Shown here piece by piece: positions 1 to 64,000 of a stretch of DNA of 64,000 nucleotides (position 1 is its first letter; every line of letters starts with the position of its first letter). The notes beneath the pieces are model-generated. The model did not search any database and was not told where the DNA came from. It was given only the letters and a program-made list of their open reading frames with translations. The stretch is from positions 186,001 through 250,000 of the forward strand of contig NZ_JAKWJR010000006.1 in NCBI RefSeq assembly GCF_022761125.1. Reading direction: 5' to 3'. Source of the stretch: Nocardioides sp. SR21. Lineage in GTDB: Bacteria > Actinomycetota > Actinomycetes > Propionibacteriales > Nocardioidaceae. The position numbers were made by a program, and so were the translations under genes.

Positions 1-1269
1 CCGCTGCTGGCCGGGGTCCCGATGCCGTGGATGACCCGGTGGCCCGGCCGCTTCCCGCTGTTCTTCGAGTCGGCGTCGGGCGCTCGGCTCACCGACGTGG
101 ACGGGGTCGAGTACGTCGACCTCTGCCTCGGCGACACCGGCGCGATGACCGGTCACGGGCTGCCGCAGGTGGCCGATGCGATCGCCCAGCGGGCGCGGAC
201 CGGCATCACCACGATGCTGCCGTCGGCCGACGCGGTCTGGGTCGGCGAGGAGCTGGCCCGGCGCTTCGGGCTGCCGTCGTGGCAGCTGGCGATGTCGGCG
301 ACCGACGCGAACCGGTTCGTGCTGCGCTTCGCCCGCCACCTCACCGGCCGGCCGCGGGTCGCGGTCATGGACTGGTGTTACCACGGCACCGTCGACGAGA
401 CGCTGGCCGTGCTCGACGACGACCGCGTCGTGGCCCGGCCGGGCGCGCTCGGTCCTCAGGTGGCGGTGGCGGAGACGACCGCGGTCGTGCCGTTCAACGA
501 CCTCGACGCGCTCGACCGGCGGCTGGCCGAGGGCGACGTCGCCTGCCTGCTGATGGAGCCCGCGCTGACCAACATCGGGATCGTGCTGCCGGACCCGGGC
601 TACCTCGAAGGCGTGCGCGAGGTGACCCGGCGGCACGACGTGCTGTTGGTCATCGACGAGACCCACACGCTGTGCGCCGGCCCCGGTGGAGCCACCGCGG
701 CCTGGGGTCTCGATCCCGACTTCGTGGTCGTCGGCAAGCCGATCGGCGGTGGCATCCCGTGCGCGGCGTACGGCATGTCCGCGGCGGTGGCCGACCGGCT
801 CTCCGGCCCGATGCTCGGCCACGAGATCGACGTCGCCGGGGTCGGCGGCACCCTGACCGGCAACGCGCTCGCGCTCGCCGCGATCAAGGCCACCCTGTCG
901 AGCTGCCTGCGCGAGGCGGACTTCGCGGTCGCGATCCCGCTGGCCGAGCGCTTCACCGACGGCGTCTCCGGCGTGATCGCCGAGCACGGCCTCCCGTGGC
1001 ACGTGCAGCGGCTGGGCTGCCGGGCGGAGTACTGGTTCTGCCCTCCACCGCGCGACGGCGCGGCCGCTGCCGCCGCGGTCGACGAGGAGCTCGAGGGGCT
1101 GCTGCACCTGTGGTGCCTCAACCGCGGCGTGCTGCTCACGCCGTTCCACAACATGGCGCTGTTCAGCCCGCACCACACGGCCGCGGACGTCGACCGCCAC
1201 ACCGAGGTGTTCGGCGAGGCGATCGCGGCCCTCCTCTCCGAGGCCGGAGAGGTTGAGGGCCGCACCTGA
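1..1269 (+). CDS. Class-III PLP aminotransferase (5' end outside window)
   Basis: This is a PLP-dependent class-III aminotransferase resembling glutamate-1-semialdehyde aminomutase-like enzymes of uncertain substrate. The frame is open to base 1, and the residues before the Met at 22 (PLLAGVP) already fit the family, so the true start lies to the left. Counting from that Met, WCYHGTVDE lies at 118-126. The cofactor Asp is in VIDETHT (D212), and the Schiff-base lysine is in VVVGKPIGGG (K239). The C-terminal small domain is complete and ends at TGA 1267-1269. The next gene is convergent and about 17 bp away. Fold and cofactor are well supported; the reaction is not. Confidence 0.85.
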   Translation, partial: PLLAGVPMPWMTRWPGRFPLFFESASGARLTDVDGVEYVDLCLGDTGAMTGHGLPQVADAIAQRARTGITTMLPSADAVWVGEELARRFGLPSWQLAMSATDANRFVLRFARHLTGRPRVAVMDWCYHGTVDETLAVLDDDRVVARPGALGPQVAVAETTAVVPFNDLDALDRRLAEGDVACLLMEPALTNIGIVLPDPGYLEGVREVTRRHDVLLVIDETHTLCAGPGGATAAWGLDPDFVVVGKPIGGGIPCAAYGMSAAVADRLSGPMLGHEIDVAGVGGTLTGNALALAAIKATLSSCLREADFAVAIPLAERFTDGVSGVIAEHGLPWHVQRLGCRAEYWFCPPPRDGAAAAAAVDEELEGLLHLWCLNRGVLLTPFHNMALFSPHHTAADVDRHTEVFGEAIAALLSEAGEVEGRT

Positions 1270-1286
1270 GGGGTCTCGAAACCGGG

Positions 1287-1685
1287 CTAGGCCGTCCCGA
1301 GCGAGGCGAAGCTGATCACGATGACGAACAGCAGCAGCAGGAGCGAGAGCCCGAGCAGGACCGTGCCGACGATCCCGCAGATCCGGCCGGCGTTGGCGGT
1401 GCTCCGCCCGCCCAGCTGACCGCCGCTGGCGTCGATCTCCTTGACCACCTTGTTGCCCATGACCCAGGCGAACACCGAGAGCACCTGGCAGGCGACCAGC
1501 CCGATGATGCCGAGCACCAGGATCATCGTGGCCTGCGGGTGGTCGCGAGGGCCGTACTGCGGCTGCTGGCCGTAGGCCTGGTACGGCGGCTGGCCGGGCG
1601 GCTGCTGGCCGTAGCCCGGCGCCTGCTGGCCGTAGGGGTTGGGCGGCTGCTGCTCGCCGTACGGCGGCGGGGCGTTGTCGCTCAT
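1287..1685 (-). CDS. DUF4190 small membrane protein with Pro/Gln/Tyr-rich N-terminus
   Basis: This 132-residue protein has a disordered N-terminal third made of imperfect PYGQQ/PGYGQQ repeats. Two hydrophobic helices follow (around TMILVLGIIGLVACQVL and VGTVLLGLSLLLLLFVIVI). The loop NKVVKEIDASGG between them is typical of DUF4190 proteins of actinobacteria. The start is placed at ATG 1685 (MSDNAPPPYG). An in-frame TTG at 1697 would add four residues. Function is unknown; similar proteins are small envelope proteins. It lies downstream of the tuf terminator on the same strand and is probably transcribed separately. Confidence 0.75.
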   Translation of the reverse strand: MSDNAPPPYGEQQPPNPYGQQAPGYGQQPPGQPPYQAYGQQPQYGPRDHPQATMILVLGIIGLVACQVLSVFAWVMGNKVVKEIDASGGQLGGRSTANAGRICGIVGTVLLGLSLLLLLFVIVISFASLGTA

Positions 1686-1758
1686 GCCGCTATCCAAGCA
1701 TGGGTCGTCCGCCTCTCGGCTGCCTCCACACCCACCTGAGGCGGACGACCCGAAATGG

Positions 1759-1796
1759 CAGGAACCCCCGCCGGCCGAAGCCGACGGGGGTTCCTG
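1759..1796 (-). terminator. Hairpin terminator after tuf
   Basis: A perfect 12-bp inverted repeat (1759-1770 with 1785-1796) encloses a 14-nt loop, just past the tuf stop codon. On the minus strand it is followed by CCATTTCGGG with only a short U stretch, as is usual for high-GC actinobacteria. Confidence 0.85.
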
Positions 1797-1813
1797 GTGC
1801 TTGCTGGGTCAGA

Positions 1814-3007
<1,194 letters not shown>

Positions 3008-3074
3008 TGGGGCTCCTCCTGTGTGGGTTGTTACTTGACTCGTAGAAAAGTGGTGCAGCCGAGGGTCCGGACGA

Positions 3075-5186
<2,112 letters not shown>

Positions 5187-5270
5187 TGTCGTTGCGTCCT
5201 TAGAAAGTAGGAAGGACTGGGGAGCCGGGGAGGAACGCCGACGGGGTACGTCGTGCCCCTCCCCGCGCGA

Positions 5271-5741
5271 TCACCAGCGGTAGTGGGCGAAGGCCTTGTT
5301 GGACTCGGCCATCTTGTGGGTGTCCTCGCGCTTCTTCACAGCGGCACCGAGGCCGTTGGAGGCGTCGAGGATCTCGTTCATCAGTCGCTCGGACATCGTC
5401 TTCTCGCGACGGTCCTGGGCGTAGCCGACCAGCCAGCGCAGCGCGAGCGTGGTGCCGCGCGTGCCCTTGACCTCGATCGGGACCTGGTAGGTCGCACCGC
5501 CGACGCGGCGCGACTTGACCTCGATGGCCGGCTTCACGTTGTCGAGCGCACGCTTCAGCGTGAGGACGGGGTCGGTGCCCGTCTTCTCGCGGCAGCCCTC
5601 GAGGGCGCTGTAGACGATGCGCTGAGCGACCTGCTTCTTGCCGTCCTGCAGCACCTTCGAGACGAGCTGGGAGACCAGCTGCGACCCGTAGACCGGGTCG
5701 ATGTCGATAGGCCGCTTGGGAGCGGGACCCTTGCGCGGCAT
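5271..5741 (-). CDS. rpsG: 30S ribosomal protein S7
   Basis: S7 is the primary 16S rRNA-binding protein that nucleates assembly of the 30S head. The product is 156 residues, matching actinobacterial S7: [11 protein letters not shown] at the start, [20 protein letters not shown], and the conserved [14 protein letters not shown] near residue 78. It ends AFAHYRW. The ATG at 5741 lies one base after the rpsL TGA (5743-5745), so the two are very likely translationally coupled. It precedes fusA. Confidence 0.98.
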
Positions 5742-5742
5742 A

Positions 5743-6117
5743 TCAGCTCTTCTCCTTCTTCGCGCCGTAACGGCTGCGGGCCTGCTTGCGGTTCTTGACG
5801 CCCTGGGCGTCCAGCGTGCCGCGAATGATCTTGTAGCGAACGCCGGGAAGGTCCTTCACACGGCCGCCGCGGACGAGCACGATCGAGTGCTCCTGGAGGT
5901 TGTGACCAACGCCCGGGATGTACGCCGTGACCTCGACGCCGCTCGACAGGCGCACGCGGGCGACCTTGCGGAGAGCGGAGTTCGGCTTCTTCGGGGTGGT
6001 GGTGTAGACGCGGGTGCAGACACCGCGTCGCTGGGGCGAACCCTTCAGGGCAGGCGTCTTGCTCTTCGACACCTTGTCCTGGCGGCCCTTGCGGACCAAC
6101 TGATTAATGGTGGGCAC
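5743..6117 (-). CDS. rpsL: 30S ribosomal protein S12
   Basis: S12 forms part of the decoding centre and the streptomycin site. With GTG 6117 as start ([11 protein letters not shown]) it is 124 residues, the same as other actinobacterial S12 proteins; AAGGGGA lies a few bases upstream. The frame remains open further upstream but the extra residues are not S12. [15 protein letters not shown] carries K43, and GGRVKDLPG carries K88. Both are the usual streptomycin-sensitive residues, so no resistance allele is seen. It is the first gene of the rpsL-rpsG-fusA-tuf operon. Confidence 0.98.
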
Positions 6118-6280
6118 CGGGTGGTTCCCCTTCGTTGTGGCTATCAGTACGCGCACTCTGCACGCACGGGAAATGCTGGCGGTCTGGGCGGTGCTAGGTC
6201 GACCTGAGCCGCTCCCCCCGAGGTCGGGCGTGTCGCCCGTCCTGACGAGGACTTGCGCGCCGGAGACGAGGACTGGATTC
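6118..6280. other. Intergenic region holding the str-operon promoter
   Basis: These 163 bp lie between the MFS stop codon and the rpsL start, both on the minus strand. The region must contain the main rpsL promoter. I could not assign a confident -10/-35 pair. A small hairpin (CGGCGC-type arms, 6225-6230 with 6234-6239) may end the MFS transcript. Confidence 0.4.
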
Positions 6281-7582
6281 CTACGACTGGGTCCGGGCAC
6301 GCGCAACGGCCTGGTTGTCCCAGACACGAGGAAAAAGGTTACCCGCGCCGGATACACCGGTCAAAACGCGCCGACGCCTCACGTACCAGCCCGCGGACAC
6401 CGCCACGCCGACCATCGTGAGCAGGCCGCCGAGCACCAGCGTCCAGCGGGCGCCGAACGTCTCGCCGATCCACCCGATGACGGGCGCACCGATCGGCGTA
6501 CCGCCCATGAAGATCATCATGTACAGCGCCATCACCCGCCCGCGCAGCGCGGCGTCGGTGGACACCTGCATGAGCGTGTTCGCCGCGGTGACCATGGTCA
6601 GGGAGGACAGCCCGATGAGCGGCATCCAGAGCGCGAACAGGGTGTACGTCGGCAACAGCCCGGCGACGACCTCGAGCGCGCCGAACACCATCGCCGCGCC
6701 GACCACGAGCCGGAGCGGGACCATCGGGCGGCGGGCCGCGAGCAGCGCACCGGTCAGCGAGCCGACTGCGAGGAAGGTGCCGAGCAGGCCGTACGCCGCG
6801 GCGCCGCGGTGGAACACGTCGGTGGCCATCAGCGCGGAGGTCATCTGGAAGTTCATGCCGAACGTGCCGGCGCAGAACACGATCGCGAGGATCAGCATCA
6901 GGTCCGGCCGGCCGCGGACGTAGCGGACGCCCTCGCGGATCATCCCCTTGCCGCGGGCCGCGGGCGTCGGCGTGCGCAGCAGGTCCGGGTTCATCCGGCG
7001 CAGCACGAGCACGGGCCCGATGTAGCTGACCGCGTTGAGGACGATGACGTACCCGGTCGCCTCGGCCCCTCCCCCGAACAGGCCGATCAGCAGACCGGCG
7101 ATCGCCGGGCCGACGATCCGCGCCGCGTTGAACGACGCCGAGTTGAGGCCGACCGCGTTGGTCAGCTCGTCCTTGGTCACGATCTCGCTGACAAACGACT
7201 GGCGCGCCGGGCCGTCGAAGGCGGTGCCGATGCCGAACACGAACGCGAGGACGTAGACGTGCCACACCTCGGCCTGACCGGTGACGGCGAGCACGCCGAG
7301 CAGGAGCGCGGGCAGCGCCATCATCACCTGGGTGACCTGGAGCAGCGCCCGCTTCGGGAACCGGTCCGCGATCAGGCCGGCGTACGGAGAGAGCAGCAGG
7401 ATCGGCAGGAACTGCAGACCCGTGGTGATGCCGACCGACGTACCTCCCTGCGAGCCCGGCACGTGCAGCACCAGCCAGTCCTGCGCGACCCGCTGCATCC
7501 AGGTGCCGGTGTTCGACACCAGGGCGCCGGCGGCGTACAGGCGGTAGTTCGGGTTGGACAGGGCGCGGAACGTGGGGCTCAT
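6281..7582 (-). CDS. MFS transporter (EntS/MFS_3-type exporter)
   Basis: A 433-residue major-facilitator protein with about twelve membrane segments. [20 protein letters not shown] at the N-terminus and [15 protein letters not shown] are hallmarks of the MFS_3/EntS group. The motif-A-like loop [15 protein letters not shown] follows TM2. The group mainly exports siderophores or drugs; the substrate here is unknown. It starts 12 bp after the MarR gene with no clear RBS of its own, so marR-MFS is probably a coupled operon. This is the classic arrangement for a ligand-inducible efflux pump. Confidence 0.85.
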
Positions 7583-7594
7583 AAAGCGGTGAGG

Positions 7595-8047
7595 TCAGTC
7601 CTTCTGAGCGAGCAGCTCGATGATCGGGGCGGCGGCGCGCAGGGTCGCGCGCTCTTCGGGGGTCAGGTCGACCAGGCGCCGGGCCAGCCAGGCGTCGCGC
7701 CGGTCGCGGTCGGCGGCCACGCGGGCCCGGCCGGTGTCGGTGAGCTCGACGACGACCTGGCGGCCGTCGGTCTCGTGGGGACGGCGTACGACGTCGCCGC
7801 TCTCCTGCAGGCAGTTCACGGTGCGGGTCATCGACGGCGGCTGGACCCGTTCCCACGTGGCGAGCTCGCCGATGGTCAGCGGCCCGTTGCGGAAGAGGCA
7901 GCCGAGCACCGCCATCTGGTTCAGGCTCAGCTCGTTGTCCGGGTGCCGCTCGTTGGCGAGGCGCCGGCGCAGGCGCATGACACTGAGGCGCAGCTCCGCT
8001 GCGAGCCCGGCGTCGGTCGTGGTCGGCATATCGTTAGCATAACTCAT
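7595..8047 (-). CDS. MarR-family transcriptional regulator
   Basis: A 150-residue winged-helix repressor. The MarR core runs from LSLNQMAVLGCLFRNGPLTIGELA through the recognition helix SMTRTVNCLQESGDVVRR. The wing ETDGRQVVVELTDTGR follows, and the C-terminal dimerisation helix ends LLAQKD. Start choice: ATG 8047 (MSYANDM) has AAAGG two bases upstream; ATG 8029 (MPTTTDAG) would leave the TTAGCA/TGCTAA palindrome entirely in the leader. MarR proteins commonly bind such palindromes to repress themselves and the adjoining exporter. Ligand unknown. Confidence 0.88.
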   Translation of the reverse strand: MSYANDMPTTTDAGLAAELRLSVMRLRRRLANERHPDNELSLNQMAVLGCLFRNGPLTIGELATWERVQPPSMTRTVNCLQESGDVVRRPHETDGRQVVVELTDTGRARVAADRDRRDAWLARRLVDLTPEERATLRAAAPIIELLAQKD

Positions 8048-8059
8048 TACCTTTGCTAA
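8034..8059. promoter_or_regulatory. Likely MarR operator
   Basis: Perfect half-sites TTAGCA (8034-8039) and TGCTAA (8054-8059) are separated by 14 bp and overlap the start of the MarR gene. Position and symmetry suit autoregulation of the marR-MFS operon. Binding is inferred. Confidence 0.55.
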
Positions 8060-8075
8060 GCATTCCGGGACAGAG

Positions 8076-8114
8076 CAGCGGCCCGTCCCCCGGCGAATGG
8101 GGGACGGGCCGCTG
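8076..8114 (-). terminator. Hairpin terminator after the purine permease
   Basis: A perfect 16-bp inverted repeat (8076-8091 with 8099-8114, 7-nt loop) lies 12 bp past the permease stop codon. There is no U-tract. It lies on the upstream side of the marR promoter, so it also separates the two units. Confidence 0.85.
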
Positions 8115-8126
8115 GTCAGGAGTGGC

Positions 8127-9566
8127 TCAGGTGAGCCAGCCGGTGATCGGGCCGATCGCGAAGTACACGACGAACGCCGCGGCGACGGCCCACATCAGCG
8201 GGTGGACCGCAGCGGCCTTGCCGCGCACGATCTTGATGAGCACGTAGGTGATGAAGCCGGCACCGATGCCGACGGTGATCGAGTAGGTGAACGGCATCAG
8301 CACGATCGTGAGGAACGCCGGGATCGCGATCTCGAGGTCGTCCCAGTCGATGCCCTTGACCTGCTGCATCATCAGGAAGCCGACCAGGACCAGCGCCGGG
8401 ACGGCGGCCTGCATCGGGATCATCGTGACGAGCGGCGCCAGGAAGATCGCGAACAGGAACAGGATGCCGGTGACGACCGAGGCGAGGCCGGTGCGGGCGC
8501 CTTCACCGACGCCCGAGGCCGACTCGATGTAGGACGTGTTCGACGAGACACCGCCCGCACCACCGGCGGCGGCCGCGATCGAGTCGACGACCAGGATGCG
8601 GCGGGTGTTCGGCGGGGTGCCGTCCTCCTGGAGCAGGCCGGCCTCGGCACCGATCGCGGTCATCGTGCCCATGGTGTCGAAGAAGTCGGCGAGCAGCAGC
8701 GTGAAGATCAGCAGCAGCACGGTGACGACGCCGGCGTTCTCCCACGAGCCGAGCAGGCTGAACTCACCGACCGTGCCGAAGTCGGGGGTCTTGATGACGT
8801 CCGACGGCCACTCCGGCGCGATGAGGCCCCACGCCGTGGGCTCGAGGTCGGCGATCGCCTGGACCACGAAGGCGAGCGCCGTCGCGGCGGCGATGGAGAT
8901 CAGGATCGCGCCCTTGATGTGACGCACCCAGAGGGCGATGACCAGCAGCAGGCCGACGCAGAAGACCACCACCGGCCAGCCGGTGAGCTCGCCACCCTGG
9001 CCGAGCTCGACCGGGACCGTGTTCGTCTCGCTGTCGGTCTTGGTGACGAAGCCGGAGTCGACGAAGCCGATCAGCGCGATGAAGAGACCGATACCGACCG
9101 AGATCGCGACCTTCAGCTCGGCGGGCACGGCGTGGAACACCGCCTCGCGGAAGCCGGTGAGCACGAGCAGCAGGATCACCAGACCCTCGATCACGACCAG
9201 GCCCATCGCGTCCGCCCAGGTCATCTGGCTCGCGACCGAGTACGCGACGAACGCGTTGAGACCGAGGCCGGTGGCCAGTGCCAGCGGGTAGTTGGCGAGG
9301 ACGCCCATCAGGATCGTGACCACGCCGGCGACCAGCGCCGTACCCGCCGCGATCATCTCGAGGTTCGGCGCCGTGCCACCGCCGAGGAGGTTGCCGTCCT
9401 GGTCCGGCACGAAGCCGAGGATGAGGGGGTTCAGCACGATGATGTAGGCCATCGTGAAGAACGTGACGAAACCGCCGCGGACCTCGGTTCCCACCGTGGA
9501 TCCACGCTCGGAGATCTTGAAGAAACGATCGAGGCCGCCCGCCGGGGGCGCTGTCTGAGTGCTCAC
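8127..9566 (-). CDS. NCS2-family (AzgA-like) purine permease
   Basis: A 479-residue membrane permease of the nucleobase-cation symporter-2 family, AzgA branch, expected to import hypoxanthine, guanine or adenine by proton symport. FKISERGSTVGTEVRGGFVTFF at the N-terminus, the half-helix ATGLGLNAFVAYSV, and ADFFDTMGTMTAIGAEAGLL are branch signatures. The start is GTG 9566 (VSTQTAPPAG). GATAGT 7 nt upstream suggests a leaderless message; the frame upstream of 9566 lacks similarity. It is divergent from DUF2530 with 48 bp between starts. Confidence 0.88.
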   Translation of the reverse strand: MSTQTAPPAGGLDRFFKISERGSTVGTEVRGGFVTFFTMAYIIVLNPLILGFVPDQDGNLLGGGTAPNLEMIAAGTALVAGVVTILMGVLANYPLALATGLGLNAFVAYSVASQMTWADAMGLVVIEGLVILLLVLTGFREAVFHAVPAELKVAISVGIGLFIALIGFVDSGFVTKTDSETNTVPVELGQGGELTGWPVVVFCVGLLLVIALWVRHIKGAILISIAAATALAFVVQAIADLEPTAWGLIAPEWPSDVIKTPDFGTVGEFSLLGSWENAGVVTVLLLIFTLLLADFFDTMGTMTAIGAEAGLLQEDGTPPNTRRILVVDSIAAAAGGAGGVSSNTSYIESASGVGEGARTGLASVVTGILFLFAIFLAPLVTMIPMQAAVPALVLVGFLMMQQVKGIDWDDLEIAIPAFLTIVLMPFTYSITVGIGAGFITYVLIKIVRGKAAAVHPLMWAVAAAFVVYFAIGPITGWLT

Positions 9567-9573
9567 GGCGCGA

Positions 9574-9579
9574 ACTATC
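9574..9579 (-). promoter_or_regulatory. -10 box GATAGT for the purine permease
   Basis: GATAGT lies 7 nt before the GTG at 9566, at the spacing of a leaderless promoter. Confidence 0.5.
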
Positions 9580-9601
9580 GCAGAGCCGCGACCCCGTCGA
9601 C

Positions 9602-9607
9602 TAGCGT
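9602..9607 (+). promoter_or_regulatory. -10 box TAGCGT for the DUF2530 gene
   Basis: TAGCGT lies 7 nt before the GTG at 9615. With 9574-9579 it forms a compact divergent promoter. Confidence 0.5.
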
Positions 9608-9614
9608 GACACCC

Positions 9615-9908
9615 GTGGAATTCCGTGACGAGCAACCCATGCAGCACGACATCGGCAAGCGGACGTTCTTCGTCGCCGACGTCGAGCCGCTGGACGTCGA
9701 CGGAGTGCGGACCGTCGAGGTCGGTACGGCGCTGTGGCTGGTCGCGTTCATCGCCCTGCTGCCGTTCTACGGACGGCTCGAGGAGTCCGGCAACGAGTGG
9801 TGGCTGTGGACCTGCCTCGCGGGCGTCGGGCTGGGGCTCTTCGGCCTGGAGTACTGCCGCCGGCGGCGCAAGGCGCGCACCGAGCGAGCCTCGTCCTCGG
9901 TCGAGTAG
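9615..9908 (+). CDS. DUF2530 membrane protein
   Basis: A 97-residue protein with two predicted membrane helices (VGTALWLVAFIALLPFY and WWLWTCLAGVGLGLFGLEY). A basic tail CRRRRKARTERA follows. The core LDVDGVRTVEVGTALW is typical of DUF2530, found next to DUF3027 and MarR genes in many actinobacteria. The start is GTG 9615 (VEFRDEQPMQHD); ATG 9639 is an alternative. The TAG stop at 9906 is the first base of an intergenic repeat shared with 47322. Function unknown. Confidence 0.8.
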   Translation: MEFRDEQPMQHDIGKRTFFVADVEPLDVDGVRTVEVGTALWLVAFIALLPFYGRLEESGNEWWLWTCLAGVGLGLFGLEYCRRRRKARTERASSSVE

Positions 9909-10012
9909 CGAGCGCCAGCCTGCGTATCGAGGTCAGCTCGATCTCGATACGCCGATCACCCACTCGATCTGGCTGCTGCGTGCGGACCTTCGCACGCTCA
10001 GGTCCGGGCGGC
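9906..10012. repeat. Convergent-end repeat, copy 1
   Basis: This lies between the convergent DUF2530 and DUF3027 genes. It begins with TAGCGAGCGCCAGC, identical to 47322-47335, then carries CTCGATACGCCG, CTGGCTGCTGCGT, a small hairpin (CGGACCT with AGGTCCG) and CTCAGA in the same order as at 47.3-47.5 kb. The left end supplies the DUF2530 stop codon. It probably acts as a bidirectional terminator. Confidence 0.6.
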
Positions 10013-10807
10013 TCAGAGCCGGTCGATCTCGTCCGGGGTGAGGGTGTCGAACACCGGCTCCGGCAGCGGCACCGGCTCGTGCCGCTTGGCCAGGCGCACC
10101 TCGGAGTGCGCGCCGCAGCCGTGGTCGAACGACACGACCCGGCCGTCGTCGTTGGCGTCGCCGTTGGCGCACACGCCGAACATCTCCGACATGGGGCCGG
10201 CGATCCGCACCAGGAAGCCGCAGGTGGTGCAGCTGTCGGGTGCCGACTTGGCGATCGGGGAGTCCGGGCCGCCGTCGCCGTCGTACCACCGCTGCGCGGC
10301 GAGCTCGCGGCCCTCGAGGGACAGCGTGCGCACCCGGCCGAGGCCGAGGTCCTTCGCGACCTGGCGGACCTGCGCCTTGTCGTCGGCGTCCAGCGGGTCG
10401 TCGCCGATGAGGTACGTCGGGGCCAGCCGCGGGTCGTCGTCGTCGACCGGGAGCAGGTCGCCCGGCGACAGGTCGCCCGGCTTGATCCGCTCGCGGTAGG
10501 GCACCCAGGCCGGGGCGACGATCGCCTCGTCACCCGGGATCAGCACGATCTCGTCGACGGTGACCGACTTCTGGCGCGAGGCACGCGTGACGGTGACCGA
10601 CCAGCGCCAGCCGACGTACCCGGCGCGCTCGCAGGCGAAGAGGTGGGTGACGACGCGCTCGCCCTCGACGACGTGGCCCAGGTGGGCGCCGACGTCGGCG
10701 GCCGGGACGTCCTCGAGCAGCGCAGCGCGCGCCACGTCGACCGCCGCGACGGAGGCGGAGTCGGGCTTGGGGCGCGCGGTCGTGATCACGGCGTGATCAT
10801 CCCTCAT
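10013..10807 (-). CDS. DUF3027 protein
   Basis: A 264-residue soluble protein of the actinobacterial DUF3027 family (function unknown). The conserved N-terminal part is ACERAGYVGWRWSVTVTR, then VTVDEIVLIPGDEAIVAPAW. A probable metal site follows near residues 193-235: CTTCGFLVR, GVCANG and FDHGCGAHSE supply four cysteines and two histidines. The start is uncertain. ATG 10807 gives the full frame. GTG 10789 (VITTARPKPD) is 6 nt after GATGAT and would suit a leaderless message. A 17-bp palindrome (10783-10799) covers this region. Confidence 0.82.
   Translation of the reverse strand: MRDDHAVITTARPKPDSASVAAVDVARAALLEDVPAADVGAHLGHVVEGERVVTHLFACERAGYVGWRWSVTVTRASRQKSVTVDEIVLIPGDEAIVAPAWVPYRERIKPGDLSPGDLLPVDDDDPRLAPTYLIGDDPLDADDKAQVRQVAKDLGLGRVRTLSLEGRELAAQRWYDGDGGPDSPIAKSAPDSCTTCGFLVRIAGPMSEMFGVCANGDANDDGRVVSFDHGCGAHSEVRLAKRHEPVPLPEPVFDTLTPDEIDRL
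10783..10799. promoter_or_regulatory. Palindrome over the DUF3027 start
   Basis: TGATCAC-GGC-GTGATCA is a perfect 7+7 inverted repeat at the possible GTG start of the DUF3027 gene, in the divergent region with the MFS gene at 10849. It may be an operator; no regulator can be assigned. Confidence 0.35.
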
Positions 10808-10848
10808 CAGGGCCGGAACTGTCAGGTCGGGTGCGGCAGGATGGGCCC

Positions 10849-12189
10849 ATGGCCGCTCCGCACACCGACTCGACCGCCGAGCGAGGTGGCACGGTCTCGC
10901 GCGGATTCGGCGCCTTCCGGCGAGCCGGCGCGTTCACGATGCGCCAGGCGCGGCGCGCCTCGGAGGCGCAGGGGGCGGGCGAGTCGGGGCTGTCCCGGCT
11001 GATCCACATGCACTTCTTCAACACCGCCGGCGACGCCGCGGTGGCGATCTCGCTCGCGGGCACGCTCTTCTTCACCGTGCCGTCGGGCGAGGCGCGCGGG
11101 CAGGTCGCGCTGTTCCTCGGCCTGACGATGCTCCCGTTCGCGATCGTGGCACCGCTGATCGGCCCGTTCCTCGACCGGTTCGCCCACGGCCGGCGCTGGG
11201 CGATCGGCGCGACCATGGCGATCCGTGCCTTCCTCTGCTGGGTGCTCGCCGGCGCGGTCGTGACCGAGTCCGCCCTGATGTTCCCGGCGGCACTCGGCGT
11301 GCTGGTCGCGTCGAAGGCGTACGGCGTGACCCGTGCTGCCGCCGTACCCCGCCTGCTGCCGCAGGACTTCACGCTCGTGAAGGCGAACGGGCGGGTGTCC
11401 CTGTCCGGGATCGTCGGGGTCGCGGTGTCCGCGCCGATCGCCGGGCTCGCGACGCTCGCGGGGCCCGAGTGGGTGCTGCGGTACGCCTTCCTGCTGTTCG
11501 TCGCCGCGACGATCGCGGCGATCCGGCTGCCCGCGCGGGTCGACTCCAGCGAGGGCGAGGGCGACCTGCTGCTGCGCGGCGAGGACAAGGGCCGCACGGG
11601 CAGTGTCCGGATCCCGCCGGCCGTCGCCTACGCGCTGCGGGCGAACTGCGGGCCGCGGTGGATGTCGGGCTTCCTCATCATGTTCATGGCGTTCCAGCTG
11701 CGCGAGAACCCCATCGACGGCTGGAGCGTCGAGCTGCTCACCGCGCTCGTCGTCGGCGGCGCGGCGGCGGGCAACTTCCTCGGTGTCGTGCTGGCGTCGG
11801 GGCTCAAGCGGATCAAGCCGGCGATCACGGTCTCGTCGGTGCTGATCGCCGATGTCGCCGTCGTCGTGTTCGGCTTCCTCTTCTACGGCGTGCTCGCGCT
11901 CGCGCTCCTCGGCCTGGTGGCCGGGCTCGGGCAGGCGCTGGCGAAGTTCTCCCTCGACGCGACCATCCAGCGCGACGTGCCGCACCGGGTGCAGGCCAGC
12001 GCGTTCGCGCGCAGCGACACGACGCTCCAGCTCGCCTGGGTCATCGGCGGCTTCATCGGCATCGCGATGCCGCTCGACCCGCCGCGGCTCGGCCTCGGCG
12101 TCGCGGTCGCGGTGCTGGCCGCCTGGAGCGTGTTCGTGTTCACCCGCCGTCCGCAGCGTGCGCCACGGACCGTGCAGACGGGGAACTAG
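10849..12189 (+). CDS. MFS transporter, actinobacterial DUF3027 neighbour
   Basis: A 446-residue MFS-like membrane protein. A charged cytoplasmic N-terminus (about 45 residues, rich in Arg) leads into FFNTAGDAAVAISLAGTLFF. Further segments include MLPFAIVAPLIGPFLDRFAHGRRWAIG (motif-A-like loop) and a long central loop RVDSSEGEGDLLLRGEDKGR. The start is ATG 10849 (MAAPHTDS), with CAGGAT 6 nt upstream. Homologues sit beside DUF3027 genes in other actinobacteria. Substrate unknown. Its TAG stop lies in the left arm of the 12186-12354 inverted-repeat element. Confidence 0.82.
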   Translation: MAAPHTDSTAERGGTVSRGFGAFRRAGAFTMRQARRASEAQGAGESGLSRLIHMHFFNTAGDAAVAISLAGTLFFTVPSGEARGQVALFLGLTMLPFAIVAPLIGPFLDRFAHGRRWAIGATMAIRAFLCWVLAGAVVTESALMFPAALGVLVASKAYGVTRAAAVPRLLPQDFTLVKANGRVSLSGIVGVAVSAPIAGLATLAGPEWVLRYAFLLFVAATIAAIRLPARVDSSEGEGDLLLRGEDKGRTGSVRIPPAVAYALRANCGPRWMSGFLIMFMAFQLRENPIDGWSVELLTALVVGGAAAGNFLGVVLASGLKRIKPAITVSSVLIADVAVVVFGFLFYGVLALALLGLVAGLGQALAKFSLDATIQRDVPHRVQASAFARSDTTLQLAWVIGGFIGIAMPLDPPRLGLGVAVAVLAAWSVFVFTRRPQRAPRTVQTGN

Positions 12190-12354
12190 TGTCCTGATTC
12201 ACAAGTCCGTATGCGCTTCGCGCACCCATGGCACGCACCTCGCTGCGTTGCCCGTCGCTCGGTGATGGGCCGACAGCGCCGTCGCTCCGGCGCCTTGCGA
12301 TGCACCCACCCTGAGCACGCGCAACGCGGACGGACTTCCGACTCAGGACCCTAG
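12186..12354. repeat. 169-bp element with 24-bp inverted ends
   Basis: The left end (12186-12209) and right end (12331-12354) match as inverted repeats at 20 of 24 positions, both beginning CTAG. Similarity continues inward more weakly, so the whole could fold as one long hairpin. It fills the gap between the convergent MFS and cold-shock genes and contains the MFS stop codon. No open frame of note. It could be a MITE-like element or a large two-way terminator. Confidence 0.65.
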
Positions 12355-12358
12355 GGCG

Positions 12359-12751
12359 TCAGAGCTCCAGCTCGTCGGCGAGCGCTCGGAGCAGCTTCGC
12401 CACCGGCTTCGCGGTCTTGGGGTCCGGGCGCCGGTCGTGCCGGTAGGCCTCGCCGATCCCGTCGAGCACGCGGATCAGGTCCTCGACGATCGGGGCCATC
12501 TCGTCGGGGCGCTTGCGCTTGGCGTCGCGCTGGTTGCGCGAGACCGACGCGGGCGCGTCGAGGACGCGGACCTGCAGCGCCTGGTCGCCGCGACGACCCT
12601 GGGCGATGCCGAACTCGACACGGGTGCCGGGCTTGAGCGCCGTACCACCGGGAAGCGCGTCGGCGTGCACGTAGACGTCGGGACCGCTCTCCTGAGAGAG
12701 GAAGCCGAAGCCCTTCTCAGCGTCGAACCACTTCACCTTGCCAGTCGGCAC
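12359..12751 (-). CDS. Cold-shock domain protein with C-terminal extension
   Basis: A 130-residue single-strand nucleic-acid-binding protein. Residues 1-66 form a cold-shock domain with RNP-1 KGFGFLS and RNP-2 DVYVHA. A tail of about 60 residues contains RNQRDAKRKRPDEMAPIVEDLIRVLDGI and ends LLRALADELEL, as in the longer CspB type of actinobacteria. The start is GTG 12751 with AGAGGT upstream. It is convergent with the MFS gene across the 12186-12354 element. Confidence 0.92.
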   Translation of the reverse strand: MPTGKVKWFDAEKGFGFLSQESGPDVYVHADALPGGTALKPGTRVEFGIAQGRRGDQALQVRVLDAPASVSRNQRDAKRKRPDEMAPIVEDLIRVLDGIGEAYRHDRRPDPKTAKPVAKLLRALADELEL

Positions 12752-12807
12752 CGTCTGACCTCTTCTTGCGTCTGCTCACGTGGCCCGGCGCCACGGCGAC
12801 CAGAAGC

Positions 12808-14217
12808 CTACAGAGCCTCGTTCATGGATCCGGAACGGAATCCGTGCGGATCGATCGCCGCGGCGTCGAAGCCCGCGTCGCGCACGGCGTCGACGAGGGC
12901 CCGCTCGGTCTCGGCGGGCAGTGGCAGCAGGGTCGCGTCGACCTCGACCGAGGCGCGGTCGCCCAGGTCGCGCACCCGCAGGTTCACCACGTCGCTCAGC
13001 AGCGTGCGGACGGCGACCTCGGCGCGCTCGACGCGGCCGAGGCGGTACGGCGTCACCTCGACGCCGTACGCGACCCGCGACGACAGGCACGCAGCCGCCG
13101 GCTTGTCCCAGGTCGGCAGGTCCCACCGGCGCGAGGCCTCGCGGATCTGGGCCTTGGTCAGGCCGGCGTCGCGCAACGGCGCGATGGCGCCACGCTCGGC
13201 AGCCGCCCGGATGCCGGGGCGGAAGCCGGCGACCGCGTCGTCGGCGTTGGTGCCGGTCGCGACGTGGGCGAGGCCGCGCTCGGCGGCGATGGGGCTGAGC
13301 ACGTCGAGGAGCTCGGCCTTGCAGAAGTAGCAACGGTCGGCGCCGTTGGCGCGGTAGCCCTCACGCTCCATCTCGTGCGTCTCGGGCGTGAGCACCTCGA
13401 CGCCCAAGGAGTCGGCGAACTCACGCGCCGGGTCGCGCTCGGCGACCGGGAGGGAGTGGGAGTAGCCGGTCGCGGCGCCGACGTTCTCCGCGCCGATCGC
13501 GCGCACCGCTGCGGCCAGCAGGAACGCGCTGTCCGCGCCGCCGCTGTAGGCGACCAGCACCGAGCCGCGCTGCCTCAGGTCCTCCTCGAGCGCGGCGAGC
13601 CGCAGCTGCAGCAGGTGCTCGTCGAGCCAGGCCGGGAACTCGTGGAGGGTGTCGAGGACGACGTGCGTGCCCGCCGCCTCGAGCTCCTCGCGGGAGCAAC
13701 CGCCGGTGAGCACGGAGACGCTGATCGCGTCGGCCGCGAGCGCACCCTCGACGTCGTGGACGTGGTCGCCGACGTAGATCGTCGCGCCCTCCTGGCGCAG
13801 CACGTCGGCCTTGCCGACGCCCCACACCTGACCGGCGAGGTGGTCGACGTCGAAGGCGAGGTGGTCGAGGTGGAGCCGCGCGTTGGGCGCGAACTTCCCG
13901 GTGACGACGACGTTGCGGCCGCCGTGGCGGCGTACGGCTGCCAGCGCCTCGTGGGCGCCGTCGAACGCGGGCGTCCCCGCGATCGCGTGGTCGGGGTAGA
14001 GCGCGCGGAACCGGTCGATCGCCTCGGCGATCGCGTCCTCCGCGAGGTGCGGCTCAAGGAGCATGTCGAGCGGCGGGCCGAGCTTCGCGGTCATCTCCTC
14101 GACCGGGAACTCGACGCCGAGCTCGGCACCCAGCGCCGCCAGCACGTCGCGGAAGCCGGGCGCGGTGTCGATCAGCGTCATGTCGAGGTCGAACCCCACG
14201 ACGAGCTGATCTGGCAT
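12808..14217 (-). CDS. larE: Fusion: HAD phosphatase domain + LarE sulfur transferase
   Basis: A 469-residue two-domain protein. Residues 1 to about 205 are a HAD hydrolase: DLDMT nucleophile motif (D10, D12), VVVTGK near 103-108, and GDHVHDVEGA acidic motif at 150-159. Residues about 215-469 are LarE: PP-loop SGGADS (225-230), RCYFCK (295-300), GTNADD (322-327) and KPAAACLSSR with C377, the place of the sacrificial cysteine in single-cysteine LarE proteins. LarE sulfurises the nickel-pincer nucleotide precursor. No larA, larB or larC lies nearby. TAGGCT 6 nt before ATG 14217 suggests a leaderless transcript. The role of the HAD domain is unknown. Confidence 0.88.
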   Translation of the reverse strand: MPDQLVVGFDLDMTLIDTAPGFRDVLAALGAELGVEFPVEEMTAKLGPPLDMLLEPHLAEDAIAEAIDRFRALYPDHAIAGTPAFDGAHEALAAVRRHGGRNVVVTGKFAPNARLHLDHLAFDVDHLAGQVWGVGKADVLRQEGATIYVGDHVHDVEGALAADAISVSVLTGGCSREELEAAGTHVVLDTLHEFPAWLDEHLLQLRLAALEEDLRQRGSVLVAYSGGADSAFLLAAAVRAIGAENVGAATGYSHSLPVAERDPAREFADSLGVEVLTPETHEMEREGYRANGADRCYFCKAELLDVLSPIAAERGLAHVATGTNADDAVAGFRPGIRAAAERGAIAPLRDAGLTKAQIREASRRWDLPTWDKPAAACLSSRVAYGVEVTPYRLGRVERAEVAVRTLLSDVVNLRVRDLGDRASVEVDATLLPLPAETERALVDAVRDAGFDAAAIDPHGFRSGSMNEAL

Positions 14218-14221
14218 GCGC

Positions 14222-15511
14222 TCAGCCTAGGCGGTGGGCCCGGCTGCGCCGATTCCTGCGCACGAGCAGCAGGACGACGCCGATCAGGGTCAGCCCGCCG
14301 ATGGCGTAGGCAACGGCGTCGCGCAGGTGGAACGCGAGCCAGCCGTCGCCGAACCAGCGCTGTGCCAGCCCGACGTGACGCTCCCCGGCGAGCGCGTCCG
14401 ACGCGGCCATCACGCAGTCGGCGTCGAGCCGCGAGTCGAAGTCCGTCACGACCTCGCCCGCCGCGGTGACGAGACTGCCCGTGCGCGTGACCACCGGCTG
14501 CGAGCCCTGCCAGGACGGGCTGCAGGACCCGCCGCCGTACGTCTCGCTGCGATCGAGCCGCGAGCCGTCACTCACCGACAGGACGAAGACTGCGCCAGTG
14601 CCGCTCGTCGCGCTGTCCACGACTGCCAACCGATCGCCGTCGGGCGAGACGGAGACGTCCCACTGGGAGAACCAGACAGCCACCCGTTTCGGGAGGTCGA
14701 GCGCGACCGTCCGTTCAACCTCGCCATCGGTGCCGACCAGCCGGAGCTCCGCCGGTTGGTCCCCGTCCTCGCTGGTGCGGTCCACCACGAACGCCACCGT
14801 CTCGTCGTCCACCCACCCCGCCGGGAAGCCCGGGGTCTCCAGTGGGGTCAGCGTTCCGTCGACGCCCAGGACGAGGGCCGTCGTCCGGTCATCGCGCGAC
14901 CAGCCACTCGCTCGGACCAGCACCCGACTGCCGTCAGGGGACCAGAAGGACGGCGTCTGCGAGCCGGCCCACCACTCGCCCTGGTCCTCTCTGGTCATGG
15001 CACCGTCCGTGATCGTCTCGAACTGCGTTCCGTTCGCTTCGGTCAGATCGCGGATCATGAACATCGTCGGGTTCGCGAGGTATGCGATCTTCGTCCCGTC
15101 CGGCGACAGCGACGGCGGGTAGCTGTCGATCACGTCAGGTTGCGACACCTCCCACGACCGGCCCTGAGCGTCGGCCACCCACCAGCCGGAGACATCGTGA
15201 CCGTTGCGTCGGTACACCATCGCCAGCGGCGCCGACGACATCGGAAGCTCCCGATCCACCGCCGGGCTCAGGACCCGGGCGGGATACCCCCCGACACCCT
15301 CGCCATCGGCCGGCTGCGGCTCGATGGCGCGCGGCAGCCAGGTGACCGCGCCGGCCACGAGCGCGACGACCGCAACCACCGCCGCGACGACGCCGAGCCG
15401 GCGGCGGGTCCGCCGCCGCGCACCGGCCGCCCAGGCAGTGCGCGCGTCAGGGACGACGTACGCCGGGATCTCGGTGAGCAGGTCGTCGAGCGGGTCACGC
15501 AGCTCGCTCAT
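14222..15511 (-). CDS. Membrane-anchored beta-propeller (anti-sigma-like) protein
   Basis: A 429-residue protein. The cytoplasmic N-terminus MSELRDPLDDLLTEIPAYVVPDARTAWAAG is followed by an Arg-rich stretch, one membrane helix (LGVVAAVVAVVALVAGAVTW) and an extracytoplasmic WD40/TolB-like region with repeated SPDGxK/R motifs (SLSPDGTKIAY, SPDGSRVLV, SPDGDRLAV). A second helix and a basic tail end the protein. It directly follows an ECF sigma gene, so it probably senses or restrains that sigma factor, although no zinc anti-sigma motif is seen. The start is ATG 15511; the frame extends to 15550. Confidence 0.75.
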   Translation of the reverse strand: MSELRDPLDDLLTEIPAYVVPDARTAWAAGARRRTRRRLGVVAAVVAVVALVAGAVTWLPRAIEPQPADGEGVGGYPARVLSPAVDRELPMSSAPLAMVYRRNGHDVSGWWVADAQGRSWEVSQPDVIDSYPPSLSPDGTKIAYLANPTMFMIRDLTEANGTQFETITDGAMTREDQGEWWAGSQTPSFWSPDGSRVLVRASGWSRDDRTTALVLGVDGTLTPLETPGFPAGWVDDETVAFVVDRTSEDGDQPAELRLVGTDGEVERTVALDLPKRVAVWFSQWDVSVSPDGDRLAVVDSATSGTGAVFVLSVSDGSRLDRSETYGGGSCSPSWQGSQPVVTRTGSLVTAAGEVVTDFDSRLDADCVMAASDALAGERHVGLAQRWFGDGWLAFHLRDAVAYAIGGLTLIGVVLLLVRRNRRSRAHRLG

Positions 15512-15567
15512 TTTTCGGGATCCCTGTTCGGAGCGGAACGAAGTGAGCATCCGAATGGGGTGTTCAT
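15508..15567 (-). CDS. Possible 19-residue coupling ORF
   Basis: ATG 15567 overlaps the sigma-factor stop as ATGA. Its TGA (15510-15508) overlaps the next gene's ATG, again as ATGA, giving a 19-codon frame that exactly bridges the two genes. This would let ribosomes pass from one gene to the next by re-initiation. The encoded peptide has no recognisable features, and expression is unproven. Confidence 0.3.
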   Translation of the reverse strand: MNTPFGCSLRSAPNRDPEK

Positions 15568-16058
15568 CGGAGCACCTCCTCGGGCGCGATGCTGCGCAGT
15601 CGCGCCAGGGCGTCGCGGGTCTGGGACTTCACGGTGCTGACCGAGCAGCCGAGGACGGCCGCCGCCTGCACCTCGGTGAGGTCCTCGTAGAAGCGCAGCG
15701 ACACGACCGCGCGCTGCTTCGGGGTGAGCTGGGCGAGGGCGTCGCGCAGCACCAGCCTGCGCTCGACGTCAGGGCCGCCGTGGCCGACCTCGGGGTGGCT
15801 GTCGGTGAGCAGCTCGGGCGGCCGGACGCTGCGTCGGCGCCAGCGGTCGATCGCGAGGTTGTGCATGACCTGGCGGGCGTAGGCGTCCGGGTTGCCACGT
15901 CGCGAGACCCGCTTCCAGTGCTGGGCGACGCGCGCGAGCGTCTCCTGCACGAGGTCCTCGGCCAGGTGCAGGTCGCCGGTGAGGAGGTACGCCGAGCGGG
16001 CGAGCGCGCCACCGCGGGCGTGCACCCACTGCTCGAAGTCCTCCACGTCCCTATTCAC
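15564..16058 (-). CDS. ECF sigma factor (SigE-like family)
   Basis: A 164-residue extracytoplasmic-function sigma-70 factor. Region 2 is ALARSAYLLTGDLHLAEDLVQETLARV with NPDAYARQVMHNLAIDRWRRR. Region 4 is LTPKQRAVVSLRFYEDLTEVQAAAVLGCSVSTVKSQTRDALARLR. The start is GTG 16058 (MNRDVEDFEQWVHARGG). The family length is normal and there is no SnoaL-like extension. The next gene downstream encodes a membrane propeller protein, a common partner arrangement. The stimulus is unknown. Confidence 0.9.
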   Translation of the reverse strand: MNRDVEDFEQWVHARGGALARSAYLLTGDLHLAEDLVQETLARVAQHWKRVSRRGNPDAYARQVMHNLAIDRWRRRSVRPPELLTDSHPEVGHGGPDVERRLVLRDALAQLTPKQRAVVSLRFYEDLTEVQAAAVLGCSVSTVKSQTRDALARLRSIAPEEVLR

Positions 16059-16092
16059 GCAGAGGTCGGTGGTCTCGGGTGGGTGGTCTCGA

Positions 16093-16224
16093 GGCTCGCG
16101 TCGCTCGCACCTCGACCACCGGGCCGGCTCGCTTCGCTCGCACCTCGACCACCGGGCGGGCTCGCGTCGCTCGCACCTCGACCACCGGGCCGGCTCGCGT
16201 CGCTCGCACCTCGACCACCGGGTC
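16093..16224. repeat. Four tandem 33-bp palindromic units
   Basis: Four near-identical 33-bp units start at 16093, 16126, 16159 and 16192. They differ at only a few positions (CGCGTCGC versus CGCTTCGC, and the last base or two). Each contains a GCGAGC/GCTCGC hairpin core flanked by CTCGACCACC. The last unit ends inside the acyl-CoA synthetase stop codon (16223-16225). A related single 33-bp copy is at 32255-32287. Confidence 0.85.
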
Positions 16225-17821
16225 AGAGGCCGAGCGTCTTCGCGGACTCCTCGCGCATCTGGACCTTGCGAATCTTCCCCGTGACCGTCATCGGGAACTC
16301 CTCGACGACCAGCACGTAGCGCGGGATCTTGTAGTGCGCGAGCTTGCCGGTCGCGTACTCACGCACCGCGGCGGCGTCGAGCGGGGCGGCACCGGCGCGC
16401 AGCTTGACCCAGGCGCAGAGCTCCTCGCCGTACTTCTCGTCCGGGACGCCGATCACCTGGACGTCCTCGATGTCCGGGTGGGAGTACAGGAACTCCTCGA
16501 TCTCGCGCGGGTAGATGTTCTCGCCGCCGCGGATGACCATGTCCTTGATGCGGCCGACGATGTTGCAGTAGCCGTCCTCGCGCATCTCGGCCAGGTCGCC
16601 GGTGTGCATCCAGCCGTCGGCGTCGATCGCCTCGGCGGTCTTCTCGTCGTCCTGCCAGTAGCCGAGCATCACCGAGTAGCCGCGCGTGCAGAACTCCCCC
16701 GGCTGGCCGCGCTCGACGGTCTCGCCGGTGACCGGGTCGACGACCTTGATCTCGACGTGCGGGTGGGCGCGGCCGATCGTGGCGGTACGGCGCTCGAGGT
16801 CGTCGTCGACGCGGGTCTGGCACGAGACGGGCGAGGTCTCGGTCATGCCGTAGGCGATGGACACCTCGGCCATGTGCATGTCGTTGACGCAGCGCTTCAT
16901 GACCTCGATCGGGCAGATCGAGCCGGCCATGATCCCGGTCCGCAACGACGACAGGTCGTGGTCGCCGAACGACGGGTGGTTCTGCATCGCGATGAACATC
17001 GTGGGCACGCCGTACACCGCGGTGCAGCGCTCGGCGGCGATCGCCTGCAGGGTGATCTCCGGGTCGAACCCCGGACCCGGGATCACCATGGTCGCGCCGT
17101 GGGAGGTGCAGCCGAGGTTGCCCATCACCATGCCGAAGCAGTGGTAGAAGGGCACCGGGATGCAGAGCCGGTCCTCGGCGGTGAAGCCGATCAGCTCCGT
17201 CGTGAAGTAGCCGTTGTTGAGGATGTTGCGGTGGCTGAGGGTCGCGCCCTTGGGGAAGCCGGTCGTGCCGGAGGTGTACTGGATGTTGATCGGGTCGTCC
17301 GGCGACAGCGACCAGGTCAGCACGTCGGACAGCGCACCGTCCGACGCACGGAGGGAGTCCCACTCCGGCGAGCCGAGGTAGACGACCTGCTCGACCGGCG
17401 TCTCGGCCACGACCTCCTCGACCATCGCCGGGTAGTCGCTGGTCTTGAACGACGGCGCCGAGATCAGCACCCGCGTGCCGGACTGGTTGAGGACGTAGGC
17501 CAGCTCGTGGGTCCGGTACGCCGGGTTGATGTTGACGAGGATCGCGCCGAGCTTCGCGGTGGCGTACTGCACCAGCGTCCACTCCGCGCAGTTCGGCGCC
17601 CAGATCCCGACGCGGTCGCCCTTGCCGACGCCGGCGCGGACCAGCCCGACCGCCACCGCGTCGACGTCACGGTCCAGCTCGGCCCACGTCCAGCGGCGTC
17701 CGCTCGCGACCTCGACCAGCGCCTCGCGGTCGGGGTACGCCGCGACCGTCCGCTCGAAGTTCGCGCCGATGGTCTCCTCGAGGAGCGGCGGTGTCGTCTC
17801 ACCCTGGGCGTAGGACTCCAT
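16223..17821 (-). CDS. Fatty acyl-CoA synthetase (AMP-binding)
   Basis: A 532-residue adenylate-forming ligase that activates a fatty or carboxylic acid to its CoA ester. P-loop [11 protein letters not shown] is near residue 185, [10 protein letters not shown] near 335, the TGD motif [12 protein letters not shown] near 415, and [21 protein letters not shown] shortly after. The catalytic lysine is in [14 protein letters not shown] near the C-terminus. The organisation matches medium-chain FadD-type synthetases. The start is ATG 17821 ([19 protein letters not shown]), with TACGTT 6 nt upstream. It stands alone between repeats and a divergently unrelated reductase gene. Confidence 0.92.
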
Positions 17822-17827
17822 GGCCAG

Positions 17828-17833
17828 AACGTA
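17828..17833 (-). promoter_or_regulatory. -10 box TACGTT for the acyl-CoA synthetase
   Basis: TACGTT lies 6 nt before ATG 17821, as in a leaderless promoter. Confidence 0.45.
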
Positions 17834-17922
17834 CGCCGGTCGACGTTGGTCTGTCGTGGGGCGCGATTGCGCCGAACCCGCGGTCTTCGGAGCGGCATCC
17901 CTGCGGTTCGGGTGCAGTTGCG

Positions 17923-18480
17923 TCAGCGCTGCACGCGGAGCACCTGGTACTGCACGCCGTTGGAGTACGTCGTCGACTCGACCAGTGTCATCTTCACCTT
18001 GGCCTCGGCGTCGGTGGGGAACGGGCCGCGCCCGCTGCCGAGGACGACCGGGAAGACCATCAGCCGCATCTCGTCGACCAGACCGGCCTTCAGCAGGCCC
18101 TGCGTCAGCAGCATGCTGCCCTGCACGAAGATCGGGCCACCCTCGGTCTGCTTGAGAGCGGCCACGTCGTCCAGCGACGAGAGCACGGTGGTGTTGTTCC
18201 ACTGCGGGTCGGTGACGGTGCTGGAGACGACGTACTTCGGCATCGCGTTCCAGCCGGCGAAGTAGTCCATGGTCGGCCAGACCTCGGAGAAGGCGTCGTA
18301 CGACCGGCCGCCCATGAGGAAGGCACCCGCCTCCTCCTGCTCGCGGCCCTTCGGCTCGTACTGCGCCGGGTCGGGCTCGACGTCCATGGTCCAGCCGGTG
18401 TGGCGGTAGCCCTCCTCGCCGCCGGGCGCCTCGGCGACGCCGTCGAGGGAGACGAAGTGGGTGGTGATCAGGGAGCGCAT
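17923..18480 (-). CDS. Dihydrofolate-reductase-fold (RibD C-terminal) reductase
   Basis: A 185-residue protein with the RibD C-terminal/DHFR fold: [57 protein letters not shown], then [41 protein letters not shown]. These suggest an NADPH-dependent reductase. Proteins of this stand-alone type are not proven riboflavin or folate enzymes. The start at ATG 18480 is fixed by GAGAGGAA just upstream. Confidence 0.85.
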
Positions 18481-18546
18481 GGTGGTTCCTCTCGTGGGGG
18501 CTTCTGCCTCCACCACGATCGAGGGACGACGACTACGACAGGTCGG

Positions 18547-18957
18547 TCAGGATTTCTTCTCGGCCAGCTCGACGAGCGCCTCCAGCGCCTTCGGGCTGTC
18601 GGCCGCGACCATCGGCCCGATGTCCTTGGCGCCCGGACCCGAGACGTGCGTGCGGACCGTGATCTCGGAACCGGTCGCGGTCGCCTTCACCTCGTGGTCG
18701 ATGTGGATCACCAGCTCGCCCATGGTGATCCGGTCCAGGAAGCGGCCGCCCGGCTCGACGATCTCCAGCACGAACGGCGCCTCGATGCCACCGTTGAGAG
18801 TCATGGTGCCGGCGGCACCTTCGGCGAAGTGACCCTCGAGGGCCACCCCTTGCACGGACGGGTCCCAGCAGTGCCAGCTGCCGACATCGCTCCACAGGGC
18901 CCACACGTCGGCAGGGGAAGCGGTCGTGGTGACAGTGCCTTCGTACTCGAAGCTCAT
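18547..18957 (-). CDS. SRPBCC (polyketide cyclase/START-like) protein
   Basis: A 136-residue ligand-pocket protein of the SRPBCC fold. FEYEGTVTTTASPADVWALWSDVGSWHCWDPSVQGVALEGHF is the usual N-terminal strand-helix pattern. The long C-terminal helix is MVAADSPKALEALVELAEKK. There is no fused domain. It is 66 bp upstream of the DHFR-like gene on the same strand. TAGGTT 6 nt before ATG 18957 suggests its own leaderless promoter. Ligand unknown. Confidence 0.82.
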   Translation of the reverse strand: MSFEYEGTVTTTASPADVWALWSDVGSWHCWDPSVQGVALEGHFAEGAAGTMTLNGGIEAPFVLEIVEPGGRFLDRITMGELVIHIDHEVKATATGSEITVRTHVSGPGAKDIGPMVAADSPKALEALVELAEKKS

Positions 18958-18963
18958 TCCAGC

Positions 18964-18969
18964 AACCTA
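18964..18969 (-). promoter_or_regulatory. -10 box TAGGTT for the SRPBCC gene
   Basis: TAGGTT lies 6 nt before ATG 18957. Confidence 0.45.
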
Positions 18970-19006
18970 GGTGCTCAGCTCGGCTGCGGGAAGGGTCTGC
19001 AACGGA

Positions 19007-19041
19007 ACGGGCCCCGCCACCCAGAGGGTGACGGGGCCCGT
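19007..19041 (-). terminator. Hairpin terminator after the M6 protease
   Basis: Arms ACGGGCCCCG (19007-19016) and CGGGGCCCGT (19032-19041) pair perfectly, and CACCC/GGGTG extends the stem inward. It lies 18 bp past the protease stop codon. Confidence 0.88.
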
Positions 19042-19058
19042 CCGTGGATCGCCGTTCT

Positions 19059-21434
19059 TCAGCTGCGTCCGACCTTGACGGTCATGACGCCGGCCTTGTT
19101 GACCGAGACCACCTCGATGGTGGTGCCGGTCTTCGGCACGTCCACGCTGTACCAGCCGGGCTGGTAGTGCCCGACGTGCTCACCGCTGCCGTGCTCGTCG
19201 CCCGGGTACCACCAGTCGAGGGTGTCGTCGAACACCGACACCGCGGCCTGGCTGCGCATCCGGACCGGCGTGCCCCCGACGTGGATCGTCTGGGTCGACG
19301 TCCGCTGCGTCGAGAACGCCGCGTCGTAGGTGTTCGTCCGCGGCCGGAGGATCGTGCCGTCGGGCGCGTGGAACAGCTTGGAGTGCGCGTCGACGGGCAG
19401 GATCTCGCCCGAGCCGGGGTGGTCGCCCACGTTGTTGTCGGAGTACGACGTGTCCCAGTAGCTGATCAGCGCACCGGGGTCGAACTTGTAGAACTCCACG
19501 TGGTCCGGGCGGTCCGGAAGGTACCCGTAGTTGTAGAGGTGCTTCAGGAGCTTGTCGCGGCCGACGTACTGCCGGTTGTCGACGATGTAGGCGTTGAGGA
19601 ACTGCTGCATCTCGCTGCCCGTGGTGGTGCGGAAGCCGTCGAACTCCCAGCCCTCGTCGTCGGTCTCGGCGGTGCCGATGCTGACGCCGCCGAGGGTGAT
19701 CTCGTCGACCTGGAAGCCGGACAGCTGGAACGCCGGGTCCGTGCGGTAGCGCCACCGCAGCGCGTCGGTGCCGTCGGGCACGGTCGCGGTCAGGTCGACC
19801 CACTCGCCCTCGGTGGTCCCGCTGATGCCGGCACCGGAGTCGTTGAAGCCGCTCTGGTCCTCCTCCTCGTAGCTCTCGCTGGTCGGGACCGGCGTCCACG
19901 TCTCGCCACCGTCGCTGGAGGACTCGAGGAACGCGTAGTCGAAGCCGTCCTCCATCTCGTACCGGACCTTGGCGGTCAGGGCGCCACCGGTCTCGACGTC
20001 ACGCGTCATGGTGTTGTCGAGGTCGTCGCCGCGGTCGCTGTAGAAGTACCGCTCACCGCAGGTGGCGCACGGAGCACCGAGCTCGAGCGGGACGTCCTTG
20101 TCCGGCAGCATCACGACGAGGCCGTTGGCCTGGCTGCCGCTGAGCGACTGGCCGGGCCGCAGCTTGAACGTGCCGCCGCGCTGCGGGCGGACGACGTCGT
20201 AGTCGAGCCAGCCGAGCTGGAGCTTGTCCCACGCGCCGAACGGCTGCGGGCGGTCGCCGATGCCGGGGTCGCCCGGCGCGGTGCCGCGCGACTGGCTCAT
20301 CAGCGTCCAGAAGCCGGTGCTGTTCTCGGCGCCACCGGAGTTGCCGGAGGTGTCGTACTCGTCCGGCAGGCCGAGGTCGTGGCCGAACTCGTGCGCGAAG
20401 ACGCTGAGGCCGCCGTTCTCGGGCTGGATCGTGTAGTCGTTCACCCAGATGCCGGTCGGGTTGTTCGGGATCTGGACGGCGCCGCCGTCGCTCGGACCAC
20501 CCTCGCCGACGTTCACGCCGCCGATCGGGGCGCCGCCCACGGGACCGGTGCCGTACGGCTGGATCTGCGCGTTCCAGCGGTGGCTCCAGATGGCGTCCTC
20601 ACCGAAGGTCGGGTCACCGTCGGCCTCGTCGCCACCGGCGTGCACGATCTGGAAGTGGTCGATGTACCCGTCGGGCTCGCGGAAGTTGCCGTCACCGTCG
20701 AAGTCGTAGCGGTCCTGGTGGTCGAACGTCTTCAGGTAGTCCTGGACCTGCGTCATCGTCCAGCCGGAGTTCAGCCGGTCCTGGGTCCACTGGGCGAGCG
20801 CGTCGCGGATGAGGAACCAGGTGTTGTTGCAGACGTTCGAGCCGCAGGTGTTGCGGCCGTAGCGCGCCTCGTTGAACGGCACCTTCACCCACGCGCTGAC
20901 GTCGCCCGCGATGGAGTAGGCGCCGCTCGACTGCTCCTCGTAGAAGCTCTTCATCCGCGAGAAGTACATGTTCTTGAAGTACTTCTGGTTGAAGTCCTTG
21001 TTCCAGATCGTCGTGTTGTCCTCAGGCCGGTCCGGCTTGGGGATCGTGTTGTGCAGCGGGCCGTCGAAGGTCTCCGCCCCGGTCTCAGGGTCGTCGGGGA
21101 ACGCCGAGTGGCGGGTGTTCCCGAACTCGGCGAGCACCACGAAGATGCGGTCCGTACCGGTCTGGGCGACGCGTCCGTAGACGCCTCTCCCCAGCTTCTC
21201 GGACGCCCCCTTGCCGCCGGTGCGCAGCCGCTGCTGGACCGCGGCGTCGCGGACGGCGTCGTACTTGGCGCGCCATGCGGTCGTCAGCGAGTCGCCCGTC
21301 GACGTCGGCGAGGCCGACGAGTCCGAGCCGTCCGCCGCCGGGACCGCACCGGCCTGGGGGGTGGTGAGCGACAGCGCCGTTGCTGCCGCGAGGAGTGAAG
21401 CGGTCGCCGTTGCGGCGACCCGAATCCTGCGCAA
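19059..21434 (-). CDS. Secreted immune-inhibitor-A-like M6 metalloprotease
   Basis: A 791-residue secreted zinc protease. The signal peptide is RRIRVAATATASLLAAATAL followed by an Ala-rich cleavage region. The M6 catalytic site is HEFGHDLGLPDEYD. The central region has RYDFDGDGNFREPDGYIDHF, a possible calcium site, and the C-terminal half is beta-rich. No sortase motif or membrane anchor is seen, so it is probably released. The start is TTG 21434, set by AGGAGG four bases upstream; the ATG at 21569 would put 45 unrelated residues before the signal peptide. It has its own promoter region (21435-21598) and a strong terminator. Confidence 0.9.
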   Translation of the reverse strand: MRRIRVAATATASLLAAATALSLTTPQAGAVPAADGSDSSASPTSTGDSLTTAWRAKYDAVRDAAVQQRLRTGGKGASEKLGRGVYGRVAQTGTDRIFVVLAEFGNTRHSAFPDDPETGAETFDGPLHNTIPKPDRPEDNTTIWNKDFNQKYFKNMYFSRMKSFYEEQSSGAYSIAGDVSAWVKVPFNEARYGRNTCGSNVCNNTWFLIRDALAQWTQDRLNSGWTMTQVQDYLKTFDHQDRYDFDGDGNFREPDGYIDHFQIVHAGGDEADGDPTFGEDAIWSHRWNAQIQPYGTGPVGGAPIGGVNVGEGGPSDGGAVQIPNNPTGIWVNDYTIQPENGGLSVFAHEFGHDLGLPDEYDTSGNSGGAENSTGFWTLMSQSRGTAPGDPGIGDRPQPFGAWDKLQLGWLDYDVVRPQRGGTFKLRPGQSLSGSQANGLVVMLPDKDVPLELGAPCATCGERYFYSDRGDDLDNTMTRDVETGGALTAKVRYEMEDGFDYAFLESSSDGGETWTPVPTSESYEEEDQSGFNDSGAGISGTTEGEWVDLTATVPDGTDALRWRYRTDPAFQLSGFQVDEITLGGVSIGTAETDDEGWEFDGFRTTTGSEMQQFLNAYIVDNRQYVGRDKLLKHLYNYGYLPDRPDHVEFYKFDPGALISYWDTSYSDNNVGDHPGSGEILPVDAHSKLFHAPDGTILRPRTNTYDAAFSTQRTSTQTIHVGGTPVRMRSQAAVSVFDDTLDWWYPGDEHGSGEHVGHYQPGWYSVDVPKTGTTIEVVSVNKAGVMTVKVGRS

Positions 21435-21598
21435 CTTGCCTCCTGGTGTCGTGAGGGCTGGTTCGCCCCGAGACTCCTGCCCGCAGGCCCGACACCGGAT
21501 CACAGCGCCGAGTCGCTGGTCAGGAGGGGAGCAGTTCACGGCCAAGGACCCACATTGCGGAAGAGCCACCCCGGTTCGTTACCGGACTGTTACCTGCG

Positions 21599-22546
21599 TC
21601 ACACCTGGCGGTCGACGGTCATCTCCCGGTCGCCGAACCGGACCCGGTCCCCGTCGAGCAGGGTGGTGGGCCGTCCGGGCGCGAGCTCGCGCGCCGCGCC
21701 CTGCCGGATCAGGAACGATCCGTTGGTCGAGCCACGGTCGGTGACGACCAGCGTCCCGTCCGTCACGACCTGGAAGTGCGCGTGCGTCTTGGACAGCGAC
21801 ATGTCCTCGGAGCGGAGCGGCACCAGGTGGCGTACGCCGTCCTCCGGCTGGGCCTCCGGGCGCCGGCCGACCAGGGCCAGCCCCTCGACGACGAAGGACT
21901 CCCCGGTGTCGAAGGTGACCTGCCACCGGGGCTCCGGCGCGGCCGGCTCCGGCACCAGCGGGTAGCCCAGCTGCTGGCGCGGCGGTGGCGTCGGCGGTCC
22001 CGAGGGCGGCGGCGTGGGTGGTGGGGGCGGGAGCGGTGGCGCCGGGACCAGCCGCATCGCGGTCAGGTTGACGACCTGCTGCGGTCCCGCAGGGACCGGC
22101 TCCGGCTCGGCAGGGACGGGGCGTACGTCGACGACCTCGGAGCCGGAGACCTGGTCGTGCCAGCCGTGCCGCCGTCCGGACGGGTCCATCGTCGCGGTCC
22201 ACGCCAGGGTGGCGACGCCGAGCCCGAACGTCGGGAGCGTGGCGACGCCGAGGATGAGCTGGCGCTGCAACGCCCGGCCGACACCGATCGGCGCACCGGT
22301 GCCCGCGCCCTGGACCCGCAGGCCCAGCAGGGCGTTGCCCGGCGAGCTGCCGGTCAGCCCGAGCACGACGGCGAACGCCGCGCCGACCACCAGCATCACG
22401 GCGAGGACCACGGCGACGGCCACCCCGGGCTGGTCGACGTACTGCCAGACGAGGAGGACGGCCACCGCGTCGATCGCCCACGCGACGCCACGGTCGACCG
22501 CGAACGCGTAGAAGCGCCGGTCGAGGTCGGCGGCGGGGGCGCTCAC
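21599..22546 (-). CDS. RDD-FHA membrane protein
   Basis: A 315-residue protein. The RDD domain (about 1-150) starts LDRRFYAFAVDRGVAWAIDAVAVLL and contains SSPGNALLGLRVQG and DPSGRRHGWHDQVSG. A proline-rich linker (PPLPPPPPTPPPSGPP) leads to a C-terminal FHA domain with VGRRPEAQPEDG, MSLSKTHAHF and DRGSTNGSFL, which should bind phosphothreonine. The start is GTG 22546, overlapping the upstream FHA gene stop as GTGA. It is the last gene of a phosphatase-FHA-RDD operon, which places phospho-recognition at the membrane. Confidence 0.88.
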   Translation of the reverse strand: MSAPAADLDRRFYAFAVDRGVAWAIDAVAVLLVWQYVDQPGVAVAVVLAVMLVVGAAFAVVLGLTGSSPGNALLGLRVQGAGTGAPIGVGRALQRQLILGVATLPTFGLGVATLAWTATMDPSGRRHGWHDQVSGSEVVDVRPVPAEPEPVPAGPQQVVNLTAMRLVPAPPLPPPPPTPPPSGPPTPPPRQQLGYPLVPEPAAPEPRWQVTFDTGESFVVEGLALVGRRPEAQPEDGVRHLVPLRSEDMSLSKTHAHFQVVTDGTLVVTDRGSTNGSFLIRQGAARELAPGRPTTLLDGDRVRFGDREMTVDRQV

Positions 22547-23514
22547 GGGTTCACGACCTGGATCGTCACCCCGTCGCCGAGGTCGAGCACGGCGCCCGGG
22601 AGCAGCTGCACGGCGACGCCGGCCTTGAGGTCCTCCGGCGGCAGGCCGGGCTGGACGAGCAGGGTGCCGTTGGTGGAGCCGAGGTCGGTCACGACCGCGG
22701 AGCCGTGGTCGGCGCCGGTGCCCGGCCGCACCTCGAGGTGGGTCGAGGAGATCTCCTGGTGCGGGCTGCTGACCGCGACCAGGTGAGGCGCGCCGGCGGT
22801 GTCGGCACGACGCGGCTCGGGGGCCCGGCCGACGAGCACGACCCGGTCGACGTCGACGGTCTCGCCCTCGGCGACCACCAACCGCGCCACGGGGCGCGAG
22901 GTCACCGGCGGCGCGGCAGGCTGTCCCTCGATGCCCGGCAGTGGAGCGCCGAGCGTGACCGGGTCGAGGACGCCGATCCGGGTGGCGTCCTCGTCGTCCT
23001 CCAGGTGGGGATCGGGCTCGAGCACGGGCGCTGGCTCGGGCTCTTCGGCGGGTGCGGGAACGACGACGGCGACCGTGCTCGGCGGCTGCTCGGCCGACGA
23101 GATGCGGACGAGGCCGCCGGCGACCACCAGGTCGTCCGGGGCCGGCGGCTCCTCCGAGACGTCGAACCGCATCCGGGTCACGCCGGTGAGCGTGCGCTCC
23201 ACCCACGTCAGGTCGCCGGACCCGTCGAGGTGCACGACCTCGTCGGCGGTCGCGAAGTGGGCGCTGACCGATCCGCGCAGCAGCACCCGTGTGAGGTCTC
23301 CCTTGCGGCTGACCAGCACGAAGTCCGGTACGGCGCGCAGGCCCGACGCGAGCAGGACGTCGAGGATCTGCTCGTAGCCGGCCCCGCCGTCGACGAGCTC
23401 CCAGAGCACGGCGGCCTGGGACTTCTCGGACGGCGGCAGCACGACCGCGCTGTTCGCGCCGAAGACGCCGAGCCAGTCGCCGCTGCGGAAGGACCAGGAG
23501 AGGTCGTCGGTCAT
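22543..23514 (-). CDS. FHA-domain protein
   Basis: A 323-residue cytoplasmic protein. An N-terminal region of about 120 residues (SWSFRSGDWLGVFGANSAVVLPP) resembles regions seen with PP2C-type partners. An acidic Pro/Glu-rich linker follows, then an FHA domain with LVGRAPEPRR, SSTHLEV and DLGSTNGTLLV. The ATG overlaps the phosphatase stop codon (ATGA, 23511-23514), and its own stop overlaps the RDD-FHA start. The three genes are therefore tightly coupled. Binding partner unknown. Confidence 0.85.
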   Translation of the reverse strand: MTDDLSWSFRSGDWLGVFGANSAVVLPPSEKSQAAVLWELVDGGAGYEQILDVLLASGLRAVPDFVLVSRKGDLTRVLLRGSVSAHFATADEVVHLDGSGDLTWVERTLTGVTRMRFDVSEEPPAPDDLVVAGGLVRISSAEQPPSTVAVVVPAPAEEPEPAPVLEPDPHLEDDEDATRIGVLDPVTLGAPLPGIEGQPAAPPVTSRPVARLVVAEGETVDVDRVVLVGRAPEPRRADTAGAPHLVAVSSPHQEISSTHLEVRPGTGADHGSAVVTDLGSTNGTLLVQPGLPPEDLKAGVAVQLLPGAVLDLGDGVTIQVVNP

Positions 23515-24266
23515 GGCACCCCCACCACGTCGATGACGACCGCGGTCGCGTTGTCCTCACCACCGGCCGCGACGGCCGCGGCGACGAGCCGGTCGGCCGC
23601 GACGCCGGGGTCGGCGGCGTCGGCGAGCACGGCCGCGACCTCCTGGTCGTCGAGCATGCCGGTGATGCCGTCGCTGCAGAGCAGCAGCCGGCCGGCGGTG
23701 TCGACCGGAAGCACGAAGAAGTCGGCCTCGACGCCGTCGGGGTCGCCGAGGGCACGGGTGATGACGTTGCGCTTGGGATGGGTCGCGACCTGGGCCGGGT
23801 CGAGCTGTCCGGCGTCCACGAGCTCCTGGACCAGGCTGTGGTCGACGCTCACCTGGGCGAGCTCGCCCCCGGCGAAGCGATAGATCCGCGAGTCGCCGAG
23901 GTTGGCGAGCAGCCACATCGGCCCGTCGTCGTCGGCGAGCATCGCGACGACCGCGGTCGTGCCGGCGTGCCGCCGGCGGTCGACGCCGCGGCGGCGCCGC
24001 TCCTCGGAGTACTCCCGGATCCGGTCGTGGCTGGCGCGGAGCGCCGTACGCACGGCCTCGACGGCGTTGCGCGGGTCGTAGCCGGCCTCGGCCAGACGCG
24101 CGAACTCCTCGACGACGATGGCGCTCGCGACGTCACCACCGTCGTGCCCACCCATCCCGTCGGCGACCACGAAGACCGGCGGCGCGGCGAGCAGGGCGTC
24201 CTCGTTGACCTCGCGGACCAGCCCGACGTCGGTGGCGGCACCGTGCAGAAGCTCGACCTGGTTCAT
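23511..24266 (-). CDS. PP2C-type Ser/Thr protein phosphatase
   Basis: A 251-residue PPM/PP2C metal-dependent phosphatase. It has GLVREVNEDALLA, VVADGMGGHDGGDVAS, AGTTAVVAML, NLGDSRIYR, VTHPKRN-type ATHPKRNVITRALG, LLLCSDGITGML and the terminal metal Asp motif GGEDNATAVVID. It is a stand-alone catalytic domain without a membrane segment. The start is ATG 24266 (MNQVELLHGAATDVG). It is divergent from the helicase-like gene at 24291 with only 24 bp between. It should remove phosphates from proteins read by the two FHA partners; no kinase gene is in the window. Confidence 0.92.
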   Translation of the reverse strand: MNQVELLHGAATDVGLVREVNEDALLAAPPVFVVADGMGGHDGGDVASAIVVEEFARLAEAGYDPRNAVEAVRTALRASHDRIREYSEERRRRGVDRRRHAGTTAVVAMLADDDGPMWLLANLGDSRIYRFAGGELAQVSVDHSLVQELVDAGQLDPAQVATHPKRNVITRALGDPDGVEADFFVLPVDTAGRLLLCSDGITGMLDDQEVAAVLADAADPGVAADRLVAAAVAAGGEDNATAVVIDVVGVP

Positions 24267-24277
24267 CGGCGGCCCGA

Positions 24278-24283
24278 TAGCGT
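24278..24283 (+). promoter_or_regulatory. -10 box TAGCGT for the Helicase_C_3 gene
   Basis: TAGCGT lies 7 nt before ATG 24291. It is inside the 24-bp gap between the divergent PP2C and helicase-like genes. Confidence 0.5.
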
Positions 24284-24290
24284 TGGAGGG

Positions 24291-26537
24291 ATGGCCACCA
24301 CGGGATACCGCACGCTCGCCGACCAGCTGCGCAGCTGGTCGGACACGCGCCTGTCCCTGTTGCTCCACGAACGTCCCGATCTCGCCACTCCGGCCCCTCA
24401 CGACTCAGGCCAGCTGGCGTCTCGTGCGGCCACCCGGTCCTCGTTGCTGCGTGCACTCGACCAGCTCACGCGGGCCGAGCTCTGTGTCCTTGATGCCCTC
24501 GTCGTCGTCGGCCAAACCACCGAGGCCGCGCTGTCCACCGTCGTGCACGCGCGGCCCGAGGCGGTGGCGAACGCCGTACGACGCCTGCTCGATCTCGCGC
24601 TCGCGTGGGAGACCCCGCAGGGCATCCGCGCGCTGACCGCGGTCGCCGAGCTCGTGACGATCAGCGGCCTGCACCCGGTGTCGCCCGAGTCCCCGACGCC
24701 CGAGGAGGTGCAGCAGCGGCTCGACGAGCTGTCCCCCGCGGCCCGGGCGCTGCTCGAGCACGTGCTGGAGGCGGGTGGCGAGGCGACCGCCGGGTCGTCG
24801 CGGCACACGGTGCTGCCCGAGGACGCCGAGACGCCCGCCGAGGAGCTGCTCGCCCGCCGGCTGCTGGTGCCGCGCAGCGGTGGCGTCGTCGTGATGCCGG
24901 GCGAGGTCGGGATCGCGTTGCGCGGTGGGCACACCACGACCGAGCCGGTCGACGTGGTGCCCGAGCTCGCGACCAGCGAGCGCAGCCGGGAGCTGGTGGA
25001 CCGGGCCGCGTCGGGCGCGGCTTTCGAGGCGGTACGCCGCGTCGAGCTGCTGCTGGACGGCTGGGGACTGGCCCCGCCGAACGCGCTGCGCAGCGGCGGC
25101 CTCGGCGTGCGCGACCTCAAGGCGACCGCCACGTCGCTGCACGTCGACGAGCCGACCGCCGCGCTGCTGATCGAGGTCGCGTCGGCCGCCGGCCTGCTCG
25201 CGACGTCGGCCGACCCCGACGGCAACCCGGTGTGGATCCCGACCGACGCGTTCGACAGGTGGACCGAGCTGCCGGTGGCCGAGCGGTGGACCGCGCTGGT
25301 CCGGGCCTGGCTCGCCAGCCCGCGGATGGCCGGGCTGGTCGGGTCCCGCGACCCGCAGGGCAAGGTGTGGAACGCGCTCGCCCCCGAGCTCGCCGGCAGC
25401 TTCCAGGTCGAGAGCCGCCGGATGGCGCTGGACGCCCTCGCGGAGCTGCCGCCGGGCGAGGTGCTCGCGACCGGCACCGGAGTCCCGTCGTTGGTGCAGC
25501 GGGTCGTGTGGCTGCGCCCGCGCCGGCCGCGCACCCGCGCCGACCAGGTCGCGTGGGCGGTCGACGAGGCCTCGGTCCTCGGGCTGGTCGGCGCCGGCGG
25601 GATCGCGTCGTACGCCCGGGTCCTGCTGGCCGGCGACGAGCCGACGGCGTCGCTGGCGGCGCTGCTGCCCGAGCCCGTCGACCACGTGCTGCTGCAGGCC
25701 GACCTGACCGCGGTGGCGCCCGGCCCGCTGGAGTCGCAGCTGGCGCGCAAGCTGCAGCTGGTGGCCGACGTCGAGTCCCGCGGTGGTGCGACCGTCTACC
25801 GCTTCACGTCCACGTCCGTGCGCCGGGCGCTGGACACCGGGTGGTCGGCCGCGGAGGTGCACGAGTTCGTCGGGTCGGTGTCGCGCACGCCGGTGCCGCA
25901 GCCGCTGTCCTACCTCGTCGACGACACCGCGCGGACGTTCGGCAGCATCCGGGTCGGGCACGCCGAGGCGTTCTTGCGCGCCGACGACGAGACGGCGCTG
26001 ACCGAGCTGCTGCACCACCCCAAGGCCGGGCCGCTGGGCCTGCGCCGGATCGCGCCGACCGTGCTGATCACCTCGACGCCGCTCGACGTGCTGCTCCCCC
26101 GGCTGCGCGACCTCGGCGCGGCGCCGGTCGTCGAGGCCGCGGACGGGACGGTGCACGTGGCCCGTCCGGACCAGCTGCGCGCCCGCACCCCGCGCGAGCA
26201 CCGCGGCGGCGGCGCCGTACGTGCCGCGCGCGAGAGTGCCCAGGCCGCGCACGCCGTCACCGCGATCCGGGCCGGCGACCGCGCCGAGTCCGCCCGGCCC
26301 GCGATGCCGGCGGAGACGCTGACGCCGACCGGCTCGATGGCGGCGCTGCGCGAGGCGGTCGAGGCCGGGGACACCGTGCTGATCGGGTACGTCGACAACC
26401 AGGGCACCAGCTCCGAGCGGCTCGTCGACCCGATCCGCGTCGAGGGCGGGTCGCTGACCGCGCACGACCACCGCAGCGACGACGTCCGAACATTTGCCGT
26501 GCATCGCATCACGACCGTCCGCCCGGTCACCGCCTGA
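24291..26537 (+). CDS. Helicase_C_3 (XPB/Ssl2-like) protein with WYL-like C-terminus
   Basis: A 748-residue protein of the actinobacterial helicase-associated family. The N-terminus LADQLRSWSDTRLSLLLHERPDLATP and the winged-helix-like segments that follow are typical. The middle region (about 430-620: DHVLLQADLTAVAPGPL, RFTSTSVRRALDTGWSA, HEFVGSVSRTPVPQPLSYLVDD) is the Helicase_C_3 domain. The end (LREAVEAGDTVLIGYVDNQG, RLVDPIRVEGG, FAVHRI) is WYL-like. No Walker A or DExx motif is present, so it is not itself a helicase. It lies upstream of xpb, as in other actinobacteria, and may be its partner. Confidence 0.85.
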   Translation: MATTGYRTLADQLRSWSDTRLSLLLHERPDLATPAPHDSGQLASRAATRSSLLRALDQLTRAELCVLDALVVVGQTTEAALSTVVHARPEAVANAVRRLLDLALAWETPQGIRALTAVAELVTISGLHPVSPESPTPEEVQQRLDELSPAARALLEHVLEAGGEATAGSSRHTVLPEDAETPAEELLARRLLVPRSGGVVVMPGEVGIALRGGHTTTEPVDVVPELATSERSRELVDRAASGAAFEAVRRVELLLDGWGLAPPNALRSGGLGVRDLKATATSLHVDEPTAALLIEVASAAGLLATSADPDGNPVWIPTDAFDRWTELPVAERWTALVRAWLASPRMAGLVGSRDPQGKVWNALAPELAGSFQVESRRMALDALAELPPGEVLATGTGVPSLVQRVVWLRPRRPRTRADQVAWAVDEASVLGLVGAGGIASYARVLLAGDEPTASLAALLPEPVDHVLLQADLTAVAPGPLESQLARKLQLVADVESRGGATVYRFTSTSVRRALDTGWSAAEVHEFVGSVSRTPVPQPLSYLVDDTARTFGSIRVGHAEAFLRADDETALTELLHHPKAGPLGLRRIAPTVLITSTPLDVLLPRLRDLGAAPVVEAADGTVHVARPDQLRARTPREHRGGGAVRAARESAQAAHAVTAIRAGDRAESARPAMPAETLTPTGSMAALREAVEAGDTVLIGYVDNQGTSSERLVDPIRVEGGSLTAHDHRSDDVRTFAVHRITTVRPVTA

Positions 26538-26541
26538 GCCG

Positions 26542-26547
26542 TAGGCT
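26542..26547 (+). promoter_or_regulatory. -10 box TAGGCT for the CGNR gene
   Basis: TAGGCT lies 6 nt before GTG 26554. Confidence 0.5.
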
Positions 26548-26553
26548 TCAAGC

Positions 26554-27081
26554 GTGGACTTCATCCGGTACGCCGAGGCATCGGCCGCACTGCTGAACGC
26601 CGACCTCGGGGAGGTCGACGGGCTGGTGGCGTACCTGCACGACCGACCGTGGCTGGTCGACCGTGCCGCCGACCGGGACTGCATGCTGCTGCGCAAGTTC
26701 CAGCGCGAGCTGCGCCCCGTCTTCGAGGCCGGCGAGGCCGACGACACCTCGGGCGTGGTCGGCCGGTTGAACGAGCTGATGGCGCGGCACCCGATCGCGC
26801 CGCGGATCTCCGACCACGACGAGCACGACCTGCACCTGCACGTCGCCACCGAGAACGCCAGCGTCGCCGACCTGCTGGTCGGCGAGTCGCTGCTCGGCCT
26901 GGCCACGCTGGTCTGCGACCTCGGCGCCGACCGGCTCGGCGTGTGCTCGGCGACGCCGTGCACGCAGGTGTTCGTCGACACGTCGCCGAACCGGTCGCGC
27001 CGCTACTGCTCCGAGCGCTGCTCCTCGCGCGCCAACGTCGCCGCCTTCCGCGCGCGGCAGAAGGCGGTCGCCACCGCATGA
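26554..27081 (+). CDS. CGNR zinc-finger protein
   Basis: A 175-residue stress-response-type regulator. An N-terminal ABATE-like region (FIRYAEASAALLNADLGEVDGLVAYLHD) precedes a C-terminal CGNR zinc finger with paired cysteines: LGVCSATPCTQVFVDTSPNRSRRYCSERCSSRANVAAFRAR. Zinc ligands would be C133, C138, C152 and C156, approximately. The start is GTG 26554, 16 bp after the Helicase_C_3 stop. It lies between that gene and xpb. DNA-binding is inferred from the family only. Confidence 0.85.
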   Translation: MDFIRYAEASAALLNADLGEVDGLVAYLHDRPWLVDRAADRDCMLLRKFQRELRPVFEAGEADDTSGVVGRLNELMARHPIAPRISDHDEHDLHLHVATENASVADLLVGESLLGLATLVCDLGADRLGVCSATPCTQVFVDTSPNRSRRYCSERCSSRANVAAFRARQKAVATA

Positions 27082-27153
27082 ACGACCACCCCACGACGTT
27101 CTTCTCCTCCCCCGTTTCGCGCGTCCGTCGAACAACGCCGCAGGGACCCCGCA

Positions 27154-28794
27154 ATGAATGACGGCCCCCTGATCGTCCAGTCCGACAAGACGCTCCTGCT
27201 CGAGATCGACCACGAGCGCGCCGTGGAGTGCCGCAAGGCCATCGCGCCGTTCGCCGAGCTCGAGCGTTCACCCGAGCACGTGCACACCTACCGGCTGACG
27301 CCGCTCGGGCTCTGGAACGCGCGCGCCGCCGGCCACGACGCCGAGCAGGTCGTCGACACGCTGCTGGAGTTCAGCCGGTACGCCGTACCGCACGCGCTGC
27401 TCGTCGACGTCGCCGAGACGATGGCGCGCTACGGGCGGCTGCGCCTCGACAAGCACCCGATCCACGGGCTGGTGCTGGCCTCGAACGACCGGCCGGTGCT
27501 CGAGGAGGTCCTGCGCGCGAAGAAGGTGCAGGGCATGCTCGGCGAGCGGATCGACGACGACTCCGTCGCCGTGCACCCCTCCGAGCGCGGCAACCTCAAG
27601 CAGGCGCTGCTCAAGCTGGGCTGGCCGGCCGAGGACTTCGCCGGGTACGTCGACGGCGAGGCGCACCCGATCTTCCTGTCCGAGGAGGAGTGGCACCTGC
27701 GGGCCTACCAGCGCGAGGCGGCCGACTCGTTCTGGCACGGCGGCTCCGGTGTCGTGGTGCTGCCGTGCGGCGCCGGCAAGACGATCGTCGGCGCGGCCGC
27801 GATGGCCGAGGCCAAGGCGACCACGCTGATCCTGGTGACCAACACCGTCTCCGCCCGGCAGTGGAAGGACGAGCTGCTGCGGCGCACGACCCTGACCGCC
27901 GACGAGATCGGTGAGTACAGCGGGTCGGTCAAGGAGGTCCGGCCGGTCACGATCGCGACGTACCAGGTGATGACGACGAAGCGGAAGGGCGCCTACTCGC
28001 ACCTCGAGCTGCTCGACGCGCGCGACTGGGGCCTGATCGTGTACGACGAGGTGCACCTGCTGCCCGCGCCGATCTTCCGGATGACCGCGAACCTCCAGGC
28101 CCGCCGCCGGCTCGGCCTGACCGCGACGCTGGTGCGCGAGGACGGGCGTGAGGGCGACGTGTTCTCGCTGATCGGGCCGAAGCGGTACGACGCTCCGTGG
28201 AAGGACATCGAGGCGCAGGGCTGGATCGCGCCCGCCGACTGCGTCGAGGTGCGGGTGACGCTCCCGTCGTCGGAGCGGCTGGCGTACGCGACCGCCGAGC
28301 CCGAGGAGCGCTACCGGCTGGCGTCGTGCACGCACCACAAGATCTCGGTCGTCGAGGCACTCGTCGCCTCCCACCCCGGGCAGCCGACGCTGGTGATCGG
28401 GCAGTACCTCGACCAGCTCGACGAGCTCGCCGCTGCGCTGGACGCGCCGGTGATCAAGGGCGAGACGCCGGTCAACGAGCGGCAGCGGCTGTTCGAGGCG
28501 TTCCGCTCCGGCGAGATCGGGCTGCTGGTGGTGTCGAAGGTCGCGAACTTCTCCATCGACCTGCCGTCCGCCGAGGTCGCAATCCAGGTGTCCGGCTCCT
28601 ACGGCTCCCGGCAGGAGGAGGCGCAGCGCCTCGGTCGCCTGCTGCGCCCCAAGACCGAGGGCAGGACCGCGCACTTCTACACGATCGTCTCCCGCGACAC
28701 CGTCGACGCCGAGTTCGCCCAGAACCGCCAGCGGTTCCTCGCCGAGCAGGGCTACGCGTACCGGATCGTCGACGCGGAGGACGTGGGGGCGTAG
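27154..28794 (+). CDS. XPB/Rad25-type DNA repair helicase
   Basis: A 546-residue SF2 helicase of the bacterial XPB group. An N-terminal damage-recognition-like domain (1-170) precedes the motor. Walker A is LPCGAGKTIV (203-212), the DEVH box is at 298-301, and the RED loop is LVREDGR (327-332). Motif VI is QEEAQRLGRLLRPK. Bacterial XPB unwinds DNA 3' to 5' and is linked to repair; the exact pathway is unclear. It follows CGNR and Helicase_C_3 on the same strand. The start is ATG 27154; its 72-bp leader has no clear signal. Confidence 0.93.
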   Translation: MNDGPLIVQSDKTLLLEIDHERAVECRKAIAPFAELERSPEHVHTYRLTPLGLWNARAAGHDAEQVVDTLLEFSRYAVPHALLVDVAETMARYGRLRLDKHPIHGLVLASNDRPVLEEVLRAKKVQGMLGERIDDDSVAVHPSERGNLKQALLKLGWPAEDFAGYVDGEAHPIFLSEEEWHLRAYQREAADSFWHGGSGVVVLPCGAGKTIVGAAAMAEAKATTLILVTNTVSARQWKDELLRRTTLTADEIGEYSGSVKEVRPVTIATYQVMTTKRKGAYSHLELLDARDWGLIVYDEVHLLPAPIFRMTANLQARRRLGLTATLVREDGREGDVFSLIGPKRYDAPWKDIEAQGWIAPADCVEVRVTLPSSERLAYATAEPEERYRLASCTHHKISVVEALVASHPGQPTLVIGQYLDQLDELAAALDAPVIKGETPVNERQRLFEAFRSGEIGLLVVSKVANFSIDLPSAEVAIQVSGSYGSRQEEAQRLGRLLRPKTEGRTAHFYTIVSRDTVDAEFAQNRQRFLAEQGYAYRIVDAEDVGA

Positions 28795-28806
28795 GGCGGT
28801 GTCGGG

Positions 28807-28862
28807 ATCCCCGGTCGACCGGGGATTCCTACGGTTGACGGCCGTTGCAACGGCCGTCAACC
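28807..28862. repeat. Two adjacent perfect palindromes after xpb
   Basis: A 20-nt palindrome (28807-28826, core CCCCGGTCGACCGGGG) is followed by a 30-nt perfect palindrome (28833-28862, centre GTTGCAAC). They lie 12 bp after the xpb stop and before the RtcB gene. They may end the xpb transcript, as there is no U-tract. The first resembles the palindrome at 32205-32232. Confidence 0.7.
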
Positions 28863-28974
28863 GCGAGAACCGGCCGACAAGCACGCCAGAATCCTGATGT
28901 GCAAGGTGTTTCGAGGTACCTAGCCTGACGCGGCCACTCTCCGACCGGGAGTGGGAAGCAGACAGGAAAGGACC

Positions 28975-30144
28975 ATGGAGAAGATCAGCGCGAAGCTCAT
29001 CAACTGGGCTTCGATCCTCGAGCAGGGCACGCGTGTCCAGGCGGTGACGACGGCGACGATGCCGTTCATCCACCCGCACGTCGCGCTGATGCCCGACGCC
29101 CACCTGGGACTGGGGGCGACCGTCGGATCGGTCATCCCCACCCTCGGCGCGATCATGCCCGCGGCGGTCGGTGTCGACATCGGCTGCGGCATGATCGCCG
29201 TCCGCACCCAGTACACCCGTGACCAGCTGCCGGCCGACCGCCGGCCGCTGCGCGAGGCCATCGAGCGGGCGATCCCGCTGTCGGCCGGCGCGCAGAACCG
29301 CAAGGTCAGCCGGGAGCACACGAGCGAGCGGCTGGAACAGCTCACCGGCGAGGCGGAGCGGACCGGGTTCGATCCGGCGACGTACGCCAAGCGTTGGGAG
29401 CTCCAGCTCGGCACGCTCGGGTCGGGCAACCACTTCATCGAGGTGACCGTCGACGAGCTCGACCGGGTCTGGCTGTTCCTGCACTCCGGGTCCCGCGGCG
29501 TGGGCAACAAGATCGCGCAGAAGCACATCCGGGTCGCGCGCGACCTGTGCGAGAAGCGGTGGATCGAGCTGCCCGACCGCGACCTGGCCTACCTGACCGA
29601 GGACACCGACGAGTTCTGGGAGTACATCGGCCAGATGCGCTGGGCGCAGTCCTACGCGCTGCTCAACCGTGAGGAGATGATGGACCGTGTCGTGCGCCAG
29701 TTCTCGGAGTGGGTGCAGGGTGACGTGGAGCGGCAGGACGAGATCAACTGTCACCACAACTACACCGAGCAGGAGACCCACTTCGGCAAGCAGGTGTGGC
29801 TTTCCCGCAAGGGCGCGATCAACGCCGAGCTCGGACGACCTGGGCTGATCCCCGGCTCCATGGGTACGGCGTCGTACGTCGTGGCGGGGAAGGGCAACCC
29901 GGTCTCGCTGAACTCGGCGCCGCACGGCGCCGGCCGGGAGTACTCCCGGTCGCGGGCCCGCCGGACCTTCACGCGCGAGCAGCTGCGTGAGGCCATGGCC
30001 GGCATCGAGTACCGCGACACCGACGCGTTCATCGACGAGATCCCGGCGGCGTACAAGAACATCGACCGGGTGATGGCCGACGCCGCCGACCTCGTCGAGG
30101 TCCGGCACACGCTGCGCCAGATCGTGAACGTCAAGGGCGACTGA
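28975..30144 (+). CDS. rtcB: RtcB-type RNA ligase
   Basis: A 389-residue RtcB protein, similar in length to short bacterial forms. RtcB joins 2',3'-cyclic phosphate or 3'-phosphate RNA ends to 5'-OH ends, using GTP and Mn2+. Metal ligands are seen in MPDAHLG, GVDIGCGM and GSGNHFIEV. The guanylated histidine is in SAPHGAGREYSRSRA. The start is ATG 28975 (MEKISAKLINWASI), with AGGAAAGGA upstream. No archease or RtcR gene is present. The 3' end overlaps the convergent TetR gene by 14 bp. Confidence 0.9.
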   Translation: MEKISAKLINWASILEQGTRVQAVTTATMPFIHPHVALMPDAHLGLGATVGSVIPTLGAIMPAAVGVDIGCGMIAVRTQYTRDQLPADRRPLREAIERAIPLSAGAQNRKVSREHTSERLEQLTGEAERTGFDPATYAKRWELQLGTLGSGNHFIEVTVDELDRVWLFLHSGSRGVGNKIAQKHIRVARDLCEKRWIELPDRDLAYLTEDTDEFWEYIGQMRWAQSYALLNREEMMDRVVRQFSEWVQGDVERQDEINCHHNYTEQETHFGKQVWLSRKGAINAELGRPGLIPGSMGTASYVVAGKGNPVSLNSAPHGAGREYSRSRARRTFTREQLREAMAGIEYRDTDAFIDEIPAAYKNIDRVMADAADLVEVRHTLRQIVNVKGD

Positions 30145-30712
30145 GCGCGTCCGCGACGATCCGCGCCATCAGGTCAGCGGCATCGTCGGTGGAGAGACCG
30201 CTCCTGCGCAGCGACTGCCAGGTCCCGAAGCCGATCGCGAGGTCGACGGTCGCCTCGACCTCGCGATCGGTGGATCCCGCGAGCAGCGCCGACCGGATGC
30301 CTCCCAGCGGAACGCCCCACCGTGCCTGGCTGATCTCGCGGACCATCGGCACGGACTCGGCATCACGCAGCACCTGGGCGACCATCTGCTGGTTCTCGTC
30401 CCAGTACGCGTAGAGGGCACGCAGGCCGGCGCGGACTCGCGCGAGCGGGTCCTCGGTGTCGGCCCATCCGTCGGGCACCGGCACCGGGTGGAGGTCCGCG
30501 TAGTGGGCCGAGCAGGCGTCGAGCAGCTCGCGCTCGTCCGGGAAGTGGCGGTAGAGGGTGTTGCGCTGCACGCCGGCCTTCTCCGCGACCGCGCTCAAGG
30601 ACGTCCGAGCGGGGCCGAGCGTGCCGTGCAGCTCGATCGCGGCCTCCACGATCCGCTGACGGGTCTCCTCCTGCTGCTCGGCGCGACGACGCTGCTCGTA
30701 CTTCCTGGCCAC
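30131..30712 (-). CDS. TetR-family repressor
   Basis: A 193-residue TetR protein. The HTH is TRQRIVEAAIELHGTLGPARTSLSAVAEKAGVQRNTLYRHFPDERELLDA; the C-terminal ligand domain is helical. The start is GTG 30712 (VARKYEQRRRAEQ), with AATAAT 6 nt upstream; an in-frame ATG at 30730 would overlap that box. It is divergent from the flavin oxidoreductase at 30812, whose promoter is covered by an 11+11 inverted repeat. It probably represses that gene and itself. Ligand unknown. Confidence 0.88.
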   Translation of the reverse strand: MARKYEQRRRAEQQEETRQRIVEAAIELHGTLGPARTSLSAVAEKAGVQRNTLYRHFPDERELLDACSAHYADLHPVPVPDGWADTEDPLARVRAGLRALYAYWDENQQMVAQVLRDAESVPMVREISQARWGVPLGGIRSALLAGSTDREVEATVDLAIGFGTWQSLRRSGLSTDDAADLMARIVADALSRP

Positions 30713-30718
30713 GGTGAA

Positions 30719-30724
30719 ATTATT
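30719..30724 (-). promoter_or_regulatory. -10 box AATAAT for tetR
   Basis: AATAAT lies 6 nt before GTG 30712, so the message is probably leaderless. Confidence 0.45.
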
Positions 30725-30744
30725 GCACACCTCTGTTCAACCAA

Positions 30745-30773
30745 TTGACAGCAGGCGGGTCACGTCCTAACTT
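30745..30773 (+). promoter_or_regulatory. Sigma-70 promoter of the flavin oxidoreductase
   Basis: TTGACA (30745-30750), a 17-bp spacer and TAACTT (30768-30773) form an almost ideal housekeeping promoter. It is followed by an AGGAGAGG ribosome site at 30801-30808. Confidence 0.75.
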
Positions 30774-30797
30774 CGTTGAACATCACTGTTCAACGAA
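30772..30797. promoter_or_regulatory. TetR operator overlapping the -10 box
   Basis: TTCGTTGAACA (30772-30782) and TGTTCAACGAA (30787-30797) form a perfect inverted repeat with a 4-bp centre, starting at the last bases of the -10 box. A further TGTTCAA half-site lies at 30734-30740, next to the -35 box and toward tetR. Repressor binding would block transcription. Confidence 0.75.
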
Positions 30798-30811
30798 TGA
30801 AGGAGAGGCAC

Positions 30812-32164
30812 ATGACCATCAACCTGCACACCGACCTGGACCCCCGCACGCTGATCCGCCCGGGCGGTCCCCGCTTCGACGACCTGCGCGGCACCTTCAA
30901 CGTGCTCGACGACCAGCGCCCGGAGGCGATCGCCGTCCCGACCGACGCAGCCGAGGTGGCGGACGTGGTCCGGTGGGCCCACCGACGCGGGCTGCGGGTG
31001 ACCGCGCAGTCCACGGGTCACAACGCGAGTCCGCTCGGCCCGCTGCGCGGCACCGTGTTGCTCAACACCTCACGGCTCACCGACGTCCGGATCGACGCGG
31101 CGGCCCGGACCGTGAGAGCCGGCGCCGGCACGCGCTGGAGAGACGTCTCGCCGCAGCTCGCCGACCTCGGGCTGGCGGCCCTGCACGGCTCCTCGCCCGA
31201 GGTCGGCATCGCCGGCTACACCCTCGGCGGAGGCATCGGCTGGCTCTCCCGCAAGCACGGCCTGCAGACGAACGCCGTCACCGCGATCGACGTCGTCACC
31301 GCCGGCGGGGAGCTCGTCCGAGCCGACCGTGACCACGAGCCCGACCTGTTCTGGGCCCTGCGCGGCGGCGGTGGCAGCTTCGGTGTCGTCACCGGCTTCG
31401 AGTTCGGGGTGCAGCAGCTCGCCGAGGTGTACGCCGGCGGCCTGTTCTTCCCCGCCGAGCGGATCGCCGCGGTGCTGCACACCTGGTCGGCGCTGCTGCC
31501 GGACTTCCCCGAGGAGATGACCACGTGGTCGTCGACGATCCACTTCCCGCCGTTCCCGGAGGTCCCGGAGCCGGTGCGCGGGAAGTCGTTCGTCATCGTG
31601 CTGGTCGCCCACCTCGGCACCGAGGCGGAGGGCCGGGCGCTGCTCGAGCCGCTGCGCCGCCTCGGACCGGCGATGGACACCGTCGCCATGCAACCGCCCT
31701 CGGCGCTGCACCGGCAGGCGATGGACCCCGAGAGCCCGCTGCCCTTCCACGCGACCACCGCACTCCTCGACGAGCTCACCCCCGACGCGATCGAGGAGAT
31801 GGCGCGGATCGCCGGTCCCGGCTCACCGCTGGGGCTGCTGGAGCTCCGGCACCTCGGCGGCGCCCTGCACCGCGCGACGCCCGGTGCCGGCGCCCGCGCG
31901 ACGCTGCCGGGCTCGATCGGCATGCTCAGCCTGGGCGTCGTCCCGGTCCCGGAGGCCGTCCCGACGGTCCGCGAGGCGCTCGACGGCGTCGCGGCGGCGG
32001 TCGCGGAGCAGAAGGTCGGTGACTACCCGAACTTCGTCATGCAGACGACCGACGCCAGCGCCTTCTTCGACCACCAGACCTGGGCTCGCCTGCGCCGGGT
32101 CAAGACGGCGTACGACGGACAGGACCTGATCCGCGGCAACCACCACGTCCCGCCGCTGCGGTGA
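30812..32164 (+). CDS. FAD-binding (PCMH/BBE-type) oxidoreductase
   Basis: A 450-residue flavoprotein of the berberine-bridge-enzyme-like family. The PCMH FAD domain includes VTAQSTGHNASPLGP, with the GH position that carries a histidyl-FAD link in the family. GIAGYTLGGGIGWLSRKHG, VVTAGGELVRAD and LFWALRGGGGSFGVVTGFEF follow. A C-terminal BBE-like end is QTWARLRRVKTAYDGQDLIRGNHHV. The bicovalent cysteine is not evident. The start is ATG 30812 with an AGGAGAGG RBS. It is controlled by the divergent TetR gene. Substrate unknown; oxidation of sugars or phenolics is typical. Confidence 0.88.
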   Translation: MTINLHTDLDPRTLIRPGGPRFDDLRGTFNVLDDQRPEAIAVPTDAAEVADVVRWAHRRGLRVTAQSTGHNASPLGPLRGTVLLNTSRLTDVRIDAAARTVRAGAGTRWRDVSPQLADLGLAALHGSSPEVGIAGYTLGGGIGWLSRKHGLQTNAVTAIDVVTAGGELVRADRDHEPDLFWALRGGGGSFGVVTGFEFGVQQLAEVYAGGLFFPAERIAAVLHTWSALLPDFPEEMTTWSSTIHFPPFPEVPEPVRGKSFVIVLVAHLGTEAEGRALLEPLRRLGPAMDTVAMQPPSALHRQAMDPESPLPFHATTALLDELTPDAIEEMARIAGPGSPLGLLELRHLGGALHRATPGAGARATLPGSIGMLSLGVVPVPEAVPTVREALDGVAAAVAEQKVGDYPNFVMQTTDASAFFDHQTWARLRRVKTAYDGQDLIRGNHHVPPLR

Positions 32165-32204
32165 CCGGGCGGCCCCGGCCGCTGCGGGTGGACGCCGCGG
32201 GTGT

Positions 32205-32232
32205 CGGAATCACCGGCCGACCGGTGATTCCG
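32205..32232. repeat. Palindrome upstream of TrpB2
   Basis: CGGAATCACCGG (32205-32216) and CCGGTGATTCCG (32221-32232) are perfect inverted arms around CCGA. The sequence resembles 28807-28826. It follows the oxidoreductase stop codon and may act as a terminator. Confidence 0.65.
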
Positions 32233-32254
32233 GCAGTGGGCCCCGAGCGGAGGG

Positions 32255-32287
32255 GGTTCCGAGGCTCGCTGCGCTCGCACCTCAACC
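32255..32287. repeat. 33-bp hairpin unit related to 16093-16224
   Basis: A single 33-bp unit with the GAGGCTCGC...GCTCGCACCTC core of the 16-kb tandem units; it differs mainly in CTCAACC versus CTCGACC. Confidence 0.6.
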
Positions 32288-32327
32288 ACCGTGCGGACCG
32301 GCACTTCCCGGGCCCACCTCGGATCGC

Positions 32328-32333
32328 TAGCGT
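32328..32333 (+). promoter_or_regulatory. -10 box TAGCGT for TrpB2
   Basis: TAGCGT lies 8 nt before ATG 32342. Confidence 0.45.
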
Positions 32334-32341
32334 GACCGAGC

Positions 32342-33694
32342 ATGAGCGACCAGGTGATGTTCACCCTCGACGAGTCCGAGCAGGTCACGCACTGGTACAA
32401 CGTCGTGGCCGACCTGCCCACGCCGCCGCCCCCGCCGCTGCACCCGGGGACCCGCGAGCCGGTGGGGCCGGACGACCTCGCGCCGCTGTTCCCGATCGAG
32501 CTGATCATGCAGGAGGTCACCGGGGAGCGGTACGTCGAGATCCCGGAGCCGGTGCGCGACGTCTACCGGCAGTACCGGCCGAGCCCGCTGATCCGCGCGC
32601 GGCGCTGGGAGCAGAAGCTCGGGACCAGCGCCCGGATCTACTACAAGTACGAGGGCGTCTCGCCGGCCGGCTCGCACAAGACCAACACGTCGGTGCCGCA
32701 GGCCTACTACAACTCGCTGCACGGCGTCACCCGGCTGACGACCGAGACCGGCGCCGGCCAGTGGGGTACGGCGCTGTCGTACGCGTGCGCGCTGTTCGGG
32801 ATCGACTGCGAGGTCTGGCAGGTCGGGGCGTCGTTCGACACCAAGCCACAGCGGCGCACGCTGATGGAGGTGTTCGGGGGCCGGGTGCACCGCTCCCCCA
32901 GCCGGCTGACCGAGGCCGGGAAGTCGTTCCCCGAGGACCACCCCGGCTCGCTCGGCATCGCGATCTCCGAGGCCGTCGAGGTGGCGGCGCAGGACGAGAA
33001 CACCAAGTACGCACTGGGCTCCGTGCTCAACCACGTGCTCCTGCACCAGACCGTGATCGGCGAGGAGGCGCTGCGCCAGCTGGCCAAGGCCGGCGAGTCC
33101 GGCGCCGACGTCGTCGTCGGCTGCGCCGGCGGCGGGTCGAACTTCGCCGGTCTCGCGTTCCCGTTCCTGCGCGAGAAGCTGGCCGGCACGCAGGACCCGC
33201 GGATCCTCGCCGTCGAGCCGAGCTCGTGCCCGAGCCTCACCCGCGGCGAGTACCGCTACGACTTCGGCGACACCGTCGGCATGACGCCGCTGCTGAAGAT
33301 GTACACGCTCGGCCACGACTTCGTGCCGTCCACGATCCACGCCGGCGGGCTGCGCTACCACGGCATGGCGCCGCTGGTCTCGCACGTGTACGACGAGGGC
33401 CTGATCGAGGCCACCGCGCTGCACCAGAGCGAGTGCTTCGAGGCGGCGCTGGAGTTCGCGCGGACCCAGGGCGTCGTCCCGGCGCCGGAGTCCTCCCACG
33501 CCCTCGCGCAGGTACGCCGGGAGGCGCTGGCCGCGGCCGAGTCCGGGGCCGAGCCGGTGATCGTCGTCGGCCTGTCGGGCCACGGGCTCCTGGAGCTCGG
33601 TGCCTACGACACGTTCCTCGGCGGCCGGCTCGAGGACGACCCGTTGTCGGACGAGGCGCTGGCCGCTGCCCTCGCCGGCGTCCCCCAGGTCTAG
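32342..33694 (+). CDS. TrpB2-like PLP enzyme
   Basis: A 450-residue beta-replacement PLP enzyme of the TrpB2 type (longer than TrpB1 and lacking the canonical TrpA contacts). The N-terminal extension [19 protein letters not shown] and [13 protein letters not shown] are TrpB2 hallmarks. The PLP lysine is in [13 protein letters not shown], and the phosphate loop is [10 protein letters not shown]. TrpB2 can make tryptophan from indole and serine, or salvage indole. No trpA, trpC or other trp gene is nearby, which fits an indole-salvage role. The start is ATG 32342 with TAGCGT upstream. Confidence 0.9.
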
Positions 33695-33703
33695 TCGCTG
33701 CCG

Positions 33704-36427
33704 CTAGCGCGACGGCTTCACGTACACCGTCCGCGTGTAGACCTTCCCGAGCTCGCGGAACTTCAGCGTCAGCGACTCGCGGCCCTCGGCCCTGTCGTCG
33801 CGACGGATCGGCACCTTGATGATCATCGAGCGGCCGCCCGCGCGGATCTGCTCGTAGACCATCGCGCGGTAGGACCAGAGCGTCTTGTCGGGGTTGGCGT
33901 CCGGGCCGAGGTACCGCTCCACCCACTGCTCGCCGACGTCGCCGACGGTGAGGTCGGCGCCCGGGCCGTTGACGATCTTCCCGACGACGAACAGGTCGTA
34001 GTCGATGCCGCGGGCGAGCTGGACCTTCCACTCGGCGAAGCCGCCCTCCCGGACGGTCTTGTCGACGGCCTCGACGGTCAGCCGCGGCGTCGGGTCGTCG
34101 TCCTTCACGGTGAGCGCCCCGGCGTACTGGTCGGTCATCACGTTGCGTGTCGCCCAGATCGCGACCTGGGTCTGTGCCCGCGGGTAGTCGTCACGGTTGT
34201 CGGGGCGGTACGACACCGGGATGCTGCCCGAGGTCTGTCCCGGCGCGAGGTCGAGGGTGAACCGCTGCTTCTCGCCGCGGCCCTGACCGGTGGTCATCAC
34301 CACGACGGTGGCAGGCGCGGTGATCTCGCCGACGATGTCGAACGGCACCTCAGCGGTGACCTGCTCCCCGCCGTTGCTGTCGCCCTCGTCGACCGTGACG
34401 CTGTGCAGGTCGAGGGTGGCCAGCCGGCGGTCGGGGACCGGCGCCAGCTGGGCCGGCGCGGCGGCCAGGTCGGCGACCCAGACGCGACCCTGCGGGCTGA
34501 CGGACACGAGCTCCACCTCGACGACGTGCGCGAGGTCGACACCGGCGGCGCCGGACGGGTCGGCGACGAGCGCCTGCGCCCAGTACTTCGCGGTGTCCGG
34601 GCCGGCGGCGAGGGCCGGCAGCACGTCACCGACGGCGTCGAGCACGGCGCTGTCGCCGCTCTGGTCGGTGATCCGCACGTCCAGCTCGACCGGGCCGTTC
34701 TCGGGGTCCACGATCGTGCGCAGCTCGAGGCGACCGGCGCTCAGGTCGATCGGGCGGTCGAGCAGCAGCCCGCCGGACTGGCCGGCCGCGGTCCACCGCA
34801 TCTCGAAGAACGATCGGGTCGGGGCGGCGTCCCAGGCCTCGGTCCAGTGCGGCCAGACCCAGCCGTAGTCGACGCCGCTGGCGCAGGACGCGACCCGCGT
34901 CTGCGCGACCGCGCTGCTGCACAGCCGCGTGCTCGCGCCGTCGGGCAGCGACCGGGCCGAGCTGACGCCGGGGGCGCGCACGTCGCGACCGCCGCCGATC
35001 GCGTGGCTGATCACCTGGGCGTCACCGGTCGACGCGACCCGCGCACGGGAGCCGTCGAAGAGCGGGAGGACGTCCTGGTCGCCGTCGGCGAACAGGTGCA
35101 CGGCGCCGGCGATGTAGGCCGTTCCGACCGCCTGCTGCTCCTCCGGGGTCAGCCGGTCGGCGTTGTCGGGGTGGCAGGTGCTGGTCTCCTCGCCGCCCCA
35201 GTCGTCCCAGGCCGGCGCCTGCGCGATGTCGGGGGTCCACTCGGTGTTGAAGTAGTTGTGGTTGGCGCCCATCACCAGCACCGAGCTCTTCAGCGAGGTG
35301 TCGCCCGCGACCAGGTCGCGCGCGACGTCGGTGAACTTCTGGCCCTGGAGGTCGCTGACGTCGCCGTCGCAGTAGGGCAGCAGCGTGACGGTCGGGACGT
35401 ACGCCGCGGTCTGCACGCCGAAGTTCGTGGGCGCGATCAGCACCTGGCCGGCGATCCGGTACGGCGCCGACAGCGGGATCTCGAGCGAGGCGCGGTCCAC
35501 GCCCTCACCGCCGCGGCTGTGGCCGACCAGCACGACGCGGTCCATGTCGACCTCGTGCGCGGCGGCCAGGGTGTTCCAGTGGGCGAGGTGCTCCTCGACG
35601 ATCTCGGCGCGGGCGTCGGCGCCGCCGTCGGCGAGGCGGTAGTCCTGGGCGTTGATGCCGTTCACGCGCACCGAGACGGTGGCGTAGCCCTGCGAGGCGA
35701 GCACCCGCTGGGCGTAGTCGTAGCCGAGCTGGCTCGGGATCTCGAGCTGCGGCGCCTCGCACGGCCAGGCGCCGTCGCCGCCGTTCTCGTCGTTCGGGTC
35801 GTAGCAGACGCTGTGCCGCCCGTGCAGGAACAGCACCAGCGGACGCGGGCCGGTCGCGGAGCCCGCGGCCGGCTCGACCACGTGCCCGACCATCTCGATC
35901 GGCTCGGGCATCCCCTCGATCTGCACCGGCGGGAGCGTGTAGTCGCTGGTCGACACGTCGTACGGGCCCGGCGTGGCCGGGTCGTCGGGCAGCGTGACGG
36001 TGCCGGGCAGGTCGAAGTCGCGCGTCGGGACGGCACCGGTCTTCAGCCGGTCGTCGCCGGCGGCGTCGAGCCGGTCCCCGGAGAGCAGCACGTCGAGGTC
36101 GGCCGGGTCGGGCCGGGCGGAGGCGGCGACGGTGGCCTGGACGGTGCGGCCGTCCGCCGCGATCGTCGGCGCCCCGATGGCGAGGCCCGCGGGACCGACG
36201 ATGGTCGGCCGGTCGGAGGTCAGCGGGAACCGCGTCGGCGAGGTCCACGAGACGACGTACTGCCCCGCGCCCACCTGCCGCACGTCCCAGGCGCCCCGCT
36301 CGCCGCCCTTCACCGCCGACGCCGCGGCGCCCGGCGCCGAGACGGCAGGAGTGGTGATGGCGGTGGCCGTGCCGGTCACGAGGAGTGCGGCGACGGCGAC
36401 CCAGCCGAGCGTACGACGATGTCCCAT
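33704..36427 (-). CDS. Secreted alpha/beta hydrolase with C-terminal Calx-beta-like domains
   Basis: A 907-residue exported protein. The signal peptide (RTLGWVAVAALLVTGTATAI) is followed by a beta-rich region and an alpha/beta hydrolase core: LVLFLHGRHSVCYD (oxyanion), GHSRGGEG (nucleophile serine) and the later GANHNYFNTEW histidine region. The last third has Calx-beta-like repeats (TVDEGDSNGGEQVTAEVPF, TVREGGFAEWKVQL). The start is ATG 36427 (MGHRRTLGW); a frame-matching ATG at 36457 is possible. It resembles secreted lipase/dienelactone-hydrolase-type enzymes; substrate unknown. It is divergent from serA. Confidence 0.82.
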   Translation of the reverse strand: MGHRRTLGWVAVAALLVTGTATAITTPAVSAPGAAASAVKGGERGAWDVRQVGAGQYVVSWTSPTRFPLTSDRPTIVGPAGLAIGAPTIAADGRTVQATVAASARPDPADLDVLLSGDRLDAAGDDRLKTGAVPTRDFDLPGTVTLPDDPATPGPYDVSTSDYTLPPVQIEGMPEPIEMVGHVVEPAAGSATGPRPLVLFLHGRHSVCYDPNDENGGDGAWPCEAPQLEIPSQLGYDYAQRVLASQGYATVSVRVNGINAQDYRLADGGADARAEIVEEHLAHWNTLAAAHEVDMDRVVLVGHSRGGEGVDRASLEIPLSAPYRIAGQVLIAPTNFGVQTAAYVPTVTLLPYCDGDVSDLQGQKFTDVARDLVAGDTSLKSSVLVMGANHNYFNTEWTPDIAQAPAWDDWGGEETSTCHPDNADRLTPEEQQAVGTAYIAGAVHLFADGDQDVLPLFDGSRARVASTGDAQVISHAIGGGRDVRAPGVSSARSLPDGASTRLCSSAVAQTRVASCASGVDYGWVWPHWTEAWDAAPTRSFFEMRWTAAGQSGGLLLDRPIDLSAGRLELRTIVDPENGPVELDVRITDQSGDSAVLDAVGDVLPALAAGPDTAKYWAQALVADPSGAAGVDLAHVVEVELVSVSPQGRVWVADLAAAPAQLAPVPDRRLATLDLHSVTVDEGDSNGGEQVTAEVPFDIVGEITAPATVVVMTTGQGRGEKQRFTLDLAPGQTSGSIPVSYRPDNRDDYPRAQTQVAIWATRNVMTDQYAGALTVKDDDPTPRLTVEAVDKTVREGGFAEWKVQLARGIDYDLFVVGKIVNGPGADLTVGDVGEQWVERYLGPDANPDKTLWSYRAMVYEQIRAGGRSMIIKVPIRRDDRAEGRESLTLKFRELGKVYTRTVYVKPSR

Positions 36428-36491
36428 GCCGAGAATCATGCCGGAGACGACCGCCATCCGGTCCCGGTTCGGCGCACCACGCCGGTCGACC

Positions 36492-36497
36492 TAGGCT
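36492..36497 (+). promoter_or_regulatory. -10 box TAGGCT for serA
   Basis: TAGGCT lies 8 nt before GTG 36506. Confidence 0.5.
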
Positions 36498-36505
36498 GGT
36501 TGACC

Positions 36506-37705
36506 GTGAAGGTGCTGCTGCTCGAGAACATCCATCCGGTCGCCGTCGAGATCCTCGAGTCCCGCGGGTTCGAGGTCGAGCTGCGCGCGGGCTCGCTCTC
36601 CGAGGACGAGCTGGTCGAGGCGCTGTCCGGCGTCCACCTGCTCGGGATCCGCTCCAACACCCACATCACCCCGCGCGTGCTCGACGCGGCGTCCGACCTG
36701 TTGGCGATCGGCTGCTTCTGCATCGGCACCAACCAGGTCGACCTGGTCTCGGCCGCCGAGCGCGGCATCGCGGTGTTCAACGCGCCGTACTCCAACACGC
36801 GCAGCGTCGTGGAGCTGGTGATCGCCGAGATCATCTCGCTGGCCCGCCGGCTGCCCGAGAAGACCGAGAAGATGCACGCCGGCGTGTGGGACAAGTCCGC
36901 CAAGGGCAGCCACGAGGTCCGTGGCCGGACCCTCGGCATCGTCGGCTACGGCAACATCGGCACCCAGCTGTCGAACCTCGCGGAGGCGCTCGGCCTCAGG
37001 GTGATCTTCTTCGACACCGCCGACCGGCTCGCGCACGGCAACGCGCAGCGGATGAAGACCCTCGACGAGCTCCTGGAGAAGGCGGACGTCGTCAGCCTCC
37101 ACGTCGACGGCCGTCCGGGGAACGCCGGCTTCTTCGGTCCCGAGCAGTTCGCGAAGATGAAGCCGCGCAGCATCTTCATCAACGCCGCCCGCGGCATGGT
37201 CGTCGACAACGAGTCGCTGCGCGACCACATCCTGTCCGGCCACATCGCCGGTGCCGCGCTCGACGTGTTCCCCGTCGAGCCGAAGGCCCAGGGCGACGAG
37301 TTCGAGTCCGTCCTGCGCGGCCTCGACAACGTGATCCTGACCCCCCACGTCGGCGGCTCCACGCAGGAGGCGCAGGAGGAGATCGGCTACTTCGTGGCCG
37401 GCAAGCTCGCGGGCTTCTCGCTCGAGGGCCGCACCGAGCTGTCGGTGAACCTGCCGGCCGTGCTCGCGCCGCAGCTCCAGACCGGTCACCGGATCGGCTA
37501 CCTCCACCACAACGTCCCCGGTGTGCTCGCCACCATCAACGGCGTGCTCGCCGACAGCGGCGACAACATCACCGGGCAGTACCTCTCCACCCGCGGTGAG
37601 CAGGGGTACGTCGTCACCGACACCCCCGACCCGCTGCCGGCCGAGGCGCTCGCGAAGCTGGCCGAGTCCGAGCACACGATCTGGCTGCGTACCTGGGAGT
37701 CTTGA
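36506..37705 (+). CDS. serA: D-3-phosphoglycerate dehydrogenase
   Basis: A 399-residue NAD-dependent dehydrogenase that oxidises 3-phosphoglycerate in the first step of serine synthesis. It is the short E. coli type: Rossmann motif GIVGYGNIGTQLSN near 150, catalytic region INAARGMVVDNESL, and TPHVGGSTQEAQEEIG with the catalytic histidine. A C-terminal ACT domain (LHHNVPGVLATINGVLADSGDNITG) is a serine-feedback site; the longer ASB domain of other actinobacterial SerA is absent. The start is GTG 36506 with TAGGCT 8 nt upstream. A weak AGCCTT/AAGGCT hairpin follows the stop codon. Confidence 0.93.
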   Translation: MKVLLLENIHPVAVEILESRGFEVELRAGSLSEDELVEALSGVHLLGIRSNTHITPRVLDAASDLLAIGCFCIGTNQVDLVSAAERGIAVFNAPYSNTRSVVELVIAEIISLARRLPEKTEKMHAGVWDKSAKGSHEVRGRTLGIVGYGNIGTQLSNLAEALGLRVIFFDTADRLAHGNAQRMKTLDELLEKADVVSLHVDGRPGNAGFFGPEQFAKMKPRSIFINAARGMVVDNESLRDHILSGHIAGAALDVFPVEPKAQGDEFESVLRGLDNVILTPHVGGSTQEAQEEIGYFVAGKLAGFSLEGRTELSVNLPAVLAPQLQTGHRIGYLHHNVPGVLATINGVLADSGDNITGQYLSTRGEQGYVVTDTPDPLPAEALAKLAESEHTIWLRTWES

Positions 37706-37749
37706 GGAAAGCCTGATCGAGCCTTAAGGGTTCCCCAAGGCTGCGCACC

Positions 37750-37755
37750 TACGAT
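37750..37755 (+). promoter_or_regulatory. -10 box TACGAT for the surface protein gene
   Basis: TACGAT lies 6 nt before ATG 37762. Confidence 0.45.
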
Positions 37756-37761
37756 CGAGGC

Positions 37762-39054
37762 ATGAGTTCCCCCGCTCGTAGGACCCGCGCAGTGCTGCTG
37801 CTCGTCGTCGGCATGCTCGCCTCCATGCTCGCCCTCGGCGCGGGCTCGACGGCGGTCGCCGCGACCGAGAAGGGCATCGTCAACGGCGGCATCACCTGCC
37901 CGCAGGTGTCGAAGTGCCCCGGGCTCAGCATGCTGTGGTTCGACGCGAACTGGAACTACATCAACCAGCGCAAGCTCGGCGCGGGTGCCCGTGGCTACTC
38001 GCTGACGCTGCCGGTCGGGACCTACCACCTGCAGTTCGTCGACCAGCGGCCGACGTACGACGTGTCGAAGTACGCGCCGACCGACGTGAAGGTCACCGTG
38101 CGGGAGAACGACCTGACGGTGAAGAACCTGACGATGAAGCGGGGCGCGGCCATCACCGGGACGGTGAAGGGCGGCGGCAAGGCCCTCGGCGGCGCGACGC
38201 TGCGGGCGGCCAGCCAGTCCGGCCAGTCGTTCGCGACGACTGCCAACGACAAGGGCCAGTTCGCGATCGGCGGACTGCCGGAGGGCAAGTACTCCGTCTT
38301 CACCTGGGACAAGCGGAAGGTCTGGGTCGGCAAGAGCGTCTGGGCGGGCGCGGTGTCGCCGAGCAAGTTCAAGAACGTCAAGATCAAGCTGTCCAAGAGG
38401 GCCGGCCAGATGACGGTCTACCTGTTCACCCCGAGCGGCCTGCTCAGCATCAAGAACACCCTGACCGTCACCAGCAGGGAGACCGGCCAGTGGTGGAGCT
38501 CCACCTCGGGCAGCGGCACGTTCTCCTTCAAGGGGCTCTACCCCGGCAGGTACAACGTCCAGTTCAACGGCGCGGGCGTGTGGTTCGCGAAGACCGGCGC
38601 CGTGGAGAAGGCCGTCGTGAAGTCGAACGGCTTCACGTCCGGCAGCTTCCACCTGACCAAGCGCGGCGGCTGGATCACCGGTCACCTCGTGGACGGCGAC
38701 GGGCAGCGCATGGTCGCACTGAAGCCCGGCTACGAGAACGGCCCCGGCGCCACCGTCCGCCTCTTCAACCTGAACGGCGACCAGATCGCGTCCACGACCA
38801 GCGACGCCGAGGGCAAGTTCACCCTGAAGGGCCAGCTGGCGACCCAGGAGGGGATGACCATCGTGGTCGACCCGCCGCCGGGTGGGTACCTGCGCGGCGA
38901 GGGCTACTGCAAGTTCGAGAGCGCCGAGTTCTCCCCGTACGGCCTCACCACCGGGCAGGAGCGGTACGTCGGCCAGCTCGCGATTCCGCGCACCGAGGGC
39001 CAGCAGGACCCGGCGTGCACGACCCGCGACGCGAACACCCGCGCTAGGCGATGA
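37762..39054 (+). CDS. Exported protein with carboxypeptidase-regulatory-like repeats
   Basis: A 430-residue secreted protein. The signal peptide is RTRAVLLLVVGMLASMLALGAGSTAVA. The mature part has three or more beta-sandwich repeats of the carboxypeptidase regulatory (CarboxypepD_reg/Cna_B-like) type: ITGTVKGGGKALGGATLRA with FAIGGLPEGKYSV, FSFKGLYPGRYNVQF, and ITGHLVDGDGQRM with KFTLKGQL. No enzyme domain, sortase motif or membrane anchor is seen. The role is structural or adhesive by inference. The 3' end overlaps the next, convergent gene by 11 bp. Confidence 0.8.
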   Translation: MSSPARRTRAVLLLVVGMLASMLALGAGSTAVAATEKGIVNGGITCPQVSKCPGLSMLWFDANWNYINQRKLGAGARGYSLTLPVGTYHLQFVDQRPTYDVSKYAPTDVKVTVRENDLTVKNLTMKRGAAITGTVKGGGKALGGATLRAASQSGQSFATTANDKGQFAIGGLPEGKYSVFTWDKRKVWVGKSVWAGAVSPSKFKNVKIKLSKRAGQMTVYLFTPSGLLSIKNTLTVTSRETGQWWSSTSGSGTFSFKGLYPGRYNVQFNGAGVWFAKTGAVEKAVVKSNGFTSGSFHLTKRGGWITGHLVDGDGQRMVALKPGYENGPGATVRLFNLNGDQIASTTSDAEGKFTLKGQLATQEGMTIVVDPPPGGYLRGEGYCKFESAEFSPYGLTTGQERYVGQLAIPRTEGQQDPACTTRDANTRARR

Positions 39055-39418
39055 CCATGTCGTCCCCGGACCAGAAGGCCCGCATGGACGTGATCCGGCC
39101 GTCGTCGTCGAACGCCATGACGTCGATCGGCGTCACCGTGTAGGTCTGGTCACCGGCCTTGGTCACCAGCTCGAAGTGGAAGGCGGCCTGGCCGCCGGCG
39201 ATCCGGGCGGCGAGCAGCCGGGTCTCGGTGTCGAGGCCCTCCAGCCCGCCGTAGAACGCGCGGATCTGGTCGGCGGTGGTCAGCACGTCGGACCCGACCG
39301 GATCCTCGACGGTGGCGCCGTCGGCGTACAGCGCGACGATCTCGTCGGCGGTGCCGGTGGCGACCAGCCGCACGTAGTCGTCGATGACCTCACGGATGCG
39401 CTCGTTGCTCGCGGCCAC
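39044..39418 (-). CDS. Ketosteroid-isomerase-fold (NTF2-like) protein
   Basis: A 124-residue NTF2/SnoaL-fold protein resembling steroid delta-isomerase. DYVRLVATGTADEIVALYADGATVEDPVGSD is the family signature (helix, then the DP-type turn), and VTPIDVMAFDDDGRITSMRAFWSGDD is the C-terminal strand pattern. The Asp of YADGATVEDPVG corresponds to the catalytic region. The start is GTG 39418, preceded by GAGGAAG. A KstR-like palindrome lies 15-28 nt upstream, which hints at steroid or fatty-acid catabolic control. Confidence 0.75.
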   Translation of the reverse strand: MAASNERIREVIDDYVRLVATGTADEIVALYADGATVEDPVGSDVLTTADQIRAFYGGLEGLDTETRLLAARIAGGQAAFHFELVTKAGDQTYTVTPIDVMAFDDDGRITSMRAFWSGDDMVIA

Positions 39419-39432
39419 GGCTTCCTCATTTC

Positions 39433-39446
39433 TGTAACACGTTCTC
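39433..39446. promoter_or_regulatory. KstR-like palindrome
   Basis: TGTAACACGTTCTC matches the TnnAACnnGTTnnA pattern of KstR-type operators except for the final base. It lies just upstream of the ketosteroid-isomerase-like gene. No kstR gene is visible in the window. Confidence 0.4.
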
Positions 39447-39488
39447 GTTTTGTGCCCACCGTAGCGCTCACCGGGAAGGACCGCTTCA

Positions 39489-40103
39489 ATGTCCGGCGTG
39501 GACCTGCTGCTCGCGTGGCCCCTGCCCGGCGCCCGCGCGCTCGGAGCGCAGCTGGTCGCGGCGTACAACCACCCGAGTCGCCGCTACCACGACGCCCAGC
39601 ACCTCACCGAGGTCCTGGCGCGCGTGCACGAGCTGTCCGCCGACGGCGTCGCGTTCGACCGGATGGCGGTCGTCCTGGCCGCGTGGTTCCACGACGGCGT
39701 GTACGACGGGGAGCCGGACGCCGAGAGGCGCTCGGCCGCCTGGGCCGCCGAGGCCCTCGACACCCTCGTCGAGCCGGAGACCCTCGACGAGGTGGTGCGG
39801 CTGGTGCTGCTCACCGAGCACCACACGCCCGCGGACGACGACCCGAACGGCTGCGCGCTCTCCGACGCGGACCTCGCGATCCTGGCCGCCCCGGCACAGC
39901 GGTACGCGGAGTACGTCGCCGCCGTGCGCGAGGAGTACGCCCACGTCCCCGACGACCTCTTCGCCCTCGGCCGCTCGGCGGTCCTCCGCGACCTGCTCGC
40001 CAAGCCACACCTGTTCCACACGGCGTACGCCCGGGCCTCCTGGGAGGACGCGGCGCGGGCGAACGTGGCGGCGGAGCTGGCGACCCTGGCGGATACTCCC
40101 TGA
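39489..40103 (+). CDS. HD-domain predicted metal-dependent protein
   Basis: A 204-residue HD-fold protein of the predicted metal-dependent phosphohydrolase type. YHDAQHL, AAWFHDGVYDG and TEHHTPADDD provide the expected metal-binding histidines and aspartates. The start is ATG 39489 with GGAAGGA upstream. The last residues (ADTP) and the TGA stop lie inside the left arm of the palindromic repeat at 40094-40152. Substrate unknown. Confidence 0.82.
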   Translation: MSGVDLLLAWPLPGARALGAQLVAAYNHPSRRYHDAQHLTEVLARVHELSADGVAFDRMAVVLAAWFHDGVYDGEPDAERRSAAWAAEALDTLVEPETLDEVVRLVLLTEHHTPADDDPNGCALSDADLAILAAPAQRYAEYVAAVREEYAHVPDDLFALGRSAVLRDLLAKPHLFHTAYARASWEDAARANVAAELATLADTP

Positions 40104-40152
40104 CGTTTCCGGGGTTCCACGCGCGATCTCACCCCGGAAACGTCAGGGAGTA
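40094..40152. repeat. 22-bp inverted repeat at convergent stop codons
   Basis: Arms 40094-40115 and 40131-40152 are perfect 22-bp inverted repeats (TACTCCCTGACG...) around a 15-nt loop. The arms hold the stop codons of both the HD gene and DUF4031, each giving ...TP-stop. It should act as a two-way terminator. A diverged copy is at 51430-51490. Confidence 0.88.
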
Positions 40153-40406
40153 CCCGACTTGCGGCGCCGCAGACCGGCCGCGACCAGGCGTGAGACGAGC
40201 TCGCGGGACCTCACCGGGACCGCGCCGGCGGCGACCATGTCGTCGTAGTACTCGGCCGGCACGTCGTAGTGGTCGCGGTCGAAGCCGCGCTCGGGGATGC
40301 CGAGGCGGGCGGCGAACGCGTGCAGCTCGTCGTACGACGTGTCGCTGGCCAGGTGCGACCACAGGCGTCCCCGCGAGGGCACCTGCGGCGGGTCGATGAG
40401 GATCAT
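40143..40406 (-). CDS. DUF4031 protein
   Basis: An 87-residue protein of the DUF4031 family: MILIDPPQVPSRGRLWSHLASDTSYDELHAFA, ERGFDRDHYDVPAEYYDDMVAAGAVPVRSREL. Its ATG overlaps the CutC stop codon (ATGA at 40406-40403), so the two genes are translationally coupled. Its C-terminus (KSGTP) is encoded by the right arm of the 40094-40152 repeat. Function unknown; small homologues often sit near metabolic genes. Confidence 0.8.
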   Translation of the reverse strand: MILIDPPQVPSRGRLWSHLASDTSYDELHAFAARLGIPERGFDRDHYDVPAEYYDDMVAAGAVPVRSRELVSRLVAAGLRRRKSGTP

Positions 40407-41110
40407 CCAGCGGTGCGCGCCGCGCGCTCTACCGACGAGTCGAGGAGCAGCCGCCACGACCGCACGTGACCCGCGTCGACGTAGGCCTTGTACGACGATC
40501 CCGGGCGCGCCTGGCGCCCGAGGTGGAACTGCCGCACCCCGGCGCGCACGAACCACGGCACCTGCTCGGCGAGCAGGCCGCCCCCGGGCATCAGCCGGCG
40601 CGCGACGGCCGGGTCGGCGGCCAGCGCGAGCAGCTCGTCGTACCCGACGTCGAGGCCGCGCGGCGAGCCGGCGGAGCAGACCGCCAGCAGGTCGGGCAGG
40701 CCGGCGAGGTAGCGCCACGAGCGGCGCAGGTCGAGGGTGTCGTCGACGGCGCGGCCGAACGTCCAGGGCACGCCCGGGAGCTGCCCGGCGAGGTAGGCGC
40801 ACGTGTCCGTGTCGACCTCGAGGTCGGCGTCGAGGAAGCCGAAGGAGACGCCGGCGGCCCCGGAGCCGAGGTAGTCCTCGGCGAGCCCGACCAGCCGCGT
40901 CATCTCGCCGCCCGTCGTGCTCCAGGTGTCGTTCAGCCGCAGTGTGACGAACACCGGCAGGTCGGTGTCGCGACAGACCCCGGAGACGAGCGCAGGCTCG
41001 GGCGAGAGGCCCTCGGGCGTGGAGAGGTGCAGACGGTCAGCGCCGCCCTCCTCCGCGCCGGGGGCGTCGCGCGGGTCGAGGACGGCGACCTCGAGGAGCG
41101 CCGGACCCAT
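40403..41110 (-). CDS. cutC: CutC-family TIM-barrel protein
   Basis: A 235-residue TIM-barrel protein of the CutC family, described as copper homeostasis proteins although the biochemical role is unsettled. LLEVAVLDPRDAPGAEEGGADRLHLS is the family N-terminus; VSFGFLDADLEVDTDTC, GVPWTFGRAVDDTLD and RLMPGGGLLAEQVPWFVRAGVRQFHLG follow. TACAGT 6 nt before ATG 41110 marks a probable leaderless promoter. It is the first gene of a two-gene unit with DUF4031. Confidence 0.85.
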   Translation of the reverse strand: MGPALLEVAVLDPRDAPGAEEGGADRLHLSTPEGLSPEPALVSGVCRDTDLPVFVTLRLNDTWSTTGGEMTRLVGLAEDYLGSGAAGVSFGFLDADLEVDTDTCAYLAGQLPGVPWTFGRAVDDTLDLRRSWRYLAGLPDLLAVCSAGSPRGLDVGYDELLALAADPAVARRLMPGGGLLAEQVPWFVRAGVRQFHLGRQARPGSSYKAYVDAGHVRSWRLLLDSSVERAARTAG

Positions 41111-41116
41111 ACCAGC

Positions 41117-41122
41117 ACTGTA
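41117..41122 (-). promoter_or_regulatory. -10 box TACAGT for cutC
   Basis: TACAGT lies 6 nt before ATG 41110. Confidence 0.45.
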
Positions 41123-41183
41123 GGACCGGGGGCGCGTCGTACGACGGCGGCGCGCCACTTGTCCCGGGGGCCATGATGGGGGA

Positions 41184-41528
41184 ATGGACAACGGCCTGCT
41201 GTTCGACGCGCGCGCTCGCGTGCTCGCCGACCTCCAGGCCCGACAGCACGCCACGGCCGCCGCGGTGTCCGCGTTGGAGGACGCCGTCGCCCAGCGCAAG
41301 TGGTGGGCCGAGCAGTGGCCCGAGGGCGAGGCGTACGTCGCCGGCCTGGTCGCCCAGGACGTCCAGGACGCGCTCTTCGAGACCGTGGGCCGATGGCCGC
41401 TGTGCACCGACTGCGGTGCGGACGCGCCGGTGCACACGCTCTACATCCAGCCCGACCTCGGCGGCCCCGACCCCGTGTGGGTGTGCGAGGAGTCCGGGGA
41501 CGTCGTGGCGCCCCTGGGTGGACTGTGA
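41184..41528 (+). CDS. Small hypothetical protein with CxxC motif
   Basis: A 114-residue protein I do not recognise. The N-terminal half is helical (ARARVLADLQARQHATAAAVSALEDAVAQRKWWAEQWPEG). The C-terminal half has CTDCGADAPVHTL and WVCEESGD, a possible three-cysteine metal site. The start is ATG 41184, divergent from cutC. Codon use matches the neighbours. Confidence 0.6.
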   Translation: MDNGLLFDARARVLADLQARQHATAAAVSALEDAVAQRKWWAEQWPEGEAYVAGLVAQDVQDALFETVGRWPLCTDCGADAPVHTLYIQPDLGGPDPVWVCEESGDVVAPLGGL

Positions 41529-41557
41529 ACGCTGACGCGTCTCAGCGATCAGTACAG

Positions 41558-42277
41558 CTAGCCCTCTGCTCCGACCTGGAGCCACATCGTGTACCGATCG
41601 GCCCGGTAGACCGTCCGCGAGACCTCGATGATCTTCTCGCCCACCAGGCCGCGGCGCGAGTGCCGCAGCACCGGTACGCCGGGGTCGGTCTCGAGCAGCT
41701 GCGCCTCGTCGGCGGTGGCCACGTCGGCGTTGATCGAGTCCTCGGCCCACGACGGGCGCAGCCCCCGGACCTCGAGCGCGTCGTACAGGCTCGTGGGCAT
41801 CCCGCTCTGCAGGAAGCCGGGGATCAGGACCTCGTTGAGGTACGCGTCCTCGAGGCACATCGGCACCCCGTCGGCCCGGCGCAGCCGGCGCCAGTGGATG
41901 ACGGCGTCGCCCTCGGTCAGGTTCAGCGCCCGGGCGACGCCGGGACCTGCCTGCTCCCGACGCGCGAGGAGGGTCTGCGACTCGGCCAGCAGGCCGCGGC
42001 GCGCCATCTCCTCGGTGAAGCTCGTCAACCTGCTCGCGGCGCGCCGCGGGCGGGCCACGAAAGTGCCCCGCCCGGGAATCCGTTCCAACAGCCCTTCAAC
42101 CACCAGGGCATCCATCGCTTGCCTCACCGTCATGCGGGCGACCCCAAAACGATGCACCAGCTCACGCTCAGAAGGTGCAGGTGAACCGGGTGCCGCCCCC
42201 GTGACGAGAGTGCGCACGTATTCACGCACCTGAACGTGCTTCAGCGCACGCCCCTCAGTCACCAGCAACTCGTCCAC
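41558..42277 (-). CDS. GntR/HutC-family regulator (DasR-like)
   Basis: A 239-residue regulator of the HutC subfamily. The winged helix is SPAPSERELVHRFGVARMTVRQAMDALVVEGLLERIPGRGTFVA. A UTRA ligand domain follows (SFTEEMARRGLLAESQTLLARREQ, AVIHWRRLRRADGVPMCLEDAYLN, DRYTMWLQ). This layout matches N-acetylglucosamine-sensing DasR/NagR-type proteins. No chitin or GlcNAc gene is adjacent, so the regulon is unknown. The start is GTG 42277 with TAGAGT 7 nt upstream. Confidence 0.88.
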   Translation of the reverse strand: MDELLVTEGRALKHVQVREYVRTLVTGAAPGSPAPSERELVHRFGVARMTVRQAMDALVVEGLLERIPGRGTFVARPRRAASRLTSFTEEMARRGLLAESQTLLARREQAGPGVARALNLTEGDAVIHWRRLRRADGVPMCLEDAYLNEVLIPGFLQSGMPTSLYDALEVRGLRPSWAEDSINADVATADEAQLLETDPGVPVLRHSRRGLVGEKIIEVSRTVYRADRYTMWLQVGAEG

Positions 42278-42284
42278 AGAGCGA

Positions 42285-42290
42285 ACTCTA
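42285..42290 (-). promoter_or_regulatory. -10 box TAGAGT for the GntR gene
   Basis: TAGAGT lies 7 nt before GTG 42277. The 196-bp region up to 42473 also serves the divergent ABC operon. It is AT-richer than its surroundings and has a TGAGGAAATCCTCA palindrome and a repeated GGACCATTTCG. Confidence 0.45.
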
Positions 42291-42473
42291 GGCAGGATTA
42301 GACCAGCGCGTCCCCAAATCGGACGGAACGTTGACGTACTGAGGAAATCCTCAGTTCGGCAACGACGCAATTCAACGTCGAATTCGGGACCATTTCGGAC
42401 CATTTCGAGCCAATTCGGGGCCTCAGGGGTGTCCCCGATGGCGGCCGTCGGTGACCTCCGGCAGGCTTGCCCC

Positions 42474-43247
42474 ATGACCAGCGAGACGTCCTCCCCCGCC
42501 CCGGCCGCGCGCGCCATCGACCTGCGCAAGACCTACGGCTCCGGCGACTCCGCCGTGCACGCCCTGGCCGGCGTGACCCTCGACCTGGAGGCCGGCCGGT
42601 TCACGGCGATCATGGGCCCGTCCGGCTCGGGCAAGTCCACGCTGATGCACTGCATGGCGGCCCTCGACACCCCGTCGTCGGGCGCGGTCGAGGTGGGCGG
42701 CACAGACCTGGGCCGGCTCAAGGACAAGGACCTCACGGCGCTGCGCCGCGAGCGGATCGGGTTCGTCTTCCAGGCGTTCAACCTGATCCCGACGCTCACC
42801 GCGTCGGAGAACATCCTGCTCCCGCTCAACCTCGCCGGGCACAAGCCCGACCAGGAGTGGCTCGACACCGTGATCGAGGCCGTCGGCCTGCGTGACCGTC
42901 TCGGCCACCGGCCCACCGAGCTGTCCGGTGGGCAGCAGCAGCGCGTCGCCTGCGCCCGGGCGCTGGCGAGCAAGCCCTCGATCGTGTTCGCCGACGAGCC
43001 GACCGGCAACCTCGACAGCACGTCGGGCGCCGAGGTGCTCTCGTTCCTGCGTCGCAGCGTGGACGACTTCGGCCAGACGGTCGTGATGGTCACCCACGAC
43101 GCGGTCGCCGCGTCGTACTGCGACCGCGTCGTGTTCCTCGCCGACGGCCTGGTCGTCGACGAGATCCGCAACCCCAAGCGCGAGCAGATCCTGGAGCACA
43201 TGACACGCCTGCAGGACCTCGCCGCCGCCCGCACCACGCAGGCCTGA
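42474..43247 (+). CDS. ABC transporter ATPase (MacB/LolD-type)
   Basis: A 257-residue ATPase. Walker A is GPSGSGKST near 45-53, the Q-loop is FVFQAFNL, the signature is LSGGQQQR, Walker B is SIVFADEPTGNLDS, and the H-loop is MVTHD. The EPTGNLDS and FQAFNLIPTLTASEN segments are typical of the MacB/LolD/FtsE group that powers FtsX-fold permeases. The start is ATG 42474; CAGGCT 6 nt upstream is a near-miss -10 box. The permease gene follows 10 bp later. Confidence 0.93.
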   Translation: MTSETSSPAPAARAIDLRKTYGSGDSAVHALAGVTLDLEAGRFTAIMGPSGSGKSTLMHCMAALDTPSSGAVEVGGTDLGRLKDKDLTALRRERIGFVFQAFNLIPTLTASENILLPLNLAGHKPDQEWLDTVIEAVGLRDRLGHRPTELSGGQQQRVACARALASKPSIVFADEPTGNLDSTSGAEVLSFLRRSVDDFGQTVVMVTHDAVAASYCDRVVFLADGLVVDEIRNPKREQILEHMTRLQDLAAARTTQA

Positions 43248-43257
43248 GGGGCGCGAC

Positions 43258-45798
43258 GTGCTCAAGCTGACCCTGCGCAACCTGCTCGCCCGCAAGGTGC
43301 GGCTGGTGATGAGCGGCCTGGCGATCGTGCTGGGCGTGGCGTTCCTGTCGGGCGTCCTCGTCTTCAGCAACGGCCTGTCGTCGACGTTCGACAGCATCAT
43401 CTACAGCTCCACCCCCGACGGCGTCGTGCGCGCGGAGCAGACCGCGTCCTTCGAGGCCGGGCCGACGCAGACCACCCAGACCCTCTCCCCCGAGGTCGTG
43501 GCCGAGCTCGAGGAGCTGCCCGAGGTGGCCCGGGCCGACGGTGACGTCGTCGGCATCGGGATGAGCCTGCTCGCCTCCGACGGCACGCTCGTCGGCGGCA
43601 CCGGCGCCCCCACCTTGGCGTTCAACCACACCGACGGCCCGAACATGGCCGGTGAGCCGCCGATGCTGCTCAGCAGCGGGCGCTGGCCGGCCGCGGCCGA
43701 CGAGATCGTGCTCGACGACGCGGCCGCCGACAACGGCGACTACGACCTGGGCGACGAGGTGAAGCTGCTCGCGCCGTTCGGGGACTCCGAGCGCACGGCG
43801 ACGCTGGTCGGCACCGCGGAGTTCAACGGCGGCGGTACGGCCGGCGCGACCCTGCTGGTGTTCAGCACCGAGGGCGCGCAGGACCTCTTCCTCGACGGCG
43901 CCGACGCGTTCCACCAGGTCTCCCTCACCGCCGCCGACGGCGTCACCCAGGAGCAGCTCGCCGAGGCCGCCGACACCGTCGCCCCCTCCGGCTTCGAGGC
44001 GGTCACCGGCGACCAGGTCGCGGAGGAGTCCCAGGACGCCGTCGGCCAGTTCCTCGACGTGATCTCCACGTTCCTGCTGGTGTTCGCGATCATCGCGGTC
44101 ATCGTCGGCGGCTTCATCATCGTCAACACGTTCACGATCCTGGTCGCGCAGCGCAGCCGTGAGCTCGCACTGCTGCGCGCCCTCGGCGCATCGCGCCGCC
44201 AGGTGACGCAGTCGGTGCTGCTCGAGGCGGTCGTCATGTCGGCGGTCGCCGCGACCGTCGGCATCGGGCTCGGCTGGCTGCTGGCGCGCGGCCTGGCCGC
44301 GCTCTTCCGCGCGGTCGGGCTCGACATCGCGAGCGACGCGCTGACGCTCGACGCCGGCTCGGTCATCATCAGCTACGTCGTCGGCGTCGGCGTCACGCTG
44401 GTCGCCGCCTTCCTGCCGGCCCGCCGCGCCGGCAAGGTCGCCCCCGTCGCGGCGATGCGGGCCGACTCGGCGCCGGCGCGCGACTCGCTGCGCCGCCGCA
44501 CGATCATCGGCGGCGTCCTGATCGCGGTCGGCATCGTGTTCGCGGTCATCGGCATCACCGGCGGCCCGGGGCCCGACTCGCTCTGGGTCGGCATCGCCGC
44601 CGGGATCTGGATCCTGACCGCAGCGGCGATCAGCTCGGTGATCGGCCGACCCGTCCTGGTCCTGTGCCGCGGCCTGTTCGGCCGGCTGTTCGGCACCACC
44701 GGCAGGCTCGCGGGGGAGAACGCGCTGCGCGATCCCCGGCGTACCGGCGCCACGGCGTCGGCGCTGATGATCGGGCTGGCCCTGGTCTCCACGATCGGGG
44801 TGCTCGCCACCTCGCTCAACGCCTCGGTCGACGACGTCGTGGACGAGGAGTTCACCTCCGACTTCCTGGTGCAGAGCACGAACTTCCTGCCGTTCTCGAC
44901 CTCGGTCGGCGACGACCTGGAGGCGGTCGACGGGGTGGCCACAGTCAGCCGGCAGCAGTGGACCGGCGCGCAGGTGGACGACTCGACGGTCTTCGTGACG
45001 GGCAACGACGCGGCGTTCGACGACATCTACGAGCTCGACATGGTCGAGGGCCGCCAGCAGCTGCAGGGCAACCAGGCTCTGGTGACCACCGGCTTCGCCG
45101 ACGACCACGACCTCGAGGTCGGCTCGCCGCTGACGCTGACGTTCCTCGCCGGCAAGTCGCTCGACCTCGAGGTGGCCGGGATCTTCGAGGGCAGCGAGAC
45201 CACCGGCGACGTCAGCCTCCCGCTCGACCTGCTCGCCGACGCCGGGGTGCCCCGCCAGGACACCAGCCTGAGCATCATGCTCGAGCCGGGCGCCGACGCG
45301 GTCGCGGTCGGCAACGCGCTGGACGAGGCGGCCGAGGCGACCCCGATCGTGGCGGTCTACGACAAGCAGGAGTTCGCCGAGTCGATCCGTGACCAGATCA
45401 ACCAGCTGCTCTACATGATCTACGGCCTGCTCGCGCTGGCGATCGTGATCGCGGTGATCGGCATCGTGAACACGCTCGGCCTCTCGGTCATCGAGCGCAC
45501 CCGCGAGATCGGCCTGCTCCGGGCGATCGGCATGAGCCGCACCCGGCTGCGCCGGATGATCACCCTGGAGTCGGTGGCGATCGCGGTCCTCGGCGCGGTG
45601 CTCGGCATGGTCATCGGGGTGATCATCGGCGTGCTGCTGCGACAGGCGCTCAAGGACGACCTGACCAGCCTCGGCCTGCCGCTGGGCCAGCTGCTCGTGT
45701 TCCTCGTGATCGCCGTGGTGGTCGGCGTGCTCGCCGCGATCCTGCCGGCGATCCGCGCCTCGCGGCTCAACGTGCTGGAGGCCATCGCCACGGAATGA
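43258..45798 (+). CDS. ABC transporter permease, duplicated FtsX fold
   Basis: An 846-residue permease with two FtsX modules. The N-terminal helix LVMSGLAIVLGVAFLSGVLVF is followed by a large periplasmic domain, three helices (FLLVFAIIAVIVGGFIIVNTF and others), a second half beginning near RLAGENALRDPRRTGATASALMIG, and a C-terminal FtsX domain ending ASRLNVLEAIATE. The start is GTG 43258. With the preceding ATPase it forms a MacB-like exporter, typically for peptides, antibiotics or lipoproteins. No kinase or accessory gene is linked. Confidence 0.9.
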   Translation: MLKLTLRNLLARKVRLVMSGLAIVLGVAFLSGVLVFSNGLSSTFDSIIYSSTPDGVVRAEQTASFEAGPTQTTQTLSPEVVAELEELPEVARADGDVVGIGMSLLASDGTLVGGTGAPTLAFNHTDGPNMAGEPPMLLSSGRWPAAADEIVLDDAAADNGDYDLGDEVKLLAPFGDSERTATLVGTAEFNGGGTAGATLLVFSTEGAQDLFLDGADAFHQVSLTAADGVTQEQLAEAADTVAPSGFEAVTGDQVAEESQDAVGQFLDVISTFLLVFAIIAVIVGGFIIVNTFTILVAQRSRELALLRALGASRRQVTQSVLLEAVVMSAVAATVGIGLGWLLARGLAALFRAVGLDIASDALTLDAGSVIISYVVGVGVTLVAAFLPARRAGKVAPVAAMRADSAPARDSLRRRTIIGGVLIAVGIVFAVIGITGGPGPDSLWVGIAAGIWILTAAAISSVIGRPVLVLCRGLFGRLFGTTGRLAGENALRDPRRTGATASALMIGLALVSTIGVLATSLNASVDDVVDEEFTSDFLVQSTNFLPFSTSVGDDLEAVDGVATVSRQQWTGAQVDDSTVFVTGNDAAFDDIYELDMVEGRQQLQGNQALVTTGFADDHDLEVGSPLTLTFLAGKSLDLEVAGIFEGSETTGDVSLPLDLLADAGVPRQDTSLSIMLEPGADAVAVGNALDEAAEATPIVAVYDKQEFAESIRDQINQLLYMIYGLLALAIVIAVIGIVNTLGLSVIERTREIGLLRAIGMSRTRLRRMITLESVAIAVLGAVLGMVIGVIIGVLLRQALKDDLTSLGLPLGQLLVFLVIAVVVGVLAAILPAIRASRLNVLEAIATE

Positions 45799-45806
45799 CC
45801 TTCCGG

Positions 45807-45822
45807 TCGAACATCTGTTCGA
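45807..45822. promoter_or_regulatory. LexA (SOS) box of alkB
   Basis: TCGAACATCTGTTCGA is a perfect TCGAAC-N4-GTTCGA palindrome, the actinobacterial SOS box. It directly abuts the TATGAT -10 box of alkB. Confidence 0.85.
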
Positions 45823-45823
45823 T

Positions 45824-45829
45824 TATGAT
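45824..45829 (+). promoter_or_regulatory. -10 box TATGAT of alkB
   Basis: TATGAT lies 6 nt before ATG 45836, next to the LexA box. Confidence 0.65.
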
Positions 45830-45835
45830 CCGTGC

Positions 45836-46444
45836 ATGGACTTCCAGGGCACGCTGTTCGAGGCGCCGCCGGCGCCCGAGGTCGGATCCGTCGAGCGCAC
45901 GACGCTCAGTCGGGGCGCCTGGATCGACGTCGCGCGCTCGTGGCTGCCGGAGGCCGACGACGTGTTCGAGACGCTGGTCCGCGACGTCCCGTGGCGCGCC
46001 GAGCGGCGCCAGATGTACGACCGCGAGGTCGACGTGCCCCGACTCCTGCACACGTACGGCGTCGGCGACCCGCTCCCCCACCCCGCCCTGGCGCGGGCCC
46101 GGGGAGCGCTGACCGCGCACTACCGCCCGGAGCTCGGGGAGCCGTTCGTGACCGCGGGCTGCTGCTACTACCGCGACGGCCGCGACAGCGTGGCCTGGCA
46201 CGGTGACACGATCGGCCGCGGCAAGACGCAGGACACGATGGTCGCGATCGTGTCGCTCGGCGACCCACGCCGGCTGGCGCTGCGGCCGCGGATCGGCGGC
46301 GCCTCGATGTCGGTCGAGATGGGCCACGGCGACCTGCTGGTGATGGGCGGTTCCTGCCAGCGCACCTGGGAGCACGCGGTGCCCAAGGTGGCGCACGCCG
46401 GGCCGCGGATCTCGGTGCAGTTCAGGCCGCTCAATGTCTTTTGA
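45836..46444 (+). CDS. alkB: AlkB-type DNA/RNA dealkylating dioxygenase
   Basis: A 202-residue Fe(II)/2-oxoglutarate dioxygenase that removes alkyl groups such as m1A and m3C from nucleic acids. The metal ligands are in SVAWHGDTIG (HxD) and RTWEHAVPKV (His); the 2-oxoglutarate arginines are in RISVQFRPLN. The nucleotide-recognition lid lies around EVDVPRLLHTYG. The gene is expected to be DNA-damage inducible because of the LexA box just upstream. No ada or alkA gene is adjacent. It follows the ABC operon at a distance of 37 bp. Confidence 0.9.
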   Translation: MDFQGTLFEAPPAPEVGSVERTTLSRGAWIDVARSWLPEADDVFETLVRDVPWRAERRQMYDREVDVPRLLHTYGVGDPLPHPALARARGALTAHYRPELGEPFVTAGCCYYRDGRDSVAWHGDTIGRGKTQDTMVAIVSLGDPRRLALRPRIGGASMSVEMGHGDLLVMGGSCQRTWEHAVPKVAHAGPRISVQFRPLNVF

Positions 46445-46454
46445 CGGGGACTGC

Positions 46455-46460
46455 TAGGCA
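46455..46460 (+). promoter_or_regulatory. -10-like box TAGGCA for the aldo-keto reductase
   Basis: TAGGCA lies 6 nt before ATG 46467; the last base is A rather than T. Confidence 0.3.
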
Positions 46461-46466
46461 TGGGGC

Positions 46467-47324
46467 ATGACAACTGCACACGCATCCGGCACCTTCGCGA
46501 TCGCCGGCGACCTCCCCGTCGTCCGGCTCGGGTACGGCGCCATGCAGCTCACCGGCCCCGGTATCTGGGGTGAGCCCCGCGACGCCGACGAGGCGATCCG
46601 AGTCCTGCGCCGAGCCCTCGAGCTCGGCATCACGTTCATCGACACCGCCGACTCCTACGGCCCCGAGGTCTCGGAGCGGCTGATCGGGGAGGCGCTGGCG
46701 CCGTACGCCGACGACGTGGTCATCGCCACCAAGGCCGGGCTGACCCGGCAGGGTCCGGACATCTGGACCCAGCTCGGCCAGCCGGCGTACCTGCGCCAGC
46801 AGTGCGAGATGAGCCTGCGCCGGCTGAAGCTCGAGCGGATCGACCTGTTCCAGCTGCACCGCATCGACGCGAACTTCCCGCTGGAGGACCAGATCGGGCT
46901 GTTGCTCGAGCTCCAGCAGGAGGGCAAGATCCGCCACATCGGGCTGTCCGAGGTCAGCGTCGACGAGATCGAGGCGGCCCGGAAGATCGCGCCGATCGCG
47001 ACCGTGCAGAACCTCTACAACCTCGCCGAGCGTCGCTCCGAGGACGTGCTCGACCACTGCGAGCGGGAGGGCATCGGCTTCATGCCGTGGTTCCCGCTGG
47101 CGACCGGGCAGCTCTCGAAGGAGGACGGTCCGCTCGCGAAGGCGTCGGCCGAGCACGGCGCCACGCCGTCGCAGCTGGCTCTCGCGTGGCTGCTCCGCCG
47201 CTCGCCGGTGATGCTCCCGATCCCGGGTACGTCGCGGGTCGCGCACCTCGAGCAGAACACCGCGGCCGCGGAGATCGAGCTGACCGACGCGGAGTTCGAC
47301 GCGCTCACCTCGTCGGTCGGGTAG
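46467..47324 (+). CDS. Aldo-keto reductase
   Basis: A 285-residue NADPH-dependent reductase of the AKR superfamily. The catalytic tetrad is visible: D and Y in [13 protein letters not shown] in VIATKAGLT and H in FQLHRID. The cofactor region near the C-terminus is [15 protein letters not shown]. The start is ATG 46467. The TAG stop at 47322 is inside a repeat also found at 9906. Physiological substrate unknown. Confidence 0.88.
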
Positions 47325-47422
47325 CGAGCGCCAGCGAGGCTACCGAGACCGCGACCGAGGTCTCGATACGCCGGTCGCGAGCCGTGCCTCGCTCGCGCGG
47401 CTACTCGACCTGGCTGCTGCGT
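47322..47422. repeat. Convergent-end repeat, copy 2
   Basis: It starts with TAGCGAGCGCCAGC as at 9906, and includes CTCGATACGCCG and CTGGCTGCTGCGT in the same order, then leads into a strong hairpin. Its left end gives the reductase stop codon. It lies between convergent genes. Confidence 0.6.
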
Positions 47423-47454
47423 CCCGGTCTCCCGAGCAGGCTCGGGAGACCGGG
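47423..47454. terminator. Bidirectional hairpin between aldo-keto reductase and LemA
   Basis: Perfect 14-bp arms (47423-47436 with 47441-47454) and a 4-nt loop lie 6 bp before the LemA stop codon, in the convergent gap. It can serve both transcripts. Confidence 0.85.
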
Positions 47455-47459
47455 GCAGC

Positions 47460-48023
47460 TCAGAACTCCACGGACGGGGCGACGTCCTGGCCCTCGGGGG
47501 CCTCGTAGAAGTCGCGCTTGTGCACGTTGGCGATGCCGGTGAGGAACATCCACGGGATCGTCTGGGTCAGCTTGTTCAGGGTCGCGACCGCGTCGTTGTA
47601 GTACTGGCGGGCGAACGAGATCTGGTTCTCGGTGTCGGCGAGCTGCTTCTGCAGGTCCAGGAAGTTCGTGTTCGCCTTGAGGTCCGGGTAGGCCTCGGCG
47701 ACCGCGTTGACCTTCACCAGCGCCTGGCTGAGCTCGGCGTCGGCGGCGGCCTTGGCCGGGACGTCGTCGCCCTTGGCCGCGGCGGCGACGGCGGCGCGTG
47801 CCTTGGTGACCTCCTCGAACACGCCCTTCTCGTGGGCGGCGTACCCCTTGACGGTCTCGACCAGGTTCGGGATCAGGTCGGCGCGGCGGGTGAGCTGCAC
47901 GTCGATGCCACCGAGCGCCTCCTGGGCGCCGATGTCGGTGGTGCGGAGCTTGTTGAAGCCGACGATCACGAACGCCACCAGGGCGATGATCACGACGACG
48001 ACGACGATGATTCCGACGATCAT
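47460..48023 (-). CDS. LemA-family protein
   Basis: A 187-residue LemA-family protein. The N-terminal membrane helix is IVGIIVVVVVIIALVAFVIVGFN. It is followed by the conserved coiled-coil core GAQEALGGIDVQLTRRADLIPNLVETVKGYAAHEKGVFEEVTKAR, and KANTNFLDLQKQLADTENQISFARQYYNDAV. The start is ATG 48023, 37 bp after the DUF2207 gene with GAGGT upstream, so DUF2207-lemA is probably one operon. Function unknown; such pairs are common in bacteria. Confidence 0.9.
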   Translation of the reverse strand: MIVGIIVVVVVIIALVAFVIVGFNKLRTTDIGAQEALGGIDVQLTRRADLIPNLVETVKGYAAHEKGVFEEVTKARAAVAAAAKGDDVPAKAAADAELSQALVKVNAVAEAYPDLKANTNFLDLQKQLADTENQISFARQYYNDAVATLNKLTQTIPWMFLTGIANVHKRDFYEAPEGQDVAPSVEF

Positions 48024-48060
48024 GTGGACCTCTCAGTTGGGTTGACGCAAGTCTGGGGGA

Positions 48061-49827
48061 CTACCAGGAGCCGCCGCCACCGCCGCCACCGCCGCCACCG
48101 CCGGAGAACCCGCCGCCCCCGCTGGAGGAGGACGACGACTTCTGGGTGGCCTCGTAGGACGAGATGGCCGAGCTGACGGTCGACTCGAACGAGTCGACCA
48201 TCGAGGAGACCGCGCTGCCGGCGTACGCACCGGTGTAGGCGTGGCCGAAGTACGTCGGGACCGGCGGCTCCTCGCCGACCTCGATGCGGTACTTGCCCGC
48301 CCACTCGTCGGCGCAGCCGAAGGCCACGGCCCACGGGATGTAGGCGGTGTAGAGCTCCTTGCGGCCGGAGAAGTCGAAGCGCTCCTCCGCCGACGGCGTG
48401 GAGAGGATCCGGCGGAAGCCGCCGGCCTTCGACCACACGTCGCGCCCGGCGCGGGTGCGCCGGGTGGCGGCCGTCGCCCGGGCCATGCCGGCACCGAACA
48501 CCGCGAACAGGCCGGGGATCAGGGCGATCGCGCTCATGTTCAGCGGGTTCCAGAACGCGATGACCGGGACCAGGATGAAGGCGCCGATGATGACCAGGGT
48601 GCCCTTGCCGCCGAGGCCGCTGGTCTCCATCAGCCCGGCGCCGGACGCCCAGGACCGGGTGTCGCTCTCGAAGCTGGCGATCTCGTTCTTGAGCCGCTTG
48701 CCGCCCTCGACGTCGTTCGGCCGGGCGGCGAAGGACGTGCCCGGGCCGCCGAGCAGGTGCGCGACGCCGGAGGTGACCTCGTCGAGGCCGGCCCAGCCCT
48801 GGGCGCCGTTCTTGTCCGTGATCGTCCACCCCGCGCCGTCGTGGTCGAGGTCGATGGCGCCCTTGTCGGCGGCGTACATCAGCGTGGCGACGTACTGCTG
48901 GGTGTCGACCTCCTCGGTGACGAGGTACGCCGCCTGCGCGGGCCCGATGCCCTCGGGCGGCGTGTACATCAGCGGGAACTGCGGGTCGGACTCGTCGGTG
49001 CGACGCACCAGCACGAAGCCGAGGAGGCCGGCCCCGACCGACAGCACCAGCACCAGGCCGAGCAGGAACACGTTGGTGCCGAGCACCGGGTCGAGCTCGG
49101 CGCGCCACGGCAGCTCCTTGCCGGGTGCCGGCGTACTCATGTCGAGCCCGACCTTGATCGTCACCGGGGTGTTCGGCGAGAGCGCACCGGTCTGCACGTG
49201 CAGCGTGTCGGTGCCCGCACCCTCGGCCTTGCAGCCGCCCCGCTGACCGGCCCCGACGGCGCACTGGATCGGCTTCTCGGCGGGCACCGGGAGGTGCACG
49301 GTGAGGTCGCTCTGCTGGATCGGCTGCAGCCAACCACTGGGGATCAGGTTCCAGTAGAACTGGGTGTCGGCGCCGGTGGTGCCCTCCTCGAGCACCCCGT
49401 CGATCTCGTAGCTGATCTCGTAGACGTGCTCACCGGTGGACACCGTCGAGTTCGGATCACCGATCCGCACGAGGACGTAGCGACCGCCTCGATCGTTCTT
49501 GCTGATCTCGACGGGGACGTCGCCGCCGTCCATCGTGACCGCGATGTCGCGCGGGATCCGGCGCGCGTTGAGAGCGCTCGCGTCCGACTTGTCGAAGAAC
49601 CGGAAGATCCCGTGCCGGCCACCGATCGGGAAGTCGACGGTCAGCGTCTCGACGACGCTCATGTCCCCCTCGTCGTCGATGTCGAAGTCCGCGACGTACG
49701 ACGTGATCGACGTCGGTTCGCTGACCGGCTCGTCCTCCTCGAGGCTCTCGCCCCACAGCATCGCCGGGATGAGCACGACGAACGCGACGAGGAGGAGGGC
49801 GACGATCGTGCCCACGAGACGCTTCAT
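48061..49827 (-). CDS. DUF2207 membrane protein with Gly/Ser-rich tail
   Basis: A 588-residue membrane protein. The signal-anchor RLVGTIVALLLVAFVVLIPAML is followed by the extracytoplasmic DUF2207 domain (VADFDIDDEGDMSVVETLTVDF, GGRHGIFRFFDK). Membrane helices lie in the middle (VFLLGLVLVLSVGAGLLGFVLV) and near 450. The tail GGGGFSGGGGGGGGGGGSW is normal for the family. TAGGCT 7 nt before ATG 49827 suggests a leaderless start. It is upstream of lemA, its usual partner. Confidence 0.85.
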   Translation of the reverse strand: MKRLVGTIVALLLVAFVVLIPAMLWGESLEEDEPVSEPTSITSYVADFDIDDEGDMSVVETLTVDFPIGGRHGIFRFFDKSDASALNARRIPRDIAVTMDGGDVPVEISKNDRGGRYVLVRIGDPNSTVSTGEHVYEISYEIDGVLEEGTTGADTQFYWNLIPSGWLQPIQQSDLTVHLPVPAEKPIQCAVGAGQRGGCKAEGAGTDTLHVQTGALSPNTPVTIKVGLDMSTPAPGKELPWRAELDPVLGTNVFLLGLVLVLSVGAGLLGFVLVRRTDESDPQFPLMYTPPEGIGPAQAAYLVTEEVDTQQYVATLMYAADKGAIDLDHDGAGWTITDKNGAQGWAGLDEVTSGVAHLLGGPGTSFAARPNDVEGGKRLKNEIASFESDTRSWASGAGLMETSGLGGKGTLVIIGAFILVPVIAFWNPLNMSAIALIPGLFAVFGAGMARATAATRRTRAGRDVWSKAGGFRRILSTPSAEERFDFSGRKELYTAYIPWAVAFGCADEWAGKYRIEVGEEPPVPTYFGHAYTGAYAGSAVSSMVDSFESTVSSAISSYEATQKSSSSSSGGGGFSGGGGGGGGGGGSW

Positions 49828-49834
49828 GGTGCGG

Positions 49835-49840
49835 AGCCTA
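49835..49840 (-). promoter_or_regulatory. -10 box TAGGCT for the DUF2207 gene
   Basis: TAGGCT lies 7 nt before ATG 49827. Confidence 0.5.
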
Positions 49841-49896
49841 GGGCCTGCCGGATATCGACGTGCGGCCCGTCGGTGGCGCTTGGGACACTGGTCCAG

Positions 49897-51240
49897 ATGT
49901 CCTCGCAGCCTGCCGCCAAGCCCACCCTCCGCTCCTTCTGGCACGACCTCCCCCGCGAGGGGAAGCTGCTGCTCTCGGTGGTGGTGTTCGAGTTCATCGG
50001 CACCGGCCTGGTGCTGCCGTTCCACGTGGTCTACCTGCACGAGATGCGCGGGTTCGACCTGGGCGTGGTCGGCCTGATGCTGGGCCTCTCACCGCTGATC
50101 GGCTTCCTGGTCACCGGGCCCGGCGGCTGGGCGATCGACCACTACGGCGCGCGCCGGATCCTGATGGCGGCGCTGGCGCTGCAGGTCGTGTCCAACACGC
50201 TGCTGGCGTTCGCGGCGACCGAGGCGACCGTGGTGATCGCGCTGATGCTCGCGGGCGCCGCGTTCGGCGTGACCTGGCCCGGGTTCCAGTCGCTGATCGC
50301 GACCGTCGTACCGGTCGAGCTGCGGCAGCGCTACTTCGGCGTGAACTTCACCCTGCTCAACCTCGGCATCGGGATCGGCGGCATCGTCGGCGGGATGTTC
50401 ATCGACGTCGAGCGGCTCGCGACGTTCCAGGCGATCTACCTCGCCGACGCGGTCAGCTACGTGCCCGCGCTGATCCTCATGGCGGTGCCGCTGCGGCACG
50501 TCGCCGGCCGGGTCGTGCACGACCACGAGGACGGTCCGCCCGAGAAGGTCTCCTACCTCGCCGTGGCCCGCCGCCCCGCGGTCGCGACCCTGATGCTGCT
50601 GAGCTTCGTGTCGTCGTACGTCGGCTACTCCCAGCTCAACGCCGGGATGCCGGCGTTCGCCCGCGCGGTCGGCGAGGTGTCGACCCGCGGCCTCGGGCTG
50701 GCGTTCGCGGCGAACACCCTGGTGATCGTGGTGCTCCAGCTGTTCGTGCTGCAGCGCATCGAGGGCCGACGCCGCACGCGCGTGATCGCGGTGATGGGCG
50801 TCGTGTGGGCGGGCTCGTGGATGCTGCTCGGCGCGACCGGGCTGGTGTCCGGCACCATCGGCGCGACGCTGCTCGTCGCCGCGTGCGCGTCCGTCTTCGC
50901 GTTCGGCGAGACGCTGCTCCAGCCGACGATCCCGGCGCTGGTCAACGAGCTCGCGCCCGACCACCTGCGCGGGCGCTACAACGCGCTCAGCTCCGGCACG
51001 TTCCAGCTCGCCGCGATCATCGCCCCGCCGATCGCCGGGCTGATGGTGGACCACGGCCTCAGCGCGCTCTACATCGCCACGCTCGTCGCCGGCTGCCTGC
51101 TCTGCGGCGCGATCGCGATCTTCCGTCTCGAGCCGCAGCTCAGCCCCGAGGTCAACGGCGTGCGCAAGCGCCCGGCCGAGCCGGGGCCGGGCGAGTTGCC
51201 GCCCGAGGCCGCGAAGACGATCAGCGCCGCGACCGACTGA
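49897..51240 (+). CDS. MFS transporter (MdtH-like)
   Basis: A 447-residue MFS protein with about twelve helices. The motif-A-like loop is GPGGWAIDHYGARRILMAALAL after TM2, and FGVTWPGFQSLIATVVP resembles the antiporter motif C region of drug exporters. The C-terminal half includes LVNELAPDHLRGRYNALSSGTFQLA. The start is ATG 49897, divergent from DUF2207. The 3' end overlaps the convergent CoxG-like gene by 20 bp. Drug export is typical of the group; the substrate here is unknown. Confidence 0.85.
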   Translation: MSSQPAAKPTLRSFWHDLPREGKLLLSVVVFEFIGTGLVLPFHVVYLHEMRGFDLGVVGLMLGLSPLIGFLVTGPGGWAIDHYGARRILMAALALQVVSNTLLAFAATEATVVIALMLAGAAFGVTWPGFQSLIATVVPVELRQRYFGVNFTLLNLGIGIGGIVGGMFIDVERLATFQAIYLADAVSYVPALILMAVPLRHVAGRVVHDHEDGPPEKVSYLAVARRPAVATLMLLSFVSSYVGYSQLNAGMPAFARAVGEVSTRGLGLAFAANTLVIVVLQLFVLQRIEGRRRTRVIAVMGVVWAGSWMLLGATGLVSGTIGATLLVAACASVFAFGETLLQPTIPALVNELAPDHLRGRYNALSSGTFQLAAIIAPPIAGLMVDHGLSALYIATLVAGCLLCGAIAIFRLEPQLSPEVNGVRKRPAEPGPGELPPEAAKTISAATD

Positions 51241-51943
51241 CCACCCACCACAGCACGAGCAGCCCGGCCACGACACCCGCCGCCGGCTTCCAGTAGCTCC
51301 TGGCGAGCACCGGCAGCACCGTCGCGCCCAGGTCCAGCGAGTCGTCGGCCGACGGTGGCGGTGAGGCCGGTGGGGCCGGTGGGGCCGGTGGCGGATCCGC
51401 GAGGTGCTTCGGGGCCGGCGGTTTTTCGGGTACTCCCTGACGTTCCCGGGGTTCCGAGGACGTTTTCGGCCCGCTTTCGTCAGGGACTACCGCCTCAGAC
51501 CCACTGGCGAGACGCTGCTCGAGGCACTGCACGAACTGCCCGAGCAGCTTGTCGGAGACGTCCTGCATGACACCGCGGCCGAACTGGGCGGGCTTGCCGG
51601 TGATCGACAGGTCGGTGACCACCTCGACGTCGGTGCCGGTGCCGGCGGCCGCCATGGTCAGGGTGACCTTGGCGCCCGCCGTGCCGTTCCCGCGCTTGTC
51701 CTTGCCCTTGGCGTCGACCACGAAGCGGTGCGCGGCGTCGTCCTTCTCGACGAACGTCCCGGAGCCGTTGTAGACCAGGGCGATCGGGCCGAGCTTGACC
51801 TTCACCGATCCCGAGAACGTGTCCCCCTCGACCGACGTGACCGCGGCGCCCGGGAAGCACTCGGCGACCGACGCGATGTCGGCGAAGTGCGCCCAGGTCT
51901 CGTCGACCGAGGTGGGGACCGTGAAGCGGTGCGTGAGGTCCAT
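51221..51943 (-). CDS. CoxG-like SRPBCC protein with repeat-derived linker
   Basis: A 240-residue protein. Residues 1-145 are a CoxG-type SRPBCC domain (FTVPTSVDETWAHFADIASVAECFPGA, FSGSVKVKLGPIALVYNGSG). A low-complexity linker follows (PPPAPPAPPASPPPSADD), then a C-terminal membrane helix (AAGVVAGLLVLWWVV). CoxG anchors CO dehydrogenase to the membrane in carboxydotrophs. Part of the linker (VVPDESGPKTSSEPRERQG) is read from a palindromic repeat at 51430-51490. Its ATG overlaps the stop of the FAD-subunit gene by one base; it is the last gene of the S-L-M-G operon. Confidence 0.85.
   Translation of the reverse strand: MDLTHRFTVPTSVDETWAHFADIASVAECFPGAAVTSVEGDTFSGSVKVKLGPIALVYNGSGTFVEKDDAAHRFVVDAKGKDKRGNGTAGAKVTLTMAAAGTGTDVEVVTDLSITGKPAQFGRGVMQDVSDKLLGQFVQCLEQRLASGSEAVVPDESGPKTSSEPRERQGVPEKPPAPKHLADPPPAPPAPPASPPPSADDSLDLGATVLPVLARSYWKPAAGVVAGLLVLWWVVSRSRR
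51430..51490. repeat. In-frame palindromic repeat inside the CoxG-like gene
   Basis: This is a diverged copy of the 40094-40152 element. The left arm GTACTCCCTGACGTTCCCGG and the right arm (complement GTAGTCCCTGACGAAAGCGG) match imperfectly. It is read through in frame in the linker of the CoxG-like protein. Confidence 0.75.
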
Positions 51944-52797
51944 CAGCTACCCGCAGCCGCCAGCAGCGCCCGCCGGGTCAGCACGCCGACCACGTGGTTC
52001 TTGTACTCCGCGTCGCCGTTGAGGTCCGAGGGCGGGTTGGTGCCCTCCGCGGCCCGCGCCGCGGCCGTGCGTACGGCGTCCTCGCTCGCGGGCTGGCCCG
52101 CGATCGCCTCCTCGACGCCGCGGGCCCGCAGCGCCGTCGAGCCCATGTTGGCGAACCCGACCCGGGCCTCGGCGATCGTGCCGCCGTCCATCCGGACAGT
52201 CGCGGCGACCGACACGATCGGCCACTGGTGCGCGACCCGGACCATCTTCTCGTAGTGCGCTCCCCAGCCGGTGTGCTTGGGGATCCGCACCTCCGTCAGG
52301 ATCTCGTCGTCGCCGATCGCGGTCTCGAAGAGGTCGATGAAGAAGTCGTCGGCCGCCACCGTCCGGGTGCCACCGGACCCGGCGATCACGAACTCCGCGC
52401 CGAGGCAGAGCACCGGAGCGCCGAGGTCACCCGCGGGGTCGGCGTGGGCGAGCGCGCCGCCGAACGTGCCGCGGTGCCGGATCTGCGCGTCGGCGAGGTG
52501 CCCGACCGCCTTGCTGATCAGCGCCGCGTGCTCCTGGACCAGCGGGTCGGATCCGACCACCGAGTGGGGGGTCATCGCGCCGATCACGATCGCGTCGCCG
52601 TCGTCGCGGATCCCGCGCAGCGACTCGATCTTCCTGAGGTCGATGATCCACTCCGGCGCGTTGAGCCGCATCCGGAGCACCGGGAGCAGGCTCTGCCCAC
52701 CGGCGATGATCTTGGCCTCGTCGCCGTACTGCGCGAGGGCCGCCAGCGCCTCCTCGACCGAGCTCGGCGCCACGTAGTCGAACGCTGCGGGGATCAT
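51943..52797 (-). CDS. Molybdenum hydroxylase FAD subunit (CoxM-like)
   Basis: A 284-residue FAD-binding subunit of the CoxM/XdhB type. The FAD motifs AGGQSLLPVLRMRL (near 33-46) and TFGGALAHADPAGD (near 110-123) are intact, and the C-terminal domain ends LTRRALLAAAGS. It transfers electrons from the iron-sulfur subunit to an acceptor. The ATG overlaps the Mo-subunit stop (ATGA at 52797-52794); the stop overlaps the CoxG-like start by one base. Confidence 0.92.
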   Translation of the reverse strand: MIPAAFDYVAPSSVEEALAALAQYGDEAKIIAGGQSLLPVLRMRLNAPEWIIDLRKIESLRGIRDDGDAIVIGAMTPHSVVGSDPLVQEHAALISKAVGHLADAQIRHRGTFGGALAHADPAGDLGAPVLCLGAEFVIAGSGGTRTVAADDFFIDLFETAIGDDEILTEVRIPKHTGWGAHYEKMVRVAHQWPIVSVAATVRMDGGTIAEARVGFANMGSTALRARGVEEAIAGQPASEDAVRTAAARAAEGTNPPSDLNGDAEYKNHVVGVLTRRALLAAAGS

Positions 52798-55222
52798 GCG
52801 CCCTCTCCTTCCGCCTCGAAGTGCGGCATCGCCGCTTCTGTCGTCGCGCCGCCCTTGCCGCCGGTCCGGATCGCCCGCCACACCCGCTCCGGCGTGCACG
52901 GCATCTGGATGTCGTTGACCCCGAAGTGGCGTACGGCGTCGACGACCGCGTTGACGACGGCCGGTGTCGAGGCGATGGTCCCGGCCTCGCCGACGCCCTT
53001 GGTCCCGAGCGAGTTCGTGGTGCTCGGCGACGTCGTGTGGTCGATGTCGAAGGTGATCGTGTCGGCCGCGGTGGGCAGCAGGTAGTCGACGAACGAGCCC
53101 GACACCAGCGTGCCGGAGTCGTCGTACACCGCCTCCTCCCACAGCGCCTGCGCGATGCCCTGCACCAGGCCGCCGTGCACCTGCCCGGCGACGATCAGCG
53201 GGTTGATGATGGTGCCGATGTCGTCGACGCAGACGTACTTCCGCATCGTCAGCGCACCCGTCTCGGTGTCGACCTCCATCGCGCACAGGTGGGTGCCGTG
53301 CGGGAACGAGAAGTTCACCGGGTCGTACGCCGCGTCCGAGTCGAGCGTCGGCTCCACGCCGTCGGGCAGGTTGTGCGCCGCGAACACCGCGGTCGCGATC
53401 TCGGCGATGCCCAGCCCCTGGTCGGTGCCGCGCACCGAGAACCGGCCGGCCGCGAAGTCGATGTCGTCGATCGACGCCTCGAGCAGGTGCGCCGCGATCG
53501 GCTTGGCCTTCTCGATCACCTTGTCGGCCGCGCGGACCACCGCCTCGCCACCGACGACCAGCGACCGCGACCCGTAGGTGTCCAACCCACGGGGTGCGAC
53601 CTGGGTGTCGCCGTGCAGCACCTCGACGTCCTCGAACGGGACGCCGAGCCGGTCCGCCACGATCTGGCTGAACGCCGTCTCGTGGCCCTGGCCGTGCGCG
53701 GACGCGCCGGTCACCACCTCGACCTTGCCGAGCGGTGTCATCCGCACGTTCGCGTGCTCCCAGCCGCCCGCGCCGTAGTCGAGGGTCCCGAGCACCCGGC
53801 TGGGCGCCAGGCCGCACATCTCGGTGAACGTCGAGATGCCGATGCCGAGCTGCACCGGGTCGCCGGAGTCGCGACGCTGCTGCTGCTCGGCGCGCAACGC
53901 GTCGTACCCGAACATCTCCTTGGCCTTCGCGGTCGCGGCCTCGTAGTTGCCGGTGTCGTACTCGAGCCCGCACACCGTGGTGAACGGGAACTCCTCGTGC
54001 TTGATCCAGTTCTTCTCCCGGATCTCGAGCGGGTCGACGCCGACCTCGACGGCGAGCTCGTCCATGATCCGCTCGATCGCGTACGTCGCCTCCGGGCGGC
54101 CGGCGCCACGGTAGGCGTCGGTCCAGGTCTTGTTCGTGAGGACCGTCTGCACCGCGAAGTGGTACGCCGGGAACTTGTAGATCGCGTTGAACATGAACGC
54201 GCCGAGCACCGGCACGCCACCGCCGACGATCGCGACGTACGCGCCGAGGTCGGCGAGGAGCTCGACCTTGAAGCCGGTGACGGTCCCGTCCTTCTCGGCC
54301 GAGAGCGTGAGCTTCTGCCACTGGTCACGACCGTGGTGGCCGCTGAGCAAGGACTCGGAGCGGGTCTCGGTGTACTTCACCGGCTTGCCGAGCCGGCGCC
54401 CGACCGCCCACGCGATCCACTCCTCCGGAGTGACCTGGAGCTTGCCGCCGAAACCGCCGCCGACGTCCGGCGCGATCACCCGGATCTTCGACTCCGGCAC
54501 GCCGGTGGTCGCGGCCAGCGCGAAGCGCACGATGTGTGGGATCTGGGTCGCGGAGTACATGACGTACTGCTCGCCGGTCGGGTCGACCACGACGGAGCGC
54601 GGCTCCATGAACGCGGGGATCAGCCGCTGCTGGCGGTACTCCCGCTCGATCACGATGCCGTCGGTGCGGGCCTTGGCGATCGCCTCGTCGGCGCTGCCGC
54701 CGGTGCCCGCCTCGGCGGAGTCGAACACCCAGTACGCCGACTTGTTCGTGCCGAGGTCGGGGTGGGCGATGGTCTCGTCGGCTGCGGCCTTCTTGAGGTC
54801 GAGCGCGGCCGGCAGCTCGTCGTACTCGACGTCGACGAGCTCGGCCGCGTCGCGCGCCTCCGCGGCGCTGCGGGCCACGACGACGGCGACGATCTCGCCG
54901 GCGAACGCGACCCGGTCGCTGGGCATCGGCGAGTGCCCGGGCGTCACCTGGTCGGGCGTGATCGGCCAGGCGTTGATGCAGACGCCGAGCTCCTCACCGA
55001 AGTCGGACCCGGTGAGCACGGTGACGACGTTCGGCGCGGCCTTCGCGGCGCTGGTGTCGATCGACGTGATGTTCGCGTGGGCGAACGGGCTGCGCACCAT
55101 CGCGAGGTGCAGCATCCCGGGGAGCACGATGTTGTCGGTCCACCTGGTGCGCCCGGTGATCAGCCGCTGGTCCTCCTTGCGGCGCCGGTCCCGGCCGATC
55201 TCGTTCTCGACCTCGGTGGCGG

Positions 55223-55226
<4 letters not shown>
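52794..55226 (-). CDS. Molybdenum hydroxylase large subunit, AYRGAGR type
   Basis: An 810-residue molybdopterin-binding subunit of the xanthine-oxidase family. It has GGGFGGK at 256-262 and the catalytic glutamate in GVGEAG (E747). The loop is AYRGAGR (371-377). True form-I CO dehydrogenases carry AYxCSFR with the Cu-S cysteine there, so this is a form-II-like enzyme. Its substrate may be an aldehyde, purine or aromatic heterocycle. The start is ATG 55226, overlapping the 2Fe-2S gene stop. The complex is assembled with the FAD and 2Fe-2S subunits. Confidence 0.92.
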
Positions 55227-55708
<482 letters not shown>

Positions 55709-55711
55709 GCA

Positions 55712-55734
55712 CCCGCACGCTAGAAGCGTGCGGG
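55712..55734. promoter_or_regulatory. Hairpin holding the coxS-like -10 box
   Basis: CCCGCACGCT (55712-55721) and AGCGTGCGGG (55725-55734) pair around AGA. On the minus strand the right side contains TAGCGT (55722-55717), 8 nt before ATG 55708. It may end the upstream FAD/NAD gene, start the operon, or both. Confidence 0.5.
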
Positions 55735-55738
55735 TTGG

Positions 55739-57049
55739 CTACACGTTGGCCCGGAGCACCAACCGGGCGACCTCGGCCGCCTGGGTGCGGATCTCCGGGA
55801 TCGCGGTGGACTCCCAGAGGATGCCCTTGCGCGGCGGGCCGACGGCGAAGAGACCGGGGACGACGGCGCCGTCCGCGCCGATCACCTCGCCCTCCGGGGT
55901 CGCGTCGAGACCGAGACGCAGCGGGTCCGGCGCGACCAGGCCGCGGGCCTGGAGGGCCTGCAGCAGCGGGTCCGCGGAGCGGCTGATGTCGGTGAGCGGT
56001 CCGGTGCAGTTCACGACCGCGTGGGCGGTGTCGACGTCGACGCTGCCGATCCCGCCGTCGGCGACCGTGAGCCGGCCGTCGCGCTGGTAGCCGCGGATCC
56101 GCTCACCGACCTCCGGCGCCATCCGGTGCCGGCGTACCTCCCAGTCGCGGGCGTACGTCGCGAGGAACCGCTGCCGCTCGGCGTGGTCGAGCCGGCGCCA
56201 GACCGACTGGGTCTGCGGCCGCAGGCCGTCGACCACGTTGCGCCAGTCGACGCCGTGCGCGCGGGCCGCGTCGATCTGGCCGCGCACGAGGGCGGCCATC
56301 GCGTCGGCGGTCAGCGGGCCGTCGGGGACGTCGGTGACCCACGCGGTGGACTGCTGCTCGATGTGGGCGAACGGGAGCAGGCCGTGCCGGCTGACCATCA
56401 CCGCGCGCCGCCGCGGCTCGTCCTCGAGCAGCGTGATCACGGTGTCGATCGCGGTGAGGCCGGTGCCGACCAGCACCACGGTCGCGTCGCCGGGGAGGGC
56501 GCGGATCGCGGCGAGGTCCCACGGGTTCGCGATGTAGCCGGGGTGCCCGACGAGCTCGCCGAGCTCCTGCGGGGTCTGGTTGCCGTACGCGAGCACCACG
56601 GTCGCCGCGGTGGTGACCCGGTCGCGGGTGCGCACCTCGAAGCCGCCCGGCACCGGCACGATGTCGTCGACCCGGCCGGCGGTCATCGAGAGCCGGTGGT
56701 CGGCGACGTCGGCGAGGGTGTCCTGCAGGTAGTGGGCGTACTCCATGCGCGGCAGGAACCCCAGCGGGTCGGGGTCGCGGCCCGCGCGGACGGTCCAGTC
56801 GAGCAGGTCGGACGGGACGTCGGCGTAGGCGCTCATGTGCCGCGCGCGCACGTTGAGCAGGTGCCGCGGGTCGGAGGTGCCGTAGGCGATGCCGCGCCCG
56901 AGCACGCCGGTCGCCTCGTGCACCGTGACGCTCAGCCCGTCGTCGGGGTCCTTGAGCAGCTGGAACGCCGTGAGGACGCCGCTGGCGCCACCGCCGACGA
57001 TCGCGATGGACTCGCGGCGGGCGGTGGGGACCTGTTCGACAACCGACAT
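55739..57049 (-). CDS. FAD/NAD(P)-binding protein (YdhS-like)
   Basis: A 436-residue flavoprotein with two dinucleotide folds. The FAD site is SIAIVGGGASGVLTAFQLL near 15-33; the NAD(P) site is ATVVLVGTGLTAIDTVITLLEDE near 187-210. LGRGIAYGTSDPRHLLNVRARHMSAY is typical of the NAD_binding_9/YdhS family, whose reactions are poorly known. TAGACT 6 nt before ATG 57049 indicates its own promoter. It lies just upstream of the hydroxylase operon, where it might serve as an electron-transfer partner; this is inference. Confidence 0.82.
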   Translation of the reverse strand: MSVVEQVPTARRESIAIVGGGASGVLTAFQLLKDPDDGLSVTVHEATGVLGRGIAYGTSDPRHLLNVRARHMSAYADVPSDLLDWTVRAGRDPDPLGFLPRMEYAHYLQDTLADVADHRLSMTAGRVDDIVPVPGGFEVRTRDRVTTAATVVLAYGNQTPQELGELVGHPGYIANPWDLAAIRALPGDATVVLVGTGLTAIDTVITLLEDEPRRRAVMVSRHGLLPFAHIEQQSTAWVTDVPDGPLTADAMAALVRGQIDAARAHGVDWRNVVDGLRPQTQSVWRRLDHAERQRFLATYARDWEVRRHRMAPEVGERIRGYQRDGRLTVADGGIGSVDVDTAHAVVNCTGPLTDISRSADPLLQALQARGLVAPDPLRLGLDATPEGEVIGADGAVVPGLFAVGPPRKGILWESTAIPEIRTQAAEVARLVLRANV

Positions 57050-57055
57050 GAGGTA

Positions 57056-57061
57056 AGTCTA
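57056..57061 (-). promoter_or_regulatory. -10 box TAGACT for the FAD/NAD(P)-binding gene
   Basis: TAGACT lies 6 nt before ATG 57049. Confidence 0.5.
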
Positions 57062-57080
57062 GAGAACAACTCCGCTTATC

Positions 57081-58310
57081 TCACTGTCGGGCCGCAGCGA
57101 GCCTCCCCTTGAGCAGCGGTACGGCGGGGTGGGGGGTGCCCGCGAGCCGCGCCAGGCAGACCTCGACGACCTCGGTGTCGTACGGCGCCAGCTCGACGTA
57201 GCGGACCACGGCGTCCGGCTGGGGGTCGGCGAGCAGCGCCTCGCGGACCGCGACCGCGACGTACTCGGCGAGCTCGGTGAGCGCCGGGGAGTTGGTGCCC
57301 GGGAGCAGGTCGCCGCCGTACGCGTCGACGGCCGCGGCGACCCGGCCGCTGCGCAGCAGGCCGAGCACCAGGTCGACGTCGGTGGTGACCGGCATCATCA
57401 GCCGGTAGGGGCGCGAGCTGAGCTGGCCGCCGAGCGCCGAGCGCAGGTGGGAGACCTCGGCCTTCAGCGTGGAGAGCGTGACGGCCTGGTCGCCGTAGAC
57501 CAGCGCGTGCAGGTGCTCCAGCGACAGGCCCTCCGGGTGCAGGGCGAGCAGCGCGAGCACCTCGGTCTGGCGCCGGTTGAGCAGCAGCCGCTGGCCGTCG
57601 AGCCAGGTCTCGGCGGTGCCGAGCAGCCGCATCGCCAGGCCCGGCTCGGCGGCCTCGTCGAGCAGGCCGGCGCCGTGGTGGGAGGTGGGCATCGCGGCCT
57701 CGATCAGGCGGGCCATCACCCGCGCGGTCGCCAGCCCGATCGGGTGGGTGCGGTCCCAGGTCGTCGACAGGTCGATGACGCCGAGCTGCGCGCCGGTGAC
57801 CGGGTCGTGCACGGGCGCGGCCCAGCAGACCCAGTTGTGCACGATCGGCGCGTAGTGCTCGGCGCTGAACACCATCGCGGGCGCGTCCAGCCGGTTGGCG
57901 AGGTCGAGCGCGTTGGTGCCGACGCTCTGGTCGTCCCAGCGCCCGCCGGCCACGAAGTTCACGGTCTCGGCCTTGCGGCGCATCACGCGGCCGCCGTACG
58001 TCCAGAGGATCCGGGTCTGCGGGTCGGTCACCGCGACGACGAGGTCGCCGTCCTCGGCGGTACGACGGAGCTCGGCCTCGACCCGCTCGACCGCGGTCTC
58101 GAGCGGGGAGCCGCGCCAGTACGCCGCGGTCTCGGACTCGTCGGCCAGCGGCGCCTCGCGGACGTCGGTGGAGATCGCGGCCTCGGAGCGGGTCCAGCTG
58201 GTCAGGATCTCCGGGCGGACCAGCGCCTCGGCGTCGTCGCCGTGCTCGACGAACGTGCTCCACGCCCGGACGGCGTCCATCCGGCGGGCTTGGAGCTCGC
58301 TGCGGGCCAT
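57081..58310 (-). CDS. GAF-domain transcriptional regulator
   Basis: A 409-residue regulator. The N-terminal sensor is a GAF domain of the AcoR-like kind (RPEILTSWTRSEAAIS, VAVTDPQTRILWTYGG, DQSVGTNALDLANRL, WVCWAAPVHDPVTGAQLGVIDLS). The C-terminal part has a winged-helix unit (LLNRRQTEVLALLALHPEGLSLEHLHALVYGDQAVTLSTLKAEVSHLR) and an helical end. It lacks the AAA+ and Fis domains of AcoR. Such proteins often control oxidoreductase genes and sense aldehydes or related ligands. TACCTT 7 nt before ATG 58310 is its likely promoter. It is a candidate regulator of this island. Confidence 0.82.
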   Translation of the reverse strand: MARSELQARRMDAVRAWSTFVEHGDDAEALVRPEILTSWTRSEAAISTDVREAPLADESETAAYWRGSPLETAVERVEAELRRTAEDGDLVVAVTDPQTRILWTYGGRVMRRKAETVNFVAGGRWDDQSVGTNALDLANRLDAPAMVFSAEHYAPIVHNWVCWAAPVHDPVTGAQLGVIDLSTTWDRTHPIGLATARVMARLIEAAMPTSHHGAGLLDEAAEPGLAMRLLGTAETWLDGQRLLLNRRQTEVLALLALHPEGLSLEHLHALVYGDQAVTLSTLKAEVSHLRSALGGQLSSRPYRLMMPVTTDVDLVLGLLRSGRVAAAVDAYGGDLLPGTNSPALTELAEYVAVAVREALLADPQPDAVVRYVELAPYDTEVVEVCLARLAGTPHPAVPLLKGRLAAARQ

Positions 58311-58317
58311 GCCGACG

Positions 58318-58323
58318 AAGGTA
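58318..58323 (-). promoter_or_regulatory. -10 box TACCTT for the GAF regulator
   Basis: TACCTT lies 7 nt before ATG 58310. Confidence 0.45.
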
Positions 58324-58344
58324 GCACCGGGGGCGTGACGCGGA

Positions 58345-59397
58345 TCACACGTCGAGCTGGGCGCGGAGGAACCGCACGGTCCGGACGATCGAGTCCTGCC
58401 AGCGCGCGTAGAACGTGTGGTCCTCGCCCGGGTACTCCAGCAGGGTGCTGTCGACGCCGGCCTCGTCCAGCAGCCGCTGGGTGGTGCGCGACCAGGCCGG
58501 TGGGCAGGTGCCGTCGACCTCGCCGTGGTGGATGAGGACCGGCTCGGTGATCCGGTCGAAGTAGGTGCGCGAGGACAGCTGCGTGTAGACCGCCTGCGGT
58601 GGGCGGCCGAACCGGTCGTACAGCGAGGCGACCGCCTCGGGCCGGTTCGGCTCGGTGAAGTGCCGCAGGTTGTCGAGGTAGCGCGAGCTCACACTGGCGT
58701 AGATCACCGCCGCATCGACCAGCCCGGGCGCCGCGACCAGCGCGTTGAGGGTGACCCCGCCGCCCATCGACCGGCCGACCATCGCGGTCTTGTCGTCGTC
58801 GACGTACGGCAGCTTCTCCAGGGCCAGGACGGCGTTGATGCTGTCCTGCGCGTACGCCAGCCGCAGCTCGCGCTCGAGGTCGGTGGCCGCGTCGCCGGCG
58901 GCGTGCCCGCGGTAGTCGGTGTGGAGCACCACGAACCCGGCGCGCGCCAGCCAGTCCTGCTCCCGCGCCATGCCCTGGCCGGTCACGTAGATCGACGGCT
59001 CGAAGTAGCCGTGGTTGAGCACGACGGCCGGGAACGGTCCCTTCCCGCGTGGGCGGAGCAGCACGCCGGAGACCACCGTGCCGTTGCTGCGGTACGTCAC
59101 CTGGTAGCGCGTGTAGGCGTCGGTGGCGTACTCCGTGCGCAGGATCCGCAGCCCGCGGCCGTCGAAGTCGGCGCGCATCAGGTTCGGCAACGACGGACTG
59201 TCGGTGCGCGGTGGCAGCGTCGTCTCCTGCTCGGTGGGGGTGGGGGGCTGGGTGGGGCCCGAGGAGGGCTCGGCCGACGACGGACTGACCGACGACGGAC
59301 TGACCGGCGGCGCCGGGTCTGCGGTCGGCTCGGCCGGGTCGGACGACGAGCACGCGGACAGCACGAGCACCAGCACGAGCGCCGGTGCGAGCCGCAT
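58345..59397 (-). CDS. Lipoprotein alpha/beta hydrolase (prolyl-oligopeptidase-like)
   Basis: A 350-residue exported lipoprotein. The lipobox is LVLVLSACSSS with the acylated cysteine near 16. A Ser/Pro/Thr linker precedes an S9-type alpha/beta hydrolase: AVVLNHGYFEPS, VVLHTDYRGH, nucleophile GRSMGGG, and an acidic residue and histidine region near EYPGEDHTFYARW. The start is ATG 59397, two bases after the cupin stop codon (59400-59402). It ends the maturation operon of the molybdenum hydroxylase. Its role there is unknown. Confidence 0.85.
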   Translation of the reverse strand: MRLAPALVLVLVLSACSSSDPAEPTADPAPPVSPSSVSPSSAEPSSGPTQPPTPTEQETTLPPRTDSPSLPNLMRADFDGRGLRILRTEYATDAYTRYQVTYRSNGTVVSGVLLRPRGKGPFPAVVLNHGYFEPSIYVTGQGMAREQDWLARAGFVVLHTDYRGHAAGDAATDLERELRLAYAQDSINAVLALEKLPYVDDDKTAMVGRSMGGGVTLNALVAAPGLVDAAVIYASVSSRYLDNLRHFTEPNRPEAVASLYDRFGRPPQAVYTQLSSRTYFDRITEPVLIHHGEVDGTCPPAWSRTTQRLLDEAGVDSTLLEYPGEDHTFYARWQDSIVRTVRFLRAQLDV

Positions 59398-59399
59398 CG

Positions 59400-59729
59400 T
59401 CAGTCCGCGAGCCGGTTCGCGACGGTGAGCAGGACCGCCGCGTCCTCGAGCGCCTCGAGGTCGTGGCGATGCGGCGGGATCAGCAGGAAGTCGCCGGCGC
59501 CGCCCTCCCAGGTGTCGTCGCCGGCGTGCAGCCGCACCCGGCCGCGCAGCACCTGGAGCGTCGCCTCGCCCGGGCTCTCGTGCTCGCCGAGCGACCGGCC
59601 GCCGGCCAGGGCGATCAGGGTCTGGCGCAGGTGGTGCTCGCGCCCGCCGTGCACGGTGACCGCGCTGCGTCCGCTGCTGTGCTCGCGGGCGATCGCGAGG
59701 TGGTCGTCGACGAGGTTCGAGAGGTTCAT
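59400..59729 (-). CDS. Cupin-domain protein
   Basis: A 109-residue single cupin. Motif 1 is in GEHESPGEATLQVLRGRVRL, and motif 2 is GDFLLIPPHRHDLEALED with HRHD at the metal site. It is not typical of known molybdenum-enzyme clusters. The ATG overlaps the XdhC stop (ATGA at 59729-59726). It lies between XdhC and the lipoprotein hydrolase. Ligand unknown; it may bind a metal or small effector. Confidence 0.8.
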   Translation of the reverse strand: MNLSNLVDDHLAIAREHSSGRSAVTVHGGREHHLRQTLIALAGGRSLGEHESPGEATLQVLRGRVRLHAGDDTWEGGAGDFLLIPPHRHDLEALEDAAVLLTVANRLAD

Positions 59730-60853
59730 GCGAGGTCCTTGTGGATGCGTCCTGGAAGGGTGCCGAGCCGTTCACCGGTGCCGCCCCAGCGGCCGGCGAT
59801 GATCTCCGCGGCGATGCTGATCGCGGTCTCCTCAGGCGTGCGTGCGCCGAGGTCGAGACCGATCGGGCTGGAGAGCCGCTCGATCTCCTTGTCGTCGACG
59901 CCGGCCTCGCGCAGCCGCGCCAGCCGGTCGTCGTGGGTGCGGCGCGAGCCCATCGCGCCGACGTACGCCACCTCGGGCAGTCGTAGGGCCACCTCCAGCA
60001 GGGGTACGTCGAACTTGGGGTCGTGGGTCAGCACGGTGATGACCGTTCGACCGTCCACGCGGCCGGCTTGTGACTCCGCGGTGAGGTAGCGGTGCGGCCA
60101 GTCGACGACGACCTCGTCGGCCTCCGGGAACCGGCTGTTCGTCGCGAACACCGGCCGGGCGTCGCACACGGTCACGTGGTAGCCGAGGAAGCTGCCGACC
60201 CGGGCCACCGCGGCCGCGAAGTCGATCGCGCCGAACACCAGCATCCGCGGCTTGGGCGCGAACGCCCACACGAACACCCGCATCCCCTCACCGCGGCGCT
60301 CGCCGTCCGGGCCGTACGTCAGCGTCGCGTTCGACCCCGACGCCAGCAGCCCGAGCGCGTCGTCATGGACAGCGTCGTCGGTGCGAGACGAACCGAGCGA
60401 CCCGGCGATCGGCTGGTCCGGACGCACGACGAGCCGCCGCCCCAGCCAGGCCGGGTCCGGGTGCTCGATCACCGTGGCCAGCGCGACGGGCCGGCCGGCG
60501 TCGATGTCGTCGGCGATCCCACCGAGCTCGGGGAACGTCTCGCGGCTGACCTTCTCGACGTACACGTCGAGGATGCCGCCGCAGGTCAGCCCGACGGCGA
60601 ACGCGTCATCGTCGGAGACGCCGTACCTCTCCAGGACCGGTACGCCGGACCCGACCACGGACTCCGCCAGGTCGTAGACCGCGCCCTCGACGCAGCCGCC
60701 GGACACCGAGCCGACGGCGGTGCCCTCGGGCCCGACCAGCATCGAGGCGCCGGCCGGACGGGGCGCGGACTGGAACGTCGCGACCACGGTGCCGACGCCG
60801 ACGGTCTCCCCGGCCCGCCACCACGCGATCAGCTCGGGCAGCACGTCACGCAC
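59726..60853 (-). CDS. XdhC/CoxI-family molybdenum-cofactor insertion protein
   Basis: A 375-residue XdhC-like protein, which in the family binds molybdenum cofactor and helps sulfurate or insert it. N-terminal XdhC domain: GTVVATFQSAPRPAGASMLVGPEG, GSVSGGCVEGAVYDLAE, GLTCGGILDVYVE. The C-terminal Rossmann domain is PRMLVFGAIDFAAAVARVGSFLGYHVTVCDARP, ending TPEETAISIAAEIIAGRWG. It overlaps the VWA gene by 8 bp and is coupled to the cupin gene. Confidence 0.9.
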   Translation of the reverse strand: MRDVLPELIAWWRAGETVGVGTVVATFQSAPRPAGASMLVGPEGTAVGSVSGGCVEGAVYDLAESVVGSGVPVLERYGVSDDDAFAVGLTCGGILDVYVEKVSRETFPELGGIADDIDAGRPVALATVIEHPDPAWLGRRLVVRPDQPIAGSLGSSRTDDAVHDDALGLLASGSNATLTYGPDGERRGEGMRVFVWAFAPKPRMLVFGAIDFAAAVARVGSFLGYHVTVCDARPVFATNSRFPEADEVVVDWPHRYLTAESQAGRVDGRTVITVLTHDPKFDVPLLEVALRLPEVAYVGAMGSRRTHDDRLARLREAGVDDKEIERLSSPIGLDLGARTPEETAISIAAEIIAGRWGGTGERLGTLPGRIHKDLA

Positions 60854-61943
60854 GTGAGATCACCTCCGACAGCTCGGCGAACGTCGCCAGCGAGTGGCCG
60901 GCGACGAAGTCGTCGCAGTACGGCAGCGCAGCGAGCACGCCCTGCTGCACCGGCTCGTAGCCGCTCTTGCCGCGGTGCGGGTTCACCCACACGACGCGGT
61001 GCGCGATCCGCTGCAGGCGCGCCATCTGCTCGCCGAGCAGCACCGGGTCGCCGCGCTCCCAGCCGTCGCTGAACACCACGACGACCGCGCCACGCGCCAT
61101 CCCGCGCTGGCCCCAGCGGTCGAGGAAGAAGCGCAGCGTCTCACCGAGCCGGGTGCCGCCCGACCAGTCGGGCACGGTCTCTCCCGCGGCGATCAGCGCC
61201 CGCTCGGCGTCCCGCATCCGCAGCGCGCGGGTCACGTGGGTGACTCGGGTGCCGACGGTGAACGTCTCGACGCCGGCGTACGCCTGCGTGAACCGGTGCG
61301 CGAGGCGCAGCAGCGCGTCGGCGTACCCGCTCATCGAGCCGGACACGTCGACCAGCAGCACCACCCGACGCGGTCGGACGCCGCGACGCCGCCACGCGAT
61401 CTCGGCCGGCTCCCCCATCCGCCGCAGCGACGAGCGCAGGGTGCGCGACGCGTCGACCTGGCCGCGGTGCCAGCGCTGGTGGCGGGCGGTACGCCGCAGC
61501 GGCGGGCGCGGCCGCAGGGTCGCGAACATCGCCGCGAGCCGGTGCTTCTCCCCCGCGGTCAGCGACGCGACGTCGCGATGGCGCAGCACCTCGGTCTCGC
61601 TGGCCATCGCCCGCACGACCTCCTCGTCGCTCGCCTCGCCCTCCCCGGACTCGTCGGTCGCGGGCAGGCTCGACTGCACCGGCACCGCCGGCTGCGCGGG
61701 CCGCGAGCGCGGCAGCCCGTCGCGCGCGTTGAAGTAGGCGTGGAACACCTGGTCGTAGCGCGCCAGGTCGTCCGGTCCGGCGCACAGCGTCGCCCGGCCG
61801 GCGAGGTACGTCGCACGCGGGTCGTCGGCGCCGAGCTCGGCGACCGCCGCGAGGTAGCCCTGCGAGCGGTCCTGCGTGACCGGGACACCCGCGGCGCGCA
61901 GCGCGCGGGCGAATCCGAGGAGCACCTCGTCGGGCTGCCTCAT
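60846..61943 (-). CDS. VWA-domain protein (CoxE-like)
   Basis: A 365-residue von Willebrand A protein of the CoxE type. The N-terminal helical part MRQPDEVLLGFARALRAAGVPVTQDR is followed by the VWA domain with metal-site motif VVLLVDVSGSMSGY and later TRLGETLRFFLD and VVFSDGWERGD. CoxD (MoxR) and CoxE partners mature molybdenum-hydroxylase active sites. The ATG overlaps the MoxR stop (ATGA at 61943-61940). Confidence 0.9.
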   Translation of the reverse strand: MRQPDEVLLGFARALRAAGVPVTQDRSQGYLAAVAELGADDPRATYLAGRATLCAGPDDLARYDQVFHAYFNARDGLPRSRPAQPAVPVQSSLPATDESGEGEASDEEVVRAMASETEVLRHRDVASLTAGEKHRLAAMFATLRPRPPLRRTARHQRWHRGQVDASRTLRSSLRRMGEPAEIAWRRRGVRPRRVVLLVDVSGSMSGYADALLRLAHRFTQAYAGVETFTVGTRVTHVTRALRMRDAERALIAAGETVPDWSGGTRLGETLRFFLDRWGQRGMARGAVVVVFSDGWERGDPVLLGEQMARLQRIAHRVVWVNPHRGKSGYEPVQQGVLAALPYCDDFVAGHSLATFAELSEVISRA

Positions 61944-62812
61944 GGCCGCAGCATCTGGTCCAGGGCGTGGCGGACCCGCTCGGAGTCCTCGCGGTACTTC
62001 ACCAGCGCGCCGAGCGTCGCCGCCGCGGACGCGAGGTCGATCTCCGTGGTGCCGAGGTGGTGCAGCGAACGCGCCCAGTCGAGCGTCTCCGCGACCCCCG
62101 GCGGCTTCTGCAGGTCGTCGCGGGCGCGCAGCTGCTGCACGAGCTCGACGACCTGGCGGCGCAGCGTCTCGGACACCTCCGGCGCCCGCGAGCGCAGGAT
62201 CTCGACCTCGCGCTCGAGGCCCGGGTGGTCGATCCAGTGGTAGAGGCAGCGCCGCTTCAGCGCGTCGTGCAGCTCGCGGGTGCGGTTGGACGTCAGCACC
62301 ACGATCGGCGGCGTCGCGGCGCGCACGGTGCCGAGCTCGGGGATCGTCACCTGGTACGTCGACAGCACCTCGAGCAGGAACGCCTCGAACTCGTCGTCGG
62401 CCCGGTCGACCTCGTCGACCAGCAGCACCGCCGGGCTGTCCTGCAGCGCCTGGAGCACCGGACGCGCGAGCAGGAACCGGGCGTCGTACAGGCTCTTCTC
62501 GGCCTCCTCCACGTCGGCGCCACCGGTCGCCTCCAGCGCCCTTAGGTGCAGGATCTGGCGCGGGAAGTCCCAGTCGTACAGGGCCTGCGTCGCGTCGATG
62601 CCCTCGTAGCACTGCAGCCGCACCAGGGGCAGGTCGAGGCTCTCCGCGATCGCCTCGGCGAGCGCGGTCTTGCCGGTGCCGGGCTCACCCTCGAGCAGCA
62701 GCGGCCGCTGCATCCGCAGGGCCAGGAACGCCACCGTCGCCAGCGCGTCGTCGGCGAGGTAGCCGGTCTCGTCGAGGCGGGCGGCGACGTCGGCCGGTGA
62801 CGCGAGGTCCAT
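61940..62812 (-). CDS. MoxR-family AAA ATPase (CoxD-like)
   Basis: A 290-residue MoxR ATPase. Walker A is LLEGEPGTGKTALAEAIA near 37-54, Walker B is AVLLVDEVDRADDEFE near 120, sensor 1 is IVVLTSNRTRELHD, and the arginine-finger region is LKRRCLYHWIDHP. It likely acts with the VWA protein in enzyme maturation. TAGCCT 7 nt before ATG 62812 marks the promoter of the maturation operon (MoxR-VWA-XdhC-cupin-hydrolase). It is 14 bp downstream of the MobA-like gene. Confidence 0.92.
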   Translation of the reverse strand: MDLASPADVAARLDETGYLADDALATVAFLALRMQRPLLLEGEPGTGKTALAEAIAESLDLPLVRLQCYEGIDATQALYDWDFPRQILHLRALEATGGADVEEAEKSLYDARFLLARPVLQALQDSPAVLLVDEVDRADDEFEAFLLEVLSTYQVTIPELGTVRAATPPIVVLTSNRTRELHDALKRRCLYHWIDHPGLEREVEILRSRAPEVSETLRRQVVELVQQLRARDDLQKPPGVAETLDWARSLHHLGTTEIDLASAAATLGALVKYREDSERVRHALDQMLRP

Positions 62813-62819
62813 ACGACCC

Positions 62820-62825
62820 AGGCTA
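62820..62825 (-). promoter_or_regulatory. -10 box TAGCCT of the maturation operon
   Basis: TAGCCT lies 7 nt before ATG 62812. Confidence 0.5.
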
Positions 62826-62826
62826 C

Positions 62827-63369
62827 TCAGGGGGTGTCGGCGTCCCGCCCCGTCGCGAGGTCGACACACTCGACCAGCTCGACGTCGCGGGCGGCGAGGT
62901 AGCCCTTCGCCCCCTCGTCACCGTCGGCCTCGGCGGCCACGGCCGCCCAGTGGTCGCGGCCGAGCACGACCGGGTGGCCGGGCCTCCCCGCGTACGTCGC
63001 GCGCCGCAGGGTGCTCGCGACCGGCGGCGGGTCGAGGAGGCGGCGTACGACGTCCGCCGTGACGTCCGGCAGGTCGACGAGCATCAGCAGGACGGCGTCG
63101 GCGTCGGAGGTCTCGGCCGCTGCCAGCCCCGCGCGGAGCGAGGCCGACATGCCGTCCTGCCAGTCCGCGGCGACGACCGCGCTCGCACCGGTGCCCTCGA
63201 GCAGCGGCAGCGCCTCCTCGGCGCGGGCACCGAGGACCACGGTCACCGGGGCGCAGCCGCCGTCGGTCAGCACCTGCACGCCGCGGACCAGCCAGCCGGG
63301 CACGAGCGCCTTCGGCATGCCCATCCGCGAGCCCGCGCCCGCGGCCAGGAGCAGCCCGTCGACCGTCAC
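62827..63369 (-). CDS. MobA-like NTP transferase
   Basis: A 180-residue nucleotidyltransferase of the MobA/MocA type, expected to add CMP or GMP to molybdopterin. The start is GTG 63369, whose TGA overlap joins it to the anti-sigma-like gene. The nucleotide site is LLLAAGAGSRMGMPKALV; the metal Asp is in LMLVDLPDVTADVV. The segment between PKALV and WLVRGVQVL is unusually short (PG only), where most homologues have a longer loop. The family is clear; nucleotide preference is not. Confidence 0.82.
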   Translation of the reverse strand: MTVDGLLLAAGAGSRMGMPKALVPGWLVRGVQVLTDGGCAPVTVVLGARAEEALPLLEGTGASAVVAADWQDGMSASLRAGLAAAETSDADAVLLMLVDLPDVTADVVRRLLDPPPVASTLRRATYAGRPGHPVVLGRDHWAAVAAEADGDEGAKGYLAARDVELVECVDLATGRDADTP

Positions 63370-64000
63370 CCGGCGAACGCTCGGGCGTAGATGGTCGCGA
63401 GCTCGTCGGAGTACGCCGCGCTGAAGCCGCACAGCGTGACCCGTCCATCGGTCGCGGAGACCAGGTAGCGGCCGCCGTCCTCGAAGCTCACCGCGCTCAG
63501 CAGCAGCTGCATGTCGGCCGACGGCGCCTGCACCTCGACGGTGTCGGTGGGGTCGCCGGCGTACCAGGTGGTCGGCGTCAGCGTGACCGTGCTGCCGTCG
63601 ATGCCGGTGACGGTGCCGTCGAAGGCGACGGTCTGCCCGGCGAGGACCTCGGCGCTCGGCACCATGCACTTGGCGGCGTACGCCGCTTCCTGCGGCGCCG
63701 ACAGCACGGTGACCGTCGGGTCGCTCACTTGGACGGGGTCGACCGCGACCGGCGTGGTCGAGTCGTCGTTCAGCTGCAGGAACGCGAAGATCCCGACCCC
63801 GGCGATGATCACGGCCGCCGCGGCCGCCACCAGCCAGGTGAGCGGGCTGCGGTCGTGCGTGCCGGTCTCGCGGTTCTCGGTGGTGAGCTCGGTGCTCATG
63901 ACGTCCTCCAGGAGTCGGGCCACCCGCTCGGGGTCGGCCGGCGGCAGGGAGGCAGCCGGGTCGGACGCCTGCAGGCGGTGCAGCAGCTCGTCGTCGTTCA
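63366..64000 (-). CDS. Anti-sigma-like single-pass membrane protein (start codon cut by window edge)
   Basis: The frame runs to the last base of the window, where TG (63999-64000) is the end of an xTG codon; the missing first base is outside. The next codons read NDDELLHRLQASDPAASLPP. The protein would be about 211 residues, with a cytoplasmic N-terminus, a membrane helix (LTWLVAAAAAVIIAGVGIFAFLQL) and an extracytoplasmic C-terminal region with two cysteines (CMVPSA, LCGFSAAYS). The layout resembles anti-sigma factors. A sigma gene is expected just outside. Met codons at 63923 and 63899 are internal. Confidence 0.7.
   Translation of the reverse strand, partial: NDDELLHRLQASDPAASLPPADPERVARLLEDVMSTELTTENRETGTHDRSPLTWLVAAAAAVIIAGVGIFAFLQLNDDSTTPVAVDPVQVSDPTVTVLSAPQEAAYAAKCMVPSAEVLAGQTVAFDGTVTGIDGSTVTLTPTTWYAGDPTDTVEVQAPSADMQLLLSAVSFEDGGRYLVSATDGRVTLCGFSAAYSDELATIYARAFAG

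Follow-up and report, generated by a model that had tools for sequence, protein, structure and literature searches.

A gene of Nocardioides sp. SR21 that joins a HAD phosphatase domain to a LarE domain raises the question of whether a phosphatase that travels with LarE is a step in making the nickel-pincer nucleotide (NPN) cofactor. The sequence-only reading of this locus had answered that it might be, with the phosphatase acting on a substrate, product, or by-product of LarE, and had regarded the gene as standing without other lar genes. Here, we examine the fused gene in its window (the whole stretch of DNA analysed, 64,000 nucleotides, C25:186001-250000 of the genome), the other lar genes of the genome, and the distribution of the two halves, together and apart, among the genomes of relatives.

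The fused gene and its two domains

The fusion gene has an ATG start and is read on the minus strand from position 14217 to position 12808 without interruption. The G+C content of third codon positions lies between 0.93 and 0.97 across residues 1 to 440 (11 blocks of 40 codons) and does not fall where the two domains meet; an in-frame ATG is absent from residues 52 to 283; the gene therefore reads as a single coding sequence. As first proposed, one open reading frame holds a complete HAD domain and a complete LarE domain, matched above cut-off by Pfam models and TIGR00268, respectively, and both the DLDMT and the KPAAACLSSR motifs are present in the protein. The possibility that the window contains a frame error or has been misassembled was considered and ruled out, since both domains are found in most of the other LarE loci of the family (47 of 56); the full-length fusion in two other families likewise rules out misassembly. 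The HAD-LarE fusion is thus confirmed as real. AlphaFold modelled the whole fusion (alignment of 49 rows, 43 fused and 6 HAD-only) with a mean pLDDT of 89 and a pTM of 0.84, and in the models the last helix of the HAD domain (residues 191 to 205) is predicted to continue into LarE, forming one helix from residue 191 to residue 217.

The LarE half scored 275.2 bits against TIGR00268 (LarE; cut-off, 150), with residues 208 to 466 covering positions 4 to 259 of the 259-position profile. The PDB LarE structures 6b2o and 5udq matched this half with E values of 1.2e-27 and 4.1e-27, and the top Foldseek match to the whole model was 5udt, LarE with AMP (E value, 1.7e-19). Both the LarE of Thermotoga maritima, as described in PMC9283937, and the LarE half carry SGGXDS, CXXC-C, and the phosphate-binding Ser/Arg/Arg, and both have LarB and LarC as partners; in the T. 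maritima enzyme, the CXXC-C motif is described as holding a [4Fe-4S] cluster (PMC9283937). The T. maritima larE insert given in the same source is 0.83 kb, which leaves no room for a HAD domain, whereas the present protein is a fusion. The sacrificial-type LarE of Lactobacillus plantarum (PDB 5udq and 6b2o) aligns over its full length with the LarE half and is among the best structural matches; its Cys176 corresponds to A376 here, with the cysteine C377 one residue further, and the CXXC pair is present in the Nocardioides protein. Judged from its residues (SGGADS at 225 to 230, C296 and C299, and C377), the LarE half is of the three-cysteine (CXXC...C), [4Fe-4S] type and not of the self-sacrificing type. 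All 48 aligned rows keep S380, R414, and R416, which align with the residues proposed to hold the phosphate of P2CMN.

Motifs I to IV of HAD phosphatases are DxDxT, a threonine or serine, a lysine, and an acidic pair. The HAD half has all of the corresponding residues (D10, D12, T14, T106, K136, D151, and D155), as expected of a phosphatase of this superfamily, and they are kept in 45 to 47 of the 47 fused HADs aligned, a set that counts the window's own and leaves out L121 and L224 as too short. Against Pfam it scored 47.7 bits for HAD_2 (cut-off, 23.8) and 45.1 bits for HAD (cut-off, 27), and the AlphaFold model of the HAD part alone (residues 1 to 206; 29 alignment rows) reached a pLDDT of 95. 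Every substrate-specific NCBIfam model that matched the HAD half fell far below its cut-off. It is not a member of the phosphoglycolate phosphatase model TIGR01449 (54.9 bits; cut-off, 180), and the same holds for the pyrophosphatase models PpaX (29.1 bits; cut-off, 218) and BT2121 (16.7 bits; cut-off, 245). The fold search returned many cap-bearing HADs of differing function at similar Z scores, among them 2ah5 (Z, 23.6; rmsd, 2.5; 197 aligned), the alnumycin P phosphatase AlnB (4ex7; Z, 23.4; rmsd, 2.5; 198 aligned), the Bacteroides pyrophosphatase BT2121 (3qu7; Z, 20.4; rmsd, 3.6; 200 aligned), 3mc1, and phosphoglycolate phosphatases. The HAD half thus has its fold and motifs in common with phosphoglycolate phosphatase, AlnB, and BT2121 but differs from the phosphoglycolate phosphatase and BT2121 types in its low scores against their specific models. 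Assigning a substrate from family models or folds was tried and abandoned, as the models lie below cut-off and the folds point to no single substrate.

Table 1. Coordinates of the fusion gene, its domains and motifs, its downstream neighbour, and the lar region of genome G648
Feature	Position	Strand	Basis
Gene for the HAD-LarE fusion, 469 aa and stop codon	12808..14217	(-)	Single ORF; even third-position G+C
HAD domain, residues 1-203	13609..14217	(-)	Pfam HAD_2 and HAD above cut-off; AlphaFold
HAD motif I, D10-L-D12-M-T14	14176..14190	(-)	D10, D12, T14 in 47/47 fused and 29/29 stand-alone HADs
HAD motif III lysine, K136	13810..13812	(-)	45/47 fused and 29/29 stand-alone HADs aligned
HAD motif IV, G150-D-H-V-H-D155	13753..13770	(-)	D151, D155 in 47/47 fused and 29/29 stand-alone HADs
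LarE domain, residues 208-469	12811..13596	(-)	TIGR00268; PDB LarE; Foldseek
PP-loop S225-G-G-A-D-S230 (ATP site)	13528..13545	(-)	S225, G227, A228, D229, S230 in 48/48 rows; G226 in 47/48
C296-Y-F-C299, predicted cluster ligands one and two (CXXC-C motif)	13321..13332	(-)	48/48 rows
KPAAAC377LSSR, predicted third cluster cysteine; S380, P2CMN-phosphate serine by alignment	13075..13104	(-)	C377, S380 in 48/48 rows
Cold-shock-domain gene, downstream neighbour, outside the fusion	12359..12751	(-)	Pfam CSD
G648 lar region	L318:4844-13661

Other lar genes and the spread of the fusion

The sequence-only reading had seen none of larA, larB, or larC in the window, and this was borne out: the matches of the genome (4.82 Mb in 28 contigs) to the Lar_N, LarB, and LarC models all lie on other contigs. 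At the scale of the genome, the claim of a fusion without other lar genes does not hold. A profile search placed LarC at C24:203767-204873, with LarB adjoining it at C24:204894-205517, and a Lar_N protein on a third contig at C5:115994-116569. All were above the NCBIfam cut-offs (LarB, 269 bits against 175; LarC1, 185 against 90; LarC2, 143 against 50), and the Lar_N protein was identified as LarAH_14_15_16 (921.8 bits against 740), an NPN-dependent isomerase family. With larB, larC, and larE in one genome and a LarA-type candidate user of the cofactor beside them, an orphan LarE was ruled out, and these profile matches mark the genome as an NPN genome in which larE is unlinked to the other lar genes and fused. 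The LarAH14/15/16-type enzyme is likely the user of the NPN cofactor and possibly acts on a lipid-related substrate. In the same genome, a small membrane-protein gene (L006:8142-8726), presumably of the GDT1-type cation transporter kind, follows larC in the same direction, and the LarAH14/15/16 enzyme (L007:7116-13235) is grouped with reductase-like/HAD-IB, dehydrogenase-like, and acyltransferase-like genes.

Among 149 genomes of the family, LarE was found above cut-off in 56 and LarB in 59. Both were present in 55 genomes, LarE only in 1, LarB only in 4, and neither in 89. Lar_N was matched in 28 of the 149, every one of which has LarE or LarB. Of the 55 genomes that have LarE together with LarB, 28 gave no Lar_N match.

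From the 55 other LarE genomes of the family, 56 LarE loci were taken, as one genome (G058) supplies two. Of these loci, 47 have both domains, including one (L121) that is broken inside the HAD domain, and 9 have LarE without a HAD match; among the latter, L101 and L153 are truncated by the end of a contig, and L154 is split in two by a frameshift. Both loci of G058 (L111 and L112) hold a HAD-LarE fusion; in the HAD tree the second sits on a long branch, although its catalytic residues are intact. In a sample of the order (245 genomes), the fusion was matched in 46 genomes of two other families (38 in f77 and 8 in f78), with 57 to 62% identity over both domains. The alignments reach residue 469 in 45 of these 46 genomes; the one from G589 stops at residue 377, yet its locus holds a fused gene of 471 amino acids. 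LarB was above cut-off in 45 of the 46, the exception being G591. A scan of named genomes kept 79 loci of 181 relatives, with 24 HAD-only and 55 extending into LarE; the 55 belong to Nocardioides, Marmoricola, or Nocardioidaceae, and one of them (L278) is frame-shifted in both halves.

Outside the order, the matches listed from a sample of the phylum were LarE-only or HAD-only, although a sample of 396 genomes leaves room for a rare fusion. Of ten LarE loci from other families (L195-L204), nine agree with this, having called LarE genes of 251 to 292 amino acids without a HAD match; the tenth, L195, where the called LarE gene is only a 91-amino-acid fragment, carries no weight either way. In G348, G618, and G654, where the alignment began inside the HAD domain, the called LarE genes (203, 290, and 198 amino acids, two of the three shortened by the gene caller) had no HAD match. 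A small gene comes after LarE in three actinobacterial genomes drawn from two further families (L197:6043-6309, L198:6954-7184, and L199:7648-7890); that of L198 encodes a NIL domain (Pfam), and the other two are similar to it by eye. A report of a HAD-LarE fusion was not found in the literature searched.

According to this survey, three families of the order have conserved the fusion; we regard it as an old, order-level joining of a known NPN enzyme to a known kind of phosphatase. Breaks of frame in other strains, which had been named as evidence against the fusion, do exist (in the HAD domain of L121, in the unfused L154, and in both halves of L278), but they are exceptions and not the rule.

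The setting of the gene is conserved as well. A cold-shock gene lies on the same strand no more than three genes after LarE in 54 of the 56 other family loci (51 from gene calls plus L100, L104, and L133, where the gene caller had missed it); in L131 it is 2.8 kb away and truncated by the contig end, and L145 stops at the LarE gene. The genes usually come in the order (HAD-)LarE, the cold-shock gene, and then two neighbours that we take to be an MFS gene, on the opposite strand, and a DUF3027 gene. In all 12 loci examined from f77 and f78, the next gene is the cold-shock one. It also lies one to six genes after the HAD gene in eight of nine loci (L186-L194) of HAD-only genomes outside the family, and within the family, the 21 HAD-only loci taken have the HAD at the cold-shock locus in 14 and elsewhere in 7. 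Two f76 genomes (L315 and L316) have LarE alone at the cold-shock locus. The stand-alone HADs of L205, L206, and L208, which group with the window's HAD, sit away from this locus, indicating that the HAD gene has also moved.

The two halves apart

In the same 149 family genomes, a HAD search (E values up to 1e-20) found the phosphatase in 103, of which 47 have LarE and 56 lack it; LarE without HAD was found in 9 genomes and neither in 37, and HAD and LarE as separate genes in none of the 149. LarB was above cut-off in none of the 56 HAD-only genomes. In two of these the HAD seems to be damaged (the match in G067 covers residues 84 to 203 only, and that in G138 has an internal stop). Stand-alone HAD loci were taken from the 56 family HAD-only genomes (21 loci) and from other families (9 loci), and each of the 29 that were aligned, 20 of them from the 56 genomes, retains the full set of catalytic residues. 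These HADs, whose genes carry no LarE, are 42 to 79% identical to the HAD half within the family, where they often have the same neighbours, and 46 to 53% identical in other families among the matches listed. Ratios of dN/dS in hand-chosen pairs were 0.12 to 0.33 (9 fused pairs) and 0.16 to 0.39 (9 stand-alone pairs), indicating purifying selection on fused and stand-alone HADs alike. The earlier proposal that the phosphatase acts on a substrate or product of LarE is thus not supported, as the phosphatase is kept with intact residues where both LarE and LarB are missing.

The proposal fares no better from the opposite side, as NPN genomes manage without the HAD. Besides the nine genomes that have LarE and no HAD match, these include G046 and G055, which are LarB positive and have a broken or degenerate fused HAD. 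Degeneracy of HAD residues across homologues had been offered as grounds for rejecting the proposal; it was found clearly in two of the 47 fused HADs aligned, L123 (K136R, K108E, and about 26 residues shorter) and L124 (K136A, G150S, and loss of most of the cap, with motif I retained), again as an exception and not the rule. A mild change (T106S) is seen in L137. The LarE halves of L121, L123, L124, and L137 align in full. As evidence that the HAD is dispensable, G009, the source of L124, is weak, since its LarB is not above cut-off and the genome is 82% complete.

A natural control is provided by G648, a Nocardioides genome of the order sample. Its HAD gene stands unfused at the old locus (L317), and elsewhere (L318) it has larB, larE (273 amino acids, no HAD), and larC in a row, with no HAD gene inside this cluster. 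The three genes are divergent from reductase-like, dehydrogenase-like, LarA-like (526 amino acids), and acyltransferase-like genes (names partly by eye), and the same four genes are found around the LarAH14/15/16 enzyme of the SR21 genome (L007). In the LarE tree, the LarE of G648 is placed near f78 and apart from the Nocardioides fusions (SH-aLRT, 84), which suggests that its larE was acquired by transfer.

Many forks remain open in both the HAD and the LarE trees. In the HAD tree (76 rows, 47 fused and 29 alone), the labels fused and alone need 14 changes, at least 5 of which are forced by well-supported branches. Stand-alone HADs are nested inside the fused clade, and the window's HAD is grouped with three of them (99/88). 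Such nesting could reflect repeated fusion rather than repeated loss; we favour repeated loss, because the fusions occupy one locus and the LarE copies of the order at this locus form one well-supported clade. A search of the 900 bases downstream of 30 stand-alone HADs gave no LarE match better than an E value of 0.65. Similarly, HAD remnants were sought before the LarE-alone genes at 8 of the 9 loci, and the matches were at chance level except at L113, where the ten residues VVGFDLGVTL stand at the start of the LarE ORF (E value, 0.33; the position counts as much as the score). This stretch is likely a HAD remnant, which makes loss of the HAD likely for L113, and we infer the same for the other LarE-alone loci.

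Retention of the HAD is higher in genomes with LarE (47 of 56) than in those lacking LarE (56 of 93; Fisher P = 0.003 over the 149 genomes, ignoring relatedness), and in the window's genus it is missing from 0 of 13 LarE genomes versus 9 of 23 others. Loss of one fused gene takes both halves, which could explain the higher retention with LarE.

The role of the phosphatase half

The LarE half very probably works in NPN synthesis. It would adenylylate the carboxylates of P2CMN with ATP and deliver sulfur through a cluster on C296, C299, and C377, giving P2TMN, with LarB acting before it and LarC after it, both encoded elsewhere, to complete the NPN cofactor for use by the LarAH14/15/16-family enzyme of the genome. 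Synthesis of this cofactor probably does not include the phosphatase as a step, because relatives often keep one half alone. We consider it reasonably probable that the protein is bifunctional, combining a [4Fe-4S]-type LarE for NPN with an older, independent HAD phosphatase for a general small metabolite. The HAD half would be an intact cap-bearing phosphatase derived from an independent actinobacterial gene at the same locus and would hydrolyse a general small phosphorylated metabolite rather than an NPN intermediate; LarE would have become joined to its last helix in a single ancestor within the order, and most lineages retaining both halves would have retained the fusion.

Two observations speak against such independence: the higher retention of the HAD in genomes with LarE, and the persistence of the fusion over at least three families, which is often a mark of functional linkage. 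The HAD half might instead serve LarE by hydrolysing pyrophosphate, AMP, or a stalled adenylate, thereby pulling adenylylation forward, and do housekeeping elsewhere in the absence of LarE. LarE is described as adenylylating its substrate (PMC9283937), the HAD is intact in nearly all aligned fusions and better retained with LarE, and its fold matches, among many HADs, include BT2121 and AlnB. However, the PpaX and BT2121 scores are far below cut-off, a cap-bearing HAD fold suits many substrates and makes the matches unspecific, and some NPN genomes have a HAD that is absent, broken, or degenerate; we therefore hold this role to be unlikely. The last objection would weigh less if the fused HAD were an optional helper, recruited from an older neighbouring gene and built in beside the site of sulfur insertion to clear PPi, AMP, or stalled adenylate, as some NPN genomes would then be expected to do without it. 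We entertain this version as a tentative and rather doubtful one.

A phosphatase for salvage, repair, or regulation that acts on a nucleotide of the NPN pathway itself (P2CMN, P2TMN, or NPN) appears improbable. It would fit the fusion to LarE and the presence among the fold matches of AlnB, which acts on a ribosyl phosphate. LarE, however, is proposed to grip its substrate through the phosphate (PMC9283937), and LarC cytidinylylates that same phosphate (PMC11796402), so that its removal would presumably stall the pathway and a productive role of the HAD on P2CMN or P2TMN would be unlikely. The 56 family genomes that keep the HAD without LarE or LarB and the unfused, HAD-free lar cluster of G648 argue in the same direction. 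That the LarE half is not an NPN enzyme at all and thiolates another nucleotide is the least credible of these alternatives, and we give it very little weight: the family genomes with LarE and LarB and no Lar_N match could be read that way, but larB, larC, and larE without larA are already known from about 15% of genomes in the account of PMC11796402. The near-perfect co-occurrence of LarE and LarB, the adjoining LarB and LarC and the LarAH14/15/16 enzyme in the genome, and the conserved P2CMN-phosphate residues also stand against it.

Collectively, the preferred bifunctional reading corrects the tempting inference that a fusion partner must be a pathway step, as the natural experiment in these genomes shows either half occurring without the other. 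The analysis also records an old LarE domain architecture that was not found in the literature searched, and it makes matched fused, HAD-only, and LarE-only forms of a single chromosomal locus available. Should the HAD assist LarE after all, the protein would be an NPN enzyme carrying its own phosphatase and would show how the cell handles the by-products of sulfur insertion.
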